In this document: in pieces, positions 1-64,000 of the stretch
Numbering within the stretch: position 1 is the first letter of the stretch
How the letters are laid out: each line of letters starts with the position of its first letter
Assembly (NCBI RefSeq): GCF_900141765.1
Contig: NZ_FSRK01000002.1
Span: 186,001 to 250,000, forward strand
From: Epilithonimonas zeae
Lineage (GTDB): Bacteria; Bacteroidota; Bacteroidia; Flavobacteriales; Weeksellaceae
DNA: 64,000 bases
Direction of reading: 5' to 3'
Made by a program: the position numbers and the translations under genes
The notes under the pieces: model-generated
What the model was told of the DNA's origin: nothing
What the model saw: the letters and a program-made list of their open reading frames with translations, nothing else
The model's database searches: none

Positions 1-30
1 CTTCTGTCTGTTTTGAGTTAATTTTGCCAA
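1..30 (-). CDS. Start of an FtsL-like division protein gene, cut by the window edge
   Basis: Eleven bases after the rsmH stop a new frame opens with TTG and stays open for 10 codons to the window edge, reading M-A-K-L-T-Q-N-R-Q-K. In the mra/dcw cluster the gene after rsmH is normally the small membrane division protein FtsL, and flavobacterial FtsL-like proteins start with a similar short basic stretch. Only position and these ten residues support the call, so the identity is inferred from gene order. Confidence 0.4.
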   Translation of the reverse strand, partial: MAKLTQNRQK

Positions 31-40
31 TTCTTATTAA

Positions 41-934
41 TTATAACTTAGTTCCTATTCTCATTTTCGCGCTTCTTGCACGTGAGTTTTCTTCAATTTC
101 TTTATCATCCGGAATAATTGCTTTAGTTTTCAATAATTCAAAAGCTTTCGCATAATTTCCGTAAATATCACGTTGAGGCTCGCCTTCGAACATTCCGTTT
201 TTCAGGAAACGTTTTACCAACCTATCTTCTAAGGAATGATAAGAAATCACAACTAATCTTCCTTCAACTTTCAAAATTTTGTAAGACTGAACCAGCATTT
301 CTTTCAAAACCTCCAATTCTTGATTAACCTCAATTCTGATGGCCTGGAAAACCTGAGCAAAAAATTTATTCTGCTTAAAAGCCGGAATATAGCTGAAGAG
401 ATTTTTCAGATCTTCCGTTGTATTGATTTTCTTCGTTTTTCTATGATGAACGATTTCCCTTGCCAATTTTCGAGATTCTCTCAATTCCCCATATTGGTAA
501 AAGATATTAGCAAGGTCTTCTTCTTCGTAATCGTTGATGATCTTTTTTGCATCCAGACCCTGCATTACATTCATTCTCATATCAAGAGGCGCATTGCTTC
601 TCGTAGAAAATCCACGTTCTGCTTCATCAAACTGATGAGAAGAAACACCCAAATCAGCCAAAATCCCATCAACGTGAGAAATCCCATAAGCCAACATCGA
701 GTTTTCCAAAAACCTGAAATTTTGATTGACCAAAGTAAATCTCGGGTCATCAATTGCATTTTTCAACGCATCCAAATCTTGGTCAAAAGAAAACAACCTT
801 CCTTTTTCGGAAAGCCTGCTTAAAATTTCTCTTGAGTGACCACCACCACCAAAAGTACAATCCACGTAAACACCGTCCGGATTGGTTACCAGAGCGTCTA
901 CGCTTTCTTTTAATAAAACTGGATTATGATACAT
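41..934 (-). CDS. rsmH: 16S rRNA (cytosine(1402)-N(4))-methyltransferase RsmH
   Basis: RsmH (MraW) methylates N4 of C1402 in the decoding centre of 16S rRNA using S-adenosylmethionine. The 297-residue length is normal. The SAM-binding loop DCTFGGGGHS is at about residues 25-34, the conserved ILADLGVSSHQFD stretch at about 91-104, and the family's basic NSRARSAKMR end is intact. It starts with ATG at 934 (MYHNPVLLKE, the usual family start). It follows mraZ by 81 bases in the same direction and leads into a probable ftsL, which is the standard order of the division and cell-wall cluster. Confidence 0.97.
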   Translation of the reverse strand: MYHNPVLLKESVDALVTNPDGVYVDCTFGGGGHSREILSRLSEKGRLFSFDQDLDALKNAIDDPRFTLVNQNFRFLENSMLAYGISHVDGILADLGVSSHQFDEAERGFSTRSNAPLDMRMNVMQGLDAKKIINDYEEEDLANIFYQYGELRESRKLAREIVHHRKTKKINTTEDLKNLFSYIPAFKQNKFFAQVFQAIRIEVNQELEVLKEMLVQSYKILKVEGRLVVISYHSLEDRLVKRFLKNGMFEGEPQRDIYGNYAKAFELLKTKAIIPDDKEIEENSRARSAKMRIGTKL

Positions 935-942
935 TGTCTTTA

Positions 943-973
943 TAATTGATGAATGATGATTGATAAATGATTT
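943..973. repeat. AT-rich degenerate tandem motif between mraZ and rsmH
   Basis: The gap holds degenerate repeats of TGATnAATGAT / ATTGATAAATGA. A very similar text occurs upstream of accD (59844-59876). It looks like slippage-prone simple sequence rather than a gene or operator. Confidence 0.35.
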
Positions 974-1015
974 AATAATCGGTTTCAGAACCTATTAATT
1001 ATTCTTTCTTAATTA

Positions 1016-1483
1016 TTAATATGATTCCTCGGAATCAAGATTTCCCATTACATCCTCTGCAAGATTTGCAAAATCAGATTCGCTGACAGAAATGACTTGC
1101 TCGTAAGAATCTTTGTTCCAGATCTCGAACAACTCGCCGGCACTTGTAATCACAATTTCTTTGCTGAGATTAGCATACTGCGTCAAATCTTTGCTGATCT
1201 GCAGACGACCCACGTTATCCATCTCCACGGTTTTAACTCCTGCTGTAAACATCCTGATGAAATCTGCATTTTTTTTCACAAATCGATTCAGACCGTTTAT
1301 TTTTGCCATCAGTTTTTCCCAAGGTTTCATCGGATAGACCTCAAGACACTTCTGAAACACCGAACGCTTTATCACAAATGGCTCATCTGCAAAATGTTCC
1401 ATCTGCTTCGTAAGCGAAGCAGGCAGTTTGATGCGCCCTTTGTCATCTATTTTACACTCGTATGTTCCAATGAAGTTTTTCAT
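1016..1483 (-). CDS. mraZ: Division/cell wall cluster transcriptional regulator MraZ
   Basis: MraZ is a ring-forming DNA-binding protein that regulates the mra/dcw cluster it heads. The 155-residue product has the two tandem AbrB-like half-repeats: YECKIDDKGRIKLP near the N-terminus and VEMDNVGRLQISKDL in the second half. The frame is open further upstream to 1513, but ATG at 1483 (MKNFIGTYECK) is the family start, and a -7 promoter box lies at 1490-1497, inside the longer reading. It therefore probably has a leader of only a few bases. Confidence 0.95.
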   Translation of the reverse strand: MKNFIGTYECKIDDKGRIKLPASLTKQMEHFADEPFVIKRSVFQKCLEVYPMKPWEKLMAKINGLNRFVKKNADFIRMFTAGVKTVEMDNVGRLQISKDLTQYANLSKEIVITSAGELFEIWNKDSYEQVISVSESDFANLAEDVMGNLDSEESY

Positions 1484-1489
1484 TTGGAG

Positions 1490-1497
1490 CAAATTTA
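1490..1497 (-). promoter_or_regulatory. -7 box of the mraZ-rsmH promoter
   Basis: On the minus strand this reads TAAATTTG, matching the Bacteroidetes -7 consensus TAnnTTTG, and ends 6 bases before the mraZ ATG. No convincing -33 TTG is seen at 17-23 bases. Confidence 0.55.
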
Positions 1498-1719
1498 TAT
1501 AAAAATCTACCACATTTTACCACTTTCGCCCACTTTTATACTTAATGTTTATAACTTTTTGGTTTCAAAGCTTTCTTGGCTAATGATTTGATTTAAAATC
1601 GATTAAAATGAATTATTGCGAAAACCTTTATTATAAAGCCTTTGCAATGAATGATTTAAAAAATTCGGTTAGAAATGTTTCATTATTTAAAACGGTTCTA
1701 ACTAAAATTTCAAATTGTC

Positions 1720-1727
1720 TATATTTG
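1720..1727 (+). promoter_or_regulatory. -7 box of the nitroreductase promoter
   Basis: TATATTTG matches TAnnTTTG and ends exactly 4 bases before the ATG at 1732. Transcription would start at or next to the start codon, giving a leaderless or nearly leaderless mRNA. Confidence 0.6.
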
Positions 1728-1731
1728 TTAT

Positions 1732-2358
1732 ATGAACTATTTAGAAGCACTTAACTGGCGATATTCTGTTAAAAAATTTGATGGAAAAAAGATTTCTTCT
1801 GAAAAACTGAACAATATCCTGGAAGCAGGACGATTGTCTGTCAGCTCATTAGGCTTACAACCTTATCATCTTTTGGTTGTAGGAAATGATAAAACGATTC
1901 AGAAATTGATTCCGGCCTTTTATAATCCTTCACAAATATCGACTTGCTCGCATTTGATTGCTTTGGTCACAAAAACTCATATTAATAAGGAATATGTCGA
2001 TAATTATTTCAGTCATATTATTAATGAGCGTGGTGTGACTTTGGAACAATTGTCTGCTTTTAGAAATAACATCAATCTTTTCTTAGAAAATTATACCCAG
2101 AAAGAACTGGAAAGTTGGTCCGAAAAACAGAGCTATATTGTTCTTGGTTCATTGATAATGGCTTCTGCCGAAGAAGAAATCGACACTTGTCCAATGGAAG
2201 GCTTCAAAGCTGATATTTTAGAAGACGTTCTGAAAATCGATAAAGAACACGAAAAAATTGCTGTTGTTCTGGCGCTTGGCTACAGAGCGGAAGATGATAT
2301 TTTTCAGAATTTCAAAAAAGTAAGAAAACCTGCGGATAAGTTCATCAAATTCTTTTAA
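1732..2358 (+). CDS. Nitroreductase-family NAD(P)H-dependent oxidoreductase
   Basis: This is an FMN-dependent NfsB/nitroreductase-type enzyme of 208 residues, a normal length. The N-terminus has the family pattern of a paired Arg-Tyr-Ser (RYSVKKFDGKKI, residues 10-21) that contacts FMN, followed by SSLGLQPYHLLVV, and the C-terminal half carries AVVLALGYRAEDD, which contacts the flavin phosphate. The true substrate (quinones, nitroaromatics or flavin) cannot be told from sequence. It stands 50 bases upstream of nadB in the same direction and has its own -7 box. Confidence 0.9.
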   Translation: MNYLEALNWRYSVKKFDGKKISSEKLNNILEAGRLSVSSLGLQPYHLLVVGNDKTIQKLIPAFYNPSQISTCSHLIALVTKTHINKEYVDNYFSHIINERGVTLEQLSAFRNNINLFLENYTQKELESWSEKQSYIVLGSLIMASAEEEIDTCPMEGFKADILEDVLKIDKEHEKIAVVLALGYRAEDDIFQNFKKVRKPADKFIKFF

Positions 2359-2408
2359 CTTTATTCTTTTGAATTTTCTCAGACATTGAGAATCATTAAT
2401 TCTTATTT

Positions 2409-4004
2409 ATGATAAAAACAGACGTTCTTGTAATTGGTTCCGGAATCTCGGGCTTATCTTATGCCATTAAAATTGCCGAACAATTACCTGAAACTAAAAT
2501 TACCATCGTTACAAAATCCAACGAGGACGAAAGCAATACCAAATATGCACAAGGCGGATTGGCAGTCGTAACAGATTTTTCCAAAGATAATTTTCAAAAA
2601 CACATAGACGATACTTTGCGTGCCGGAGATTACATCAATGACCCGGAGATTGTCAAAATCGTGGTAGAAGAAGCACCTTATCGATTCAATGAAATTGTTG
2701 AATGGGGCGCAAAATTTGATCAGGAAAAAGGAAAATATTCTCTAGGTCGTGAAGGCGGACATACCGAAAACAGGATTGTCCATCATAAAGACATTACAGG
2801 TTTTGAAATTGAAAGAGCGCTTCTTGAAACTATTAGAAACTCTCCAAATATCGAAATGCTCCCTCATCATTATGTTATTGATTTGATAACACAACACCAC
2901 GTTCCAGGGAAAGAATTGGACAAAGGAAATATCAATGCTTACGGTGCTTATATTCTTGATGAGCAGAATAAAAAAATCAAAAAAATCACTTCGAAAATTA
3001 CTTTAGTTGCAACAGGAGGAGCCGGACACGTTTACAAAAACACAACCAATCCAATCATTGCGACAGGAGACGGGATAGCCTTTGTTCACAGAGCGCAAGG
3101 GAAAGTTTCCAATATGCAATATTATCAGTTTCACCCAACGGCGATGTACTCTAAAAGAGATGGAATGCTATTTTTGATCTCAGAAGCTGTTCGTGGTGAC
3201 GGCGCAAAACTCCGTACCAAAAACGGAAAACCATTTATGCAGAAATATGATGAGCGCGAAGAATTAGCTTCCCGTGACATCGTTGCAAGAGGAATCGATA
3301 ATGAACTGAAAATCAGCGGAGACGACTATGTTGGTTTAGACTGTCGCGAAATGGACAGAGAAAAATTCATCAATCACTTTCCAAATATCTATCAAAAATG
3401 TCTGGATGAAGGAATTGACCCTTTCAAAGAATTGATTCCTGTGGTTCCGGCTTGTCATTACTTGATGGGCGGAATTGATACCGATAAATACGGACAATCT
3501 TCTATCAAAAATCTTTTCGCCGTTGGAGAATGTACCAACTCCGGACTTCACGGCGCGAATCGTTTAGCTTCGAATTCTTTATTAGAAGGTTTGGTCTTTG
3601 GTCACAATGCGGCGATGAAAACAGTTGAATTGCTGAAAGAAAATGATTTCAATTTCGATGATTTGAAAGCAGTTCCGGAATGGAACGAAGAAGGAATGAA
3701 AATGATGGACGAAATGGTTCTCGTAACTTATCTCAGAAAACAACTCCAGGAAATGATGAGCGATCTGGTCGCGATTGTAAGAAGCAACGCAAGATTAGAA
3801 TTGGCAAAGAAAAAGCAGCGTGAAATCTATGAAGCCGTGACAGAGCTTTATAATTATTCCATACTTTCGCCACAGCTTTCGGAATTGAGGAATCTTGTGA
3901 ATGTTTCTTACCTTATTATCAAGCATTCTCTCGAAATGAAAGAAAATAAAGGTGCATTTTACAATAAGGATTTGGCCACGAAACCGCTTTTGATCAATGA
4001 GTAA
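2409..4004 (+). CDS. nadB: L-aspartate oxidase NadB
   Basis: NadB oxidises L-aspartate to iminoaspartate, the first step of de novo NAD synthesis. The 531-residue protein opens with the FAD-binding loop VLVIGSGISGLSYA (residues 6-19) and the diagnostic TKYAQGGLAVV (44-54). It has HHKDITGFEIERAL, the substrate-site HPTAMY stretch and, near the FAD site, GLHGANRLASNSLLEGLVFG, followed by the helical C-terminal domain of the succinate dehydrogenase/fumarate reductase flavoprotein superfamily. nadC follows after one small gene. No nadA is in the window. Confidence 0.96.
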   Translation: MIKTDVLVIGSGISGLSYAIKIAEQLPETKITIVTKSNEDESNTKYAQGGLAVVTDFSKDNFQKHIDDTLRAGDYINDPEIVKIVVEEAPYRFNEIVEWGAKFDQEKGKYSLGREGGHTENRIVHHKDITGFEIERALLETIRNSPNIEMLPHHYVIDLITQHHVPGKELDKGNINAYGAYILDEQNKKIKKITSKITLVATGGAGHVYKNTTNPIIATGDGIAFVHRAQGKVSNMQYYQFHPTAMYSKRDGMLFLISEAVRGDGAKLRTKNGKPFMQKYDEREELASRDIVARGIDNELKISGDDYVGLDCREMDREKFINHFPNIYQKCLDEGIDPFKELIPVVPACHYLMGGIDTDKYGQSSIKNLFAVGECTNSGLHGANRLASNSLLEGLVFGHNAAMKTVELLKENDFNFDDLKAVPEWNEEGMKMMDEMVLVTYLRKQLQEMMSDLVAIVRSNARLELAKKKQREIYEAVTELYNYSILSPQLSELRNLVNVSYLIIKHSLEMKENKGAFYNKDLATKPLLINE

Positions 4005-4600
4005 TGACAGTGATTAAATATATTTTTCTGATTGGATTTCTTATCGTCATTTCTTGTAATTCTTCGAAACAAGAAACCGATAAAAATTCGCTGGAAACAG
4101 AAAACTTCATCAACAACAATCTCAACTCACATCCCGGCAAACCCTTTTTTACTTTTGATGCCGTTGATTATTATAAAAATGACATCGATGAGAACACGGC
4201 AATGAATCTTCTGAATTATCGACCAACATCATTAGATTCAATAAGATATAATTTAATCATCGACGAAACTTCAGAAAATATCAGTAATGAATACTTTATA
4301 AACAACCTTACAAAAGCAGACTTCAACAAGACAGAAATTAAGTCTGAAGATTTTCAGAAACTTGCTGCCCTATTTTCCGAACAGCACCAACGTGAGGAAA
4401 TTTATTTTGCCTGTATTCCAATCTTTAGAGATATATTAGTATTCAAGAAAAATGAAAAGGTAATTGGCGTTGCAAAAATCTGTTTCGGTTGCAATCGAAA
4501 TAAAATTATTGCAAGCAAAGCAAATACTTCCAATTTTGGACAAGGGAAAGATTACGAATTACTTTCATTGATTCTCAACAAATATAAAAATACCAATTAA
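4004..4600 (+). CDS. Small lipoprotein of unknown function inside the nad operon
   Basis: I do not recognise this 198-residue protein. It starts with a lipoprotein signal (hydrophobic VIKYIFLIGFLIVIS, then Cys18), so it is probably anchored to a membrane facing the periplasm or surface. The rest is polar and Asn/Lys-rich, with a CFGC motif at residues 160-163 that could bind metal or form a disulfide. Its ATG overlaps the nadB stop by one base (taATG), and nadC starts 6 bases after it, so the three are co-transcribed and translation is probably coupled. Nothing shows a role in NAD synthesis. Confidence 0.85.
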   Translation: MTVIKYIFLIGFLIVISCNSSKQETDKNSLETENFINNNLNSHPGKPFFTFDAVDYYKNDIDENTAMNLLNYRPTSLDSIRYNLIIDETSENISNEYFINNLTKADFNKTEIKSEDFQKLAALFSEQHQREEIYFACIPIFRDILVFKKNEKVIGVAKICFGCNRNKIIASKANTSNFGQGKDYELLSLILNKYKNTN

Positions 4601-4606
4601 CGCAAA

Positions 4607-5470
4607 ATGAAAAGACCAGCATACGCCAGCGACAAAGTTTTAAAAGAATTCATAAGAACTGCTTTGGAAGAAGACATTCAAAATGGTGATCATTCTACAC
4701 TCTCTACGATTCCGAAGGATTTGGAACAGAAAGCTCAACTTATTGTAAAAGAGAATTGCATTCTGGCAGGAGTAGAATTAGCAGAAATTATTTTCAAGAA
4801 CTTTGATAAAAATCTGAAAGTGGAGATTTTTATTAAAGATGGAGAATCCGCCAAGAAAGGTGATGTTGCATTTATCGTTTCTGGAAAAGCAAGGTCGATT
4901 CTTTCAACAGAAAGGTTGGTTCTTAACTGTATGCAACGTATGAGCGGCATTGCAACAATGACCCACGATTGGGATTCTAGATTAGTGGGAACAAAAACTA
5001 AACTTCTTGACACCAGAAAAACGACACCTAATTTCCGAGTTTGTGAAAAATGGGCAGTGGCAATAGGTGGCGGAACCAATCACAGATATGGACTTTATGA
5101 TATGATAATGCTGAAAGACAATCATATCGACTATAATGGAAGTATTACCAATGCTGTGAAGATGGCGAAAGATTATGTCAAGAAAAATAAGTTAAAACTT
5201 AAAATTGAAGTGGAAACCCGTAATCTAGAAGAAGTTGAGGAAGCTGTGAAATCAGGGGCAGACAGAATTATGTTTGACAATATGGATGTCGAAACAATGA
5301 CCAAAGCTGTAAAGATTGTCAATAAAAAATCAGAAACCGAAGCTTCTGGTGGAATTACACGCGAGGTGTTAAATTCGGTGGCGAAAACTGGTGTTGATTT
5401 TATCTCAGCGGGTGCAATTACTCATTCTTCAAGCAATATAGACCTGAGTCTCAAGGCATTAAAAATTTAA
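4607..5470 (+). CDS. nadC: Quinolinate phosphoribosyltransferase (carboxylating) NadC
   Basis: NadC converts quinolinate and PRPP to nicotinate mononucleotide, CO2 and pyrophosphate. The length is 287 residues. Diagnostic stretches are LNCMQRMSGIAT, LDTRKTTPNFRVCEKWAV, GGGTNHRYGLYDMIMLKDNH, VEVETRNLEE and the C-terminal barrel strands MFDNMD and SGGITREV. It closes the nadB-lipoprotein-nadC unit. Confidence 0.96.
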   Translation: MKRPAYASDKVLKEFIRTALEEDIQNGDHSTLSTIPKDLEQKAQLIVKENCILAGVELAEIIFKNFDKNLKVEIFIKDGESAKKGDVAFIVSGKARSILSTERLVLNCMQRMSGIATMTHDWDSRLVGTKTKLLDTRKTTPNFRVCEKWAVAIGGGTNHRYGLYDMIMLKDNHIDYNGSITNAVKMAKDYVKKNKLKLKIEVETRNLEEVEEAVKSGADRIMFDNMDVETMTKAVKIVNKKSETEASGGITREVLNSVAKTGVDFISAGAITHSSSNIDLSLKALKI

Positions 5471-5530
5471 CACTATATTAACAGAACATATTAATTTTTT
5501 TAAGACTTTTGCGACATAAATCTTAAAAAA

Positions 5531-8254
5531 ATGAAAATGTTATCGAAAAAACCAGCATTAGTCTTTATGCTGACAATGAGTACGGCAAGTTTTTACTATG
5601 CTCAATCTACTCAAGATACACTGTCAAAAACAAACGACATAGAACAAGTCGTGATCGCAGGTGTTGCAGATCTTGCAAAAGATAGAAAGACACCTGTAGC
5701 TGTTTCTACTATCAAAGAGGCTCAAATCGTAGAAAGACTTGGTAACCAAGAATTTCCTGAAATTTTGAAATCAACACCCTCTATCTATGCTGTAAAAGGT
5801 GGTGGTGGTTTTGGAGATGCAACTATGAAAATCCGTGGCTTTGACACTAATAATACGGCAGTTATGGTTAATGGTGTTCCTATAAACGGAATGGAAGATG
5901 GTGCCGTATATTGGAGTAACTGGTTAGGTCTTTCGGACGTAACTTCTGCGATGCAGATACAGAGAGGTCTTGGTTCTTCAAAATTAGCAATTGCTTCCGT
6001 TGGAGGAACAGTCAATATCATAACAAGAGCTTCTGATAAAAAAAGAGAAGGCAATGTAACAGTAGGTGTTGGTAACGATGGTTATCTTAAAACTTTATTT
6101 TCTTATAATACTGGAAAATCTGCAAATGGCTGGTCTACTTCATTCTTAATGTCAAGAACTGCAGGAAATACTTATATCGACGCTTCTGAATTTGAAGCTT
6201 ATAATTACTACTTTGCATTAGGTTATCAAAAAGGAAATCATGATTTCCAATTTACTTTAACTGGTGCACCACAATGGCATATGCAAAACTTCCAAAGTAG
6301 GATATCTGATTTTATTAAATATGGAAATGGCGTAGATGAACCCAACAGAAGATACAACCCTAACTGGGGTTATCTGAATGGTGAAGTAATGTCTCAGTCT
6401 ATAAACTTCTACAGCAAACCCGTTGCATCTATCAACTGGGATTGGAAGTTGTCCGAAAGCTCAAAACTATCAACTGTAGCTTATGCCTCTTGGGGTAGAG
6501 GTGGCGGAAGCGGTGTAATTGGAAGCATCAATGGAAACAACATTAATAGCGCAAAATTAAAAGATGCTAATGGTAACATTAGATTTGATGACATCGTGGC
6601 TTGGAATCAAGGTGCTGTAATTCCTGCATTTACAAATTCTGCTGGAACTGCTGCTCCTGCAAATCCAACTCCAGGTACTGCAACCAGAACAAACGGTCTT
6701 GTAAGAAGAGCAAGTATCAATTCTCACGACTGGTACGGATTATTATCTAATTTCCAACATAAAATCAATGATAACTGGAATTTTTCTGCTGGAATTGATT
6801 TAAGATATTATTATGGTTATCACCCAGGTGTAATTACAGATTTCTGGGGGAATTCAAAGTATGTTGAGAAAGACAACATGAATGAGCTTCCTAATGGACA
6901 CGATGTAACAATAGCTCAAAGTACATCTCCTTCTGCCAATCCTTTTGCCGCTGCAGTAAAAGACAAAAGCCAAATTGCTTACAGAAATTATGATGGAGAA
7001 GTTCTTTGGGGCGGGGTTTTTGGCCAGTTAGAATATTCTAATGAAAATTTATCTGCATTTATCCAAGGATCTGCTTCTGAGCAAGGTTATAAAAGAATTG
7101 ACAATTGGTTAAAAAATGGAACCATCCAACAAGGTCAGGCTGTGAATCAAAAAACAGATACTAAATTTCTTTTCGGATTTAATACAAAAGCTGGTATCAA
7201 CTATAATATCAATGAGCAACACAATGTATTTGCAAACGTAGGATATTATGAAAAACAGCCTTTATTTAATTCTGTTTACAACTCTCCTCTTGCCCCCGCT
7301 TCTGGAAACGACCCGTTAATTAATACTAATGATGGTAGAGCAACCGGTAATCAGCAGATTGTAAATCCATTATTAACAAATGAGAAAATTGCATCAGCAG
7401 AATTAGGTTACGGTTTCAGAAGTGGTATTTTCAATGCAAATGTAAACTTATACTACACTTCTTGGAAAGATAGATACAACAGATTTACAGGACTTGTTGT
7501 TCCTATTAATCCTAGTTTGCCAGCAACTGGAGCAAACCTTTACAATAGACCATTTGCAAACTTAACAGGTATTCATGAAATCCATATGGGGGTTGAATTC
7601 GAGGGTACGATAAAAGCTACAGATTATCTATCATTCAACACCATGATTTCTGTTGGAGACTGGAAATATAAAGGGAATGCAACCGGAAACCTTTATGATG
7701 AAAATGGAACACCTATTTCTTTGAATGGTAAAACTGATGTAATATTTGCATTAGATAAAGTTAAAGTTTCTGACGCTGCACAAACTACTGTAGCTTTAGG
7801 ATTCACAGTAAAACCATTGAAAAACCTAAGTGTTTTCGGAAACTGGAACTATTATGATAATTATTATGGAGTAATCAATTTCAGTGATATTGCTATTACT
7901 AAAGCTGATGGTTCAATTAGTAATAATGGTAAAAAAGGAGCATTAGAATATCCTAGTTATAACTTGTTTGATGTAGGTTTATCTTATGGAATTAATCTTA
8001 ATAATGGCCACAAAATTGTTTTGACAGGTAATGTTTATAACTTACTTGACACAACTTATATTTCTGATGGTAAAACATCTACCCACGTTAAAGATATTTC
8101 TGATTTTACACCAACCTCAACACAAACTGCACAACAACAATATGATGCTTACATCAATAACCCTTTGAACTTCTACAAAGGAATTGATACAAGTAATCAA
8201 GTTTACTTCGGTTTCGGAAGAACATGGGCAGCTTCTATCTCTTATAAATTCTAA
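5531..8254 (+). CDS. TonB-dependent outer-membrane receptor
   Basis: This is a 907-residue outer-membrane barrel that imports a ligand with energy from TonB. An N-terminal signal peptide (residues 1-25, ending FYYAQ) precedes a plug domain (about 40-165: EILKSTPSIYAVKG, TMKIRGFDTNNTAVMVNGVPINGMEDG and GSSKLAIASVGGTVNIITR) and a barrel ending in the aromatic-rich strand WAASISYKF. There is no carboxypeptidase-like N-terminal extension and no adjacent SusD gene, so it is not a polysaccharide-utilisation SusC pair. The ligand is unknown. The 5' gap has no good -7 box; a hairpin terminator follows. Confidence 0.93.
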   Translation: MKMLSKKPALVFMLTMSTASFYYAQSTQDTLSKTNDIEQVVIAGVADLAKDRKTPVAVSTIKEAQIVERLGNQEFPEILKSTPSIYAVKGGGGFGDATMKIRGFDTNNTAVMVNGVPINGMEDGAVYWSNWLGLSDVTSAMQIQRGLGSSKLAIASVGGTVNIITRASDKKREGNVTVGVGNDGYLKTLFSYNTGKSANGWSTSFLMSRTAGNTYIDASEFEAYNYYFALGYQKGNHDFQFTLTGAPQWHMQNFQSRISDFIKYGNGVDEPNRRYNPNWGYLNGEVMSQSINFYSKPVASINWDWKLSESSKLSTVAYASWGRGGGSGVIGSINGNNINSAKLKDANGNIRFDDIVAWNQGAVIPAFTNSAGTAAPANPTPGTATRTNGLVRRASINSHDWYGLLSNFQHKINDNWNFSAGIDLRYYYGYHPGVITDFWGNSKYVEKDNMNELPNGHDVTIAQSTSPSANPFAAAVKDKSQIAYRNYDGEVLWGGVFGQLEYSNENLSAFIQGSASEQGYKRIDNWLKNGTIQQGQAVNQKTDTKFLFGFNTKAGINYNINEQHNVFANVGYYEKQPLFNSVYNSPLAPASGNDPLINTNDGRATGNQQIVNPLLTNEKIASAELGYGFRSGIFNANVNLYYTSWKDRYNRFTGLVVPINPSLPATGANLYNRPFANLTGIHEIHMGVEFEGTIKATDYLSFNTMISVGDWKYKGNATGNLYDENGTPISLNGKTDVIFALDKVKVSDAAQTTVALGFTVKPLKNLSVFGNWNYYDNYYGVINFSDIAITKADGSISNNGKKGALEYPSYNLFDVGLSYGINLNNGHKIVLTGNVYNLLDTTYISDGKTSTHVKDISDFTPTSTQTAQQQYDAYINNPLNFYKGIDTSNQVYFGFGRTWAASISYKF

Positions 8255-8281
8255 ATATTAGATTAATATTTAATTATACCC

Positions 8282-8308
8282 AAATCCCGGCTATCTGTCG
8301 GGATTTTT
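8282..8308 (+). terminator. Terminator of the TonB receptor gene
   Basis: Stem AAATCCCG (8282-8289) pairs with CGGGATTT (8299-8306) across a 9-base loop and is followed by T's. The T-run runs straight into the next -7 box. Confidence 0.75.
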
Positions 8309-8309
8309 C

Positions 8310-8317
8310 TATCTTTG
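8310..8317 (+). promoter_or_regulatory. -7 box for the small membrane protein
   Basis: TATCTTTG is a perfect TAnnTTTG box that touches the preceding terminator. It rules out a TTG start at 8315 and supports the ATG at 8336. Confidence 0.6.
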
Positions 8318-8335
8318 TCAATCAAAAATCTGAAT

Positions 8336-8773
8336 ATGGACTTTTTTAAAATTTTTCTTAGCGCTCACAAAGGTTTCGCATACTTAGAGCTAGCACTTGT
8401 AGCTGCATTTTTAGTATTCTTATTAATCACAATGTTTGGCTATAGCGGCAGAATTTCTAAAGCATTAAAAAAAGTGACTTTGTTTACAATGATCTTTTTT
8501 CACGTTCAATTTTTAGTCGGTGTATGTTTATTGTTCATTTTTTCACCAGGATTCAAAGCTGCTATAGATGCAGGGACATTGATGAAAGACCCTTACTCAA
8601 GATTTCAATACGTAGAACATCCTTTCTCTATGTTAATCGCAGCAGTATTAATGACAATCATCAATAAAAAATTCAAAACAACCGAAAAACTGACTATTCC
8701 TATTATGTCATTAGGGTTGGTTGCAATTGCATTATTCGTTTTTGCATTCCCTTGGGCAAGAGTTTTCGGATAA
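8336..8773 (+). CDS. Small four-helix membrane protein, possibly haem-binding
   Basis: This 145-residue protein is mostly membrane: four hydrophobic segments at about residues 11-32, 46-70, 93-110 and 114-138. Histidines sit near helix ends (SAHKGFAYLEL, FFHVQFLVG, VEHPFSM), a pattern seen in small cytochrome-b-like membrane proteins, so haem binding is possible but unproven. The ATG at 8336 is chosen because the TTG at 8315 lies inside the promoter box. asd starts 30 bases after it. Confidence 0.85.
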   Translation: MDFFKIFLSAHKGFAYLELALVAAFLVFLLITMFGYSGRISKALKKVTLFTMIFFHVQFLVGVCLLFIFSPGFKAAIDAGTLMKDPYSRFQYVEHPFSMLIAAVLMTIINKKFKTTEKLTIPIMSLGLVAIALFVFAFPWARVFG

Positions 8774-8803
8774 ATATTTAACAATTTAATTAATCAAAAA
8801 ACA

Positions 8804-9793
8804 ATGAAAGTAGCTGTAGTAGGCGCAACCGGAATGGTTGGACAAGTTATGCTGAAAGTTTTGGAGGAGAGAAATCTTCCAATTACTGAACTGATTCCCG
8901 TAGCATCAGAGAGATCTGTTGGAAATAAGGTCAAATTCAAGGACAAGGAATTCACTATCGTTAGCATGAACGACGCTATTGCAGTCAAACCCGAGATCGC
9001 TATTTTTTCAGCAGGCGGTGGAACATCTTTGGAGTTTGCTCCAAAATTCGCTGAGGTTGGAACAGTAGTGATCGATAACTCATCGGCTTGGAGAATGGAT
9101 CCGACTAAGAAATTGGTTGTTCCTGAGATCAATGCGAACGTTTTGACAAAAGAAGACAAAATCATTGCTAATCCCAATTGTTCTACAATCCAGTTGGTAA
9201 TGGTTCTTCACCCGTTGAATCAGAAATATGATATCAAAAGGGTCATTGTTTCAACTTACCAATCTGTTACCGGAACCGGAAAAGCAGCTGTTGATCAACT
9301 AAATTCTGAAATCAAAGGCGAAAACCCTGAGAAAGTTTATCCTTATCAAATTTTCAAAAATGCATTGCCACATTGCGATGTTTTTGCGGATGATGATTAT
9401 ACTAAGGAAGAAATCAAATTGATGAAAGAGCCTAAGAAAATTATGGGCGATGATACTTTCAATTTGACGGCAACTGCAGTAAGAGTTCCTGTACAAGGAG
9501 GACATTCTGAAAGCGTAAACATCGAGTTTGAAAACGAATTTGATTTGGAAGAAGTAAGAAAAATTCTTTCTGAAACACCAGGAGTCGTTCTTCAGGATAA
9601 CGTTAAAAATAACGAATATCCAATGCCTTTATACTCTGAAGGAAAAGATGACGTTTTTGTCGGAAGAATCAGAAGAGATCTTTCGCAACCAAAAACGCTC
9701 AACCTCTGGATTGTAGCAGACAATCTCCGAAAGGGCGCTGCTACCAACGCAGTTCAGATTGCAGAGTACCTAGTAGCAAATAACTTAGTTTAA
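8804..9793 (+). CDS. asd: Aspartate-semialdehyde dehydrogenase
   Basis: Asd reduces aspartyl phosphate to aspartate semialdehyde with NADPH, the branch point to lysine/diaminopimelate, threonine and methionine. The 329-residue protein has the Rossmann loop GATGMVGQVML at its start, the catalytic-cysteine motif NPNCSTIQLVMVL (Cys126), TYQSVTGTGKAAVDQL and the active-site RVPVQGGHSESVNIEF. It has a strong terminator and probably shares transcription with the membrane gene upstream. Confidence 0.97.
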   Translation: MKVAVVGATGMVGQVMLKVLEERNLPITELIPVASERSVGNKVKFKDKEFTIVSMNDAIAVKPEIAIFSAGGGTSLEFAPKFAEVGTVVIDNSSAWRMDPTKKLVVPEINANVLTKEDKIIANPNCSTIQLVMVLHPLNQKYDIKRVIVSTYQSVTGTGKAAVDQLNSEIKGENPEKVYPYQIFKNALPHCDVFADDDYTKEEIKLMKEPKKIMGDDTFNLTATAVRVPVQGGHSESVNIEFENEFDLEEVRKILSETPGVVLQDNVKNNEYPMPLYSEGKDDVFVGRIRRDLSQPKTLNLWIVADNLRKGAATNAVQIAEYLVANNLV

Positions 9794-9806
9794 ACTAACA
9801 AAATCT

Positions 9807-9840
9807 AAAGAATCTTCGAAATTTCGAAGATTCTTTTTTT
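9807..9840 (+). terminator. Terminator of asd
   Basis: A perfect 15-base inverted repeat (AAAGAATCTTCGAAA, 9807-9821, against 9822-9836) runs into seven T's. It ends 5 bases before the next ATG. Confidence 0.85.
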
Positions 9841-9844
9841 AGCA

Positions 9845-10849
9845 ATGAAAACAAATAAAAAAAACAATTCTAGTCTCGCTTTTCAAAAATGGATCGCTGT
9901 TGTTGGCATTATTCTATTCGTAGGGAAAATAGTTGCCTGGAAACTAACAAATTCTGACGCCGTATTCTCCGACGCTATGGAAAGCATCGTGAATGTCATC
10001 AGTGCTTTTTTGGGACTTTATTCTTTATACTTAGCTTCGAAACCGAGAGATGAGAATCATCCTTACGGACACGGAAAAGTGGAGTTTGTCACATCGGCTA
10101 TAGAAGGCTCTCTGATCAGCATTGCCGGTTTAATGATTATTTATGAAGGAACCAACAGTTTGATATCCGGAAAGGTTCTTAGTAAATTGGATTTGGGAAT
10201 TTGGATTATCGCTGCAACGGCTATTATTAATTACATTATTGGCTATATCTCGATTCAAAAAGGGAAAAGAGAGAATTCGATTGTTTTGATTTCTTCCGGG
10301 AAGCATCTTCAGTCTGATACAATTACAACTTTGGGTGTTGTAGTCAGTTTAGTATTAGTTTATTTCACAAAAATTGTTTGGATAGACTCTGTAGTTGCTT
10401 TGTTCTTTGGATTCTATATAATTGTAATCGGCTACAAAATCATTAGAAAATCTCTGAGTGGAATAATGGATGAAGCCGATCCAGAAATGTTGGAAAGATT
10501 GGCAAGCTTCCTCAATGAGAACAGAAAACCAGAATGGATAGATGTTCATAATATGAAAATCCAGCAATTTGGAAGCCGACTTCATATAGATGCACACATC
10601 ACTTTACCTTGGTATTTTGAACTAAGAACTGCTCACGATGAGATGGAGGAAGTCATTAAATTAATCGCCAAAAACACCGACAGAAAAGTAGAATTCAATT
10701 TTCATATGGACGATTGCAAACCGACTTCCTGTGCTATTTGCCAAATTGAAAACTGTCCAGTTCGCCAACATGCTTTTACAAAAAAGATTGATTGGAATGG
10801 CGAGAATATTTCACAGCCGGATAAACATACTTTAGATAATCAACTCTGA
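9845..10849 (+). CDS. Cation diffusion facilitator (CDF) family metal transporter
   Basis: CDF proteins exchange Zn, Fe, Mn or Co out of the cytoplasm for protons. The 334-residue protein has about six helices. Helix 2 carries the metal-site pattern SDAMESIVNV, helix 5 SDTITTLGVVVS, and the cytoplasmic domain includes IHAHITLPW-type strands (HIDAHITLPWYFELRTAHDEME). The C-terminal tail (about 285-315) is unusual in having a Cys cluster, DDCKPTSCAICQIENC, which could bind an extra metal. The 3' end overlaps the convergent XrtF-partner gene by 10 bases. Confidence 0.92.
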   Translation: MKTNKKNNSSLAFQKWIAVVGIILFVGKIVAWKLTNSDAVFSDAMESIVNVISAFLGLYSLYLASKPRDENHPYGHGKVEFVTSAIEGSLISIAGLMIIYEGTNSLISGKVLSKLDLGIWIIAATAIINYIIGYISIQKGKRENSIVLISSGKHLQSDTITTLGVVVSLVLVYFTKIVWIDSVVALFFGFYIIVIGYKIIRKSLSGIMDEADPEMLERLASFLNENRKPEWIDVHNMKIQQFGSRLHIDAHITLPWYFELRTAHDEMEEVIKLIAKNTDRKVEFNFHMDDCKPTSCAICQIENCPVRQHAFTKKIDWNGENISQPDKHTLDNQL

Positions 10850-11310
10850 ATCATCTTTTTACGATAATAAAAAATCGGAACAAGCAAAACAAGTGTCAGT
10901 GGTTGAATCACAAATCTTCTCACATAAAATGAGAAAAGATAACCAAAGTCAAACTCATCATAAATGCAGAAGAGATAAATTGGGAATACGATTGCGAAAA
11001 CCAAAAGAATCAAGATAAAAGCCTGCTTTGTCCATTCTTTATTTTGGAAAAGAAAATGGATAATTACCAACGAGAAAAAGGCGTTTAAACCAAATCTAAA
11101 AAGATAACTTATAATTAATTTCCCCCAAACAAAATCTGGAAAAATTTCATTTGGATTAGCTGTTTTGAAGAAACGCAAAAAAGGATCATAGAAAAGTTTA
11201 TCTTCTAATCCGCGTATCCCGATTAATCCTAAAACGCCTGACAAAACTAAAACCCACTTTAGTATTTTAGGCAATTTTATGGATTGCAAAAGTGAAATGT
11301 GAACAATCAT
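10840..11310 (-). CDS. Exosortase F-associated membrane protein (flavo_near_exo type)
   Basis: This is a 156-residue membrane protein with about four hydrophobic segments, a basic C-terminus (FYYRKKMIQS) and the motif LEDKLFYDPFLRFFK near the N-terminus, as in the flavobacterial family found next to XrtF (TIGR04127 type, from memory). Its position downstream of an exosortase gene in the same direction supports the call. Its role, probably in sorting or anchoring exosortase substrates, is unknown. It is separated from xrtF by 297 bases that hold a promoter and several hairpins. Confidence 0.82.
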   Translation of the reverse strand: MIVHISLLQSIKLPKILKWVLVLSGVLGLIGIRGLEDKLFYDPFLRFFKTANPNEIFPDFVWGKLIISYLFRFGLNAFFSLVIIHFLFQNKEWTKQAFILILLVFAIVFPIYLFCIYDEFDFGYLFSFYVRRFVIQPLTLVLLVPIFYYRKKMIQS

Positions 11311-11417
11311 TTTTACAAAAATTTAAATTCTTTGATAGATTAATAGCATTATGAAATTCTCAATCCAAAGATTGAATAAGTCTAAATTCATTATTTACTT
11401 ACGAGAGTAAATGAATG

Positions 11418-11507
11418 CTATAAAACGAAGTGTTGGATATTAGAATCAGTTCGATTCTGTAAAGCGCTGTGGAAAATCCCAGCTTGGATAATAAATTTAT
11501 TTTTCAT
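11418..11507 (-). CDS. Possible 29-codon small ORF in the xrtF gap
   Basis: ATG at 11507 opens a frame (MKNKFIIQAG...QHFVL) that ends with TAG at 11418. It lies about 26 bases downstream of the predicted transcription start at about 11533. No homologue is known to me. It could be a real small protein, a leader ORF or chance. Confidence 0.25.
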   Translation of the reverse strand: MKNKFIIQAGIFHSALQNRTDSNIQHFVL

Positions 11508-11536
11508 TGTTTCTCGTGTGTTAGACGACAAAATTA

Positions 11537-11569
11537 CAAAAATAAATATTGTTAATCGCTAATAATCAA
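11537..11569 (-). promoter_or_regulatory. Promoter reading into the xrtF gap and partner gene
   Basis: On the minus strand: TTG (11567-11569), 22-base spacer, TATTTTTG (11537-11544). This fits the flavobacterial TTG-N17-23-TAnnTTTG consensus. A second -7-like TAATTTTG follows at 11529-11536. Confidence 0.55.
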
Positions 11570-11607
11570 CAATTAAAGTCAAAAAAATTAAAATTCTTTA
11601 ATGATAA

Positions 11608-12138
11608 TTAAGATTTATCTGTTTTTTTTAAAGCAAAAACCTGAATCCAGACTAACCAAAGAATAATTACACCGCCATAGATAATCGCAGGAAAAAGGTA
11701 ATCGTGGCCAATTTTTTCGTACTGAGGGTATTTTAAGAAAATGATATTCAATAAAACAATTCTGGAAATATTAAGGATATGAAGTAAAATAATTCCTCCG
11801 AGGGCAAATAGAAATGTTTTAGCACCTTTATAAAAAGCAAAAACAAAAGCCGTAAATAAGATTGCGACCGAGAAAACATTACAACCTTCTACCATTCTGG
11901 TTGTGAACTTCCCGGATGTTTGAAACAAGACACTATGCAATTTCAAACTATCTACCAAAACAGTTGGGAAGCCTAATACATTTTGCAGAAAAGCGACTTG
12001 TTTCGCTACCCATCTTGTAAAAGGATCTACCACTTCGTTTTCATATGTGTTAAGATAGAATTGATAGAGCAATACCAGAACGATATAGATAACAACGAAT
12101 CTTAACAGAATTTTCAGAACGGGTAAAAAATCTTTCAT
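11608..12138 (-). CDS. xrtF: Exosortase family protein XrtF
   Basis: Exosortases are integral-membrane transpeptidase-like enzymes that cut C-terminal sorting signals. The 176-residue product has four to five hydrophobic segments and the catalytic trio in the usual order: Cys86 in MVEGCNVFS, Arg126 in LNISRIVLLN and His145 in KIGHDYLFPAIIYG. ATG at 12138 (MKDFLPVLK) is chosen over an upstream TTG at 12165. The gene for its membrane partner follows. No protein with an obvious exosortase sorting tail is encoded in this window. Confidence 0.92.
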   Translation of the reverse strand: MKDFLPVLKILLRFVVIYIVLVLLYQFYLNTYENEVVDPFTRWVAKQVAFLQNVLGFPTVLVDSLKLHSVLFQTSGKFTTRMVEGCNVFSVAILFTAFVFAFYKGAKTFLFALGGIILLHILNISRIVLLNIIFLKYPQYEKIGHDYLFPAIIYGGVIILWLVWIQVFALKKTDKS

Positions 12139-12256
12139 TTGTGGGTGTTTATTTTTTAAGGTCAATTGAAATCACACTTTATTTTTATAAAATTCTAAGT
12201 TTGTGATTTTAAAGCGTAAAATTACAATTTTTAGCGAATCAAAATCTATTATTAAT

Positions 12257-12264
12257 TAACTTTG
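12257..12264 (+). promoter_or_regulatory. -7 box of the AmgK-like kinase gene
   Basis: TAACTTTG fits TAnnTTTG and ends 4 bases before the ATG at 12269, implying a leaderless message. Confidence 0.55.
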
Positions 12265-12268
12265 TTCT

Positions 12269-13285
12269 ATGCAGGAACATCAGGATTTTTTCAAAGAATT
12301 TTTGGGTAAAAACCCGGATTCTTTTATTGCAATTCCACAAAGTGGCTCTTCCAGAATCAATTATATCGGGAGTTTTGAGGATAAGAAATATGTGATTACT
12401 TATAACGAGAATATTCGGGAGAATGAAGCGTTTTTCTATTTTTCCGAGTTATTTCAAAGTCTACAACTTAATACGCCGAAGGTTTTTAAAATCAATTCTG
12501 ATAGAGATTTGTATGTTCAGGAGTTTCTGGGAAACAAAACGCTTTCGGAAGTTATTGCTGAGGAAGGAACTTCTGACCGAGTAAAAAAATTAGTCAAAAA
12601 AAGTCTGGAGAATTTGTTTAAACTGCAGTCCAAAACTTTGGGAAAAGTAGATTTCAAAAAAAGTTTTGAGTATGAAAGTTATGATGATTTACCAATTACG
12701 CACGATCTTTATTACTTCAAGAATTTTTTGATTGATGTTCTTGAAATTGAATATCACAAATCGACTTTGCTGAAGGAATTCAAAACTATTTCTGAGTTGA
12801 TTCAGAAGTTGGAGCCAAAGACCTTGATGATTCGGGATTTCCAGTCCAGGAATATTTTGGTGGATGAGAATGATGAGGTTTTCTTTATCGATTATCAATC
12901 GGCAATGGAAGGTCCTGCAGCTTATGATGTGATATCTTTTCTTTATCAGGCTAAAGCTAATTTCCCTAATAATTTTAAAGAAGAAATGCTTGATTATTAT
13001 GTATCATTCTGGGAAAAGGCTTCTGACAAAGAAGCTCTGAAAGAATCTTTTGATTGGATGAAAATGATGCGTTTTCTGCAGGTTTTAGGTGCTTATGGGT
13101 TCCGCGGGTTGATACAGAGAAAAAAACATTTTTTAGCAAGCTTACTTCAAGGAATTAATAACATTTATGAACTGAATCAAACGTGGAATGAGATTGCTCT
13201 ACAGTTTCCGGAATTGTATTTTATCATTCTAAGATTAAAAAGCAAAGAAGTGCAATCTAAGATTGAGGAATTGATTATTGATTAA
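12269..13285 (+). CDS. Aminoglycoside phosphotransferase-fold sugar kinase (AmgK-like)
   Basis: This 338-residue protein has the choline-kinase/aminoglycoside-phosphotransferase fold. The catalytic loop is LMIRDFQSRNILV (about residues 188-200) and the metal-binding stretch is FFIDYQSAMEGPAAYDVISFLY (about 208-229). The R-D-F form of the loop, in place of H-G-D, is typical of AmgK/MurNAc-kinase-like proteins that phosphorylate recycled cell-wall sugars, so a role in peptidoglycan recycling is plausible. The usual uridylyltransferase partner (MurU) is not adjacent, so the substrate stays open. Confidence 0.82.
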   Translation: MQEHQDFFKEFLGKNPDSFIAIPQSGSSRINYIGSFEDKKYVITYNENIRENEAFFYFSELFQSLQLNTPKVFKINSDRDLYVQEFLGNKTLSEVIAEEGTSDRVKKLVKKSLENLFKLQSKTLGKVDFKKSFEYESYDDLPITHDLYYFKNFLIDVLEIEYHKSTLLKEFKTISELIQKLEPKTLMIRDFQSRNILVDENDEVFFIDYQSAMEGPAAYDVISFLYQAKANFPNNFKEEMLDYYVSFWEKASDKEALKESFDWMKMMRFLQVLGAYGFRGLIQRKKHFLASLLQGINNIYELNQTWNEIALQFPELYFIILRLKSKEVQSKIEELIID

Positions 13286-13343
13286 GGCTTAGCAGCTTCA
13301 CTCTGACATTGATTGACAAATTTTGTTAAGACGACAAATGCCC

Positions 13344-13433
13344 TAGCCCCGATTGCAGTGGTTACCCCGCAACAAGCCTTGGGAAAAGTTTTGGCGTGAG
13401 GAGTATGAGCGGAAAGCGGGAAATAGCTCCTAA
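13344..13433. repeat. Dispersed intergenic repeat, subtype B, copy 1
   Basis: A 90-base element starting TAGCCCCGATTGCAG and ending AAATAGCTCCTAA. It is the same length as, and roughly 85-90% identical by eye to, 35638-35727. Internal complementarity (CCCG with CGGG, CCGC with GCGG) suggests a folded structure. Distantly similar to subtype A copies elsewhere in the window. Confidence 0.8.
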
Positions 13434-13445
13434 GTAAATTTTTTA

Positions 13446-13473
13446 GATTACTTCGCTTCGTTCGCAATGACAA
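13446..13473. repeat. Short 'CGTTCGCAATGAC' repeat, copy 1
   Basis: The text GATTACTTCGCTTCGTTCGC followed by AATGAC is nearly identical to 39998-40022. On the other strand it reads GTCATTGCGAACGAAGCGAA, a palindromic-type repeat I recall from many bacterial genomes. Confidence 0.6.
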
Positions 13474-13475
13474 AT

Positions 13476-13507
13476 AAAAAACCTCAGAAGCAATTCTGAG
13501 GTTTTTT
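13476..13507. terminator. Bidirectional terminator between convergent genes
   Basis: AAAAAACCTCAGAA (13476-13489) pairs perfectly with 13494-13507 around a 4-base loop, with A-runs and T-runs on both sides. It serves the NlpC/P60 gene and possibly the kinase gene. Confidence 0.85.
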
Positions 13508-13526
13508 CTGAATATTTTCAGTCTCT

Positions 13527-14189
13527 CTAATTATTTAATACAGTTAATGCATTTTCTTTTACAACTCGCTTAGCGAATCTGAATTTTGGTCCCCAATAAT
13601 TATCGTCTAGTGAAGAAACCATTACACCTTTGGATGTTGCGGCGTGAATAAACTTCACTTCGCCTTCTGGCGTTACATCTTCCACGATTCCTACGTGAGA
13701 GATTCTGCTGCCTCTGTGTGAGAAAAATACCAAATCTCCTTTCTGAAGTTCTGTTTTTTCTACAGAATCGCCTTCTTGAGATTGTTGAGCTGCTACTCTT
13801 GGAAGGTCCATCCCAGCTGCTGCGCCAAAAACTGACAATACGAATGCTGAACAGTCTATTCCGCTTCTGGAAGTTCCTCCGAATCTGTATGGTGTTCCGA
13901 GATAACTTTCAGCTTCGGATAAGATATTGTCAATCGTATTGCTGTGTCTGATTGCATTTTCTATCGCTGACCTTTTGATAACATCGTTTGTATTAGCAAT
14001 AGATGCTAAAACTTGTTGTCCTTTGTTGTTTGATTTGTTGGTTACGGGTTTTACGTTTACATCCAACGATGCAAATTTGGCATCAGTTTTGTATGTTTGA
14101 TTGTTAGAAACCACATAGTTAGAAACACAAGACTGAAGTGTAAAAAACGTGGTCACAAATAAGATATAAACTAGAACTCTTTTCTTCAT
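13527..14189 (-). CDS. NlpC/P60 (C40) family cell-wall hydrolase, lipoprotein
   Basis: A 220-residue lipoprotein (lipobox LQSC, Cys21) with a C-terminal NlpC/P60 cysteine peptidase domain. The catalytic residues are Cys113 in SGIDCSAFVL, His165 in SRISHVGIVE and His182 in FIHAATSKGV. These enzymes cut D-Glu-diaminopimelate type bonds in peptidoglycan stem peptides. The roughly 65-residue linker between lipid anchor and catalytic domain is Asn/Lys-rich and looks unstructured. A single-gene unit closed by a terminator. Confidence 0.93.
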   Translation of the reverse strand: MKKRVLVYILFVTTFFTLQSCVSNYVVSNNQTYKTDAKFASLDVNVKPVTNKSNNKGQQVLASIANTNDVIKRSAIENAIRHSNTIDNILSEAESYLGTPYRFGGTSRSGIDCSAFVLSVFGAAAGMDLPRVAAQQSQEGDSVEKTELQKGDLVFFSHRGSRISHVGIVEDVTPEGEVKFIHAATSKGVMVSSLDDNYWGPKFRFAKRVVKENALTVLNN

Positions 14190-14343
14190 ATATATTTAAT
14201 TATTTGTGTTAAACTTTAGGTTGGTATTTTGTGATTGCATAGCAAAAATAGCCATTACCGTTTAAAGGGTCTTCCAATTCAAACTGAGAGACTTTTAGTT
14301 TAACATATTTTAACAGTCTTTTTAAGAATGTTAAAAAAAAATG

Positions 14344-14378
14344 AACCGCAAAGCCTTTATTTGGGCATTGCGGTTTTA
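14344..14378 (-). terminator. Terminator of glutamine synthetase III gene
   Basis: On the minus strand the arms at 14344-14351 and 14368-14375 (AACCGCAA/TTGCGGTT) form a stem with further pairing inside, followed by a long T-run. Confidence 0.65.
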
Positions 14379-14414
14379 TTTTTAGTTAAGATTCTTTAAC
14401 TTTTTTGTAGATAT

Positions 14415-16613
14415 TTATCTAGTGAAGAGTAATTCTCTATATTTTGTCATTGGCCAAAGCTCATCGTCAACCATCATTTCCAGAGCGTCAGAAGCCTCTC
14501 TAATGTTATCAAACAAAGGGATAACTTTGGTGCAATATTCTTCTGCTTGCTTTTGACTTCCTGACGTATTTTTAGCTTTTTCTTTAGCAGCTAATAAATT
14601 GTCAACACCAACTTTGATTTGAGAAACATTTCCGGAAATATCAGAAATCAATGCCAATTGTTCTTTTGCCAAAGTCTTGAATTCTTTGTCTCCGAAGATT
14701 TCTTTCAATCCTTTAACGTTCTCGATCAATCTGTTTTGATAATTAAGCGCTGCAGGAATGATGTGGTTTCTTGCAATATCAGCCAAAACTCTAGCTTCGA
14801 TATCAATTACTGTTGAGTATTTTTCTAACTTGATTTCGTTTCTAGCTTCGAATTCTCTGTGGGAATAGATTCCTAATTCCTCGTAAAGCTCAACGAATTT
14901 TTGGTCTAATTCCATTTTAAGAGCTTCCGGAGTTGTCTTCAAATTGTTAAGACCTCTTTTCTTAGCTTCTTTGGCCCAATCGTCAGAATAACCGTCACCT
15001 TCGAACATAATGCTTTTGGATTGCTTGATGTATTCTCTCAAAACATTGAAAATTGCTTCGTCTTTTTTAAGACCAGTTTCAATCAAAGCATCAACCTCAG
15101 TTTTGAAAGTTTTTAATTGTTTAGCCGCAATTACGTTCATTACAGTCATTACTTCCGCACAGTTTGCAGAAGAGCCCACCGCTCTGATTTCGAATTTGTT
15201 TCCGGTAAAGGCAAAAGGCGAAGTTCTGTTTCTATCGGTATTATCTAAAAGAATTTCAGGAATTTTTCCAACAACATTCAGTTTCAACTCCGTTTTTTCT
15301 TCAGGAGATAATTTTCCGTCTGTTACTTTTTCCAATTCTTCCAAAACGCCGAACAATTGACTTCCTATGAATGCTGAAATGATTGCAGGTGGCGCTTCAT
15401 TAGCTCCCAATCTGTGGTCGTTGCTCGCAGATGCAATACTTGCTCTCAACAAATCCGCATAATCGTGAACCGCTTTCAAAGTATTAACAAAAAAAGTCAG
15501 GAACTGAAGGTTTTTCTTTGGATTTTTACCCGGACTCAAAAGGTTTTCGCCTGTATCTGTTCCCAAAGACCAATTGTTATGTTTTCCACTTCCGTTAACA
15601 CCAGCAAATGGTTTTTCGTGAAATAAAATATGGAAGTGATGCTTGTGTGCAATCCTTGCCATAATATCCATTAATAATGAATTGTGGTCAACTGCAACAT
15701 TTGCTTCTTCGAACATTGGTGCCAATTCGAATTGGTTAGGCGCAACCTCATTGTGACGCGTTGTTACAGGAATTCCTAACTTCATACATTCGATTTCCAA
15801 CTCCTTCATATAATTCATCACTCTTGTAGGAATCGAACCAAAATAATGGTCATCCAACTGTTGTCCTTTTGCAGGAGAATGTCCTAGTAAAGTTTTTCCT
15901 GTTAAAACCAAATCTGGTCTTGATTGATACAAAGCTGTATCTACCAAGAAATATTCTTGTTCCCAGCCCAAAGTTGGAGAAACTTTTGTTACATTTTTAT
16001 CGAAGTAAGACTTGCAGACATCCGTTGCTGCTTCATCAACCGCATTCAAAGCTCTTAATAATGGTGCTTTATAATCTAAAGTTTCGCCTGTGTAAGAAAT
16101 GAAAATCGAAGGAATACAAAGTGTAGTTCCCATAATGAAAGCCGGAGAAGTTGGATCCCAAGCAGTATAACCTCTAGCTTCAAACGTATTTCTGATTCCA
16201 CCATTTGGGAAAGAAGAAGCATCTGGCTCTTGCTGAATCAATAACGCTCCGCTAAATCTCTCGATTGCTCTACCGCCTTCGATTGGTGTGAAGAAAGAAT
16301 CGTGTTTCTCAGCAGTTGCGCCTGTTAATGGTTGGAACCAGTGTGTGTAGTGTGTTGCGCCTTTGGACATTGCCCAATCTTTCATCGCAACAGCCACTTG
16401 GTCTGCAATGTGTCTCTGGATTTTTGTTCCTTTTTTAATAGCATCTAAAATAGATTGGAATGCTTCTTTCGTCAGATATTCTCTCATTGTTTCTTCAGAG
16501 AATACGTTTTGACAAAACAATTCTGAAAGTTTGGAAGGTATAGAAACCGCATTATCCTGTCTGTAATTTCTGAAAGGAAGCTCGGCTAAGGCTTTAAATC
16601 TTAATGTTGACAT
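14415..16613 (-). CDS. glnN: Glutamine synthetase type III (GSIII)
   Basis: This enzyme makes glutamine from glutamate, ammonia and ATP and is the main GS of Bacteroidetes. At 732 residues it is far longer than GSI (about 470), as expected for GSIII. Visible landmarks are WEQEYFLVD (metal-binding glutamates), TRHNEVAPNQFELAPMFEEANVAVDHN, VNGSGKHNNWSLGTDTG (ATP/glutamate site), RLGANEAPPAIIS and RNRTSPFAFTGNKFEIRAVGSSAN. The C-terminal 200 residues are helical, as in other GSIII. A -7 box lies 25 bases upstream. Confidence 0.97.
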   Translation of the reverse strand: MSTLRFKALAELPFRNYRQDNAVSIPSKLSELFCQNVFSEETMREYLTKEAFQSILDAIKKGTKIQRHIADQVAVAMKDWAMSKGATHYTHWFQPLTGATAEKHDSFFTPIEGGRAIERFSGALLIQQEPDASSFPNGGIRNTFEARGYTAWDPTSPAFIMGTTLCIPSIFISYTGETLDYKAPLLRALNAVDEAATDVCKSYFDKNVTKVSPTLGWEQEYFLVDTALYQSRPDLVLTGKTLLGHSPAKGQQLDDHYFGSIPTRVMNYMKELEIECMKLGIPVTTRHNEVAPNQFELAPMFEEANVAVDHNSLLMDIMARIAHKHHFHILFHEKPFAGVNGSGKHNNWSLGTDTGENLLSPGKNPKKNLQFLTFFVNTLKAVHDYADLLRASIASASNDHRLGANEAPPAIISAFIGSQLFGVLEELEKVTDGKLSPEEKTELKLNVVGKIPEILLDNTDRNRTSPFAFTGNKFEIRAVGSSANCAEVMTVMNVIAAKQLKTFKTEVDALIETGLKKDEAIFNVLREYIKQSKSIMFEGDGYSDDWAKEAKKRGLNNLKTTPEALKMELDQKFVELYEELGIYSHREFEARNEIKLEKYSTVIDIEARVLADIARNHIIPAALNYQNRLIENVKGLKEIFGDKEFKTLAKEQLALISDISGNVSQIKVGVDNLLAAKEKAKNTSGSQKQAEEYCTKVIPLFDNIREASDALEMMVDDELWPMTKYRELLFTR

Positions 16614-16637
16614 AAAAGTGTGTTATTTTTAACAAGG

Positions 16638-16645
16638 CAAATTTA
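16638..16645 (-). promoter_or_regulatory. -7 box of glnN
   Basis: Minus strand TAAATTTG. A TTG occurs 15 bases further upstream (16661-16663), slightly closer than the usual 17-23. Predicted leader about 20 bases. Confidence 0.55.
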
Positions 16646-16918
16646 CAAAAAATATAAATTCAAATTAATTTACCCCTGAAAATTTATAGTCATTTTAAAT
16701 AAAACAAATTTAAAACTTAAAACAACCCCTAAATTTCAAGACAAATCAATTAACGTAAACAAAAACTTTTATTTAATATTTGTTATCAAATTATGAATGA
16801 AATTTATTTTTAGAATATTGATGAGAAAGTTTAACTTTAAAAACTATTATAAATTAATCAACCAAGAAGCACATAAAAGCAACAATCATTTGAAATTCAA
16901 CTAATTAACCAAAATATT

Positions 16919-16946
16919 TTGATTTAAATAAAATTTCATATCTTTG
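16919..16946 (+). promoter_or_regulatory. Promoter of the DUF6909-like gene
   Basis: TTG (16919-16921), 17-base spacer, TATCTTTG (16939-16946): an exact match to the flavobacterial consensus. Predicted leader about 20 bases. Confidence 0.7.
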
Positions 16947-16971
16947 CAGACTTTTACAAAAATTTTAATAT

Positions 16972-18639
16972 ATGGCAAATTCAAGAGCAAGAGAAACCAC
17001 AGAAGCTATCGAAAGATTATATGTCTCTATGAGACACTTATTCTATAGAGGATTTTTCAAACCATCTGGAGTGTCGGGCGAATCATTAAGAAAATTATTA
17101 ATGGTCATCAATCCCGAAATCTACGGAAGCATGAGCATCCCTAACAAGATAGAACTGGACGGTTTGCTTTATGTTCTTGACCGTCTCCCGGAAGGCATCG
17201 AGGAGTGTTCTTTTATCCATTTGACTTCTGACGAAGGTTTTGACAAAGGAAGTTTCGAGCCAATCGTTCCTAAGAAAAGACGTAGAAACTGCTACAGAAT
17301 AGATGAACACCAAATGAACATCGAGGTTCTTTTGGGACGTTCTGAGATTTATGATATCCTGACTCACTTAACATTCCTTTATTTGGAAGCTGATAAAATT
17401 AAAAATATCGGTTTCGATTTGGATAACGAAGGTCGCCCAAAACGCATCTGGAAAATCATTGAAGAGGTTGCAAAAGGCGAGAAAAAATACAGCAGAAAAG
17501 AAAAAGAAGTGGCATTGATTCATCTTTCTTCTTTCTTAGGAAGAACTTTTGATGAAACTCTGAATGCTTATAACAACTTCGGAGACGACAAAAATCCGGA
17601 CCGTTTGTTCAAAATCATTTATTGGTTAGGGCAGATCAGCCTTGATGATTGGAGAGAAACAAGGGAAAGAGAAATCCATTTTTCAGCGATTCTGCAGGAA
17701 CGTGTAGGTCATCACCTTTTCGGGGAAAGATGGGCGAACAAAATCAAGAATATCCTTGTAGAAAACAATCTTCATATGCGTCCGCTTCACATCATCAGTG
17801 CCAATATGCACTCTGTGAAAAATATGCTTTTCGCCAATGAGGCTCTTAACAAAAAAGCCACAAAAGAAGTAGATTATAAATTATTTGCTGACATCAGTAA
17901 TAAGAAAGACCTTCAGGAAAAAATCCTTGACCACGCATTGAAAGAAGGAATGATTTATATTGATGACAATAGCGGAAGTAATATCGATGTCCAAATCATC
18001 GACCTTTCTAAAACTGAACTAAAGAATTCGGTTTTCGCTAATCAAAAATACAAAGGCGACGATGTGATTTTGGTTTTCGATTATGCTTTCGGTGAACAAG
18101 CTTATGAAGTAATGGACGAATTGTTAAGGCCTTACGAAGTGAACGGCGAAGTTTATATGATGAAAGTTAAATCCGTCTCTATAATGGGGAAAGCAGGAAT
18201 CTTGACCGGTGGAAAAGGCGATATTATGATTCCAACGTCTCACATTTTTGAAGGAACTGCCGATAATTATACTTTCGAAAACGCTTTGAAATTGGAAGAT
18301 TTTGTAGATGATGAGGTTAAAGCTTTTGAAGGACCAATGATTACTGTTCTTGGAACATCGCTTCAAAACAAAGATATCTTATCCTATTTTATGACAACTT
18401 CTTGGAAAGCCATCGGACTGGAAATGGAAGGTGCGCATTACCAAAAAGCGATTCAAGTAGCGAGCAAAATTCGTCATCACATTTCTCCGGATTTGTTTGT
18501 GATGTATGCTTATTACGCTTCTGATAATCCATTAGAAACAGGAAGTACATTATCTTCCGGCGGACTTGGACTCACAGGTGTAAAACCAACTTATATGATT
18601 ACGCATAAAATCATCGAGAAAATTCTTGATAAGAAATAA
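16972..18639 (+). CDS. DUF6909-like protein with nucleoside-phosphorylase-like C-terminus
   Basis: A 555-residue soluble protein of a family I know only from Bacteroidetes (DUF6909, from memory). No signal peptide or membrane segment. The first 350 residues match nothing I recognise and include a basic stretch (KKRRRNCYRIDEHQ). The last 200 residues resemble the nucleoside phosphorylase/AMP nucleosidase superfamily: MITVLGTSLQNKD (about 450-462), AIGLEMEGAHYQKAIQVAS (about 480-498, like the EME-x-A signature of that superfamily) and AYYASDNPL (about 513-521, like the SDxPL of AMP nucleosidase). A role in nucleotide metabolism is therefore inferred, not shown. Strong promoter and terminator make it a single-gene unit. 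Confidence 0.8.
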   Translation: MANSRARETTEAIERLYVSMRHLFYRGFFKPSGVSGESLRKLLMVINPEIYGSMSIPNKIELDGLLYVLDRLPEGIEECSFIHLTSDEGFDKGSFEPIVPKKRRRNCYRIDEHQMNIEVLLGRSEIYDILTHLTFLYLEADKIKNIGFDLDNEGRPKRIWKIIEEVAKGEKKYSRKEKEVALIHLSSFLGRTFDETLNAYNNFGDDKNPDRLFKIIYWLGQISLDDWRETREREIHFSAILQERVGHHLFGERWANKIKNILVENNLHMRPLHIISANMHSVKNMLFANEALNKKATKEVDYKLFADISNKKDLQEKILDHALKEGMIYIDDNSGSNIDVQIIDLSKTELKNSVFANQKYKGDDVILVFDYAFGEQAYEVMDELLRPYEVNGEVYMMKVKSVSIMGKAGILTGGKGDIMIPTSHIFEGTADNYTFENALKLEDFVDDEVKAFEGPMITVLGTSLQNKDILSYFMTTSWKAIGLEMEGAHYQKAIQVASKIRHHISPDLFVMYAYYASDNPLETGSTLSSGGLGLTGVKPTYMITHKIIEKILDKK

Positions 18640-18645
18640 AAATAG

Positions 18646-18674
18646 AAAGCCTCCAAAATTTGGAGGCTTTTTTA
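18646..18674 (+). terminator. Terminator of the DUF6909-like gene
   Basis: AAAGCCTCCAAA (18646-18657) pairs with TTTGGAGGCTTT (18659-18670), followed by T's. Confidence 0.85.
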
Positions 18675-18775
18675 TGAATAAAACTATCTCGCTTATTTTG
18701 CAGATACAGCAAATTTTTAGTTTTAATGATTTGCTAAATCTACCAAACTTTTGAGAGCATCAATTATAATTACAT

Positions 18776-20017
18776 TTAAATAAAATTAGCAATCGTATAA
18801 ATCAGCAAACCAACCAATCCACCAACGATGGTTCCATTGATTCGGATGAATTGCAAATCTTTCCCGACTTCCAGTTCCAATTTTCGGCTGAGTTCTTTAC
18901 CTTCCCAATTGCCAACCGTTGTACTAATGAGTTCACCAAAATTCTGTGTGTTTTTCAGAATATATTTATAGGCAGTCAATCTAACCCAATTATCAATTCG
19001 ACTTTGGAATTGCTCATCATTTTGAAGGTTAGAAACAAATTCATCAATGTTTTTTTTGACATAAGATTTTAGTTTAGAATCTTCATCTGATAGTTCTTTT
19101 ATCAAAGAAGATTTCAGAGATTGCCAAATATCAGAGGAATATTGTTTGATTTTATTACTTTGCAGAAAATCAGATTTTATAGAATCAAATTCTGTTTCCC
19201 ATTTTGGTTCTTCTTTTAGTTCTTGTGAAAAATCCAGAATTTTATTCGTGATTTCAGCTCGTAATGGATGATTAAGATTTTCTTCAACTTCCAGAAAATA
19301 ATCGCTTAAACCTTTGGTGATTTTTTCTGCAATTTTATTATCTACCGATTTTGGAATCAAAAAGAAACTCTCCTTTCCTACTCTTTCGGAAACCATTTGC
19401 TGATTATCCAGAATATAATTTTTGATTTGAGAACTTAGATTGGTAATGATTTTCTGATGGTCATTTTTATTGAGAAGATATTCGATTCCGTTTCCAACAA
19501 CTGAGTTTAATTTGAGTGAATCCGTCATTTCCTCAGCTTTATTTGAAATAAATTTCACAACAGATTCATCATCTAACTTATTCAGAATATCTTTAAGAAT
19601 CGATGACAACTCATTAATCAAAACATTCTGATTATTATCCTTAGACAGCCAATCCCCTACATAAACCGAAACTTTTAGTTTCTGAATATAAGGACGAATA
19701 TTCTGAGGTGATAGAAAATTATCAACCACAAAATTTCCTAGATTATCTCCGATTTTTTCTTTAGAATTCTCAATCAAATTGGTATGCGGAATTTTAAGTC
19801 CTAAAGGATAATTGAACAAAGCCGTCACCGCAAACCAATCCGCCAAAGCACCAACCATCGCCGCTTCCGAGAACGCACGGATGTATCCAATCCAATGCGA
19901 ATGATTTTCTTTTTGCAAAATCGTCATTGTTATGAAAGTAACCGCCATCAGAATAAATAATCCTGTCGCAAGATTTTTGTAGCGCTTGAGTTGTTGTTTT
20001 TTCAATTCATCATTCAT
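18776..20017 (-). CDS. DUF445 family membrane protein
   Basis: A 413-residue protein with one or two membrane segments near the N-terminus (LATGLFILMAVTFITMTIL and the following SEAAMVGALADWFAVTALF), a long charged helical middle and a C-terminal membrane segment (GTIVGGLVGLLIYTIANFI). The ADWFAVTALFNYPLGLKIPHTNLI stretch is the DUF445 (YjiN/YheB) signature. Function unknown; sometimes described as a membrane-tethered coiled-coil protein. ATG at 20017 (MNDELKKQQ) is taken as start because the longer frame begins with a TTG. Confidence 0.85.
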   Translation of the reverse strand: MNDELKKQQLKRYKNLATGLFILMAVTFITMTILQKENHSHWIGYIRAFSEAAMVGALADWFAVTALFNYPLGLKIPHTNLIENSKEKIGDNLGNFVVDNFLSPQNIRPYIQKLKVSVYVGDWLSKDNNQNVLINELSSILKDILNKLDDESVVKFISNKAEEMTDSLKLNSVVGNGIEYLLNKNDHQKIITNLSSQIKNYILDNQQMVSERVGKESFFLIPKSVDNKIAEKITKGLSDYFLEVEENLNHPLRAEITNKILDFSQELKEEPKWETEFDSIKSDFLQSNKIKQYSSDIWQSLKSSLIKELSDEDSKLKSYVKKNIDEFVSNLQNDEQFQSRIDNWVRLTAYKYILKNTQNFGELISTTVGNWEGKELSRKLELEVGKDLQFIRINGTIVGGLVGLLIYTIANFI

Positions 20018-20120
20018 AAATCTGGAAAATCGAAAATCATTCCAAACAAAATTAATCAAAATTTGATGGAATACTCTTGAAAATCATATCAATAAATCTA
20101 TACTAAAATGTTTATTTTTT

Positions 20121-20128
20121 TAGTTTTG
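20121..20128 (+). promoter_or_regulatory. -7 box of the secreted-protein gene
   Basis: TAGTTTTG lies 18 bases before the ATG at 20147 and inside the longer reading from 20108, so it decides the start. Confidence 0.55.
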
Positions 20129-20146
20129 TGTTTAGAAAACAATTCT

Positions 20147-21676
20147 ATGAAAAAACTCTCTGTACTGATGGTAATATTCTTATCATCATTCTTCTATTCG
20201 CAGACTCAAGATCTTTATGCATTAGCAAAAGGAGAACATTTGGGATTCAACGCTATCTTTGACCAAAAGGACAATCTTTTCGGTTACATTTCCATCTATT
20301 CTTATGGAAAAAGCAGTGATAAAACCAAAAAATTCGAATATGTAATCCTTGATAAAAATCTGAATCCAATCGCGAACAAAGAGTTTGAAGGTGATATCAC
20401 AGCAGGCGATTATTACGGCTATATGGATTTTCGAGGAGAAATTATCCTCCGCCCTTCCAGAATAGACCGAGAATTCGTTACCAACAAAACGGTTTTCACG
20501 CCATCTTCAATGGTCATTGACCTGAAAGACAATTCGGTGAAAAAGAAAATCTATTATGATTATGACAATGGAACATTCAAGGAAATCACCGAACAAAAAG
20601 CGTGGAAAAGTGCCAGAAAAGAAAACCGTGAAGAGAAAAAGGAAAAAGGTTACAATTACATCTCTTATGTCGTAGAAATCAAAGAAGGTGGATATATTGC
20701 TGTAGAATATAATGATTATGGGAAATATGTGAATAACAACAGTCTCATCAAATTTGATGAAAATAAAAAGGAATTATGGCGATACAAGTACAATACTTCT
20801 GGTGACAAAAAAATAAATGAGGAGATTTCTTTAATCGATAAGGATGAAAAGCATCTCTTTTTCCTAGTCAAAAAAACGATAGACAAAAACAAGCAATATT
20901 CTCTTTTGGTACTTGACATCAAAACCGGAGAACAAAAAAGTTTTGAAAAAATAGAAGTCTTGAACAATGAAACTCTGGATTATATCACGAGTTTGTACTC
21001 CTACACTTTCGGGAATATTGATAACGACAAAATTTTCGATGATAAGATTGTAATGCTCGGCAACCACATTACCAATGACCTCCGAAAAATCGGCTACACC
21101 AGACTTTTGGTGGATAAAAATACATTTGAGGTCAACGTAAAAGACCTTGACCACCTTGACCTTGTAAGTTATATTCCTAAGATCAAAGAAAGTGGACTGG
21201 TAGAATCTGGTTATTACTTACATCCTCGTGATGCCTATTTTCTGAAAGACGGAAGCGTTGGCTTAATCTTGGAAAAGTATAAACCAGAAGGACAATACAG
21301 CGCACCAAAAACCACAGATTTGGTTTACGTTTTTACGGATAAAGATTTTAAAACAAAAGGCGTAAAGATTTTTGAAAAGGAAAAATCAAAATGGTCTAAC
21401 TCAGATTATCTTTTTTCTCAATATCTGAACGATGGAAAAGATGTGGTCTTCTTCTACCGAGATTATGTAAAAGATAGCGAAACAAAGGAGAAAAACTGGA
21501 ATCTGTACATCAATACATTAATAGACGGAAACTTCAAACAGGAAGTTGTACCAATCTCTGCCAAAGACGATTATATGGTTTATCCATATGTTGGAAAAGA
21601 AGGCTATATCTTGTTGAGAGAATATAATCAAAAGGAAAAATACAATAAGATCCGTTTGGAACGTCTCAATTATTAA
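20147..21676 (+). CDS. Secreted protein of unknown function
   Basis: A 509-residue protein with a clear signal peptide (MKKLSVLMVIFLSSFFYSQ) followed by QDLYALAKGEHLGFNAIFD. The mature part is rich in Lys, Asp, Tyr and beta-strand-like alternation with repeated motifs such as D-K-N-x-Y-S-L-L-V-L-D, suggesting a beta-propeller-like fold, which I infer only from composition. I recognise no enzyme motif and no type IX sorting tail, so it is probably periplasmic. A single-gene unit. Confidence 0.8.
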   Translation: MKKLSVLMVIFLSSFFYSQTQDLYALAKGEHLGFNAIFDQKDNLFGYISIYSYGKSSDKTKKFEYVILDKNLNPIANKEFEGDITAGDYYGYMDFRGEIILRPSRIDREFVTNKTVFTPSSMVIDLKDNSVKKKIYYDYDNGTFKEITEQKAWKSARKENREEKKEKGYNYISYVVEIKEGGYIAVEYNDYGKYVNNNSLIKFDENKKELWRYKYNTSGDKKINEEISLIDKDEKHLFFLVKKTIDKNKQYSLLVLDIKTGEQKSFEKIEVLNNETLDYITSLYSYTFGNIDNDKIFDDKIVMLGNHITNDLRKIGYTRLLVDKNTFEVNVKDLDHLDLVSYIPKIKESGLVESGYYLHPRDAYFLKDGSVGLILEKYKPEGQYSAPKTTDLVYVFTDKDFKTKGVKIFEKEKSKWSNSDYLFSQYLNDGKDVVFFYRDYVKDSETKEKNWNLYINTLIDGNFKQEVVPISAKDDYMVYPYVGKEGYILLREYNQKEKYNKIRLERLNY

Positions 21677-21680
21677 GACA

Positions 21681-21710
21681 AAAGTCTCTGAGTTTTCAGA
21701 GACTTTTTTT
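21681..21710. terminator. Bidirectional terminator overlapping the end of the M48 gene
   Basis: AAAGTCTCTGA (21681-21691) pairs with 21696-21706 around a 4-base loop, followed by T's. The right arm contains the last codons and stop of the convergent protease gene. Confidence 0.8.
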
Positions 21711-22997
21711 ATTATAAAATTCGGTAATGTATTTGATATCATCCAGACTTAAATTCCACATAAAATTGAGAAACTGCTGGTAACTTTCGCTCTGATTTTT
21801 TGGATCAACTCTGTCCAGATAACGATTGAGTTTATAATTCTTCCGAGCTTCATATATTTTTTCAAAATTCTTTCCCAACCAATATTTGTAGTAATCTATA
21901 TCCGGATCTTCTTTTTGAAGAAATTGCAAAGCAGAATAAATTCCAACGCCATAATCTTCTGATTGATAAAAATTAGGAAGGACTTCCATTTTCGCTATTT
22001 TCTGCAGGTCAATAAAATCAGGTTTCGGTTCTTCTTTTGAAACCAAATCCTGCAAAGGGAAATGCTTGTCTAGATATTGTATCCTCGCCTCTATCTCAGG
22101 ATGCGAAGCCACAGAATCTTTATCTATCTTCTCTTTGTAATGAGAATAATCGTAGCCGGAAAAATCTTCCTTTTTCATCCATTGTTCCTTGAAAGGATGA
22201 TTCGGAAGGTCAAAAAACTGTTTATAAGTTTCAGCCTTGACTATTTTTGGAGAAATCGTATCGTATTTTTTCAAATTCAACAAAGCTTTCCTGAAATCTG
22301 GCTTGGAAAAATTCGATTTCTGATAATAGATATAACCAAGAGAATCTGCTTCATTTTCCTGTTTCCTTTTCTGTGCACTGAATTTGTACAATTGTCTTTT
22401 GTAAAACTGATGCGCTTTCTCACCCTTGTTATTTTGAACTAATGTCAAAGTTTTAGCTTCAGCTTTTCCATCTTTTCCCAACTGAATATTTTCTAATTGA
22501 ATCTTGATGGAATGGTCCAAAAAAAGATGTCCCAACTCGTGGCAAATCACCGATGCCAATTGTCCCTCATTATCCACCCAATTGAAAAGGCCCATATTCA
22601 CAACCAAAGTTCCGTCTCCCATACAATAGGCATTTGGGCTGTTATCTTTTTCTACCAGAACTTTCAAGTTTGGAAAATCTAAAGAATTGCTTTTAAGAAT
22701 CTGTTCAACCATTTGATTCACATAATGGTTAAACCCTGTATTGAACACAAAATTCTTATTTTTCACTTCATCCTGAAAATCCTTTTGAAATCTTGATAGA
22801 GCAGCAGAAATCTCTCTTCCGGTTTTTCCTTCGTATTTGTCCTTTTGTTTCTTATTATAAGTTTCAGAATCTTTGATATAAGTTGTCAAAAAACTTTTCC
22901 GCTGTAGATAATCTGCTGTATCAATCGGTTTGTAGTTGTTTTGAGCATTAGAAAAAGAAAATATACTCAACATCAAAACCAATAAAAATCTATTCAT
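21696..22997 (-). CDS. M48 family metalloprotease, secreted
   Basis: A 433-residue zinc protease with signal peptide MNRFLLVLMLSIFSFSNAQ. The zinc motif HELGH is in SVICHELGHLFLDHSIKI, and the third ligand is the Glu in KQENEADSLGYIYY. This is the M48 (Ste24/BepA-like) arrangement without the N-terminal membrane helices of HtpX, so a periplasmic protein-quality role like BepA is plausible. ATG at 22997 is used because the upstream frame runs back through the promoter box. Confidence 0.9.
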   Translation of the reverse strand: MNRFLLVLMLSIFSFSNAQNNYKPIDTADYLQRKSFLTTYIKDSETYNKKQKDKYEGKTGREISAALSRFQKDFQDEVKNKNFVFNTGFNHYVNQMVEQILKSNSLDFPNLKVLVEKDNSPNAYCMGDGTLVVNMGLFNWVDNEGQLASVICHELGHLFLDHSIKIQLENIQLGKDGKAEAKTLTLVQNNKGEKAHQFYKRQLYKFSAQKRKQENEADSLGYIYYQKSNFSKPDFRKALLNLKKYDTISPKIVKAETYKQFFDLPNHPFKEQWMKKEDFSGYDYSHYKEKIDKDSVASHPEIEARIQYLDKHFPLQDLVSKEEPKPDFIDLQKIAKMEVLPNFYQSEDYGVGIYSALQFLQKEDPDIDYYKYWLGKNFEKIYEARKNYKLNRYLDRVDPKNQSESYQQFLNFMWNLSLDDIKYITEFYNKKSL

Positions 22998-23012
22998 CAA
23001 TAATATTTTTAA

Positions 23013-23020
23013 CAAAAATA
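23013..23020 (-). promoter_or_regulatory. -7 box of the M48 protease gene
   Basis: Minus strand TATTTTTG, 15 bases before the ATG at 22997. It is one half of a divergent promoter pair. Confidence 0.5.
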
Positions 23021-23052
23021 ATGTTTTCAGATGACGATGATTACATATTCTA

Positions 23053-23060
23053 TATTTTTG
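23053..23060 (+). promoter_or_regulatory. -7 box of the serine-hydrolase-like gene
   Basis: TATTTTTG, 15 bases before the ATG at 23076; divergent partner of the box at 23013-23020. Confidence 0.5.
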
Positions 23061-23075
23061 TAGCAAAAGCTTTCT

Positions 23076-24218
23076 ATGAAAAAAATTATCAATGTTGTTC
23101 TGGTAATCATTGCTTCTGTTATTGTCCTCATTTACATTACGGGATACAATTATCTTTTCCGGGGGATACAATTAACATATCTGCGAGGTAAAAACGGACC
23201 AACCATTGATGATGGAAAAGATTTCCCTTCAAAAACAATTTCCAGAGGAAATCCAAAACCTTGGCCTATTGATATCAGTTATAACAAACAACCTTTATCT
23301 CCAGCTTTGGAAAAACATTTAGCGGATACAAAGTCTGTTTCCTTTTTAGTAATTCAGCACGGAAAACTTTTGCAAGAACATTATTGGGATGGCTATAACA
23401 AAAATACACTCAGTAATTCTTTTTCTATGGCCAATGCAATTACTGTTTTATTAATGGGAAAAGCTATAGATGATGGTAGGATAGAAAGAATTAATCAGCC
23501 TTTTTCAGATTTTTATAAAGAATTTTCAAATGATAAGTTTGGAAAAAATTTGACTTTAGAAAATCTCGCCTCAATGCAAGCCGGACTCGATTGGGAAAAC
23601 GATTATAAGAATCCTTTTTCCAAAAATGCAGCTACTTATTATGGCTTTTCCATTTCGGATGTTGTTTTCAAAACTAAGTTTAAACATAACCCGGGTGAAA
23701 AGTTTGAATATCAATCTGCCGCACCACAACTATTAGGTTTTGCGGTAGGCAGAGCCATTCAGATGCCATTATCGATGTATGCTTCAGCCAAGCTTTGGAA
23801 ACCTCTCGGGATGGAACACAATGCAGAATGGTCGGTTGATGGTCTTGGTATAGAAAAATCGTTTTGCTGCGTCCATTCTACCGCCAGAGATTTTGCTAAA
23901 ATTGGATCGTTACTTTTAAACAGGGGAAAGTTCGAAGACATTCCTTGGGTTAATGAAAATTTTGTTGATAAAATGACAACACCTGCAGAAGATACCAATG
24001 GTGTTTACGGAATGGGAATCTGGATTAATAACGATTCCAAAATTCATCATTATTATATGCACGGAATACACGGTCAATACGTCATTATGATTCCGGAATA
24101 TGATATGATTATCGTAAGATTAGGCAACGAACAGGCGCCAGAAAAAGATTCTAAAAATAGACCAAAAGAAGTAGAATTTTACATCAACGAAGCTTTAAAA
24201 TTTGCAACAAAAAACTAA
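23076..24218 (+). CDS. Beta-lactamase-fold serine hydrolase with altered active site
   Basis: A 380-residue protein with an N-terminal membrane anchor (residues 4-22) and a class C beta-lactamase/6-aminohexanoate-dimer-hydrolase type domain. Recognisable stretches are VIQHGKLLQEHYWDGYN, the nucleophile region LSNSFSMANAITVLLMGKAID, LASMQAGLDW, GEKFEYQSAAPQLLGFAVGRA (Tyr at about 212), VYGMGIWIN and HYYMHGIHGQYVIMIPEYDMIIVRLG. The expected Ser-x-x-Lys is Ser117-Met-Ala-Asn120: the general-base lysine is Asn (codon AAT at 23433-23435). It may be inactive, have altered chemistry, or carry a sequencing error. The 3' end overlaps the convergent tetR-type gene by 4 bases. Confidence 0.88.
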   Translation: MKKIINVVLVIIASVIVLIYITGYNYLFRGIQLTYLRGKNGPTIDDGKDFPSKTISRGNPKPWPIDISYNKQPLSPALEKHLADTKSVSFLVIQHGKLLQEHYWDGYNKNTLSNSFSMANAITVLLMGKAIDDGRIERINQPFSDFYKEFSNDKFGKNLTLENLASMQAGLDWENDYKNPFSKNAATYYGFSISDVVFKTKFKHNPGEKFEYQSAAPQLLGFAVGRAIQMPLSMYASAKLWKPLGMEHNAEWSVDGLGIEKSFCCVHSTARDFAKIGSLLLNRGKFEDIPWVNENFVDKMTTPAEDTNGVYGMGIWINNDSKIHHYYMHGIHGQYVIMIPEYDMIIVRLGNEQAPEKDSKNRPKEVEFYINEALKFATKN

Positions 24219-24844
24219 TCCGCGTCGTAATCCAACAAAGCAAAAACGCTTAACAACGTACTGTTTTTCAGTTTCTGTTCAGCTTCTTTCATATATTGTG
24301 TATCGTTGTTTGCAGGAACATAGATTTCGTAAAAGTTCTTGTTTCTAATTACAAACAAAGTTGAACCAATAATCATCGTCAGGATATCCTCAGATTTTGG
24401 TGCATTGTGAAAAACACCGGAAACTATTCCTCTTTTGATAATCTCGTCCAATCTGCCAACACAAGTCTGGTAAAACTCCAAAAGATCATCTTTCACATTG
24501 TCCAGAGAACGCATCTCCTGAGTTACAAAACCGTGAAAATAACTGTATTTGAATAACAAAGAAATCACATAATTCACGATTTCCTTCATCTGCATCTCCG
24601 GTTTTCCTTCTTTTATAGTCTGCGCAAACTCAGAAAAACTTTCCTTTGTCCTTTGCACACGATACTGATAAAGATAAGACATCATCTTTTCTTTGGAACC
24701 AAAATAGTAAGAAATCATTGCAACATTGATTCCCGCTTTGGTACAAATATCCCGTACAGACGTGCCTTCAAAACCTTTTTTAGCAATCAGTTCCTCTGCA
24801 ACATCCAGAATTTTTGTTTGTTTATCAGTAAATTTTTTCCTCAT
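24215..24844 (-). CDS. TetR/AcrR family transcriptional regulator
   Basis: A 209-residue repressor-type protein. The N-terminal helix-turn-helix spans about residues 10-57 (AEELIAKKGFEGTSVRDICT, then KAGINVAMISYYFGSKEKMM). The C-terminal ligand domain resembles the fatty-acid or efflux-regulating TetR group but gives no ligand. It does not face an efflux operon here, so its target is unknown. It begins with ATG at 24844. Confidence 0.92.
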   Translation of the reverse strand: MRKKFTDKQTKILDVAEELIAKKGFEGTSVRDICTKAGINVAMISYYFGSKEKMMSYLYQYRVQRTKESFSEFAQTIKEGKPEMQMKEIVNYVISLLFKYSYFHGFVTQEMRSLDNVKDDLLEFYQTCVGRLDEIIKRGIVSGVFHNAPKSEDILTMIIGSTLFVIRNKNFYEIYVPANNDTQYMKEAEQKLKNSTLLSVFALLDYDAD

Positions 24845-24947
24845 TCTTTATGAAAGATTTAATGTAAAATTAAACTAATTTTCATCAAAAACAATAGATA
24901 TCGATTACAGAATTTAACAAATTTTAACTTTTTATGATTCGCATAAT

Positions 24948-25065
24948 AATTTGGGCAGCTTTATCCGTCCTCCATTCCCGCTGTTTTGCAAATTGCCAGC
25001 ACTTTTCCCAGTCCAAATTTGCAAAACGAGCTCCATTCAGGCCGGGCTGCGTGCAATTCATCGTT
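24948..25065. repeat. Dispersed intergenic repeat, subtype A, copy 1
   Basis: An element of about 118 bases beginning AATTTGGGCAGCTTTATCCG and ending GGCCGGGCTGCGTGCAATTC. Its ends match 33311-33412 directly, and 39928-40065 and 54143-54264 in reverse orientation. The terminal GCAGC and GCTGC are complementary. The middle is not conserved. Confidence 0.8.
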
Positions 25066-25086
25066 CAGTAAAAATATTTAATTTCA

Positions 25087-25094
25087 TATCTTTG
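25087..25094 (+). promoter_or_regulatory. -7 box of the tatD operon
   Basis: TATCTTTG ends 3 bases before the ATG at 25098, implying a leaderless transcript. Confidence 0.6.
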
Positions 25095-25097
25095 ACT

Positions 25098-25721
25098 ATG
25101 GATTTTTTGGATTTTCATCATCATAAACAAAATAAAACCGGGATTTATAACCTGAATCTTAGTGAGGTGATTCCACAAGGTAATTTCTCGGCTGGTTTAC
25201 ATCCAAAAGATATTTCAGAAAACTGGAAATCAGATTTCGACAAAATCAAAGAAATTTCTTTATCAAAAAACTGTCTTGCCATCGGCGAATGTGGTTTGGA
25301 TGGATTAATTAACATCGATGAAAATCTTCAAAACGAAATATTTCAAAATCATATTTCTTGGGCAGAAGAGATCAAGAAACCAATTATCATCCATTGTGTC
25401 CGTAGATTTTCGCAAATTTTACATTATAAAAAAGCTAAAGTTCCTTTGGTAATTCACGGTTTCAATAAGAAAGAAAATATTGGAAAAGAACTTCTGGAGG
25501 CAGGGTTTTATCTCAGTTTTGGAAAAGCAGGGTTAGATAACTTATCTTTGCAAAAATTGATTAAAGATTTTCCCGTCCAAAAGATGTTTTTGGAGACCGA
25601 TGATGCAGATTTTGACATTGCAGAATTGTATGAAAAAGTTTCAGAAATCAAATCCATTTCTTTGGAAAACCTGAAAACCCAAATATGGGAGAATCTTGAA
25701 AATGTTGTTAATTATGGATAA
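25098..25721 (+). CDS. TatD family metal-dependent hydrolase
   Basis: A 207-residue TIM-barrel nuclease-type hydrolase, shorter than E. coli TatD (260) but normal for Bacteroidetes. Metal and active-site motifs are MDFLDFHHH (HxH), IGECGLDG (Glu), IIHCVRRF (His), LVIHGFNK (His) and LETDDAD (Asp). The family includes 3'-5' DNases. The start is set by the promoter; the frame upstream is repeat DNA. It overlaps tcdA by 8 bases. Confidence 0.9.
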   Translation: MDFLDFHHHKQNKTGIYNLNLSEVIPQGNFSAGLHPKDISENWKSDFDKIKEISLSKNCLAIGECGLDGLINIDENLQNEIFQNHISWAEEIKKPIIIHCVRRFSQILHYKKAKVPLVIHGFNKKENIGKELLEAGFYLSFGKAGLDNLSLQKLIKDFPVQKMFLETDDADFDIAELYEKVSEIKSISLENLKTQIWENLENVVNYG

Positions 25722-26439
25722 ATTTTGGTTAGAACGCACCGAATTACTGATAAAAGATGAGGGAATTGAAAAACTGCAAAATGCTAAAGTTTTAGTGGTT
25801 GGATTAGGCGGTGTAGGTTCTTTTGCAGCAGAATTTTTGGCAAGAGCAGGAATCGGAAAAATGATTATTGCTGATGGCGATGTTGTTGACATAACCAATA
25901 TTAACAGACAACTTCCTGCACTTCATTCAACTGTTGGTCAACATAAAGTAGAGTTGGTTGGAAACCGCTTAATGGACATCAATCCCAATCTGGAGCTTAC
26001 AAAAATCAATGAGTTTTTGGAGCCGGAAAGAATGGAAGAATTAATCAAATCAGAAAAATTCGATTACGTTTTGGACTGCATCGATTCTTTGACCCCGAAA
26101 TTGGCATTAATGATCACTTGCCGCAGAAACAAGGTCAAATTAGTTTCATCTATGGGAGCTGGAGGAAAAACCGATCCAAGCAAAGTAATGGTTCGTGACC
26201 TGCATAAAACAAGAGATTGTCTATTGGCAAGACAAGTGAGAAAACGTTTGAAAAAAGAGAAAATCAACAAAGGTTTCCGCTGTGTTTTCTCGACAGAAGT
26301 GCAAGATGAAAACAGCCTGAAGATGACAGATGGAAGTAACTTTAAGAGATCTTTCTACGGAACAATCAGTTTTATTCCTGCACTTTTCGGATTATATGCC
26401 GCTGCTGAAGTTATCAATCATTTAACCGGAAGACAATAG
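25714..26439 (+). CDS. tcdA: tRNA threonylcarbamoyladenosine dehydratase TcdA
   Basis: TcdA cyclises N6-threonylcarbamoyladenosine at tRNA position 37, using ATP. The 241-residue protein has the ThiF/E1-type nucleotide loop VVGLGGVGSFAAEFLARAG (about 26-44), the aspartate pocket IIADGDVVDITNINRQ and VLDCIDSLTPK. It lacks a UBL-activating C-terminal extension. ATG at 25714 is used in place of a TTG at 25696 deep inside tatD. It sits between tatD and rnpA in a tight operon. Confidence 0.92.
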   Translation: MDKFWLERTELLIKDEGIEKLQNAKVLVVGLGGVGSFAAEFLARAGIGKMIIADGDVVDITNINRQLPALHSTVGQHKVELVGNRLMDINPNLELTKINEFLEPERMEELIKSEKFDYVLDCIDSLTPKLALMITCRRNKVKLVSSMGAGGKTDPSKVMVRDLHKTRDCLLARQVRKRLKKEKINKGFRCVFSTEVQDENSLKMTDGSNFKRSFYGTISFIPALFGLYAAAEVINHLTGRQ

Positions 26440-26442
26440 ATT

Positions 26443-26814
26443 TTGGACAAAAAAAGCTACCCTTCTCACGAAAAACTGAAAAAAAAGTACGAGATAGATT
26501 TGCTTTTTGCTAAAGGGAAGTGGCTTTCTGTAGATAATATTAGAATTATCCATTTGAAATCTTCGGATAAACTTTTGATAGACAATCATAAAATTGGCGT
26601 TTCTGTTTCAAAGAAATTTTTCAAAAGAGCCGTGGACAGAAATCGCATAAAACGTTTGTTAAGAGAATCTTACCGCCTCAACAAATCTATTTACATCAAT
26701 GCTTTTGGAGACCAATCTATTGCAATGCTTTTTTGGGCTTCTAAGGAATTGCCCGAAAGCTTTTCTGTAGTTGAAAACCAGTTTTTAGCTCTTTGCAAAA
26801 AAAGAACTGGATAA
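26443..26814 (+). CDS. rnpA: Ribonuclease P protein component RnpA
   Basis: RnpA assists the RNase P RNA in maturing tRNA 5' ends. The 123-residue basic protein has the family motif FFKRAVDRNRIKRLLRESYR (about 62-81). The only start that keeps the N-terminus is TTG at 26443, three bases after the tcdA stop; the first in-frame ATG is near residue 100. It is not next to rpmH, unlike in most bacteria. Confidence 0.93.
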   Translation: MDKKSYPSHEKLKKKYEIDLLFAKGKWLSVDNIRIIHLKSSDKLLIDNHKIGVSVSKKFFKRAVDRNRIKRLLRESYRLNKSIYINAFGDQSIAMLFWASKELPESFSVVENQFLALCKKRTG

Positions 26815-26828
26815 ACATCTCTATTTAA

Positions 26829-26859
26829 TTTGTAATTTTATTCTCAAAGAAATTACAAA
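26829..26859 (+). promoter_or_regulatory. Hairpin touching the DUF4126 start codon
   Basis: A perfect 10-base inverted repeat (TTTGTAATTT 26829-26838, AAATTACAAA 26850-26859) with an 11-base loop. The right arm ends on the A of the ATG. It could mask the start or be chance in AT-rich DNA. Confidence 0.3.
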
Positions 26860-27452
26860 TGGAACATATTTTACCTTACCTTCTGAGTGCTTTCATAGGA
26901 ATTGGATTAGCTGCGGCTTCTGGCTTTAGAGTCTTTCTACCTCTCTTTGCGGTTAGTCTTTCATCTTATCTTGGATGGATTCCTATGAGTGACAATTTCG
27001 AATGGCTTTCTGGATTACCAACCCTCATCACAACCGGAGTTGCAACAATTATTGAGATTCTGGCTTATTATATTCCTGTTGTTGATAATTTTCTGGATAC
27101 GCTTTCTATTCCGTTGGCAACTATTGCGGGGTCAGTTCTTTTTGCCAGCCAGTTTATGGAATTAGGAACATTTCCTCAATGGGCTTTAGCTCTAATTGCT
27201 GGAGGCGGAACTGCTGCTACTATTGCTTCAGGATTTGCCGGAACACGAGCAGCATCTACAGCTACGACTGCAGGGATAGGCAATAATGTAGTTGCAACTA
27301 CTGAAACTGCAGGAGCAGGATTAATGTCTTTACTTTCTATATTTCTTCCCGTTATTGCTTTTATAATTGCAATCGTTCTGATTATTCTTGTCTTATTTTT
27401 TGGACGGAAGCTTTGGAGGAAGATGAAGACGCAGAATTCTGGGATATTTTAA
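26859..27452 (+). CDS. DUF4126 family membrane protein
   Basis: A 197-residue protein made mostly of about five to six hydrophobic segments. The family pattern GIGLAAASGFRVFLPLFAVSL at residues 16-36, SGLPTLITTGVATIIEILAYYIPVVDN and the Ala/Gly/Thr-rich middle are typical of DUF4126. It ends in a basic tail (RKLWRKMKTQ). Function unknown. Confidence 0.88.
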   Translation: MEHILPYLLSAFIGIGLAAASGFRVFLPLFAVSLSSYLGWIPMSDNFEWLSGLPTLITTGVATIIEILAYYIPVVDNFLDTLSIPLATIAGSVLFASQFMELGTFPQWALALIAGGGTAATIASGFAGTRAASTATTAGIGNNVVATTETAGAGLMSLLSIFLPVIAFIIAIVLIILVLFFGRKLWRKMKTQNSGIF

Positions 27453-27459
27453 AAATAAA

Positions 27460-27492
27460 AAAAGACCGCAATTACTTGCAGTCTTTTTTTTT
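27460..27492. terminator. Bidirectional terminator between DUF4126 and DUF5689 genes
   Basis: AAAGACCGCAA (27461-27471) pairs with TTGCAGTCTTT (27476-27486) with one mismatch, flanked by A and T runs. Confidence 0.75.
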
Positions 27493-27509
27493 TATAAATA
27501 AATATTTTA

Positions 27510-28925
27510 TTATTCTATTTTGATATTATCAATATTAATATCATATACTCCGGCAGAACCAGTTTTGATCGCAAAGATGTCTTTTCCCGCAGCCAGATTA
27601 ATCAATGGTGCACCAGCTAAATTAATCTCTACTAACATCCATTCTCCTTTTGTATCAATTGCACCTCTGTAGTCATTAGCGTCAGAAACATTAATGATGG
27701 TGCTTTTCGTAAAGTTCAACAAATTATATGTATAGTATGCTGGTGATCCAGAAGTTCTGTATACATTAAATGAAAGTGATTTTCCAGTAGATGTTCCTTT
27801 AATATAAAAAGTAATTCTTTTTGGACTAGCTGGCAATCCTGCCGGAGCAAGTGCTGTAAACAAATAATCATTACCAGCTGCTGTTCCTTTAATTTGTAAA
27901 GAATTGCTTCCGTTCAATCCAAGACCTACACCTTGTGCCAATGGTTGCTTTATCCCAAAACTATTAACACTATTTAAGAAGGTAGCCCAGTTTTCAAAGT
28001 CTGAACCAGCAAAAAGATTAACAGCAGATGAAGATGGCTCTTCTGGTGCATTTGGATCTCCTGACGCAAATCTATCCTTAACAAAATTTACATCATTAGT
28101 ATTTCTAATTAACATTTGGTAGTTAGAATTATATCTGCTTACTACAAAAGTTAAGTCTCCACTTTTAGTTGGAACTAATGTAGCACCAAATGTCGAGAAA
28201 CCAGAATTTCTAAGGACTGTTGTATTACCATTTTTACCTTCAATATCTCTATCTGTATCCTGACCAACACCTGCAGTATAATTTATATAAGTTAGAGGTT
28301 TTGTTGGGTCTTCCAACTTGAATTGTACATCAGCAACCTGAACCAATGTATTGAGATATTTTTCTTGTTTTGCTGCATTTAAATTAGCCAGTTTTGTTGG
28401 CACCAAAGTAGCAATATCCATTCTATTATTTCCGTTACAAACACCTGCAAGGTATCTTGTCAAGAGAATGCTTGGGATTCTTCCAATAGCATAGGTTGGA
28501 TCAATGGATCCTATTTTTCTTGTTCCTCTATCCCATCCTAAAACAAGACCATTAGCTTTGATACGGATATGCGCTCCTACAGGAAAATCCGCATAATTAG
28601 AAGCTTTATCAACTTCCAACGACAAACCTACAGTTGGGTTTTCCGCCTTATCTTGGAAAGAAATTGTTTTGTAAAAATTACCACTTTCATCAGAAGACAC
28701 TATATAAGCATCAAAAATTACAGGAGCTCCATCTGTAGGAACCTTATAGGTACCTGATGTTGGTGCTAAAGCAGCAAAATTAGCCATTGTAGTAGTCGGC
28801 TCATCAAATCTATTATTGCAAAGAATCTCTGGCGCATTCCAGTCATCATCTTTAACACACGAAGTAAAGGTCATCGCAACTATTGCAGAAAAGACCAATG
28901 TTTTGATTGTTGTATATGTTTTCAT
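27510..28925 (-). CDS. DUF5689 domain lipoprotein
   Basis: A 471-residue lipoprotein (MKTYTTIKTLVFSAIVAMTFTSC). The first half (about 40-280) resembles the DUF5689 domain, an OB/beta domain found in surface proteins of Bacteroidetes. The C-terminal about 170 residues look like a beta-sandwich (choice-of-anchor or carbohydrate-binding type: SDFENWATFLNSV, ITFYIKGTSTGKSLSFNVYR). It starts 10 bases after the TonB receptor gene stop and so is co-transcribed with it, like a receptor plus surface-lipoprotein pair. ATG at 28925 is chosen because the upstream frame runs into the receptor gene. Confidence 0.85.
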   Translation of the reverse strand: MKTYTTIKTLVFSAIVAMTFTSCVKDDDWNAPEILCNNRFDEPTTTMANFAALAPTSGTYKVPTDGAPVIFDAYIVSSDESGNFYKTISFQDKAENPTVGLSLEVDKASNYADFPVGAHIRIKANGLVLGWDRGTRKIGSIDPTYAIGRIPSILLTRYLAGVCNGNNRMDIATLVPTKLANLNAAKQEKYLNTLVQVADVQFKLEDPTKPLTYINYTAGVGQDTDRDIEGKNGNTTVLRNSGFSTFGATLVPTKSGDLTFVVSRYNSNYQMLIRNTNDVNFVKDRFASGDPNAPEEPSSSAVNLFAGSDFENWATFLNSVNSFGIKQPLAQGVGLGLNGSNSLQIKGTAAGNDYLFTALAPAGLPASPKRITFYIKGTSTGKSLSFNVYRTSGSPAYYTYNLLNFTKSTIINVSDANDYRGAIDTKGEWMLVEINLAGAPLINLAAGKDIFAIKTGSAGVYDINIDNIKIE

Positions 28926-28935
28926 TATTATAATT

Positions 28936-31815
28936 TTAAAATCTAACTTGTAAATTAACGAAATAAGAACGCCCTTGTGTATACCAATATTTAGGAGCGA
29001 ATAATTGCTGGCTTCTGTTGAAATCTTCCTGGAAACCATCAAATTTAACATTTCTTGTTTGTTCAAATCCTCCAGTAATATACTTTGTATTATCAAAGAT
29101 ATTATTAACAGATGCAGAGATTAACAAATAATATTTACCAAACATCCAAGATTTACCTGCGTTAGCATTGATAAAATAAGCAGCAGGTAATTTGTTTGGT
29201 GCTAGTAATCTTCTAAGTTCTTCTGGGGTAGCATTTTCATACGGCGTCCCTGAGTTACTATTTTGCACAAAACTTTGAGATCTCAATAGTGCAGATGGAT
29301 CCAAATAGTTATTATCTAAATAATTCCAGTTAGCACCAACCCACCAGTATTTTGGAGAGTTATATCTAAAACCAGCAGAGAAAGCCATTTGCGGCGTTCC
29401 ACCTTGTTTGTAGTTTTTAAGATCAGATTTACCAAACTGCACAAAAGATTGTCCATTTCCGAAAACTCCAATTGCATCAGAAGCAAAATAAACATCTGGA
29501 TTGTTACGGTAAGTATATTCACCATAACTAGCTACACCTTGTAGTGATAATGTAGGTAATACCTTGAAGTCAACTCCAAGTTCTGCACCCATATTTCTTT
29601 TTTCTACATTAGACATTACCTGAGTTACAAAAGCACTCTGAATGTACTGTCCTCCTGTGTTAGTATCTGTAGCTCCACCACTCGCGGAATTATCAATTTG
29701 GATACCATCTGCAAAGAATCTCTGCACACTTGTTTCATTCTGAGTATCAATTAAAAACACTGATGCTCTTATTTTGAACAATGGAGAATTAATCACATAA
29801 CTCAAATCATTAGCATTGATAACCGTATTTTTAATGTTCGGTGCAACAGAAGAGTTAAGTCTTGGGTTGATGAATAAATCTTCAAGATATGGTGCCTGCG
29901 AGAAGAATGATCCGTTATATACCAAGAAGTTTCTTCCATCTATTTTATATATAACCTGCCCCTTCAAACCAAAGTTCCAGAAGTCATAATCTTTACTTTT
30001 CCCAAAAGAGTCAGCATAAAGATAGTGTTTGAATAATCCTTCTCTGCTAGACGTTGAATAGCCAGCAAGTGCTGAAACAAAAACATCAAATTTACCTTCC
30101 GAAAATTTTAGTCCCGGATTTACCTTTACCTCTTGTCTTCTGAAGATATAGTTATAAAGCAATCTATCTCCAACTTTTTTAGCAACATCTGTTTCTCCTT
30201 CATTATATAAAGCAGAAGTTCCAGGATTATTAGTTGCCGCAAACGGATCTTTATTGAATACAAAATCAGCTCCTAACAAATCATTAACTTCTCTATAAAG
30301 CTCTGATCTGTAGTTCTGATAAGAAACGTTCAACATAAATTTTGTTTTATCCGTAAAATTGTAAGTATAATGCATTGCAGCATTCCAGATTTTATCATCA
30401 CTTACATCGTTTACCAAATAATACAATGCTCTTTTACCAGTTACACCATATTGTGTTACAGGAGACTGCCCTATGTTGGCAGCATACAATCTGTTCCAAT
30501 TGATCTGAGTTACATTCGGATCGCCATTTTGCCAAGCAGTACGAGATGCCTGATAAGCATCACCTGCTGCTAAATAATTTCCCGAACTAGGATCCCAAAC
30601 AAAAGCATCTTCGTTCAATGATCCAAAATAACTTGGTAGATTTCTATAATATGTAGGAGAAGGGTTTGGTACACTTTGCCAATCTAATCTAGATCCTTTA
30701 TCTTTTCCAAACTGATAAGACAATGATGTCCATAAGTTTGATTTCTTATTGATTTTCCAGAAATCCTGTAATTGGAAAACTGGTTGGAAACCTTTTCTTA
30801 CTCTTTCACTTCTCTTCTCTCCATCTTGCCAACCCCAATAGGAGTTATAATGTACGCCTCTGTAATCATAAACTTCTTGAGTACTTGGGCTTGCTGTAGA
30901 TCTTCTATACGGAGAAGCAAATGCATTAAAAGTCATTGTGTGACTATCGCTAAATTTTTTCTCAACACCTAGATAAGTACCATAAGCATCATAGAAAGTT
31001 CCTTCTTGGATACCTTCTTCAGCCCATCTTTTAGCTCCCATTAACGTGAAGGCCCATCCACTTTTTGACATTCCAGAAGAATATCTCAAAGAAACTCTTT
31101 GTCTATAATTTCTGTTTGTAATAGAATAAACAGCTTGAAAGCCTTTTCGATACTCGCTGGCTCTGGTATTTTTGTAGATAACACCAGTTGCTCCACCAAA
31201 TGCATATTCAGAAGGAGAATGATTAGCAGCGATTTCAGGATATCTAACAATCTCATTAAGACCTCCCCAATTTGAGAAATCAACATTACCATTATCAGAT
31301 TTTACCATTGAAACACCATTCAACATGTTTTCGGAAGTTCTTCCATCAACACCCCTTGGTCTGAACCAATAAGCTCCCAAGTCGAAACTTGCGATTCTAT
31401 TGAAAACATCTTGAGAAGATTGCAATAATCCAACAGTAGAAGACTGACCGCTATTTTCATCGTCTCCAGTATCAAGGATTGCAAGACCTTGATCTGCTCC
31501 TGTCAATGTAGAATAAAGGGTAATTACCCCTAAGTCTTTCCTCTTTTCTGTAGTAATGTCAAATTCCAAAGTTTTTGTCTCGAAATTTGGCTTTGACACC
31601 ACAATTTGATAATGTCCGGTCTTCAAATCTACAAATTGGAAATAACCAATTTTGTCTGCCGTAACATCATTACCTTCTCCTTTTAGATCTACTCTTGCTT
31701 TTTCTACGGGTTTCCCATCAGCATCTTTTAGGTATGCAAAAACCGTAGTCTGTGCAAAGTAAAATGATGCCGGAAGCATTGTAAACAAGGAGATTAATGA
31801 TAATTTTTTAATCAT
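28936..31815 (-). CDS. TonB-dependent receptor with carboxypeptidase-like N-domain
   Basis: A 959-residue outer-membrane receptor: signal peptide (1-21, FYFAQ), a carboxypeptidase-regulatory-like domain (about 24-105: TVFAYLKDADGKPVEKARVDL), plug domain (about 125-240) and barrel ending GRSYFVNLQVRF. It is cotranscribed with the DUF5689 lipoprotein and faces a divergent secreted nuclease/phosphatase. This set suggests uptake of a nucleic-acid- or phosphate-containing ligand, which is an inference from context. Confidence 0.93.
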   Translation of the reverse strand: MIKKLSLISLFTMLPASFYFAQTTVFAYLKDADGKPVEKARVDLKGEGNDVTADKIGYFQFVDLKTGHYQIVVSKPNFETKTLEFDITTEKRKDLGVITLYSTLTGADQGLAILDTGDDENSGQSSTVGLLQSSQDVFNRIASFDLGAYWFRPRGVDGRTSENMLNGVSMVKSDNGNVDFSNWGGLNEIVRYPEIAANHSPSEYAFGGATGVIYKNTRASEYRKGFQAVYSITNRNYRQRVSLRYSSGMSKSGWAFTLMGAKRWAEEGIQEGTFYDAYGTYLGVEKKFSDSHTMTFNAFASPYRRSTASPSTQEVYDYRGVHYNSYWGWQDGEKRSERVRKGFQPVFQLQDFWKINKKSNLWTSLSYQFGKDKGSRLDWQSVPNPSPTYYRNLPSYFGSLNEDAFVWDPSSGNYLAAGDAYQASRTAWQNGDPNVTQINWNRLYAANIGQSPVTQYGVTGKRALYYLVNDVSDDKIWNAAMHYTYNFTDKTKFMLNVSYQNYRSELYREVNDLLGADFVFNKDPFAATNNPGTSALYNEGETDVAKKVGDRLLYNYIFRRQEVKVNPGLKFSEGKFDVFVSALAGYSTSSREGLFKHYLYADSFGKSKDYDFWNFGLKGQVIYKIDGRNFLVYNGSFFSQAPYLEDLFINPRLNSSVAPNIKNTVINANDLSYVINSPLFKIRASVFLIDTQNETSVQRFFADGIQIDNSASGGATDTNTGGQYIQSAFVTQVMSNVEKRNMGAELGVDFKVLPTLSLQGVASYGEYTYRNNPDVYFASDAIGVFGNGQSFVQFGKSDLKNYKQGGTPQMAFSAGFRYNSPKYWWVGANWNYLDNNYLDPSALLRSQSFVQNSNSGTPYENATPEELRRLLAPNKLPAAYFINANAGKSWMFGKYYLLISASVNNIFDNTKYITGGFEQTRNVKFDGFQEDFNRSQQLFAPKYWYTQGRSYFVNLQVRF

Positions 31816-31875
31816 AAATCAATTAGGTTTTGTTTGCTCTTTTTTTCTAATATACAGTCCGTTATGCACGGAAGG

Positions 31876-31883
31876 CAAATGTA
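31876..31883 (-). promoter_or_regulatory. -7 box of the TonB receptor-DUF5689 operon
   Basis: Minus strand TACATTTG, predicting a leader of about 55 bases. No -33 TTG at the usual distance. Confidence 0.5.
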
Positions 31884-31988
31884 TATAAATTTTTGATAAT
31901 TAAAACTTTTTAACATTTTTTTTATTTTAACAAATTATCAATTAATTAAAACATAATTATGAATTTTTAAAAACTTTAAATTTTTATT

Positions 31989-32017
31989 TTGCAACTATCC
32001 AAAAAAAATTACTTTTG
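31989..32017 (+). promoter_or_regulatory. Promoter of the secreted nuclease/phosphatase gene
   Basis: TTG (31989-31991), 18-base spacer, TACTTTTG (32010-32017). The -33 TTG coincides with a possible upstream start codon, so translation must begin at the ATG at 32037. Confidence 0.65.
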
Positions 32018-32036
32018 TAGCCTTACATTTTTTATT

Positions 32037-33242
32037 ATGAAAAATTTATTTAGCGTAATAGCTATATTTAGTATTTCCTTATTATTTGCACAACAAAAAA
32101 GACAAGTTCGTGCAGCAACGGTTGGATTCTTAAACGTTGAAAACCTTTGGGACACCGTTCGTTCTGCAGATTATATAGACGGAACAAAAGACAGAAGCAA
32201 TCCTGCATTTCACAGAAGCGTACCTTTGGATTCTATAAAATATCTGGAAGTTACAGAAAAAGACTACAAAGGTCCTTGGAATGATGAATCACTTGTAGGT
32301 AAAAAAGTGGTACGAATCCAAGGCGGTTCAGAGGAGTTCACACCAAAAAGTGGTAAAAACTACACCTATAGTGTATACAAGCAAAAATTAGCAAACGAAG
32401 CAAAAGTAATTTCTGAAATGGGGAAATCCTATACAGGAACTGCCCCGGTTGTTGTGGGTCTTTTGGAAGTAGAAAACCGTCAGGTGGTGGAAGATCTTGT
32501 AAAAGAACCAGCTATTGCAAAGTATGATTACGGCGTTGTACATTATAACTCTTATGATTATAGAGGTATTGACATCGCTTTCATCTATCAGAAAAGAAGA
32601 TTCACACCATCTAAATCTTGGAAAAAGGAAGTGAAAATTTTTGGTGATGCTGGAAAAAGAGAATATACAAGAGATATTTTAGTATTAACAGGTTTCTTAG
32701 ACAATGAGAAAGTTGCATTTTTCCTAAATCACTGGCCATCAAGGAGAGGTGGTGAAGCGGCATCTCTGCCTAAACGTAATGCGGCTGCAATGGTTTTAAG
32801 ACAACAGATGGACAGCATAAGAGCTTTAGATCCATCAACAAAACTATTTGCTATGGGAGATTTCAACGATGATCCTGTAAGTTCAAGTTTGAAAAATGGT
32901 TTCAAAGCAGTAGGAAACCCTAAAGACCTCTCCGAGACTTCACCTTATCTCAATTTGATGTATCCTTTATATAAGAAAGGGGTTGCGTCTTTGGCTTACC
33001 AAGATGCGCCTAACTTATTCGACCAAATTATCGTTTCTTCCAATCTTCATTCACCTAACAACGAGTTGAAAAAAGATTACACAGTTTTCAAAGCAGAGAT
33101 TTTTGCTCCCGATTATTTGATTACCAAAGAAGGAAGTTACAAAGGTTATCCGTTCAGATCTTGGTCAGGAGACAAATTTACCGGAGGTTATTCCGATCAC
33201 TTCCCGGCATTCGTGATTTTGCAGAAAGATCCAAATCCTTAA
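32037..33242 (+). CDS. Secreted endonuclease/exonuclease/phosphatase family protein
   Basis: A 401-residue protein with signal peptide (MKNLFSVIAIFSISLLFAQ) and a DNase I-like fold: GFLNVENLWDT (Asn), VVGLLEVENRQVV (Glu), DIAFIYQK, FFLNHWPSRRGGE (His), FAMGDFNDDPVS (Asp/Asn) and GGYSDHFPAF (Asp-His pair). All metal and catalytic residues of the fold are present. Members cut nucleic acids or phosphodiesters outside the cell. It is divergent from the receptor-DUF5689 operon. Confidence 0.92.
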   Translation: MKNLFSVIAIFSISLLFAQQKRQVRAATVGFLNVENLWDTVRSADYIDGTKDRSNPAFHRSVPLDSIKYLEVTEKDYKGPWNDESLVGKKVVRIQGGSEEFTPKSGKNYTYSVYKQKLANEAKVISEMGKSYTGTAPVVVGLLEVENRQVVEDLVKEPAIAKYDYGVVHYNSYDYRGIDIAFIYQKRRFTPSKSWKKEVKIFGDAGKREYTRDILVLTGFLDNEKVAFFLNHWPSRRGGEAASLPKRNAAAMVLRQQMDSIRALDPSTKLFAMGDFNDDPVSSSLKNGFKAVGNPKDLSETSPYLNLMYPLYKKGVASLAYQDAPNLFDQIIVSSNLHSPNNELKKDYTVFKAEIFAPDYLITKEGSYKGYPFRSWSGDKFTGGYSDHFPAFVILQKDPNP

Positions 33243-33262
33243 TTAAATCTTAATTGCTATAC

Positions 33263-33294
33263 AAACCGTTTCAAATCTTTGGAACGGTTTTTTA
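33263..33294 (+). terminator. Terminator of the secreted nuclease gene
   Basis: AAACCGTTTCAAA (33263-33275) pairs with TTTGGAACGGTTT (33278-33290) with one G-T pair, followed by T's. Confidence 0.85.
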
Positions 33295-33310
33295 TTTTAA
33301 GAATCAAATT

Positions 33311-33412
33311 ATTTGGGCAGCTTTATCCGCGCTCCGTTCCCGCAATTTTTTGCCAAAGCTTTGTCCAAATAAAAATGAGCTCCACTCAGCTCGGGCTGCA
33401 AGCAATTCACTG
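33311..33412. repeat. Dispersed intergenic repeat, subtype A, copy 2
   Basis: Begins ATTTGGGCAGCTTTATCCGC and ends CTCGGGCTGCAAGCAATTCA, in the same orientation as 24948-25065. The two ends are conserved; the middle, with internal GCCAAAGCTTTG-like text, is not. Confidence 0.8.
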
Positions 33413-33451
33413 GTAATAAAATTAGTCATAACTTTAAAGAAATCATTTAAA

Positions 33452-33877
33452 ATGAAAAACCTTATCGCCATATTAATTATTTCAGGATTTGTTTGGTCTT
33501 GCTCCACAACTTCAAAACCATTACCTGAAAATCAAAATCATTCTTTATCAACCCAGAAAAAGACCGATTCTGCAGACGAATGGGAAGTCACCGTTTTTGA
33601 TCCAGAATATGAGAATTTTGTAGCAACAAGAGCTCAACCAAAATCGATGTTCACAGAAAGTAGCTTGAAATCTCGAAATCAAATTCTCGTTACCGAATGG
33701 AACAGTAGATTCTATTCAGGAATTAATCCCAACTTTTATGAAGTCGCTATAGAATACGACCAAAAAGAAAATTATGGATTCGATTTCGAATACAGATTAT
33801 ATCAATTCTTCGCTTATTGCAACTGGAAATACGGAGTCAAGTTTAATGGACTAAGAGGAATCGATAAAACAAAATAA
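33452..33877 (+). CDS. Small lipoprotein, DUF6146-like
   Basis: A 141-residue lipoprotein: signal MKNLIAILIISGFVWSC (Cys17), then an Asn/Ser-rich linker and a compact domain with WEVTVFDPEYENFVATRAQP and ILVTEWNSRFYSG. This matches a small Bacteroidetes family I recall as DUF6146; function unknown. The frame is open further upstream, but that part is repeat DNA, so ATG at 33452 is used. Confidence 0.82.
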   Translation: MKNLIAILIISGFVWSCSTTSKPLPENQNHSLSTQKKTDSADEWEVTVFDPEYENFVATRAQPKSMFTESSLKSRNQILVTEWNSRFYSGINPNFYEVAIEYDQKENYGFDFEYRLYQFFAYCNWKYGVKFNGLRGIDKTK

Positions 33878-33879
33878 AA

Positions 33880-33910
33880 AAAGACTGCAAAATTGCAGTC
33901 TTTAATTTTT
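33880..33910. terminator. Bidirectional terminator between DUF6146-like gene and prfA
   Basis: AAAGACTGCAA (33880-33890) pairs perfectly with TTGCAGTCTTT (33893-33903). Confidence 0.8.
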
Positions 33911-33925
33911 ATATAGTGACGAGAA

Positions 33926-35014
33926 TTAAGCAATTCCCTCTTCTTCTCCTTTTAGCTTTTCAGCATTTTCTGCCATTATCACAGCGTCCATCATTTCCTG
34001 AATATCACCGTTCATATAAGCATCCAGATTATACATTGACTTATTGATTCTATGATCTGTAACTCTTCCCTGAGGATAATTATAAGTTTTGATTTTTGCA
34101 GAACGGTCACCTGTGGAAACCATCGTTTTTCTTTGTGCTGCAATATCGCCAACTACTTCCTGAAGTTTGATATCATACAATTTTGCTCTCAACATTTCCA
34201 TAGCTAATTCTCTGTTAGCCAACTGAGAACGAGCTTGCTGACAAACAACAACCAGCCCAGAAGGTTTGTGTGTTAACTGAACTTTCGTTTCAACTTTGTT
34301 CACGTTTTGTCCACCAGCACCTCCAGAACGAGAAGTCTGCATCTCGATATCAGCAGGATTGATTTCCACATCTACTTCTTCCGCTTCCGGTAAAACAGCG
34401 ATTGTAATTGCAGAGGTGTGAACTCGACCTTGAGATTCGGTTTCAGGAACACGCTGTACACGGTGAACTCCGGATTCGAATTTCATAATTCCATACACGC
34501 TTTCGCCCTGAACTTTCATTATGAGTTCTTTATAACCTTTAGAGGCTTCACTGGAATCTGTAACTTCGTGTTTCCAACCTTTTGTTTTGAAATACATTGT
34601 ATACATTCTGTACATATCTTCCACAAAAATTGCCGCTTCATCACCACCAGTTCCGGAACGCATTTCCAGAATGATATTCTTATCATCAGCTGGGTCTTTT
34701 GGAATTAGAAGGTATTTCAATTCTTCCTCAAAAGCAGGAAGTTTGTCCATAGCTTGATATTTTTCCTCCTTCGCCATTTCCACGAATTCTTTATCAGAAC
34801 CGTCAGCAATGATTTCGTCAGATTCAGCAATGGTGTCAAGAGCGCCTTTATATTCATCGAATACTTTTACGATTTTTCCCAAATCGCTGTATTCTTTGTT
34901 AAGTGTAGAGTATTTTTTTTGATCCGAGATCACATCCGGTTGGATGATAAGATCGGCGACCTCGTTATATCGTTGTTTTATCGCTTCCAGTTTCGGAATT
35001 AATGACTTAGACAT
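33926..35014 (-). CDS. prfA: Peptide chain release factor 1
   Basis: RF1 reads UAA and UAG stop codons and triggers peptide release. The 362-residue protein has the codon-reading PxT-type motif in [17 protein letters not shown] (about 186-202), where the discriminator tripeptide is PET, and the catalytic GGQ in [18 protein letters not shown] (about 230-247). No programmed frameshift is seen (that belongs to RF2). A -7 box lies 18 bases upstream. Confidence 0.97.
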
Positions 35015-35031
35015 AGGTAAATTTTAGTTTG

Positions 35032-35039
35032 CAAAGATA
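35032..35039 (-). promoter_or_regulatory. -7 box of prfA
   Basis: Minus strand TATCTTTG, 17 bases before the ATG at 35014. Confidence 0.55.
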
Positions 35040-35111
35040 ATGATTTAAGAAACAAGAAGAAAGAGACAAAATTCAAGAGTTAGAATTCGTGAAAAATTGT
35101 TCTAATCTTCA

Positions 35112-35142
35112 AAGAAAAATCCACTCTCGAAAGAATGGATTT
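35112..35142 (-). terminator. Terminator of the small membrane protein gene
   Basis: AAATCCA (35117-35123) pairs with TGGATTT (35136-35142); on the minus strand it is followed by TTTTCTTT. Confidence 0.6.
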
Positions 35143-35196
35143 ATTATATATTGTTTCGCTTTGAGTGCAATCTCTCACGAAAAGAAAATTGCCAAA

Positions 35197-35472
35197 TTAA
35201 TGGTGGTGACCGTGAGAAACTGGTTTTTCTCCAGCTGGTCTTTGGTAGATTACTTCTACACCTTCCTGCTCATAAAGCTTTTTGTATCTGATTTTTTCTG
35301 GGTCAAAGTTTTTGTTGATTTTCCCAAAATATTCTGCTACTCCTTCTGTTAACCAAAGTGGTACGATGAATCCGAAGAACATCAAAATACACCAGAATCC
35401 ACAAATCATCATTGTGAAGAAATAAACGGTCCAAAGAAATTGGTAAAACGGCCAGAATGCTGATAACATCAT
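35197..35472 (-). CDS. Small membrane protein with His-rich tail
   Basis: A 91-residue protein: two close hydrophobic segments (about residues 3-45, very Phe/Trp/Met-rich), then a charged tail ending GHHH. I recognise no family. A consensus promoter in front and a terminator behind make it a credible single-gene unit. ATG at 35472 is chosen because the longer frame starts within the -7 box. The C-terminal HGHHH could bind metal. Confidence 0.72.
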   Translation of the reverse strand: MMLSAFWPFYQFLWTVYFFTMMICGFWCILMFFGFIVPLWLTEGVAEYFGKINKNFDPEKIRYKKLYEQEGVEVIYQRPAGEKPVSHGHHH

Positions 35473-35490
35473 AATGCTATATATTTTGAG

Positions 35491-35521
35491 CAAAAATAGA
35501 GGTTTTTATTCTATCTCACAA
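35491..35521 (-). promoter_or_regulatory. Promoter of the small membrane protein gene
   Basis: Minus strand TTG (35519-35521), 20-base spacer, TATTTTTG (35491-35498). Confidence 0.65.
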
Positions 35522-35637
35522 AATTTCTGAATTGATTTTTTTCATTTTGCTGAACTTTTAGTTTTTAGTATTTTCGTAAGGTTATAAAAATCAATGAAAA
35601 GTTGGTTGAAAAAGTTTATAAAACAGTCTTTATCAAC

Positions 35638-35727
35638 TAGCCCCGATTGCAGCGGTTACCCCGCAACAAGCGCTGGGAAAAGCCTTGGTGTGAGGAGTAA
35701 TAGCGGAAAGCGGGATAAAGCTCCTAA
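35638..35727. repeat. Dispersed intergenic repeat, subtype B, copy 2
   Basis: 90 bases from TAGCCCCGATTGCAGCGG to ATAAAGCTCCTAA, the same length and orientation as 13344-13433. It ends 20 bases before the fumC start, so it sits within the fumC leader or promoter region. Confidence 0.8.
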
Positions 35728-35747
35728 AAATAAATAAATATAATACA

Positions 35748-37142
35748 ATGAGTTTCAGAATTGAAAAAGACACGATGGGCGAAGTGCAAGTGCCTGCTGA
35801 TAAATTTTGGGGTGCGCAGACGGAGCGTTCCAGAAATAATTTCAAAATCGGTCCGGAAGGAAGTATGCCGCGCGAAATCATCGATGCATTTGCTTACCTG
35901 AAAAAAGCGGCGGCTTTTACCAATGCAGAATTGGGCGTTCTTTCCAATGAGAAAAGAGATGCAATCGGGAAAGTTTGTGATGAGATTCTTGCAGGAGAAT
36001 TGTATGACCAATTTCCATTGGTGATTTGGCAAACCGGTTCTGGAACGCAGTCTAATATGAATGTGAACGAGGTTGTTGCCAATAAATCTCACGTAAACAG
36101 CGGGGGACAATTAGGCGAAAAAACTGAAGTTCACCCAAATGATGATGTAAACAAATCTCAGTCTTCCAACGACACTTATCCAACAGCAATGCACATCGCG
36201 GCTTACACGAAAGTGGTGAAAGAAACTTTGCCTGCTTTGGAAAAATTGAGAAATACATTGGATGAAAAAGCGAAGAAATTCCAGAATATTGTAAAAATTG
36301 GAAGAACGCACCTTATGGATGCAACACCTTTGACACTGGGACAGGAATTCTCTGGTTACGTCGCTCAATTGGATTATGCGAAAAAAGCAATTAACAATAC
36401 ACTTGACCATTTGAAAGAATTGGCGCTTGGTGGAACAGCGGTTGGAACCGGACTTAATACTCCAAAGGGTTATGATGTTGTAGTTGCAAAATATATTGCA
36501 GATTTCACAGGTCTCCCTTTTGTAACAGCTCCGAATAAATTCGAGGCTCTTGCAGCACACGACGGAATTGTGGAAACTCACGGTGCGTTGAAACAATTGG
36601 CGGTTTCGCTTTACAAAATTGCTCAGGATGTTAGATTGCTGGCTTCTGGTCCGCGTTCTGGAATTGGGGAAATCCACATTCCGGAAAACGAACCGGGTTC
36701 TTCTATTATGCCTGGAAAAGTGAATCCTACACAGAACGAAGCTTTAACAATGGTTTGTGCCCAAGTTCTTGGAAATGATACAACGATTTCTTTCGCAGGA
36801 ACGCAGGGAAATTATGAACTGAATGTTTTCAAACCGGTTATGGCAGCAAACTTCCTGCAGTCAGCACAATTGTTGGCTGATGCGATGATTTCTTTCAACG
36901 ACCATTGTGCTGTTGGAATCGAACCAAATGAACCGAGAATCAAAGAATTGGTTGATAAATCTTTGATGTTGGTGACTGCGCTTAACACGCACATCGGTTA
37001 CGAAAACGCAGCGAAAATTGCTAAAACAGCCCACAAGAACGGAACAACTTTGAAAGAAGAAGCTGTGAATCTTGGATTGTTGACAGCTGAACAATTTGAC
37101 GAATGGGTGAAACCAGAAGATATGGTTGGAAGTCTTAAATAG
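35748..37142 (+). CDS. fumC: Fumarate hydratase class II
   Basis: FumC hydrates fumarate to malate in the TCA cycle without an iron-sulfur cluster. At 464 residues it has all class II landmarks: [63 protein letters not shown] and the signature [15 protein letters not shown] (about 318-332) with the catalytic Ser. No -7 box is seen because a repeat element occupies the upstream sequence. Confidence 0.97.
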
Positions 37143-37173
37143 ATCATAGACTTTTAAACAAAAGATAATAGAT

Positions 37174-37203
37174 AAACTCCGAGGTAATTCTCGGAGTTTT
37201 TAT
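37174..37203 (+). terminator. Terminator of fumC
   Basis: AAACTCCGAG (37174-37183) pairs with CTCGGAGTTT (37190-37199), followed by T's. Confidence 0.85.
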
Positions 37204-37221
37204 TTTTATTAAATTTCGCTT

Positions 37222-37782
37222 ATGAATATTGATATAATTCTTGACCAAATTTTCTTACTTCCTGAACATTCAAAATCAGTTTTAAAGAATCTGATTTCAG
37301 AAGTTGAGTTTCCAAAAGACAGCATTATCATCAAAGCCGGAAAAGTAGAAAGAACGATTTATTTCATCAAAAAAGGAATTGTAAGGGCTTTTGTTCCGCA
37401 GGAAAATCAAGACCTTACGTTTTGGTTTGGGAAAGAAGGCGATGTTGTTTTACCGATGAAAAGCTATGTTGATAATCATCAGAATTATGAAAATATTCAG
37501 CTTTTAGAAGATTGTGTTTTGTATCAATTGAAAATCGATGATTTGCGACAATTATTTGAAACTGATATCAATATTGCGAATTGGGGAAGAAAATTAGCTG
37601 AAAAAGAACTGGTAAAAACCGAAGAATTGTTTATTTCCAGACAGTTCAGAACCGCAAGCCAGCGATATGAAGAACTTTTGACAAAACAACCGGAGATTAT
37701 CCAAAGAGTTCAGTTGGGTTACATTGCTTCTTATTTGGGAATTACTCAAGTTAGCCTAAGTAGAATCCGAAGCGAAATCTGA
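37222..37782 (+). CDS. Crp/Fnr family transcriptional regulator
   Basis: A 186-residue protein with a cyclic-nucleotide-binding-type beta barrel (about 20-115: IIIKAGKVERTIYFIKKGIV, FWFGKEGDVVLPMKSY) and a C-terminal helix-turn-helix (RVQLGYIASYLGITQVSLSRIRSEI). The cAMP-site Arg-Ala pair is not evident, as in most Bacteroidetes members, so the signal is unknown. The gene for a SugE-like exporter follows 73 bases later and may be its target. Confidence 0.9.
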   Translation: MNIDIILDQIFLLPEHSKSVLKNLISEVEFPKDSIIIKAGKVERTIYFIKKGIVRAFVPQENQDLTFWFGKEGDVVLPMKSYVDNHQNYENIQLLEDCVLYQLKIDDLRQLFETDINIANWGRKLAEKELVKTEELFISRQFRTASQRYEELLTKQPEIIQRVQLGYIASYLGITQVSLSRIRSEI

Positions 37783-37855
37783 TTATTTTTTAACATTTGT
37801 AAAAAGATTCAAAGTATCAAATTCGGAAATTTGCATCATTAAAAATGATAAATAA

Positions 37856-38185
37856 ATGAACTGGATTTTTTTAATTCTTGGAGGACTTTTTGAAGTTGGA
37901 TTTACATCTTGTTTAGGAAAAGCCAAAGAAACATCGGGCACAGAATCTTACCTTTGGTACGCCGGATTCGGAATATCGTTGATTGCAAGTATGCTTTTGT
38001 TAATCAAAGCAACACAAACGCTTCCGTTGGGAACGGCTTATGCAGTCTGGACAGGAATCGGAGCCGTAGGAACTGTACTGGTAGGAATTTTTATCTTTAA
38101 AGAGCCAGCAACTTTCTTGCGATTATTTTTTATTTTCACATTAATTGCTTCCATTGTTGGACTGAAAGCCGTTTCTTCTCATTAA
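37856..38185 (+). CDS. Small multidrug resistance family exporter, SugE/Gdx-like
   Basis: A 109-residue, four-helix SMR dimer protein. The membrane-embedded Glu (LFEVGF, residue 13) is present, and LPLGTAYAVWTGIGAVGTVL with the end IVGLKAVSSH is closer to SugE/Gdx guanidinium exporters than to QacC-type drug pumps. Gdx proteins export guanidinium in exchange for protons. It lies 3' of the Crp/Fnr gene; no guanidine riboswitch is recognisable in the 73-base gap. Confidence 0.9.
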   Translation: MNWIFLILGGLFEVGFTSCLGKAKETSGTESYLWYAGFGISLIASMLLLIKATQTLPLGTAYAVWTGIGAVGTVLVGIFIFKEPATFLRLFFIFTLIASIVGLKAVSSH

Positions 38186-38222
38186 TTACAAAACCTTTCA
38201 AAATTTTTGGTCCATTTATAAT

Positions 38223-39146
38223 TTAACCAGAAAATTCATCCAGCAGATCTTTGGACGGAACAAAAAACAGGCTACCTGTTTTTGCAGTACTAAAGTCTAG
38301 AATCCGATCGTAATTTCCCTTCGGATTCCCAACAAACATATTCTCCAACATCTTTCTTGTTGTTGAAAAACTGCTGGCATAGGAAATAAAATATGTTCCG
38401 AATTCATTAGAAGAAGGTCTTCCAAAAGGCATATTATCTCTAACAATCTTTAAATCGTCGCCTATGTTTGCCAAAGCAATGTGGGAATTATCTGGTTTTA
38501 CCTCGTCTGACATTTCAATATCATTTTCTTTGGATCTGCCTATTATCTTTTCCTGATCTTCTGTAGAAAGACCTCTCCAAGCGTCCATATTATGCAGGTA
38601 TTTCTGAACAAAAAGGTAACTCCCTCCTGAATATCCAACATCTTCGTCGCCAATTATTGCAAAAACGTCACGATCTTTCCCGTGTGGGTTCTCGGTACCA
38701 TCTACAAATCCTAATACAGAACGGTTATCCCAGTACTTGAAGCCCCTGATTTCTTCAATACTTTCAGCAACCGGCGTTAAGATTTTAGAAATCTCTATTG
38801 CCATATCGAAGCAAATGCTATAATCATCTGCTCGAAAATGAAAATGAAGATCTCCAAAAGTAGAAATTGCAGTATGCTTATCGCCTTTTATTTCTGTAAA
38901 GTTCTCTAACTCTTTCGGCAAAGGCTCTTTCAGGCCAAGTCTTTTCCAAGCTTCGAAACCAATTCCTATAATACAGCTTGCTCTGCTATCTGGAAATCTA
39001 TTGACCACAGAATTATTTAAATTTAATACCAAAGCACACAGCCTCTGAAAGGAATCCTGGATTTCTAAATTCTCTTTGAATTTCCATACTTGAAAAATGG
39101 TATTGATATTTGGATAATCTGTAACATTTTGCGGTTTTAAACTCAT
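38223..39146 (-). CDS. Dyp-type haem peroxidase
   Basis: A 307-residue dye-decolorising peroxidase. The haem-site GFVDGTENP motif (catalytic Asp about residue 151), the proximal-His region VKPDNSHIALANIG and the catalytic Arg region FGTYFISYASSFSTTRKMLENMF are all present. No signal peptide, so cytoplasmic, like YfeX. It starts 23 bases after the ABC ATPase gene and could share its transcript. Confidence 0.92.
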   Translation of the reverse strand: MSLKPQNVTDYPNINTIFQVWKFKENLEIQDSFQRLCALVLNLNNSVVNRFPDSRASCIIGIGFEAWKRLGLKEPLPKELENFTEIKGDKHTAISTFGDLHFHFRADDYSICFDMAIEISKILTPVAESIEEIRGFKYWDNRSVLGFVDGTENPHGKDRDVFAIIGDEDVGYSGGSYLFVQKYLHNMDAWRGLSTEDQEKIIGRSKENDIEMSDEVKPDNSHIALANIGDDLKIVRDNMPFGRPSSNEFGTYFISYASSFSTTRKMLENMFVGNPKGNYDRILDFSTAKTGSLFFVPSKDLLDEFSG

Positions 39147-39169
39147 TGTATATTTTTAATGAGATGAAT

Positions 39170-39880
39170 TTACAAAGAAGTTACCTGGTCTGCAAAATAT
39201 TGCTCCAAGTCTCTCAGTGTCTCCGGAGAAGTTTGGATATCTCTTACCAATTCTCCTTTGTTGATGACCACGATTCTTTCGCAAACTTCTGTGGTGTGAG
39301 CTAAATCGTGACTGGAAATCAGGAAAGTGGAATCTGAGTTTTGTGACCAATCTCTGATGAGGTTTTTCAGTTTGATTTGAGTTGATGGATCAAGATTGGC
39401 GAAAGGTTCATCCAGAATAATAATTGCTGGCGTTCCGATCAATGCTCCGATGATGCCTACTTTTTTCATATTTCCTTTGGAAAGGTCACGGATGTATTTC
39501 TTGGCATTCAGGATTTCTCCGTTGAAAAAATCTGTGAAGTTTTTCAGGAATTCGTCAACATTCGCTTTACTTTGTCCTCTGAGTTCTCCCAAGAAATAGA
39601 AATATTCTTCCGGAGTCAAATAGCCAATCAGAAAAGTTTCATCGATGAATGCACCAACTTTGTTTTTCCAATTTTCGGATTCGTTAACTTTTTCTTCATC
39701 AATGGAAACATATCCTGAACTTGGTTCTATCAAATCCAGAATCAAACTGAATAATGTGGTCTTTCCCGCACCATTGTTCCCGACTAAGCCAATGGTTTGA
39801 CCTTTTGGAAATTCTAGGTTTTCTATGGATAAGACTTTTTTGGTTTCGTAGACTTTGGAAAGGTTATTTATTGTTATCAT
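39170..39880 (-). CDS. ABC transporter ATP-binding protein
   Basis: A 236-residue ABC ATPase of the ABC-2 exporter type. Walker A GLVGNNGAGKTTLF (about 32-45), Q-loop region GAFIDETFLIGYLTPEEYF, signature LSKGNMKKVGI, Walker B AIIILDEPFANLDPSTQ and switch His in LISSHDLAHT. It pairs with the DUF5687 membrane protein encoded 187 bases upstream; a repeat element has entered the gap. Confidence 0.93.
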   Translation of the reverse strand: MITINNLSKVYETKKVLSIENLEFPKGQTIGLVGNNGAGKTTLFSLILDLIEPSSGYVSIDEEKVNESENWKNKVGAFIDETFLIGYLTPEEYFYFLGELRGQSKANVDEFLKNFTDFFNGEILNAKKYIRDLSKGNMKKVGIIGALIGTPAIIILDEPFANLDPSTQIKLKNLIRDWSQNSDSTFLISSHDLAHTTEVCERIVVINKGELVRDIQTSPETLRDLEQYFADQVTSL

Positions 39881-39927
39881 TTAATTAGATATTAGAAGTG
39901 AGATATTAGATGTTAGATTTTTATTGA

Positions 39928-40065
39928 CAGTGAATTACTCGCAGCCCGGCTTGAGCGGAAATCCTTTTTGTTATTGCGATTGTACAAATTTTCTACAGAT
40001 TGCTTCACTTCGTTCGCAATGACAAAAAGATTGGGAGCGGAAGACGGAAATAGCTGCCCAAATTA
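39928..40065. repeat. Dispersed intergenic repeat, subtype A, copy 3 (reverse), with a nested element
   Basis: Reads CAGTGAATTACTCGCAGCCC at the left and GCTGCCCAAATT at the right, i.e. reversed relative to 24948-25065. Its middle contains the short CGTTCGCAATGAC repeat at 39998-40022. It lies between the permease and ATPase genes of one ABC exporter. Confidence 0.8.
39998..40022. repeat. Short 'CGTTCGCAATGAC' repeat, copy 2, nested
   Basis: GATTGCTTCACTTCGTTCGC then AATGAC; differs from 13446-13473 at a few positions. It is located inside a subtype A element. Confidence 0.6.
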
Positions 40066-40067
40066 TT

Positions 40068-41531
40068 TTAATTCCCTTTAAAGGCTTTGATGGTTGAGTA
40101 TTTTTCTTTTTTATACAATTTGACAATGAAATCGAAGAATTTTTCTCTTAGGAAAAAGCCAATCAACCCCAAAACGCCCAGACTCGCCACAGCTGCTGTT
40201 GTTCCGAAAAAATATTTTGAAAAGCCGAAAACCGCCATTGGCAATACCATTTGTGGCAAAAGAAGTAAGATATTTTTGAAACTGAAGTTATTTTTCTTTC
40301 CTAATGTTTTTCCCCTCGCATTGAGGTCAATTGGATTTTTGTTAAACGCGCCCGACAACAAAACGACCTGAGAATTGACGCCAACATTGTAAAGTCCAGC
40401 CGCTAAAAAGGTGAAATACAAATCCCAATTTACGAACGCATAACCAACTGCCAAAACCATACTGACGCCAGTAGCACTCACAATCATCCACCATTTGGCT
40501 TTCAGATATTCTTTGTAGGGAACGTTCAGTGTCATCATCAGCGGATAGTAGGAACTGTCGAAAGAAGGAACTCTCTGTCCAAATAAAAACAAAAATCCAC
40601 CAGTTACGAAAAGCCCCATAAATAGTTGCATATAAGCGGTTTTGTATGCCGGAGAACTGAACAAAAGCAAGCCATAAAACAAGAACAGAAAACTTCCCAA
40701 AGCAATGGATTTTGCAGCCTTGCTTCGTTTTATCATTCGGATATCGTTGTTGATGAAGGTGCCGAGAACACCATATTTATTGAGAAACTGAATACTTTCT
40801 GTTTTCCCGACTTCCTGCTTCATTTCCAGTCCCTTGTCGAGATAAAAATTGTCGTAAATAAATTTTCTACAAATAATATAGAGAATAACGAATAGCGCAA
40901 TCGGCAATACAATCGTGAACCAATGATTATAGAAAAGCATAAAAAACTTTTCAGAAGCCGATGACAAAGCAATGATATTATAATAATCTAATCCGCCAGC
41001 AAGAACCAAAAATCCACCGATAATCCAAACGGCTAAATCTTTTCCGTTCAAAAGGATATTAATCAGATTGATGGTGAAACTCAGAATAATCAGGGCAAAT
41101 ACCCAAGAAAAACTGCCCAAAACTGCATAGCCATTATAAAGCAGAATCCCTAAAAACGGCAAATAAATAAAAAGTCCGCCCCAACTGAAAAATGACAGAA
41201 ACGTCTTGCTAATCATATAATTGACCAGCGTACTTTTCTTGATATTCATCGTCAGAAAAGGTTTGATATTCTGAGTCGGCATCTGCTGGAAAAAGTATCT
41301 CAGGAACAGATCGACAATCAGCCAATAGATCAGAAACTTACTGATAAATGGTAATGGGTCGATATGCAATTCTTTTTTCGGGTAATAAAAAGCACCGAAA
41401 GCAGCAAAAACAAATATCGCAAGGATATACAAGACTCCCAAAAGTTGGAAAATCTTAATGACAATATTGGCTGCTAAAGAACTGGACCTGAAAAAATTTT
41501 TGAATTCTAATCTGACGAATCGTTGCAACAT
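40068..41531 (-). CDS. DUF5687 family ABC-exporter membrane subunit
   Basis: A 487-residue membrane protein with roughly ten to twelve hydrophobic segments and a short basic N-terminus (RFVRLEFKNFFRSSS). This is the DUF5687 layout, the permease partner of ABC-2 type ATPases in Bacteroidetes. The partner ATPase gene lies downstream. The substrate is unknown. Confidence 0.87.
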   Translation of the reverse strand: MLQRFVRLEFKNFFRSSSLAANIVIKIFQLLGVLYILAIFVFAAFGAFYYPKKELHIDPLPFISKFLIYWLIVDLFLRYFFQQMPTQNIKPFLTMNIKKSTLVNYMISKTFLSFFSWGGLFIYLPFLGILLYNGYAVLGSFSWVFALIILSFTINLINILLNGKDLAVWIIGGFLVLAGGLDYYNIIALSSASEKFFMLFYNHWFTIVLPIALFVILYIICRKFIYDNFYLDKGLEMKQEVGKTESIQFLNKYGVLGTFINNDIRMIKRSKAAKSIALGSFLFLFYGLLLFSSPAYKTAYMQLFMGLFVTGGFLFLFGQRVPSFDSSYYPLMMTLNVPYKEYLKAKWWMIVSATGVSMVLAVGYAFVNWDLYFTFLAAGLYNVGVNSQVVLLSGAFNKNPIDLNARGKTLGKKNNFSFKNILLLLPQMVLPMAVFGFSKYFFGTTAAVASLGVLGLIGFFLREKFFDFIVKLYKKEKYSTIKAFKGN

Positions 41532-41709
41532 AAAGTTTATTTTTTGTTAAATGTAATGAATTCTAGATATTATTAGGTTTTCTATATATTAAGTTCGCAT
41601 TTTGTACATTTTGTTACAGATTTCTTTGACTTTTAAAAATTACTAACATACGATTTCTTGCAGCAAAAGGTGTTTGCAGGAATTGTGAATAATTTTGTTA
41701 GGATTTTCA

Positions 41710-41741
41710 TTGACCTCAACCTATCAAAAAAACTATCTTTG
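41710..41741 (+). promoter_or_regulatory. Promoter of dnaB
   Basis: TTG (41710-41712), 21-base spacer, TATCTTTG (41734-41741), ending 4 bases before the ATG at 41746. A full consensus with leaderless geometry. Confidence 0.7.
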
Positions 41742-41745
41742 TACA

Positions 41746-43317
41746 ATGGCAGAAAAGGAAACATTATCGAGTTTGATTCACGGTAATTTTGCAAAGGAAT
41801 TATCTATTTCGGATGGCAAAATGCCGCCCAATGCATTGGATTTTGAGAAAATCGTCATCGGTACTTTTTTGATTGACAGAAAAGGGCTTGACCATTCTAT
41901 CGATTTATTAACGCCCAATGTTTTCTATGACCCAAGACATCAGACGATTTTCGCATCAATCCTGAAATTGTATGAGAGCAACTCTCCTATCGATTTGATG
42001 ACAGTTATTCAGGATTTGAAAAAGAATGAAAAACTGAATCTAGCTGGTGGTGACCATTATATCATCGATTTGACAATGGGTGTAAGTTCTTCTGCCCACA
42101 TCGAATATCACGTTCGCGTAATTTTGGAGAAATTTATCCTACGTTCATTGATTAATGTTTCAGCCAATGTTATCGACAGTTCTTACAAAGAATCAACGGA
42201 CGTTTTCGAATTGTTGGATAAAGCTGAGCAATCTTTTTTTGAAATCACCAATGGAACGATCAAAAAAGGTTTCGATACTGCCAATTCATTAGTAAAAGAA
42301 GCGATTGACAAAATCAAATCGTTAAAAGATAAAGAAGGATTGTCCGGTGTTCCTTCCGGATTTACTGCCCTTGATAAGGAAACTGGAGGTTGGCAAAACT
42401 CTGACCTCATCATTATTGCGGCAAGACCTGCGATGGGAAAAACGGCTTTCATTCTATCGATGGCGAGAAATATCTGTGTAGACCACAATATTCCAATGGC
42501 GCTTTTCTCTCTGGAGATGGCATCTGTCCAGCTAATTACAAGGATGATTTCTTCAGAAACGGGGATTTCTTCCGAGAAATTAAGAAAAGGACAAATGTCT
42601 GATGATGAGTGGCAAAGGTTATTCACCAACGTTTCCGCATTGGAAAATGCCCCACTTTTTATTGATGAGACGCCTTCGCTTTCTATCTTCGACTTCCGAG
42701 CAAAATGCCGAAGACTGGTAATGCAGCACGGTGTTAAGATCATTATGGTCGATTACCTCCAGCTGATGACAGCAAGTTCCGGAAAAGGAGGCGGAAACCG
42801 AGAACAGGAAATTGCAATGATTTCGCGTTCATTAAAAGCGATTGCAAAAGAATTGAACGTTCCGGTAATTGCACTTTCTCAGCTCTCCAGAACCGTGGAA
42901 ACAAGACCCGGAAAAAGGCCTATGCTTTCTGACTTGAGGGAATCCGGAGCGATTGAGCAGGATGCGGATATTGTATCTTTTATCTTCCGTCCGGAATATT
43001 ATAAAATTGCGGTTTGGGATAATGATGAAGACGGCGCAGAAACCAGTACAGAAAATCAGGCAGAAATAATCATCGCTAAACATAGAAATGGTGCAACAGC
43101 CGATGTCCGTTTAGCTTTTCACAAGAATATTGGTAAGTTTGCGGACCTTGGAACAAATTACGAATACACGCCTTCTAACTTCGGACAGAAAGATGAGCCA
43201 TCTGGATTTGACAGAATTACTATTACGAGTGACCCACATTCTGCATTTGGAATTCCTGGCAATAATCAGGTTTCTGGTTCAGCGATGAATGATGACGATG
43301 ATGATATGCCTTTTTAA
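41746..43317 (+). CDS. dnaB: Replicative DNA helicase DnaB
   Basis: DnaB is the hexameric helicase that unwinds DNA at the fork. The 523-residue protein has the N-terminal helical domain (about 20-125: PPNALDFEKIVIGTFLIDRKGL) and the RecA-like domain with Walker A IIAARPAMGKTAFILSMARN, Walker B KIIMVDYLQLMT and DLRESGAIEQDADIVSFI. No intein. Length is slightly above E. coli (471) owing to an Asp/Gly-rich tail ending DDDDMPF. ATG at 41746 is decided by the promoter. Confidence 0.97.
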   Translation: MAEKETLSSLIHGNFAKELSISDGKMPPNALDFEKIVIGTFLIDRKGLDHSIDLLTPNVFYDPRHQTIFASILKLYESNSPIDLMTVIQDLKKNEKLNLAGGDHYIIDLTMGVSSSAHIEYHVRVILEKFILRSLINVSANVIDSSYKESTDVFELLDKAEQSFFEITNGTIKKGFDTANSLVKEAIDKIKSLKDKEGLSGVPSGFTALDKETGGWQNSDLIIIAARPAMGKTAFILSMARNICVDHNIPMALFSLEMASVQLITRMISSETGISSEKLRKGQMSDDEWQRLFTNVSALENAPLFIDETPSLSIFDFRAKCRRLVMQHGVKIIMVDYLQLMTASSGKGGGNREQEIAMISRSLKAIAKELNVPVIALSQLSRTVETRPGKRPMLSDLRESGAIEQDADIVSFIFRPEYYKIAVWDNDEDGAETSTENQAEIIIAKHRNGATADVRLAFHKNIGKFADLGTNYEYTPSNFGQKDEPSGFDRITITSDPHSAFGIPGNNQVSGSAMNDDDDDMPF

Positions 43318-43326
43318 TTTTTTACT

Positions 43327-43809
43327 TTGAGTTTGAAAGTCGAAATCTTTACAGACGGTGCCTGCAGTGGAAATCCCGGACCTGGCGGTTATGGAATCTT
43401 AATGCGTGTTCCGGAAAAGAAATATCAGAAAACCTACTCCAAAGGCTTCCGAAAAACAACCAACAACCGAATGGAATTGATGGCTGTAATAGTAGCTCTT
43501 GGTAATTTGAGAACGTCTGACAATGATGTCCACATCTATACCGATAGCAAATATGTGGCAGATGCCATTAACCAAAAATGGATTTATGGATGGATTAAAC
43601 GAGGTTGGAAAAATGTGAAAAACCCCGATCTTTGGAAAGCTTTCTACAAACTCTATCAGCTTCATCAGCCAAAATTTCATTGGATTAAAGGACACGCCGG
43701 ACATCCTGAGAACGAAATTTGTGACCAATTAGCAGTAGCCGCAGCCAAATCAGGAAAATTAGAAATCGATACTTTTTTTGAAAATCCGATTGAAGGAGGA
43801 ATGTTTTAA
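43327..43809 (+). CDS. rnhA: Ribonuclease HI
   Basis: RNase HI removes RNA from RNA-DNA hybrids. The 160-residue protein has the four acidic residues: Asp in EIFTDGACSGNPGPGGYG, Glu in NRMELMAVI, Asp in HIYTDSKYV and Asp in NEICDQLAV, plus the flexible-loop His in KGHAGHPENE. It starts with TTG at 43327 (or TTG at 43333), 9 bases after dnaB; no ATG is available. The 3' end overlaps the convergent comM gene by 4 bases. Confidence 0.95.
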   Translation: MSLKVEIFTDGACSGNPGPGGYGILMRVPEKKYQKTYSKGFRKTTNNRMELMAVIVALGNLRTSDNDVHIYTDSKYVADAINQKWIYGWIKRGWKNVKNPDLWKAFYKLYQLHQPKFHWIKGHAGHPENEICDQLAVAAAKSGKLEIDTFFENPIEGGMF

Positions 43810-45338
43810 GCATTCCAAAAATCGCGATCCAAACTTCTGTACTGTATCGCTTCAGAAATATGATCGCCTTGGATATTTTCTGAGTTTTCCAAATCGGCAA
43901 TTGTTCTGGCAACCTTCAAAACCCTGTCATAAGCTCTTGCAGAAAGATTAAGTTTCAACATTGCTGTTTTAAGTAGTAATTGCGAATACTCGTCCAGTTC
44001 ACAATGTTTTTCTATTTCTTTTGGTCCCATCTGCGCATTATAATTGATATCGAGATCCTTGTATCTCTCGGTTTGCTTATTCCTTGCACCAATCACTCTT
44101 TCGCGAATTTTCAGACTGCTTTCTCCTTTTCTCTTTTCAGCTAATTGTTCGTATTCAACCTTTGAAACTTCGATATGAATATCAATCCTGTCTAGAAGTG
44201 GTCCAGACAGTTTGTTCATATAACGCTGCATTTCCAATGCTGATGAAGTATTATTAGGATCATCGGGAAAATAACCGCTTGGACTTGGGTTCATACTTGC
44301 TACGAGCATAAAGCTTGCAGGATATTCAATCGTAAATTTGGCTCGGGAAATGGTAACAACTCTATCTTCCAAAGGTTGTCGCATTACTTCGAGAACTGCA
44401 CGTTTGAATTCGGGCATTTCGTCCAAAAACAGAACTCCATTATGAGCCAAGGAAATCTCGCCTGGCTGGGGATAACTTCCGCCTCCGACTAATGCGACAT
44501 CCGAAATTGTATGATGTGGAGAGCGAAAAGGCCTGATTGTCATCAACGATGTTTCTGCTCCCATTTTTCCAGCTACAGAATGGATTTTTGTAGTTTCCAA
44601 AGCCTCCTTCAAATTCAGAGGTGGAAGAATACTTGGTAGTCTCTTCGCTATCATCGTTTTTCCACTCCCTGGAGAACCAATCAGAATGATATTATGACCG
44701 CCAGCTGCAGCAACTTCCATTGCACGTTTTGCTGCTTCTTGACCTTTAACCTCGTCAAAGTCAAAAGGAAAATGATCTATCTTATCCTGGAATTCTTTTC
44801 TTGTATCAATCTCAAACTTTTCTAAAGGAATTTCGTCATTAAAAAAGTCAATAACTTGTTTGATATTCTCAACACCATAAACATCCAGATTGTTGACAAT
44901 TGCTGCTTCTCTTGCATTTTGTTTTGGAAGAATAATCCCTTTGTAGCCATCTTCTCTGGCTTTGATTGCTATGGGTAAAACGCCTTTTATCGCCTGAAGT
45001 CCGCCATCAAGAGATAATTCTCCCATAATAATATATTCGCCTAGGCTTTCTGCTTTGATCAAATCGGATGCGGCGAGAATCCCCAAAGCAATACTCATAT
45101 CATAAGCTGAACCTTCTTTTCTGAGATCAGCCGGCGCCATATTAATTGTAATCTTCTTCCCAGGAATTTTGAAGCCAGAATTCTTCAAAGCAGCAGAAAT
45201 CCTGTAACTGCTTTCCTTAATAGCATTATCCGGCAAGCCGACTAAGTGATAACCAACGCCTTGATCTACATTAACTTCAATAGTAATAATCTGTGCGGAA
45301 ACGCCGTGAATGGCAGCCCCGGAAATTTTGACTAGCAT
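43806..45338 (-). CDS. comM: YifB/ComM family Mg-chelatase-like AAA+ ATPase
   Basis: A 510-residue protein with an N-terminal Lon-protease-like domain without catalytic dyad (about 1-170), a Mg-chelatase-type AAA+ core (Walker A LIGSPGSGKTMIAKRL, Walker B VLFLDEMPEFKRAVLE, sensor ASMNPSPSGYFP) and a C-terminal helical domain (LNLSARAYDRVLKVARTIADLE). ComM in other bacteria is a branch-migration helicase that helps integrate DNA in natural transformation; whether this organism is competent is not shown here. Confidence 0.95.
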   Translation of the reverse strand: MLVKISGAAIHGVSAQIITIEVNVDQGVGYHLVGLPDNAIKESSYRISAALKNSGFKIPGKKITINMAPADLRKEGSAYDMSIALGILAASDLIKAESLGEYIIMGELSLDGGLQAIKGVLPIAIKAREDGYKGIILPKQNAREAAIVNNLDVYGVENIKQVIDFFNDEIPLEKFEIDTRKEFQDKIDHFPFDFDEVKGQEAAKRAMEVAAAGGHNIILIGSPGSGKTMIAKRLPSILPPLNLKEALETTKIHSVAGKMGAETSLMTIRPFRSPHHTISDVALVGGGSYPQPGEISLAHNGVLFLDEMPEFKRAVLEVMRQPLEDRVVTISRAKFTIEYPASFMLVASMNPSPSGYFPDDPNNTSSALEMQRYMNKLSGPLLDRIDIHIEVSKVEYEQLAEKRKGESSLKIRERVIGARNKQTERYKDLDINYNAQMGPKEIEKHCELDEYSQLLLKTAMLKLNLSARAYDRVLKVARTIADLENSENIQGDHISEAIQYRSLDRDFWNA

Positions 45339-45354
45339 TTGTGCTTTGTTTTAC

Positions 45355-45387
45355 CAAAAATAAAAAAAACTCTTTGATGAAAACCAA
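45355..45387 (-). promoter_or_regulatory. Promoter of comM
   Basis: Minus strand TTG (45385-45387), 22-base spacer, TATTTTTG (45355-45362). The -33 overlaps the manC terminator stem. Confidence 0.5.
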
Positions 45388-45393
45388 AGAGTT
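45364..45393 (-). terminator. Terminator of manC
   Basis: AACTCTTTG (45368-45376) pairs with CAAAGAGTT (45385-45393); on the minus strand it is followed by a run of T's. Confidence 0.75.
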
Positions 45394-45418
45394 AAATATT
45401 TTTAAGAAATAATATCGA

Positions 45419-46498
45419 TTACATAAATCTTTCTCCTTTCTTAAGGTTTTTCAGATCCAACACATAATCTTTTATCAATTGATCATTATCTCTCGGACAA
45501 ATCAACAAAGCCTTTTCCGTATCTACGATGATATAATTTTTCAATCCATCGATTACTGCAGCTTTGTTTTGATTTTTGATTCTAATAACATTTCCTTTTG
45601 AGTTGTAGGTCAATACATTTTTAGAACTGATTGCGTTATTATCATCGTTCTTGTCTGCATTGGTGTAAACTGAAGTCCATGTTCCAAGATCACTCCAGCC
45701 TATATTTGCAGGAATTACATAAACATTATCAGCTTTTTCCAAAATTCCGTTATCAATAGAAATTTTGCTAACAATTGGATAAATGACATCAATGTATTCT
45801 TTTTCTGCTTCTGTATTGTATTCACAACCATTGAATTGGTTAGACATTTCAGGTAAATATTTTGTAAATGCAGACAAAATGCTTTTTGCACTCCATACAA
45901 AAATTCCTGCATTCCAAAGGAAATCACCAGATTCTATAAAACTTTTAGCTATTTCCAAATTTGGTTTTTCTGTAAAAGTTTTAACTTTAGAAATAACTTC
46001 ATCATTTTCCTGAATGAATTGGATGTAACCATAACCCGTATCAGGTCTTGTTGGTGTGATTCCCAATGTAATCAAATAATCATTTTTAGAAGCCAACTCA
46101 AAAGCCAACTCAACTTTATCAAGAAAAGTTTTTTCTTTTAAAATCAAATGATCAGCGGGCATTACAATGATATTAGCGTCAGCATTAACATCTTGTATTT
46201 TTTTTGCCATATAAAGATTACATGCTGATGTATTCTTCATCGCAGGTTCTCCAACGATATTATTTACAGGTATGTCTGGCAATTGTTGTTGTGTTAATTC
46301 TGTATATTCCTGATTGGTAATTACATAAATATTTTCTGCTGGAATTAACTGACTGATCCTGTCAAAAGTCTGCTGAATCATCGTTCTTCCAGTTCCTAAT
46401 ATATCGTGAAATTGCTTTGGAAATTTCTGGGTACTCATCGGCCAAAATCGACTTCCGATACCTCCAGCCATTATAACGCAATAATTATTGTTCTTCAT
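45419..46498 (-). CDS. manC: Mannose-1-phosphate guanylyltransferase
   Basis: This enzyme makes GDP-mannose from mannose 1-phosphate and GTP for capsule, LPS and glycoprotein sugars. At 359 residues it is the short form without the C-terminal isomerase domain. Motifs: MAGGIGSRFWPMSTQKFPKQF at residues 11-31, NIVGEPAMKNTSACN, IVMPADHLI, FTEKPNLEIAKSFIESGDFLWNAGIFVW and IGWSDLGTW. It overlaps the preceding SprT-like gene by 14 bases. Confidence 0.95.
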   Translation of the reverse strand: MKNNNYCVIMAGGIGSRFWPMSTQKFPKQFHDILGTGRTMIQQTFDRISQLIPAENIYVITNQEYTELTQQQLPDIPVNNIVGEPAMKNTSACNLYMAKKIQDVNADANIIVMPADHLILKEKTFLDKVELAFELASKNDYLITLGITPTRPDTGYGYIQFIQENDEVISKVKTFTEKPNLEIAKSFIESGDFLWNAGIFVWSAKSILSAFTKYLPEMSNQFNGCEYNTEAEKEYIDVIYPIVSKISIDNGILEKADNVYVIPANIGWSDLGTWTSVYTNADKNDDNNAISSKNVLTYNSKGNVIRIKNQNKAAVIDGLKNYIIVDTEKALLICPRDNDQLIKDYVLDLKNLKKGERFM

Positions 46499-47090
46499 TT
46501 AATGTTAATTTTTCTACTTTCGCTAAAGCGCGGAAGAGATATTTTTTTGAGTTTTTTAAGTGAACGCAAAGATATAACTTTTTCTTTTTTTCTAATAACC
46601 TATAATCGCCTCCTTTGTAGTGAAATTCATCATTAATTAACAAATCCTCAACAAAAACAAAATTTTCTTCAGGATTTTCGATGTGAAAATAACGTACTAA
46701 TTCTGGACTTGCCATAAAGTTGGCTTTTGGGTTTTTGGAAAATTTTTTGATAATTGGCTTCAAATCTTCTGTATAAATATCAATACTTTCCAAAAGCATT
46801 TCTCGAAAAGTATCTTTCCATTCCTTTCCATGCGCACTGATTCTGAAATTAAATTTCTCAAATGCAATAAGGTGAGCCAATTCATGTGTCAGTACAAAAA
46901 AGAATAACTGTTTATCTAAAGTAGAATTAACCGTTATCTGATGTGATTTATCCGGTAATTTTCTGTAATCTCCTAACTTGCTGTTTCGGTTCTTTGTAAT
47001 CTTGATATGAATGTAATAATTCGAGAACCATTTTTTGAGAAAAGGAAACGTATTATCCGGAAGATATTGCTCTAAAGTGTTGATTGACAT
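46485..47090 (-). CDS. SprT-like zinc metalloprotein
   Basis: A 201-residue protein with a SprT-type zinc motif: HELAH in FFFVLTHELAHLIAFEKF, and the third ligand in SAHGKEWKDTFREML. SprT-like proteins include the DNA-protein-crosslink protease Spartan; bacterial versions are largely uncharacterised. There is a -7 box 20 bases upstream and a 14-base overlap with manC, so the two are translationally coupled, though no functional link is obvious. Confidence 0.88.
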   Translation of the reverse strand: MSINTLEQYLPDNTFPFLKKWFSNYYIHIKITKNRNSKLGDYRKLPDKSHQITVNSTLDKQLFFFVLTHELAHLIAFEKFNFRISAHGKEWKDTFREMLLESIDIYTEDLKPIIKKFSKNPKANFMASPELVRYFHIENPEENFVFVEDLLINDEFHYKGGDYRLLEKKKKLYLCVHLKNSKKYLFRALAKVEKLTLNEEQ

Positions 47091-47110
47091 TAATAAAATT
47101 GAATGTTAAA

Positions 47111-47118
47111 CAAAATTA
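47111..47118 (-). promoter_or_regulatory. -7 box of the sprT-manC operon
   Basis: Minus strand TAATTTTG, 20 bases before the ATG at 47090. Confidence 0.5.
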
Positions 47119-47193
47119 ATCATTCCAGTCATTTAATACTAAATTATTGGAACATAATCTGTTTTTTCTTAAATTTCGAATAAATTATGAAGT

Positions 47194-48885
47194 TTGCAAA
47201 AGTCGATTTTTTGTTTTTTGTTGTTGATTCTGTTTTCCTGCACAGAAAAAACTGAACAACACAAAGACACTTCCCCAAAAAAAGAACTGAATCCTTTTTA
47301 CGAAAAGGCTTTTGTTTTGATGGATAAAAATCAGACAGACAGCGCTTTCTATTATCTGAACAAAGGTAAAGACCTTTTTCAAAAGAGAAAAGATAGTTTT
47401 GGAATGGCCAAAAGCTTTGTTAATATGGCCATCCTTCAGGAAAATACAGGTGATAATTTTGGAAGTATTGAAAGTAGTTTGATTGCCTCCAAATTTCTTA
47501 AAGAAAAAGATACTGCCCATTATTATTCTCTATTTTGCAACTATAATAATTTGGGGGTTGCATCTGGAAATTTAAAAAATTATGATGACGCAAAGCGTTT
47601 CTATAATAAAGCTTTACTTTTTACAAAAGATCCTGTTGATAAATTGATGCTATTCAATAATTTAGCAATTGCTTATCATAATGAAAAAGATTTTACCAAA
47701 GCCATCTCTATTTACAAAAAACTCATTGATAGCATTGGTTCAAAAAGCGAGTTTTATCCACGACTTTTACTAAATTATTCCAGATCCAAATGGTTTCAAA
47801 ATAATAATTATAATCCTTTAAAGAACTATTTGTTGGCAGAAAAACTAAGTGAAAATTGGGATGATGATTGGGATAAAGATGCGGCATATGCTTATTTGGC
47901 AGCTTATTATCTCAATAAAGAGCCCGATTCAGCAAAGTTTTATGCAAAAAAAATGCTGACACTGGCTAAAAAATTACAATATCCTGCTGATGAATTAGAA
48001 GCTTTGCAAACTTTAATAAAACTATCAGACGGGACAGAAACTCAGCAATATTTTGATCAATATTCTAAAACACAAGATAGCTTGGTTAATGCACAAAACA
48101 AAGCCAAAAACCAATTCGCTTTGATCCGTTTTGATAGTGAAAAGGCGAAAACTGAAAATCTAATTCTCCAAAAAGAACACGCTTCTCACGAATATCAAGT
48201 TCAGATTCAGAAAATAATTATCAGTCTTCTAATTTCTGTTTTCCTTATCGTTATAGTTATCACTTACTTTTGGGTTAAAAAAAGACGCGAAAGATTATTA
48301 CTAGAAGCCAATAACAAACTGCAGGAACAGCGATTGGATTTATCAAAAAGGGTTCACGATGTTGTAGCCAATGGGATTTATGAAGTCATGACAACTATCG
48401 AAAATCAGAAAGATCTGCCTAAAGAAAAACTTTTGGACAAGTTAGAATTGATGTATGAAAAATCCCGTGATCTGTCCTATGACAATAACAGTCAGCAAGA
48501 TTTTCAGGATAAAATCCTAGGTTTGGTAAGCTCTTTTGACAATGAGGAGACGAAAATAATTATCATTGGAAACGACTTCGATTTTTGGAAAAATTTAAGT
48601 TATAAATTTAAAGAAGAAACTTACCAGATTATTCGGGAATTACTCGTTAATATGAAAAAGCACAGTTCTGCGACGCAGGTTATTTTAAGATTCAACCAAA
48701 AGAATGATAATTATGAAATTGTTTATTCTGATAATGGCGTTGGATTACCGGAAAATTTCGTTGAGAAAAACGGATTCACCAATATAAAGTCCCGCTTGGA
48801 AGAAATAAATGCAAATCTGATGATAGAAAAGAGTCATTCGGAGGGTTTAAAATTATCAATAAAACATTGTTCTTATGTTCAGTAA
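47194..48885 (+). CDS. TPR-containing sensor histidine kinase (HisKA_3 type)
   Basis: A 563-residue sensor. The N-terminus looks like a lipoprotein signal (FCFLLLILFSC, Cys16). Residues about 30-300 are TPR-like helical repeats (AFYYLNKGKDLFQKRKDSFG, YNNLGVASGNLKNYDDAKRFY), followed by a coiled coil and a membrane helix at about 343-363. The cytoplasmic part has the phospho-acceptor His388 in LSKRVHDVVANGIYEVM and an ATPase domain with N-box IIRELLVNMKKHS and G-box YSDNGVGLPENF. The periplasmic TPRs probably bind a partner protein. The start is TTG at 47194; an ATG at 47187 is in another frame. It overlaps the response-regulator gene by 11 bases. Confidence 0.88.
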   Translation: MQKSIFCFLLLILFSCTEKTEQHKDTSPKKELNPFYEKAFVLMDKNQTDSAFYYLNKGKDLFQKRKDSFGMAKSFVNMAILQENTGDNFGSIESSLIASKFLKEKDTAHYYSLFCNYNNLGVASGNLKNYDDAKRFYNKALLFTKDPVDKLMLFNNLAIAYHNEKDFTKAISIYKKLIDSIGSKSEFYPRLLLNYSRSKWFQNNNYNPLKNYLLAEKLSENWDDDWDKDAAYAYLAAYYLNKEPDSAKFYAKKMLTLAKKLQYPADELEALQTLIKLSDGTETQQYFDQYSKTQDSLVNAQNKAKNQFALIRFDSEKAKTENLILQKEHASHEYQVQIQKIIISLLISVFLIVIVITYFWVKKRRERLLLEANNKLQEQRLDLSKRVHDVVANGIYEVMTTIENQKDLPKEKLLDKLELMYEKSRDLSYDNNSQQDFQDKILGLVSSFDNEETKIIIIGNDFDFWKNLSYKFKEETYQIIRELLVNMKKHSSATQVILRFNQKNDNYEIVYSDNGVGLPENFVEKNGFTNIKSRLEEINANLMIEKSHSEGLKLSIKHCSYVQ

Positions 48886-49540
48886 AATATTAATTGCAGA
48901 AGATCACGAAAGTAGCAATTTTTCTGTCCAAAAAGTATTGGAAGATTTGGCAATTTCTAATGTAGGTCACGTTTATTATTGCGATGACGCTTTTGAAAAA
49001 TTGAAAAAATCATTAACCTCGAAATTTCCTTATGAAGTATTGATTACCGATCTTTCTTTTGAGGAAGATCATAAGAAACAATTAATCAAAGATGGTAAAG
49101 AACTGGTAAAGTGTTGCCGAGATTTGTGTCCTGAGCTGAAAGTGATTGTTTTTTCCGGAGAACACAGAATTGGTGTTATCGACCTGTTATTCAAAGAGTT
49201 TGGAATTAATGCTTATGTCAAAAAAGCAAGATCTGACTCCAAAGAATTAAAGAAAGCAATAGAAGCTGTTTACAACGGAGATACCTACATTTCTCACGAT
49301 TTAAAACTCCCAATAAAAAGTGCTAACACTATAGAATTCAGCAACTATGATATTACTTTGCTAAAATTATTATCGGATGGAATTTTACAAAAAAATATCC
49401 CTAAAAAACTACAGGAACAGAATATCTATCCAAACAGTTTGAGCAGTGTCGAAAAAAGAATCAATGCCATGAAGTTAGCACTAGCTGTGAAAAACACCGA
49501 GGAATTGATCGCTTCCAGCAAAAATATTGGAATAATTTAA
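48875..49540 (+). CDS. Response regulator with C-terminal helix-turn-helix
   Basis: A 221-residue regulator paired with the kinase upstream. The receiver domain (about 1-130) has the acidic pocket LIAEDHES (Asp10), phospho-acceptor Asp59 in VLITDLSFEEDHKK, and the switch and Lys region IVFSGEH and AYVKKARSDS. The C-terminal domain (about 160-215: YDITLLKLLSDGILQKNIPK) is a divergent LuxR/NarL-type DNA-binding domain. A palindrome and orphan promoter lie just downstream and may be its target. Confidence 0.9.
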   Translation: MFSKILIAEDHESSNFSVQKVLEDLAISNVGHVYYCDDAFEKLKKSLTSKFPYEVLITDLSFEEDHKKQLIKDGKELVKCCRDLCPELKVIVFSGEHRIGVIDLLFKEFGINAYVKKARSDSKELKKAIEAVYNGDTYISHDLKLPIKSANTIEFSNYDITLLKLLSDGILQKNIPKKLQEQNIYPNSLSSVEKRINAMKLALAVKNTEELIASSKNIGII

Positions 49541-49560
49541 AAAAAGTAAATTTTTTGAAT

Positions 49561-49579
49561 TTTACGGTTTTCCCGTAAA
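49561..49579. promoter_or_regulatory. Palindromic operator candidate TTTACGG-N5-CCGTAAA
   Basis: Two perfect 7-base arms (49561-49567 and 49573-49579). Its centre is about 41 bases upstream of the start predicted from the -7 box at 49600-49607, a typical activator position. An extra half-site CCGTAAA lies at 49622-49628. Confidence 0.45.
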
Positions 49580-49599
49580 GAATTGTGATTTTATGTAAT

Positions 49600-49607
49600 T
49601 AACTTTG
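49600..49607 (+). promoter_or_regulatory. Orphan -7 box downstream of the response regulator
   Basis: TAACTTTG fits TAnnTTTG. A TTG at 49583-49585 is only 14 bases upstream, so the -33 is poor, as expected for an activator-dependent promoter. No coding frame follows before the terminator. Confidence 0.45.
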
Positions 49608-49610
49608 CCA

Positions 49611-49692
49611 CAGATTAATAACCGTAAAAACGCAAATCGAGATACTTTCATTTTTCAGAAAGAGTCTAAAGCGCGACTTCAGACTCTTTTTT
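49611..49692 (+). ncRNA. Candidate small RNA downstream of the two-component system
   Basis: From the predicted start at about 49611 to the T-run after the hairpin at 49659-49689 there are about 80 bases without an ATG frame. This may be an independent sRNA or just the response-regulator 3' UTR. Confidence 0.3.
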
Positions 49693-49693
49693 T
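49659..49693. terminator. Terminator between response regulator and ElaA genes
   Basis: AAAGAGTCT (49659-49667) pairs with AGACTCTTT (49681-49689), with a further AAG/CTT inside, followed by eight T's. Confidence 0.8.
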
Positions 49694-50142
49694 TATTTCC
49701 TAAACATCTCAGTATGAGGAATATTATCTTCCAGATATTTCTTCTCCGTTTCCTGAAAACCGAATCCACAATAAAACTTCAATAAATAATCCTGAGCGGA
49801 GATTCTAACTTCAGAAGTTCGGAATCTATTCTCGATAATATCTACTGCGTAAGAAATCAGTTGTTTTCCCAAACCTGTCCCTCTACCTTTTTCTGTTGTA
49901 ATCACTCTTCCGATAGACGTTTCCGGATATTTGATTCCTTTGTCAAAAATCCTACAATAAGCCAAAACTTCGCCTTCTTTTTCTGCCCAAAGATGAATCG
50001 CTTTTTGGTCATAATCATCCAAATCAGGATAAGGACAATCTTGTTCCACTACAAAAACATTGATTCTGGCTTTGATGATTTCGTAAAGTTCAGTCGTATC
50101 AAGCTCAGAAAATGTTTTGATTTTCCAATCTACATTAATCAT
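49693..50142 (-). CDS. ElaA-type GNAT acetyltransferase
   Basis: A 149-residue GNAT protein of the ElaA group: [29 protein letters not shown], the acetyl-CoA-binding loop [19 protein letters not shown] (Q/R-x-x-G-x-G/A) and [22 protein letters not shown] at the end. Substrate unknown. ATG at 50142; the gene overlaps ysxC by 8 bases. Confidence 0.9.
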
Positions 50143-50758
50143 CAAATCTCACTTTATTTTTAACCAAAAAGTCATTGGTTTTCTGGATGTATTTTAAAAT
50201 CAAATCAACACCTTCCTTTTTCTCTGCAGAAGTGATATATAGGTCTGGCAAATCTTCCCAGGTTTTAAGCAATTCGTTTTTATAGACCTCAACATTTCTC
50301 TCTGATGCGCCAGGCTTCAGTTTATCAGCTTTGGTAAAAACAATTGAGAACGGAACGCTGCTCTCTCCAAGCCATTGCATAAATTCCAAATCTATTTTTT
50401 GCGGTGTATGACGGATATCTACAAGAACAAAAAGGTTAACAAGATTTCTCCTGTTAAGAATATAATTGGTAATCAATTTCTCAAAATCTTTTCTCAAACT
50501 TTTAGAAACCCGTGCATAACCATAACCAGGAAGATCGGTAAGCGACCAGGTTTCATTAACCAAAAAGTTATTGATTAATTGAGTTTTCCCAGGCGTTTGA
50601 GATGTTTTTGCAAGATCTTTGTGATTCATCATCGCATTGATGAGAGAAGATTTTCCGACATTGGAACGCCCGATGAAAGCATATTCCGGCATTGTTGGCT
50701 CTGGACAATCCTGCCATTTCTGACTGCTTTTTACAAATTCTGCGGTTTTGATTACCAT
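50135..50758 (-). CDS. ysxC: Ribosome biogenesis GTPase YsxC/EngB
   Basis: YsxC is an essential GTPase in 50S subunit assembly. The 207-residue protein has G1 [13 protein letters not shown]2 around SQTPGKTQ, G3 [11 protein letters not shown]4 VFTKADKL and G5 [10 protein letters not shown]. It is cotranscribed with the ElaA gene. Confidence 0.95.
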
Positions 50759-50775
50759 ATTTTTATAATTTAAAA

Positions 50776-50826
50776 ACCATTAAGAATCAAATTTATTAAA
50801 ATTAAAAAATTCAAATTCTTAATGGT
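50776..50826. repeat. Inverted repeat between ysxC and the hydrolase gene
   Basis: ACCATTAAGAAT (50776-50787) is perfectly complementary to 50815-50826 across a 27-base AT-rich loop. It could be a terminator of the hydrolase gene on the minus strand. Confidence 0.45.
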
Positions 50827-50852
50827 CTGAAAAGTTTTTATTGATTATTGGC

Positions 50853-51614
50853 CTACATTACTTTTTGCAGCCAAGTATAAAGAATCTCATTGAACTCATC
50901 CGGCTTTTCCATCATTGCAGCGTGACCACATTTATCTATCCAGTGCAATTCGGAATTTGGGATGAATTTGTGCATATCTTCTGCCACTTCCGGTGGTGTC
51001 ACATTATCTTGTTTTCCCCAGATGATACAAGTTGGGCAAGTGATTTTCGGAAGATCATTCAACATATTGTGTTTGATGGCACTTCTTGCCAACATCACGG
51101 TTTTGATGCCTTTCATTCTGTCATTTACAACCGCAAAAACCTCATCTACCAACTCATCTGTTGCAACAATCGGGTCGTAGAAAACGTCTTGAGTTTTTTT
51201 CTTGATATATTCTTTGTCACTTTTTCTTGGGAAACTATCTCCGAATGTTCTTTCGTAAAGACCAGAACTACCTGTCAGAACAAGATTTCTTACCAGTTCC
51301 GGACGAGAAGTCGTGAGAATCAAACCAATATGACCGCCCATAGAATTACCAACTATCGTTACCGGTTTTCCAATAACATCTGTAATAAATTTCGCTACAA
51401 ATTTTGAAATAGAAGCCAAATTGGTATTCAGAATAGGTAAATCATATATTGGCAATTGTGGAACAAAGACCTGATAGCCTTTGTCCGAATAAAAATTGAT
51501 CATCTTATCGAAGTTGCTCAACCCGCCCATCAAACCATGCAAAAGCACCATTGGATGACCTTCACCCGCTTCTACATAACTATATTTCGTGTCTTTTTTT
51601 GTCTTAAAAATCAT
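50853..51614 (-). CDS. Alpha/beta hydrolase
   Basis: A 253-residue alpha/beta-fold hydrolase: oxyanion-hole HGLMGG (about 24-29), nucleophile elbow IVGNSMGGHIG (Ser at about 92), acid in CIIWGKQDNVTPPE and catalytic His in IDKCGHAAMMEKPDEF. It resembles MhpC/lipase-type enzymes; substrate unknown. A -7 box lies 20 bases upstream. Confidence 0.92.
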   Translation of the reverse strand: MIFKTKKDTKYSYVEAGEGHPMVLLHGLMGGLSNFDKMINFYSDKGYQVFVPQLPIYDLPILNTNLASISKFVAKFITDVIGKPVTIVGNSMGGHIGLILTTSRPELVRNLVLTGSSGLYERTFGDSFPRKSDKEYIKKKTQDVFYDPIVATDELVDEVFAVVNDRMKGIKTVMLARSAIKHNMLNDLPKITCPTCIIWGKQDNVTPPEVAEDMHKFIPNSELHWIDKCGHAAMMEKPDEFNEILYTWLQKVM

Positions 51615-51634
51615 AATGCTCTCTCGATAACGCG

Positions 51635-51642
51635 CAAAAATA
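51635..51642 (-). promoter_or_regulatory. -7 box of the hydrolase gene
   Basis: Minus strand TATTTTTG, 20 bases before the ATG at 51614. Confidence 0.5.
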
Positions 51643-51761
51643 CAAATAAAAGAATAATTTTTTTATTTTAATCCTACTAAAGTGGTCAAAATTAAATTAT
51701 TTTAACACTGGTGTCAAATTATTAATAAAGTTTGAACAAAATATTTTTGATATTTGATTTC

Positions 51762-52214
51762 TCACTTCAATGCGATTTGTCTTTTCGCCTCTCCAACAAC
51801 AAATGCCACAGAATTAGCAATATTGAAGCTTCGAATCAACTTAGACATCGGAATGGTCAAATGATTATCGAATAAACTTAAAACTTCCTTACTCAATCCA
51901 CGACTTTCTTTTCCAAAAACGAGCCAATCTCCATCTCGGAATTCATTTTCATAAATCGAATTAGTTGCGTGCGAGCTCATTAGGAAAACTCGGGATTTAT
52001 CCGGAATCACATTCATCCATTCTTCGACATTTTGATATTCGGTGAAATCCAGATGAACCCAATAATCCAATCCGGAACGTTTCAAATTAGCATCATTTAT
52101 GACAAATCCAAAAGGATGAATCAAGTGCAATCTACTTTCTGTTCCTACACATAAACGACCAATATTCCCTGTGTTATTAGGAATTTCTGGCTCTACTAAA
52201 ACAACATTTAACAT
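51762..52214 (-). CDS. trmL: tRNA (cytidine(34)-2'-O)-methyltransferase TrmL
   Basis: TrmL methylates the wobble-base ribose of some leucine tRNAs. It is a 150-residue minimal SPOUT (trefoil-knot) protein: EPEIPNNTGNIGRLC, HPFGFVINDANLKRSGLDYW, LVFGKESRGLSKEVL and IPMSKLIRSFNIANSVAFVVGEA. No extra RNA-binding domain. Eight bases separate it from the gene upstream. Confidence 0.94.
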   Translation of the reverse strand: MLNVVLVEPEIPNNTGNIGRLCVGTESRLHLIHPFGFVINDANLKRSGLDYWVHLDFTEYQNVEEWMNVIPDKSRVFLMSSHATNSIYENEFRDGDWLVFGKESRGLSKEVLSLFDNHLTIPMSKLIRSFNIANSVAFVVGEAKRQIALK

Positions 52215-52222
52215 TTTGAAAT

Positions 52223-52615
52223 TTAATTTAAGACAACTTTCAATTCGTGGATTCTATTAATAATTGGCATTGCGAAAATTCCGCTGGTTTGAAGATATAA
52301 TTCGTAAAAAGTTTTGGCTTTATCAGCAAAATCTAATTTCCCTTCTGTTCTATAATGAAACATAAAAACATTCCCCAGCATCTCATAATAATCTGCGTGG
52401 TCTTTGGTTTCCCTAAGCTTTACCATTTCGACCAATTCCTCTTTTGATTTTGATGACAATTCTTGGAAGTCGATTTTAAAAATATCTTTCATCAAAGAAT
52501 CGAAATCCAATTCTTTTTGCATCAGACTTTCTTCCGGCTTTCCGAGAAGCAATTTTTCCAAGGCCTGAGTGAGCTGTCGTATTAATCTAAGTGTAAAATC
52601 TTTATCTTGAATCAT
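52223..52615 (-). CDS. Conserved hypothetical protein, DUF6483-like
   Basis: A 130-residue, all-helical, acidic cytoplasmic protein. The start (DFTLRLIRQLTQALEKLLLGK) resembles small helical proteins grouped as DUF6483, from memory, and the C-terminal half (KAKTFYELYLQTSGIFAMP) looks TPR-like. No function known. It sits between the SpmA/B-type gene and trmL, all in one direction. Confidence 0.78.
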   Translation of the reverse strand: MIQDKDFTLRLIRQLTQALEKLLLGKPEESLMQKELDFDSLMKDIFKIDFQELSSKSKEELVEMVKLRETKDHADYYEMLGNVFMFHYRTEGKLDFADKAKTFYELYLQTSGIFAMPIINRIHELKVVLN

Positions 52616-52656
52616 TGATTTAGGTTTTAATTGTTTGGATTTAGATTGACAAATTA

Positions 52657-54057
52657 TTATCCAAAAAATAAATAAGCCAAAATTACCGAAACTGTCACAC
52701 CAACCAAATCCGCTAAAAGCATCGAACCAACTGTATATCTTGTATTTTTAATTCCAACCGAACCGAAATAAACTGCAATGACATAGAACGTTGTATCAGA
52801 ACTCCCTTGAAGAATTGCCGATAATTTTCCTGCAAAACTGTCCGCCCCAAAAGTTTTCATTGTGTCCACCATCATTCCGCGAGCTCCAGAACCTGACAAA
52901 GGTTTTATCAATGCGGTCGGTAATCCGTCCACAAATCTGGTGTCGAGATGAGATACGCTTGCGATCCATTTCATTCCGTCAATAATCACATCAAAAACAC
53001 CACTTGTTCTCAGTAATGAAATTGCAATCAACATCCCGACTAAATACGGAATAATCTTAACACAAACCGTAAACCCTTCCTTCGCTCCATCAATAAACGC
53101 ATCGAAAATGTTGATTTTTTTATAAACCGCTCCGAGAACTATTGCGAAGAAAATCAGCAGGATAATTCCGTTACTCATCACTTTACTGAAGGAATCTAAT
53201 TCGTCTTTGCTAAGCTGAACAAGATAAATTACAAGCAAAGCAATAATCGCAGAAATCCCGCCAACGTAAGCTAAAATAATTGGCTGAAAAAGATTGATTC
53301 TTTGTCTGATAGAAACAATCGTCATTGCCGCCAAAGTTGCACAAAACGTAGCAATCATACACGGAAGAAAAATATCCGTCGGTGTTTCCGAACCCATTGA
53401 TGAACGAATCGCAATAATAGAAACCGGAATCAATGTCAATCCGCTGGCGTGAAGACAAAGAAACATAATTTGCGCATTGCTGGCTTTATCTTTATCTGGA
53501 TTCAGGGTTTGGAGACTTTCCATTGCTTTGAGTCCGAAAGGTGTAGCCGCATTATCAAGACCAAGAAGATTGGCACTGAAATTCAGCATCATATGCCCGA
53601 ATGAAGGATGGTTTTTCGGAATCTCTGGAAATAATTTTGAGAAAAATGGCTGAATCAGTCGGCTGAGGAAATTGATTCCACCCGCTTTTTCAGCGATGCT
53701 CATAAAGCCCATAAAAAGCGCCATAATTCCAATCAACTTTAGGCAGATATTAACTGCTGTTTCACTGGTTCCGATCACGCCGTCGGTTTCCTGAATACGG
53801 TAGATTCTCACATCAGGTGACTCATTAGCTTGGTAATGAATACGGTTTTGTTCAAACTCCAGATTATCCATCAGCGGTTTTCTAATCTCACGAGAAAGTT
53901 TGACCAACGGCTTGTAGGCAATCTGAATCGTGTCACCACCTTTTCCCACAACCATATCGTTGAAAATCTGACTGTAATTTTCTGAACTAAAATATTTAAC
54001 CGATGCAACCGCAATTGCAATGATAATGAAGGCGGACCAAATCCTGCTTAAAACCAT
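52657..54057 (-). CDS. SpmA-SpmB type nucleoside-recognition (Gate domain) membrane protein
   Basis: A 466-residue membrane protein with about ten hydrophobic segments and two Gate-type halves. The first has MGFMSIAEKAGGINFLSRLIQP and LLGLDNAATPFGLKAMESLQ (SpmA-like). The second has IPYLVGMLIAISLLRTSGVFD, PLSGSGARGMMVDTM and ILQGSSDTTFYVIAVYFGSVGI (SpmB-like). Spore formers encode these as two proteins; here they are fused in an organism that cannot sporulate. Probably a transporter of unknown substrate. Confidence 0.88.
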   Translation of the reverse strand: MVLSRIWSAFIIIAIAVASVKYFSSENYSQIFNDMVVGKGGDTIQIAYKPLVKLSREIRKPLMDNLEFEQNRIHYQANESPDVRIYRIQETDGVIGTSETAVNICLKLIGIMALFMGFMSIAEKAGGINFLSRLIQPFFSKLFPEIPKNHPSFGHMMLNFSANLLGLDNAATPFGLKAMESLQTLNPDKDKASNAQIMFLCLHASGLTLIPVSIIAIRSSMGSETPTDIFLPCMIATFCATLAAMTIVSIRQRINLFQPIILAYVGGISAIIALLVIYLVQLSKDELDSFSKVMSNGIILLIFFAIVLGAVYKKINIFDAFIDGAKEGFTVCVKIIPYLVGMLIAISLLRTSGVFDVIIDGMKWIASVSHLDTRFVDGLPTALIKPLSGSGARGMMVDTMKTFGADSFAGKLSAILQGSSDTTFYVIAVYFGSVGIKNTRYTVGSMLLADLVGVTVSVILAYLFFG

Positions 54058-54142
54058 TTTGGAAATTAATTTCAGTAAATGTATGAAAAAAGCGAATAAA
54101 TTGGTGAAGTTAGATTTTAGAAATTAGAGGTTTGAATGGAAC

Positions 54143-54264
54143 GTTGAATTACAGCAGCCCGACTTGAGCGGAAATCCTTTTTTGCCGGTTCTCGGTTTTT
54201 ATTTTATGTGAAAATCTTCTGCAAAAAAGATTGGGAGCGGAAGGCGGATTAAGCTGCCCAAATT
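54143..54264. repeat. Dispersed intergenic repeat, subtype A, copy 4 (reverse)
   Basis: Left end GTTGAATTACAGCAGCCCGA, right end GCGGATTAAGCTGCCCAAAT. Same orientation as 39928-40065, without the nested element. GCAGC near the left end is complementary to GCTGC near the right end. Confidence 0.8.
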
Positions 54265-54307
54265 AAAATATGAAAACCTGACATTTGTCATTTAATTTAA
54301 ATTATAC

Positions 54308-54339
54308 TTGTTTGGTATGAATTGAATTTTATAGTTTTG
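54308..54339 (+). promoter_or_regulatory. Promoter of the metNIQ leader
   Basis: TTG (54308-54310), 21-base spacer, TAGTTTTG (54332-54339); a second TTG at 54312-54314 gives 17. Predicted start about 54343. Confidence 0.65.
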
Positions 54340-54367
54340 CAAAGGCTTTTTTTTAAAACACTATACA

Positions 54368-54403
54368 ATGTTGAAATTTGTTTGTTGCATAAGATTTATA
54401 TGA
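54368..54403 (+). CDS. Putative leader peptide with tandem Cys codons
   Basis: ATG at 54368 opens 11 codons reading MLKFVCCIRFI and then TGA. Two adjacent Cys codons (TGT TGC, 54383-54388) lie upstream of an intrinsic terminator and a sulfur amino-acid transporter operon, the arrangement of an amino-acid attenuator. Length and the cysteine pair are seen directly; function is inferred. Confidence 0.45.
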   Translation: MLKFVCCIRFI

Positions 54404-54427
54404 AGAAGAAATAGTGTGTTTATTTTG

Positions 54428-54467
54428 AAAACCTTTCATAACTCATTTGAAAGGTTTTTATTTTTTA
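54428..54467 (+). terminator. Intrinsic terminator in the metNIQ leader (attenuator candidate)
   Basis: AAAACCTTTCA (54428-54438) pairs perfectly with TGAAAGGTTTT (54448-54458), followed by TATTTTTT. It ends 15 bases before metN, with no gene upstream in that direction that would need it. Confidence 0.75.
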
Positions 54468-54481
54468 ATTAATGAATCAAA

Positions 54482-55510
54482 ATGATTGAATTGCTGAACG
54501 TTTCCAAACGTTTTACAACTAAAAATAAAACCATCCAAGCTTTGTCCAATGCTTCTCTGACTGTAGAAAAAGGGGAAATATTTGGCGTGATTGGAACTTC
54601 CGGCGCAGGAAAAAGTACGCTGATTCGCTGCGTGAACCTTCTGGAAAAACCAAATGAAGGAAAAGTAATTGTTGATGGAATTGAATTGACAAAACTTTCC
54701 GATTCCCAATTGACTCTGGAACGAAGAAAAATTGCGATGATTTTCCAGCATTTCAATTTGTTATCTTCTCGAACTGTTTTTGATAATGTGGCTTTTCCGT
54801 TGGACTTGGAAGGAAAATCTAAGTCGGAAATCAAGGAAAAAGTGAATGGACTTTTGGAATTGGTTGGGCTGAAAGAAAAAGCAAAAGATTATCCTGCCAA
54901 TCTTTCCGGCGGACAAAAACAAAGAGTTGCAATTGCAAGAGCTTTGGCGAACGACCCAAAAGTTCTTTTGTGTGACGAAGCGACAAGTGCGCTTGACCCG
55001 GCAACTACAAAATCGATTCTGCAACTTCTTAAATCCATTAATCAAAAACTTAATCTTACAATTCTGCTCATCACTCACGAAATGGAAGTGATTAAAAGTA
55101 TTTGTGATAAAGTTGCGGTGATTGACAATGGGCAATTGGCAGAACAAGGAAAAGTTGAGCAGATTTTCATCCATCCGGAAAAAGAAATCACGAAAGGTTT
55201 CATCCAGTCTTCTCTGAATGTAGAATTACCTTTAATTTATAAGAATTCTATCAGTAATATCAATAGTGAAAACAACAATCCATTGGTGAAAATTCTCGTG
55301 CGCGGGAATGATGAGCAAAGTTCTGTTATCATCAATCTGTATGAACAATTTAATGTTAAAGCAAAGATTATCAGCGCTCAACTGGAATATGTTGGTCACT
55401 TGAGTTTCGGGGTTTTGCTTTTGGAACTGAAAGAGGGAAATATCAATGAAGCTTTGGCTTACTTGGAAAATGAATATGCAAACACAGAAATTTTAGGTTA
55501 TGTCGGATAG
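54482..55510 (+). CDS. metN: Methionine ABC transporter ATP-binding protein
   Basis: A 342-residue ATPase: Walker A VIGTSGAGKSTLIR (about 36-49), signature NLSGGQKQRVAIARAL, Walker B VLLCDEATSALDPATT and switch LLITHEMEV. A C-terminal NIL (ACT-like) domain (about 265-340) binds methionine for feedback inhibition in MetN. It overlaps metI by 11 bases. Substrates could include D-methionine or other sulfur amino acids. Confidence 0.94.
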   Translation: MIELLNVSKRFTTKNKTIQALSNASLTVEKGEIFGVIGTSGAGKSTLIRCVNLLEKPNEGKVIVDGIELTKLSDSQLTLERRKIAMIFQHFNLLSSRTVFDNVAFPLDLEGKSKSEIKEKVNGLLELVGLKEKAKDYPANLSGGQKQRVAIARALANDPKVLLCDEATSALDPATTKSILQLLKSINQKLNLTILLITHEMEVIKSICDKVAVIDNGQLAEQGKVEQIFIHPEKEITKGFIQSSLNVELPLIYKNSISNINSENNNPLVKILVRGNDEQSSVIINLYEQFNVKAKIISAQLEYVGHLSFGVLLLELKEGNINEALAYLENEYANTEILGYVG

Positions 55511-56153
55511 TATCATCAATTTGTTATTTCAAGGGACGATTGAAACTGTTGTAATGACCTTGGTTTCAGGATTTTTCGGATTTGTTTTAGGATTACCGAC
55601 GGGAATTTTCCTTTTTCTCACAAGAAAAGGTCAGTTATTGGAAAATAAGATATCACACCAAATCGTATCAATAATAGTCAATATTTTCCGTTCGATCCCT
55701 TTTATCATTCTCATTGTCTGGATGATACCTTTCACACGAACGATTGTTGGAACGTCGATTGGCGTTTCTGCAGCATTGGTTCCACTGAGTGTGGGTTCTG
55801 CTCCATTCATTGCAAGATTGGTAGAAAACAGTCTGTTGGAAATACCTTCAGGCTTGATAGAAGCAGCGAGAGCAATGGGTGCAAAACCGCTTCAAATCAT
55901 CCGAAAAGTCCTTTTACCAGAAGCTTTGCCTTCGTTAATCAATAATGTCAGTATTACTTTGATTACACTTGTTGGTTATTCCGCAATGGGAGGTGCAGTT
56001 GGCGCTGGAGGTTTAGGGCAAGTTGGTTATCAGTACGGATACATCGGATACGATTTTGCGGTAATGAATTCGGTTCTAATATTATTAATTGTGCTGGTTT
56101 TCATTATTCAAATTTCCGGAGACTTACTTTCTAAAAAATTCAATCATAGATAA
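55500..56153 (+). CDS. metI: Methionine ABC transporter permease
   Basis: A 217-residue five-helix permease with the ATPase-coupling EAA loop LIEAARAMGAKPLQIIRKVLLPEALP. The start SDSIINLLFQGTIETVVMTLVSGFFGFVLGLPTG is typical of MetI. Overlap with metN indicates coupled translation. Confidence 0.94.
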   Translation: MSDSIINLLFQGTIETVVMTLVSGFFGFVLGLPTGIFLFLTRKGQLLENKISHQIVSIIVNIFRSIPFIILIVWMIPFTRTIVGTSIGVSAALVPLSVGSAPFIARLVENSLLEIPSGLIEAARAMGAKPLQIIRKVLLPEALPSLINNVSITLITLVGYSAMGGAVGAGGLGQVGYQYGYIGYDFAVMNSVLILLIVLVFIIQISGDLLSKKFNHR

Positions 56154-56259
56154 TCTTAAAACTAATAATTCTCGCAGATTATTCAGATTTAGCAAATTTA
56201 AAATTTGACAATAATCGAATCAGAAAATCCACAAGAGTTTAATTATAATTTATAAAAAA

Positions 56260-57060
56260 ATGAAATCGAAAATATTTGCTTTAGCATTGGCAATTATCAC
56301 ATTATCAGCCTGCAATAAAAAAGAATCGAATCCGAATGTTCTTAAAGTCGGAATTGCCACCGGACCAGAGCAAAATCTTGCCGAAGCTGCCAAAAAGGTA
56401 GCGAAAGAAAAATATGGTTTGGATGTGGAACTGGTAACCTTCAATGATTATGTTGTTCCCAACGAAGCTTTAAGTCAGGGCGATGTGGACGTGAACGCTT
56501 TTCAGCATTTACCATATTTGGAAGAACAATCTAAACAGCGAGGTTATAAATTGGCTGTTGTAGGAAAAACATTTGTTTACCCAATTGTTGCTTATTCTAA
56601 AAAGATAAAATCAGTTTCCGAATTACAACCTGGGCAAACTATCGTCATTCCAAATGACCCGACAAACGGTGGACGCTCATTACTATTATTACAAAAACAA
56701 GGATTAATTAAACTAAAAGACGGCGTTGGACTTTTGCCAAAAGTAACAGACATTATTGAGAATCCGAAAAATCTAAAAATTCTTGAATTAGAAGCACCAC
56801 AAATCCCAAGAGTCCTGGAAGATAAAGAAGTAGCTCTGGCCATCATCAATAACAATTTTGCAGCTCAGGCCGGACTTGACCCGGAAAAAGAAGGTCTGTT
56901 CACAGAAGATAAAAATTCACCTTATGCTAATCTTATCGTTTCCAGAGAAGACAATAAGAATGATGAAAAAGTCAAAAAATTTGTACAAGCTTATCAATCT
57001 CCGGAAGTAGAATCTGCCGCCAAACAAACCTTCAAAGGAGGTGCTGTGAAGGCGTGGTAA
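56260..57060 (+). CDS. metQ: Methionine-binding lipoprotein
   Basis: A 266-residue NlpA/MetQ-type substrate-binding lipoprotein (lipobox LSAC, Cys18). Landmarks: LKVGIATGPEQNLAEAAKKVA, LVTFNDYVVPNEALSQGDVDVNAFQHLPYLEEQ, TIVIPNDPTNGGRSLLLLQKQGLI and LEAPQIPRVLEDKEVALAIINNNFAAQAGL. It closes the metNIQ operon after a 106-base gap and carries a terminator. Confidence 0.95.
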   Translation: MKSKIFALALAIITLSACNKKESNPNVLKVGIATGPEQNLAEAAKKVAKEKYGLDVELVTFNDYVVPNEALSQGDVDVNAFQHLPYLEEQSKQRGYKLAVVGKTFVYPIVAYSKKIKSVSELQPGQTIVIPNDPTNGGRSLLLLQKQGLIKLKDGVGLLPKVTDIIENPKNLKILELEAPQIPRVLEDKEVALAIINNNFAAQAGLDPEKEGLFTEDKNSPYANLIVSREDNKNDEKVKKFVQAYQSPEVESAAKQTFKGGAVKAW

Positions 57061-57089
57061 AACTTCTATTCTATATCTAATTTTTTAAG

Positions 57090-57119
57090 TTGGCGGTTCT
57101 CACGAATCGTCAATTTTTT
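57090..57119 (+). terminator. Terminator of metNIQ
   Basis: TTGGCGGTTC (57090-57099) pairs with GAATCGTCAA (57104-57113) with two G-T pairs, followed by six T's. Confidence 0.7.
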
Positions 57120-57132
57120 ATTTATAATTCAA

Positions 57133-57165
57133 AAAATTATAATTATGGTTTTAAAATTATAATTA
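57133..57165. repeat. 13-base direct repeat upstream of the T9SS cargo gene
   Basis: AAAATTATAATTA occurs at 57133-57145 and 57153-57165, spaced by 20 bases (two helical turns). It could be paired operator sites or chance in AT-rich DNA. Confidence 0.3.
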
Positions 57166-57282
57166 CTTAAAACAATCTCAAATTATACTTAATCAATACA
57201 CACAAAGCAAAATTTGAATTTTTACGCGCAACGCCTGATTATGATATAAATCATTTTGTTATTTTTATTAGTTCTAAATAAA

Positions 57283-57290
57283 TATGTTTG
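57283..57290 (+). promoter_or_regulatory. -7 box of the T9SS cargo gene
   Basis: TATGTTTG fits TAnnTTTG, 16 bases before the ATG at 57307. A TTG lies 24 bases upstream, one base beyond the usual range. Confidence 0.5.
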
Positions 57291-57306
57291 CAAAAAATTT
57301 AATTAT

Positions 57307-58371
57307 ATGCTTAATAAATATCTTTGTTTAGGTCTGTTTGCAGCCTTTTTTAATGTGCAGGCTCAAAACTGTACACCACAAACTGCAGGTGCAAACATTG
57401 GTGATAATGGCTGTGTAAGTTTAACTTACCAAAACCAAACTGTTTCTTACAAAACCGTGAGAGCTGCCGACGGAAACGAATGGCTACAACAAAACCTTGG
57501 AAGTTCAAATGTCGCAACAAGCATCGGCGACGAAGGTGCGCGTGGCGATTATTTCCAATATGGACGTTGGGATGATGGACATCAAATAAAAACATCTCAA
57601 ACTACAGAAACTTATCCAACACCAAACAATCCTGTTGGTTTAGGAGCTGGAACAAGTCTTTTTTATATCGGCGGAGGAACACCATGGTCCTCTAACTATA
57701 CAGGTTGGTTTGCTAATCCTGAACAAAATGATAATTGGACAGCAAAAAGTCTTTCTGAAGTGACAGAACACAACGGAATGGATCCTTGTAAAGCGATTGG
57801 AGACAATTGGGAAATGCCTTCTGAGGCAGATTGGGATTTGGTAATGACAAAAGAAAATATCTTCCCAAGACCGGCAGGTGCTACAAGTACAGGAATGCAG
57901 AGAGGTTTTGATAGCAACCTGAAAATCGCTGGTGCTGGCGCTCGTAAAGATGCCGGATGGGCTTTTGAAGGAACGCGTGCTTACCTTTGGACAAGGTCGG
58001 CTAGTGCAAACCCCAACTTTTATCGTTATGCCTATTTAGGTGCTTCTGCGGCAAGCACTACTGGCTTTGGGGGTGATGCAAAAAGTTTTGGTTATTCTGT
58101 AAGATGTGTGAACAAGTCGAATAATGCTTTAGCTATTAATAATTTCAATAAAGTTGATTTCAGTTTTGGTCCAAATCCGGCTGATAAATTCATCAAGGTG
58201 AATACAGAAAATGCTTTAAAATCTGTTGAAGTTCTTTCTGTATCAGGACAAAAAGTACTGGAAACTAAAGAGAATACAGTAGATGTTTCCAGCTTAACGA
58301 AAGGAAATTATTTCATCAAAATCACTTTCGAAAACGGAAAAACGACGACAAAGAAATTCATCAAGAAGTAA
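57307..58371 (+). CDS. FISUMP-domain protein with type IX secretion sorting tail
   Basis: A 354-residue secreted protein: signal peptide (MLNKYLCLGLFAAFFNVQAQ), a Fibrobacter-succinogenes-major-paralogue type domain (about 50-275: DGNEWLQQNLGSSNVATSIG, DPCKAIGDNWEMPSEADWD and SFGYSVRCVNKS), and a C-terminal type A sorting domain (about 280-354: FSFGPNPADKFIKV and LTKGNYFIKITFENGKTTTKKFIKK). The tail sends it through T9SS to the cell surface. The FISUMP domain's ligand is unknown. ATG at 57307 is set by the signal peptide and promoter. Confidence 0.9.
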   Translation: MLNKYLCLGLFAAFFNVQAQNCTPQTAGANIGDNGCVSLTYQNQTVSYKTVRAADGNEWLQQNLGSSNVATSIGDEGARGDYFQYGRWDDGHQIKTSQTTETYPTPNNPVGLGAGTSLFYIGGGTPWSSNYTGWFANPEQNDNWTAKSLSEVTEHNGMDPCKAIGDNWEMPSEADWDLVMTKENIFPRPAGATSTGMQRGFDSNLKIAGAGARKDAGWAFEGTRAYLWTRSASANPNFYRYAYLGASAASTTGFGGDAKSFGYSVRCVNKSNNALAINNFNKVDFSFGPNPADKFIKVNTENALKSVEVLSVSGQKVLETKENTVDVSSLTKGNYFIKITFENGKTTTKKFIKK

Positions 58372-58392
58372 TATCACTTCAAATTTTTAAGG

Positions 58393-58420
58393 AAAAAGAC
58401 GCTCAATTGAGCGTCTTTTT
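58393..58420. terminator. Bidirectional terminator after the T9SS cargo gene
   Basis: A perfect 28-base palindrome built on AAAAAGACGCTCAA and its complement, serving both convergent genes. It touches the stop codon of the DUF6973-like gene. Confidence 0.85.
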
Positions 58421-58932
58421 TATTCCAGATATATCAAAACATCTTTATCAACTTCCTCGTCTATAGATTTTATTAAAACGCCATTCTTTGTTCTTTCCTG
58501 CAATTCCTTAATAAAAAAACTACTTTCGAAAAACTGACGATGAACGCCAGGAATCAGGCTCATAAAATAATCCATTCCGACTCTGTTATTATGCAGATCC
58601 ATTTCGGTTTCTAATGGTTCATTCGGAAACAATTCTTCGTGCATATTCGTGAGCTTTTCACACCATTCTAATGATTTTCTTGGTGAAGACACTTTGCAGA
58701 AATACATCATAATCAGACAACACCAATAAGAATGTCGGAAGGCATTTCCTTCACCGTTATTGGAGTTGGTTTCAGGATATAACTCTTTCGCTTTCGCAAA
58801 TGCTTTAAAGCTCGCATAAGTGTATAAAATAGCGAACAAAGGATGCATCAATCCAATAGAAAAAACTTTCAATAGTTTTCCAAAGGTCAATGACTTTAAT
58901 GTTCTGAAAAATATACCTATAAATCTCATCAA
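58420..58932 (-). CDS. DUF6973-like protein
   Basis: A 170-residue protein with a short hydrophobic N-terminal region and a helical domain with conserved polar residues: NAFRHSYWCCLIMMYF, TNMHEELFP and EMDLHNNRVGMDYF. The pattern of His, His-Glu and His-Asn-Asn in helices fits a Bacteroidetes domain I recall as DUF6973 and looks like a metal- or acid-base site. No function is known. It follows accD but is separated from it by a terminator. Confidence 0.8.
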   Translation of the reverse strand: MMRFIGIFFRTLKSLTFGKLLKVFSIGLMHPLFAILYTYASFKAFAKAKELYPETNSNNGEGNAFRHSYWCCLIMMYFCKVSSPRKSLEWCEKLTNMHEELFPNEPLETEMDLHNNRVGMDYFMSLIPGVHRQFFESSFFIKELQERTKNGVLIKSIDEEVDKDVLIYLE

Positions 58933-58938
58933 TAAAAA

Positions 58939-58962
58939 ACTCTCCCAAATTTGAGAGAGTGA
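58939..58962 (-). terminator. Terminator of accD
   Basis: ACTCTCCCAAA (58939-58949) pairs with TTTGAGAGAGT (58950-58960) with one mismatch; on the minus strand it runs into T's. Confidence 0.65.
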
Positions 58963-58981
58963 ATTTTGTATTTAAATTTAA

Positions 58982-59839
58982 TTAATGATACTCGTGTACC
59001 AATAATTTTACGATTCTTGAAATTGACTCTTTGATTTCTGTTCTTTTCACGATGAAATCAACAAATCCTTTTTCCTGCAAGAATTCCGATGTCTGGAAAC
59101 CTTCCGGCAAATCTTTACCAATTGTTTCACGGATAACTCTAGGTCCTGCAAATCCAATCAAAGCGCTTGGTTCTGCAATAATCACATCAGCAGTCATTGC
59201 AAAAGAAGCCGTGATTCCACCAAAGGTTGGATCTGTCAAGTAAGCAATGTAAGGCAAACCAGCATCAGAAAGTTGAACCAACTTAGCCTGAACTTTCGCC
59301 AATTGCATTAGTGAATAAGCCGCTTCCTGCATTCTCGCGCCACCGGACTGGCAGATAATCATATAAGGCAACTTATGTTTGATACAATAATCGATGGCTC
59401 TTCTGATTTTTTCTCCCATTACTGAGCCCAAAGAACCTCCAATAAAAGCAAAATCCATACAAGAAACCACCATTTCTACACCGTTTACTTTTCCGGTTGC
59501 ATTTCTGATAGAGTCCGTCAGTTTTGTTTTTGATTTCACTTCTTTCAGACGGTCTGTGTAAGATTTTGTATCCTTAAATTTAAGAATATCAACACTTTCC
59601 ACATCCGCATCCAATTCCTTGAATTTATGGTCATCAAAAAGCATATCGAAATATTCTCTACTTCCGATTCTTACGTGGAATCCATCTTCCGGAGACACAA
59701 AATTATTAGCTTTAAGTTCTTCAGCTTCTATAATTTTCCCAGTAGGCGTTTTGTGCCAAAGTCCTTTTGGAACATCTTTTTTGTCCTCTGTAGAAGTTGT
59801 AATGTTTTGGGTTTTTCTTTTAAACCAATCAAATGCCAT
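58982..59839 (-). CDS. accD: Acetyl-CoA carboxylase carboxyltransferase subunit beta, without zinc ribbon cysteines
   Basis: AccD with AccA transfers CO2 from carboxybiotin to acetyl-CoA to make malonyl-CoA for fatty-acid synthesis. The 285-residue protein has the crotonase-type core: [60 protein letters not shown] and [14 protein letters not shown]. The N-terminal region that normally holds a four-Cys zinc ribbon aligns in length (about 28-55), but the Cys positions read HKTPTG and VSPEDG, so no zinc can bind there. accA is not in the window. Confidence 0.94.
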
Positions 59840-59860
59840 AATCTATAATTGATAAATGAA

Positions 59861-59919
59861 AAATGATAATTGATGTAAAGACATTACGAAAATCGCTTAT
59901 CTCTCATCAATTATCATTT
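59861..59919. repeat. Inverted repeat between fbaA and accD
   Basis: AAATGATAATTGATG (59861-59875) is perfectly complementary to 59905-59919 across 29 bases. On the minus strand the second arm is followed by TTTTTCATTT, so it may end fbaA transcripts. Its text resembles the AT-rich motif at 943-973. Confidence 0.45.
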
Positions 59920-59924
59920 ATAAA

Positions 59925-60992
59925 TTAAAGTGTATTGATATTGTTCAGGTCTTCGAAAGCCTGCGTCAATCTCTTGATATACGTTTCTTCTCCTTTTCTT
60001 ACCCAAACTCTTGGGTCATAGAATTTTTTGTTTGGAGCATCTGCGCCAGTTGGGTTTCCGATTTGATGTCTCAGATATTCAATCTGTTCTGTCATATAAT
60101 CTCTGATGCCTTCTGTGTAGCCGAACTGCAAATCTGTATCGATATTCATTTTCACAACACCGTAACTGATTGCTTCACGGATTTCCATCAACGTAGAACC
60201 TGATCCACCATGGAATACGAAATTCACAGGCTTGTCTCCCGTTCCGAATTTTTGCTGAACATATTTCTGAGAATTGTCAAGAATTTTCGGAGTCAATTTT
60301 ACGTTTCCTGGTTTGTAAACACCGTGTACGTTTCCGAAAGCTGCCGCAATGGTGAAGTTATCAGAAACAGCTTTCAGAACTTCGTAAGCGTGAGCTACTT
60401 CTTCTGGCTGAGTGTAAAGCTTTGAACTGTCAACATCAGAGTTGTCAACACCGTCTTCTTCACCTCCAGTTACTCCTAATTCGATCTCAAGAGTCATCCC
60501 CATTTTGTTCATTCTCTCAAAATATTTTGCAGAAACCTCTAGGTTTTCTTCAATTGGCTCTTCTGAGAAATCCAGCATATGAGAAGAGTAAAGAGACTTT
60601 CCGTTTTGCTTGTAAAATTCTTCACTGGCATCCAAAAGTCCGTCTACCCAAGGTAACAATTTTTTAGCGCAGTGGTCTGTGTGAAGGATAACAGTTGCTC
60701 CGTAAGCTTCTGCTAAAGTGTGGATATGTTTTGCACCAGCAACAGCTCCTAGAACTGCAGCTTTTTGGCCGTCATTACTCAATCCTTTTCCAGCATTGAA
60801 GATAGAACCTCCGTTTGAGAACTGGATAATTACTGGAGCATTAAGTTTTGCAGCAGTTTCTAACGTTGCGTTGATATTACTAGAACCAATCACATTAGCT
60901 GCCGGAAGTGCAAATTGCTTCTCTTTGGCATAATCAAATATCTCTGTTACTAAAGAACCAGTGGCAACTCCTGCCGGAAATTTTCTGCTCAT
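59925..60992 (-). CDS. fbaA: Class II fructose-bisphosphate aldolase
   Basis: This zinc aldolase splits fructose 1,6-bisphosphate in glycolysis and makes it in gluconeogenesis. The 355-residue length and motifs fit the FbaA group: VILHTDHCAKKLLPW (Asp catalytic, His zinc ligand), LEIELGVTGGEEDGVDN, AAFGNVHGVYKPGNVKL (zinc His), NFVFHGGSGSTLMEIREAI (zinc His) and VKMNIDTDLQ. It precedes accD in the same direction. Confidence 0.96.
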   Translation of the reverse strand: MSRKFPAGVATGSLVTEIFDYAKEKQFALPAANVIGSSNINATLETAAKLNAPVIIQFSNGGSIFNAGKGLSNDGQKAAVLGAVAGAKHIHTLAEAYGATVILHTDHCAKKLLPWVDGLLDASEEFYKQNGKSLYSSHMLDFSEEPIEENLEVSAKYFERMNKMGMTLEIELGVTGGEEDGVDNSDVDSSKLYTQPEEVAHAYEVLKAVSDNFTIAAAFGNVHGVYKPGNVKLTPKILDNSQKYVQQKFGTGDKPVNFVFHGGSGSTLMEIREAISYGVVKMNIDTDLQFGYTEGIRDYMTEQIEYLRHQIGNPTGADAPNKKFYDPRVWVRKGEETYIKRLTQAFEDLNNINTL

Positions 60993-61098
60993 TTTTATTA
61001 TATTTTTTTAAGATTTTTTGGACTGTAAACTTACGAAATTATTAACAATTCAAATTTCATTTTTACAAATCCTATGTTATAGATAATAATTTTTGTTT

Positions 61099-61971
61099 TT
61101 AATTCCGCTTATCATTTCCCCAAAGCAGTTTTTGACGAATCGTTTCGTAGAAACTGAAATTTTTTGGTTTAATGAGAAACAAGGAAAATTCGGCTTTTTC
61201 AATTACAACTTCGCTACCAACATCCATATGATAAAGTCTGGAATCCAAAGCTAAAGTATATTGCGGAACACGGCTTTTGACCGTCAATTTTATCTTCGAA
61301 TCGTCTTTTACGATGAGCGGACGAACATTCAGATTATGAGGAGCAATTGGTGAAATTGCGAAGTTATCATTGGATGGAGAAATAATCGGCCCTCCACAAC
61401 TTAATGAATAGGCGGTAGAGCCTGTTGGCGTCGACACAATCAATCCATCACCCCAGAAAACGTTCAGGAATTCATCATTGATGTAAGATTCCACAGTAAT
61501 CATTGATGTAGTTTCTTTTCTGGAAAGGCTGACATCATTCAGAGCAAAAGGAAAATCAATCTGAGAATTATCGTCCGTCGTAATTTTAATCACGGAACGT
61601 TCGCTGATATTATAATTTTTATCAAGAATAATCGAATCCAATTCATCAAAAATCTGGTCTTTCCTGAAATTTGCCAAAAATCCTAATCGTCCTGTATTAA
61701 CCCCAATAATCGGAATCTCAAGGTCTTGAATAAATGTTAGGGCATTCAGAATCGTTCCATCGCCTCCAAAACTGAAAACAATATTGACATTCTTATTCTT
61801 AAGCTCTTCTTTCCCGGAAAATGTATCAAATTCTTTGGAAAAATTCAGATTCTCCGCCATCTCTGCGTGAAGAACAACTGCTACTTCTCGCAACGCCAAT
61901 TCGGAAATGAACCGGTTGAGATACAAAAACGTATCAAGATCCTTTTTTTGAGAATAGATAGCTGCCTTCAT
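61099..61971 (-). CDS. nadK: NAD kinase
   Basis: NadK phosphorylates NAD to NADP. The 290-residue protein has the catalytic FSFGGDGTILNA, GVNTGRLGFLANF, NDVSLSR, DGLIVSTPTGSTAYSLSCGGPIISP and the C-terminal IVKDDSKIKLTVK. ATG at 61971 (MKAAIYSQKK) is chosen over a TTG one codon earlier; it begins 3 bases after the CBS-domain gene stop, so the two are an operon. Confidence 0.95.
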   Translation of the reverse strand: MKAAIYSQKKDLDTFLYLNRFISELALREVAVVLHAEMAENLNFSKEFDTFSGKEELKNKNVNIVFSFGGDGTILNALTFIQDLEIPIIGVNTGRLGFLANFRKDQIFDELDSIILDKNYNISERSVIKITTDDNSQIDFPFALNDVSLSRKETTSMITVESYINDEFLNVFWGDGLIVSTPTGSTAYSLSCGGPIISPSNDNFAISPIAPHNLNVRPLIVKDDSKIKLTVKSRVPQYTLALDSRLYHMDVGSEVVIEKAEFSLFLIKPKNFSFYETIRQKLLWGNDKRN

Positions 61972-61974
61972 CAA

Positions 61975-62628
61975 TTATATTTCTAAAAATTTCTGGAAAA
62001 ACCCAAAACGGTCTTTCAACAGTTCTTCCTTCTCGTCATCATAATGTTTATGCACCACCACATAGCCATAACGTTCAAAAGTTTCGTCTATAGAACTTAG
62101 ATTTTCATTGCTGATTTTGAGCGTAATTTCTACACTGTCATCCTTTATAGCATTGATGAATGTGCCGTAGATTTTTCCATTGTTACTTTCTACAATCTGA
62201 GAAATCTCCGTCATAGAATAATGCAATCCTGTGGTTTGAATTGTCAAAATCGCCCCGTTTTCGGAAAACAAAGGATATTTGGAAAACTCATTGAAAATAT
62301 CGTCGCAAGAGATATAACCCAGATATTTTTCCTCTTTGGAAATAACAGGAACTACATTCGCGTTGAAGGTGTGGAAAAGCTTGATGCTGTCCAGCAAACT
62401 GCTGTCCTCCATAATCGCAAAACGCTCGTAATGGATATTAAGCGAATCCAGATTGCCTTCCGGACTGTCTTCCAAAAACGGTTGACTCAATCCACCAAGA
62501 AAAATGCCCTTGCTCACAATGAAAACGTGGGAATATCCAAATTCCTTAGCAACCTCAGAAGCTTCTTCTATAGAGTCTCTGACGCCGAAAGCCGGATAGT
62601 CTTTGGAAATGTAATCTTTGATAAACAT
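61975..62628 (-). CDS. CBS domain protein
   Basis: A 217-residue cytoplasmic protein with two CBS motifs (about 1-60 and 65-130: FAIMEDSSLLDSIKLFHTFN, VVPVISKEEKYLGYISCDDI) and an ACT-like C-terminal part (about 140-217: ILTIQTTGLHYSMTEISQIV). CBS pairs bind adenine nucleotides, so adenylate sensing is plausible. Its tight coupling to nadK suggests, but does not prove, a link to NAD(P) control. Confidence 0.88.
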   Translation of the reverse strand: MFIKDYISKDYPAFGVRDSIEEASEVAKEFGYSHVFIVSKGIFLGGLSQPFLEDSPEGNLDSLNIHYERFAIMEDSSLLDSIKLFHTFNANVVPVISKEEKYLGYISCDDIFNEFSKYPLFSENGAILTIQTTGLHYSMTEISQIVESNNGKIYGTFINAIKDDSVEITLKISNENLSSIDETFERYGYVVVHKHYDDEKEELLKDRFGFFQKFLEI

Positions 62629-62698
62629 TATGCTAATTTACAAAAATTACTTAGCCACAAAAGATTTTAAAAATTTTTATGTTTTTTTACAACAACTA

Positions 62699-62730
62699 TT
62701 GCTTTATATAAAAATAAAAATATATCTTTG
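62699..62730 (+). promoter_or_regulatory. Orphan consensus promoter
   Basis: TTG (62699-62701), 21-base spacer, TATCTTTG (62723-62730): a full match with no rightward gene behind it; the next coding sequence is on the other strand. Confidence 0.65.
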
Positions 62731-62734
62731 TCGC

Positions 62735-62804
62735 CTTTCATTTTTACTTTTTATTAGATTTATTTCAAACTGCAGCACTTCATTGTGTTTGCAGTTTTTT
62801 ATTT
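62735..62804 (+). ncRNA. Candidate small RNA of about 65-70 nt
   Basis: Begins at the start predicted from the orphan promoter and ends with the hairpin and T-run at 62767-62804. No ATG frame inside. Its 3' end touches the end of the trmH-family gene in antisense, so it could also act on that mRNA. I recognise no known RNA family. Confidence 0.45.
62767..62804 (+). terminator. Rightward terminator of the candidate small RNA
   Basis: AAACTGCA (62767-62774) pairs with TGCAGTTT (62790-62797), with CAC/GTG inside, followed by TTTATTTT. There is no T-run on the minus-strand side, so it serves rightward transcription. Confidence 0.7.
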
Positions 62805-63338
62805 TGTAAGATTAAGATTCTTTGCAAATTCCCAGATTACGATTCCGCCACAGACACTTACGTTCAGAGAATGTTTGGTTCCAAGTTGTGGGATTTCTAG
62901 GAAAGTATCAATATTTGGTAAAGCTTCATCACTGATTCCATCGACTTCATTACCAAGAATCAAAGCGTATTTTTTGTCTGGATTAATTTCAAAATCTGTT
63001 ATCAATTGACTTGACGAGGTTTGCTCAATCCCAATAATTTCGAAGTTTTCCTTTTTAAGATGGTCAATAGCCACATTAATATCCTGCTCATAAATCCAAT
63101 CCACACTTTCGGTTGCACCAAGAGCCGCTTTATGAATTTCACGATGAGGCGGCTGAGGCGTGATGCCACAAAGCACAACTTTTTCTATCAAAAAAGCATC
63201 GCCAGTTCTGAAAATCGCACCAACATTGTGCATACTTCTTACATTATCCAAGATCACAACCAAAGAAATCTTCGTTGTTTTCTTAAACGTTTCTACATCT
63301 ATTCTTCCTAGCTCTTCTAGTTTCAGTTTTTTCGTCAA
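62799..63338 (-). CDS. TrmH family RNA 2'-O-methyltransferase
   Basis: A 179-residue SpoU/TrmH-type SPOUT methyltransferase: VVILDNVRSMHNVGAIFRTGDA (motif 1), YALILGNEVDGISDEAL (motif 2) and LEIPQLGTKHSLNVSVCGGIVIWEF (motif 3). The target could be tRNA or rRNA. The start is TTG at 63338, two bases after the bestrophin-like gene stop; no ATG fits, so translation is probably coupled. Confidence 0.92.
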   Translation of the reverse strand: MTKKLKLEELGRIDVETFKKTTKISLVVILDNVRSMHNVGAIFRTGDAFLIEKVVLCGITPQPPHREIHKAALGATESVDWIYEQDINVAIDHLKKENFEIIGIEQTSSSQLITDFEINPDKKYALILGNEVDGISDEALPNIDTFLEIPQLGTKHSLNVSVCGGIVIWEFAKNLNLTK

Positions 63339-63340
63339 AA

Positions 63341-64000
63341 TCAGGCTTTATTTAAAATTAAATCGATATTTCTCTCAATATTTTGTGCGATAGATTCCAT
63401 TGGGATATCATTCTCATCATTGTTGAAAGGATCTTCTATTTCTTCCGCAATCAATTCCAAACTCATCAGAACATAGTAAACAAACATGGTGATCGGAATC
63501 ATAAAAACTCCAAGATTCACAACATTAGCGATTGGCAAAGCTAAGACATAGAAAACGATAAACTTCTTGATGAATGATGAATATGAGTACGGAATTGGTG
63601 TATTTTTAATTCTTTCGCAACCACCACAAACATCCAAAAAACCAGATAATTGTGTATCTAAAACTAACATTTCTGTTTCGGAAATCTTACCTTCTTTTTT
63701 TAATTGAAACAATTTTTTGGTCATCAGAAAAACCAATTCTGCAGGTCCGTGATGTTTCAGTTCTTTTTTAAGATCGGTAAAATCCTCATCCAAAACCAAT
63801 CTTGTTGATTCTTTGGAAAGATGTGTTGCCAGCAAATGAGGAAAAAGTTTAAGATAACGCGCGATCTGAGTTTTGGTTTTAATATCTTTATCATCCAAGA
63901 TGCTACTCATCTTAATCATAAAATTTCGGCTGTCATTGACCAATTTTCCCCAAAGTTTTCGTCCTTCCCACCAACGGTCATAGGCTGTATTAGTCCTAAA
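63341..64000 (-). CDS. Bestrophin-like (UPF0187) membrane protein, N-terminus beyond window
   Basis: The frame is open to the window edge, so the 5' part is missing. The visible 219 residues start FRTNTAYDRWWEGRKLWGKL, the hallmark of bacterial bestrophins (arginine/aromatic stretch after the first helices), and contain KFIVFYVLALPIANVVNLGVFMIPITMFVYYVLMSLELIAEEIEDPF, the conserved late helices and acidic E-x-I-E-D-P-F. Bestrophins form pentameric ion channels. It is cotranscribed with the TrmH-family gene. Confidence 0.9.
   Translation of the reverse strand, partial: FRTNTAYDRWWEGRKLWGKLVNDSRNFMIKMSSILDDKDIKTKTQIARYLKLFPHLLATHLSKESTRLVLDEDFTDLKKELKHHGPAELVFLMTKKLFQLKKEGKISETEMLVLDTQLSGFLDVCGGCERIKNTPIPYSYSSFIKKFIVFYVLALPIANVVNLGVFMIPITMFVYYVLMSLELIAEEIEDPFNNDENDIPMESIAQNIERNIDLILNKA

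Follow-up and report, generated by a model that had tools for sequence, protein, structure and literature searches.

Within the window (the whole 64,000-nucleotide stretch of DNA that was analysed), a short unit on the + strand lies between the genes for NAD kinase and a CBS-domain protein on its left and the gene for a SpoU/TrmH-family methyltransferase on its right (table 1). The preliminary description had proposed a small RNA (sRNA) gene here, comprising TTG-N21-TATCTTTG at 62699–62730 and then a unit of about 65 bases that ends in a hairpin with a rightward T-run, and the sequence reads as described. It had also stated that no rightward gene follows the promoter and that the RNA overlaps the 3′ end of the trmH-family gene by a few bases; both observations hold, in that the neighbouring genes are both on the − strand and the trmH stop codon (62799–62801, − strand) lies under the sRNA 3′ end. 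This overlap with trmH is incidental.

Table 1. Features of the sRNA locus and its neighbours, numbered by position in the window.
Feature	Position	Strand	Remarks
NAD kinase gene	61099..61974	−	NF002521
CBS-domain protein gene	61975..62628	−	PF00571; divergent from sRNA; commonest syntenic neighbour
−33 element TTG	62699..62701	+	read from sequence; TTG 18–21 nt 5′ of −7 box in 132/134 distinct loci
−7 box TATCTTTG	62723..62730	+	form TAnnTTTG (flavobacterial sigmaA); 134/134 distinct loci, fixed distance
Small RNA (candidate)	62735..62803	+	about 65–69 nt; start (about 62735–62737) predicted from −7 box; predicted end in T-run
30-nt 5′ seed	62735..62764	+	predicted unstructured; complementary to start regions of folD, purC, purH, purK and others
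Terminator hairpin, arms AAACTGCA/TGCAGTTT	62767..62797	+	followed by TTTTTTATTTT; covarying arms; z −4.7
T-run of intrinsic terminator	62795..62804	+	present in 134/134 distinct loci
SpoU/TrmH-family methyltransferase gene	62799..63338	−	PF00588; convergent with sRNA

The spacer between TTG and TATCTTTG is 21 nt. According to PMC9723704, the TAnnTTTG −7 box of flavobacteria spans −12 to −5, so the sRNA is expected to start near 62735 and to be about 65–69 nt long. The promoter had been rated among the strongest in the window. Its TTG/TAnnTTTG form is indeed conserved, but the match within the window is no better than chance: TTG-N19–23-TAnnTTTG occurs 13 times in the 64 kb against 9.9 ± 3.3 in 20 shuffles. 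The promoter pattern alone is therefore not beyond chance, while its conservation is, and it was on conservation that the original case depended. A generic promoter and terminator scan listed neither the sRNA promoter (the scan consensus is that of E. coli) nor the sRNA hairpin. The RNA region 3′ of the promoter consists of a U-rich stretch followed by the hairpin and T-run; positions 62736–62804 have a folding energy of −14.1 kcal/mol (z −4.7; 0/200 shuffles as strong), and the predicted folding is confined to the 3′ half of the sRNA.

ATG is absent from the sRNA on the + strand, TTG and GTG are confined to the hairpin, and the 30-nt stretch is invariant in 58 genomes and thus has no synonymous pattern. 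A 63-aa frame on the + strand with a TTG start (62618–62809) spans the site and starts upstream of the promoter; the + strand frames listed at the locus are mechanical. Judged by these features, the sRNA would encode no protein. A small peptide on the − strand, from an ATG frame inside the conserved stretch, was considered and rejected, as relatives share only its overlap with the seed and promoter and diverge beyond (by eye).

Rfam 15, searched with gathering and lax thresholds, assigns the locus to no family and returns chance-level matches only (E 9 and 9.5); the candidate sRNA is a family absent from Rfam, and belongs to no named family tested. The window does hold one Flavo-1 RNA (RF01705, 44.5 bits), also a small RNA motif of flavobacteria, at 35635–35721 (+), just 5′ of an open reading frame from about 35748 that appears by eye to encode class II fumarate hydratase; it differs in lying at another place, whereas the sRNA locus falls below every Rfam threshold. 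A marginal match to SNORD36 (17945–18022 (+), E 0.8), a eukaryotic family, is almost surely due to chance.

Conservation and genomic context of the small RNA gene

With a 176-base BLAST query, every one of the 23 genomes in the genus gave a strong match, and of 36 other genomes of the family 15 matched with E 1e-10 or better. A covariance model built from 19 distinct sequences matched 262 of 320 family genomes, spread over 14 of 33 genera and always with a single copy. Applied to 296 genomes sampled from the order, it gave 46 matches, all in the Weeksellaceae family, although these large model searches used stricter filters and weak matches may be lost. In an exact-pattern scan, named carriers among the 80 matches listed of at least 120 include Chryseobacterium, Kaistella, Epilithonimonas, Cloacibacterium, Riemerella, Bergeyella, Soonwooa and Elizabethkingia. 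The plasmids and viral contigs searched gave no sRNA match.

The first 30 nt of the sRNA are identical in 58/58 retrieved genomes (of the 262 matched); these were obtained through BLAST or the model and are mostly high scorers, including eight weaker and more distant ones. The exact-pattern scan for carriers required 26 of the 30 seed bases and cannot test seed identity. In loci L079, L080 and L081 the identical 30-nt seed is followed by a different hairpin. All 134 distinct loci have a hairpin, with energies from −11.4 to −22.2 kcal/mol, followed by four or more T, in a comparison that placed no constraint on promoter or terminator. Covariation, which had been named as a check, was found: both-side changes occur at 8 of 10 hairpin pairs, and in 0/500 shuffles, in an alignment fitted to the structure, and at 1/10 pairs in an unfitted alignment of the 19 sequences. 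The form of the promoter in 134 loci points to transcription of the sRNA from its own promoter, and the hairpin, T-run and covariation point to an intrinsic terminator. The proposal of an sRNA gene is thus supported by the conservation of promoter and hairpin in relatives (134 distinct loci), and that the gene is real is near certain.

The divergent CBS-nadK arrangement beside the sRNA is kept in most retrieved loci, while no trmH homologue was found in 42 of 213 (some of these loci are partial, and some genomes are represented twice). In Elizabethkingia, Riemerella columbina and R. columbipharyngis the sRNA lies away from CBS-nadK, and it is therefore an independent unit. A cis-acting leader (riboswitch or attenuator) was rejected, because both neighbours in the window are on the − strand and most loci keep the divergent CBS-nadK genes. 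In L173 (Elizabethkingia), L103 (Riemerella columbina), L083 and L079, a gene resembling aat (leucyl/phenylalanyl-tRNA-protein transferase, by eye) lies to the right of the sRNA, either adjoining it or one gene away, unlike in the window.

Complementarity to the starts of purine genes and folD

Weak secondary BLAST matches of the seed recur at corresponding positions in related genomes. Both strands of twenty regions holding such a match, or a match to a wobble pattern, were scored for pairing. The starts of purK, purM, purH, purC and folD account for many of these regions (folD makes formyl donors used in purine synthesis); in the others, the match is at a gene resembling argC, a peptidase gene or a secreted-protein gene (by eye), or away from any gene. 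Duplex energies were then calculated for the first 36 nt of the sRNA against −60 to +21 of each start, using orthologues from 16 family genomes that carry the sRNA (sRNA+) and eight that do not (sRNA−). The genes scored were folD, purC, purH, purK, purL, purF, purM, purN and purE (the last in 8/16 sRNA+ genomes); purD yielded 0 starts.

In sRNA+ genomes, a duplex of −18 kcal/mol or stronger is predicted for folD in 12/16, purC in 10/16, purH in 9/15 and purK in 5/16, against 2/16 for purL, 2/16 for purF, 1/15 for purM, 0/16 for purN and 0/8 for purE. Control genes reach this value in 0/155 cases in the same 16 genomes and in 0/49 in sRNA− genomes (0/204 together). A wider control gave 11 strong starts among 749 near named sRNA loci, and eight of the 11 belong to fructose-bisphosphate aldolase (by eye) of Chryseobacterium. 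These aldolase starts, in L101, L123, L134, L138, L159, L171, L191 and L192, range from −19.5 to −20.1 kcal/mol. With aldolase sites among the strong controls, the regulon is probably not limited to purine genes, and aldolase is a likely further target.

When the seed was replaced by 200 dinucleotide-shuffled seeds, the z scores in sRNA+ genomes were −7.8 for folD, −7.5 for both purC and purH, −5.1 for purL, −4.9 for purM, −4.1 for purK and −3.6 for purF, with −1.3 for purE and +0.6 for purN. The real mean was reached by 0/200 shuffled seeds for folD, purC, purH, purK, purL and purM, by one for purF, 23 for purE and 142 for purN. Every purine-gene set from sRNA− genomes has a z weaker than −2. 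Control genes average −8.9 kcal/mol against −7.9 for shuffled seeds (z −2.7; 0/200 shuffles as strong); start regions in general pair slightly better with the U-rich seed, by about 1 kcal/mol.

The window's own genome (G000) gives −25.1 kcal/mol for purH, −23.7 for purK, −22.7 for purL, −22.4 for folD, −19.2 for purM, −14.4 for purC, −10.8 for purN and −9.9 for purF. Pairing is patchy, in that G055 is without strong purH, purK and purL sites, G026 without folD, and G048 is weak at folD, purH and purK; at purF, purL and purM it is weak in most genomes. Most strong duplexes fall within about −40 to +6 of the mRNA, some reach −45 or beyond, and those at purC of G044, G048 and G287 and at purL of G000 are wholly upstream of −20.

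A pattern search with CTAATAAAAAGTAAAA, a 16-mer complementary to the seed and not tied to purine genes, was run on G000, G041, G047, G053 and G031. Among the matches listed, 12 outside the sRNA gene are readable with 0–1 mismatch, and five of these are at purH, purC, purK and folD (twice). In each of the five genomes the pattern has fewer matches than its backwards control (49 against 101 in G000), and most of the two-mismatch matches in G000 fail to combine a gene start with strong pairing; with many matches away from gene starts as well, counting of exact motifs is a poor way to find targets. The rarity of the 16-mer may mean that stray sites are selected against, or may be simply a k-mer bias. 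For a 26-nt wobble-pattern partner of the seed, counts in nine genomes resemble those of the backwards control once the sRNA gene itself is set aside. Moderate complementarity is also seen at the starts of genes named by eye as ribonucleotide reductase small subunit (−14.3 kcal/mol, L411 of G053) and succinate dehydrogenase flavoprotein (−15.1, L459 of G000, C3). Overall, the seed has conserved complementarity to several mRNAs encoded elsewhere, and its predicted pairing with the starts of purine genes and folD is well supported.

Predicted target sites in relatives without the small RNA

No sRNA− genome reaches even −16.5 kcal/mol at folD (0/8), purC (0/8), purH (0/4) or purK (0/8; 0/28 together), nor at purL (0/8), purF (0/6), purN (0/8) or purE (0/7); purM does so in 1/4. 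The purM site of G045 (sRNA−, L277) has a value of −20.4, though folD and purC are weak there, and is perhaps a relic of recent loss. In a tree of PurC, FolD, PurK and PurN, where some nodes have support of only 0.6–0.75, the sRNA− genomes G025, G045, G046 and G038 fall inside the sRNA+ clade, which implies at least three losses if the sRNA was gained once. Two sister pairs allow direct comparison. Between G033 (sRNA+) and G045 (sRNA−), folD changes from −21.7 to −6.3 kcal/mol, purC from −24.3 to −10.7 and purH from −23.1 to −15.1; between G024 (sRNA+) and G025 (sRNA−), purC changes from −18.4 to −5.6 and purK from −17.1 to −11.1, with folD shifting only from −15.0 to −12.7.

The seed is absent from the gap upstream of CBS (next to trmH, by eye) in G045, G046, G051 and G043, and model and pattern searches gave no sRNA in G025, whose assembly has 160 contigs, or G038. 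A diverged seed with up to three mismatches was found in 1/30 sRNA− genomes (G049, three mismatches) against 3/30 for the backwards control. Across 15 genomes, the best 30-mer matches in the gap upstream of CBS need 8–12 edits, with none within 12 in G038; two of these genomes, whose sRNA lies at another place, give 9 and 11 edits, so 8–12 edits represent chance level. The gene, the invariance of its seed, the predicted complementarity and the weakness of the sites where the sRNA is missing can all be read from the genomes themselves.

Proposed mechanism, alternatives and known systems

The reading that we favour, and consider likely, is that of a trans-acting sRNA, with its own sigmaA-type promoter and terminator, that pairs with the starts of purine genes and folD and represses them. 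The stretch 62735–62803 (+) would be transcribed from its own promoter and ended by the intrinsic terminator, and its single-stranded first 30 nt would act as an anti-start-site sequence, pairing mostly between about −40 and +6 with the mRNAs of folD, purC, purH and purK and, less uniformly, of purL, purF and purM. In Flavobacterium johnsoniae, what matters for initiation is low structure together with adenines at −3, −6, −12 and −13, and not a Shine–Dalgarno sequence (PMC6847099). The duplex would cover the unstructured A-rich region that ribosomes of this phylum use instead of a Shine–Dalgarno sequence; repression is therefore expected, with initiation blocked and a coordinated drop in purine and formyl-folate production. 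Expression, repression and a physiological signal are what we infer. More tentatively, and a little short of an even chance, the invariant 30-nt anti-start-site RNA might be what chiefly coordinates de novo purine synthesis and its one-carbon supply in much of the Weeksellaceae, with sites kept alongside the sRNA and drifting where it is lost.

Pairing alone leaves the sign of regulation undefined, and the sRNA might instead activate or stabilize purine mRNAs, or be titrated by them; in Flavobacterium, normal levels of two protease mRNAs depend on the Rfp18 RNA (PMC9723704). Such roles are unlikely here, since most strong duplexes lie on the A-rich region over and just upstream of the start codon, where adenines at −3, −6, −12 and −13 promote initiation in F. 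johnsoniae (PMC6847099). It is less probable again that the complementarity is a by-product of A-rich starts meeting a U-rich RNA whose role lies elsewhere, in protein binding or on aldolase-like targets. The control genes (z −2.7) and the aldolase starts of several Chryseobacterium (up to −20.1 kcal/mol) are what such a by-product would give, but composition-matched shuffled seeds never reach the values of folD, purC, purH or purK, none of the 204 first-set controls attains −18, and those four genes do not pair in sRNA− relatives.

Slightly less probable still is a protein-binding site in DNA or RNA, recognized perhaps by a purine regulator, that is shared by the leaders of the purine genes and, in inverted form, by the sRNA gene; the sRNA would then be a decoy or unrelated. 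A common motif does recur upstream of several pathway genes, as a protein site might; against this, the sites are at the start codon, the best purine-gene matches among the twenty regions read in the mRNA sense though both strands were scanned, the part of the one seed strand that pairs varies from gene to gene, and complementarity weakens in genomes that lack the sRNA. In G047, moreover, the purH site lies inside the 40-nt gap between purN and purH, within the operon, a position easier to reconcile with control at the RNA level than with an operator at a promoter. An antisense role in cis, against the trmH 3′ end or the divergent CBS-nadK operon, as the few-base overlap with the trmH stop codon and the common CBS-nadK synteny might suggest, is highly improbable given the 42/213 loci (some partial) where no trmH homologue was found, the Elizabethkingia, R. 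columbina and R. columbipharyngis loci away from CBS-nadK, and an invariant 5′ part that does not reach trmH.

No description of this candidate sRNA in the Weeksellaceae, and no report of an sRNA controlling purine synthesis in Bacteroidota, was found in searches of the open-licence literature, supplements aside. The Weeksellaceae family includes animal and opportunistic human pathogens, and repression by base pairing, if true, would give this family a candidate regulator for a core pathway. Loss of the sRNA together with weakened sites would then be a natural experiment for sRNA–target co-evolution, and the pairing would offer a testable rule for sRNA–mRNA recognition in a phylum whose mRNAs are described as lacking Shine–Dalgarno sequences (PMC6847099).

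Among known systems, Rfp18 of Flavobacterium psychrophilum is similarly a conserved flavobacterial sRNA proposed to pair with several mRNAs; by its description in PMC9723704 it is predicted to pair with protease mRNAs through a third stem-loop, whereas the candidate sRNA has one predicted hairpin and a single-stranded 5′ seed. The two also differ in that Rfp18 is from Flavobacterium, while 46/46 order-sample matches of the candidate sRNA are in the Weeksellaceae family. The candidate sRNA probably acts as a 5′-seed trans-acting sRNA. The RybB/MicA-type sRNAs of enterobacteria are about 70–80 nt long, with their own promoter, an unstructured conserved 5′ seed and a 3′ terminator hairpin; they pair with the start regions of many mRNAs, are linked to sigmaE and Hfq, and have mRNAs of outer-membrane proteins as targets. 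The candidate sRNA resembles them in its conserved seed at the predicted 5′ end, own promoter and 3′ hairpin, and differs in having a promoter of the TAnnTTTG sigmaA form, not sigmaE, a 30-nt seed, and purine genes as its best predicted targets. PurR repressors and purine riboswitches coordinate de novo purine control via promoters or cis-acting leaders, whereas the candidate regulator is a separate RNA encoded elsewhere; if the proposed repression is true, base pairing at A-rich starts would do here what PurR repressors or purine riboswitches do in other organisms.
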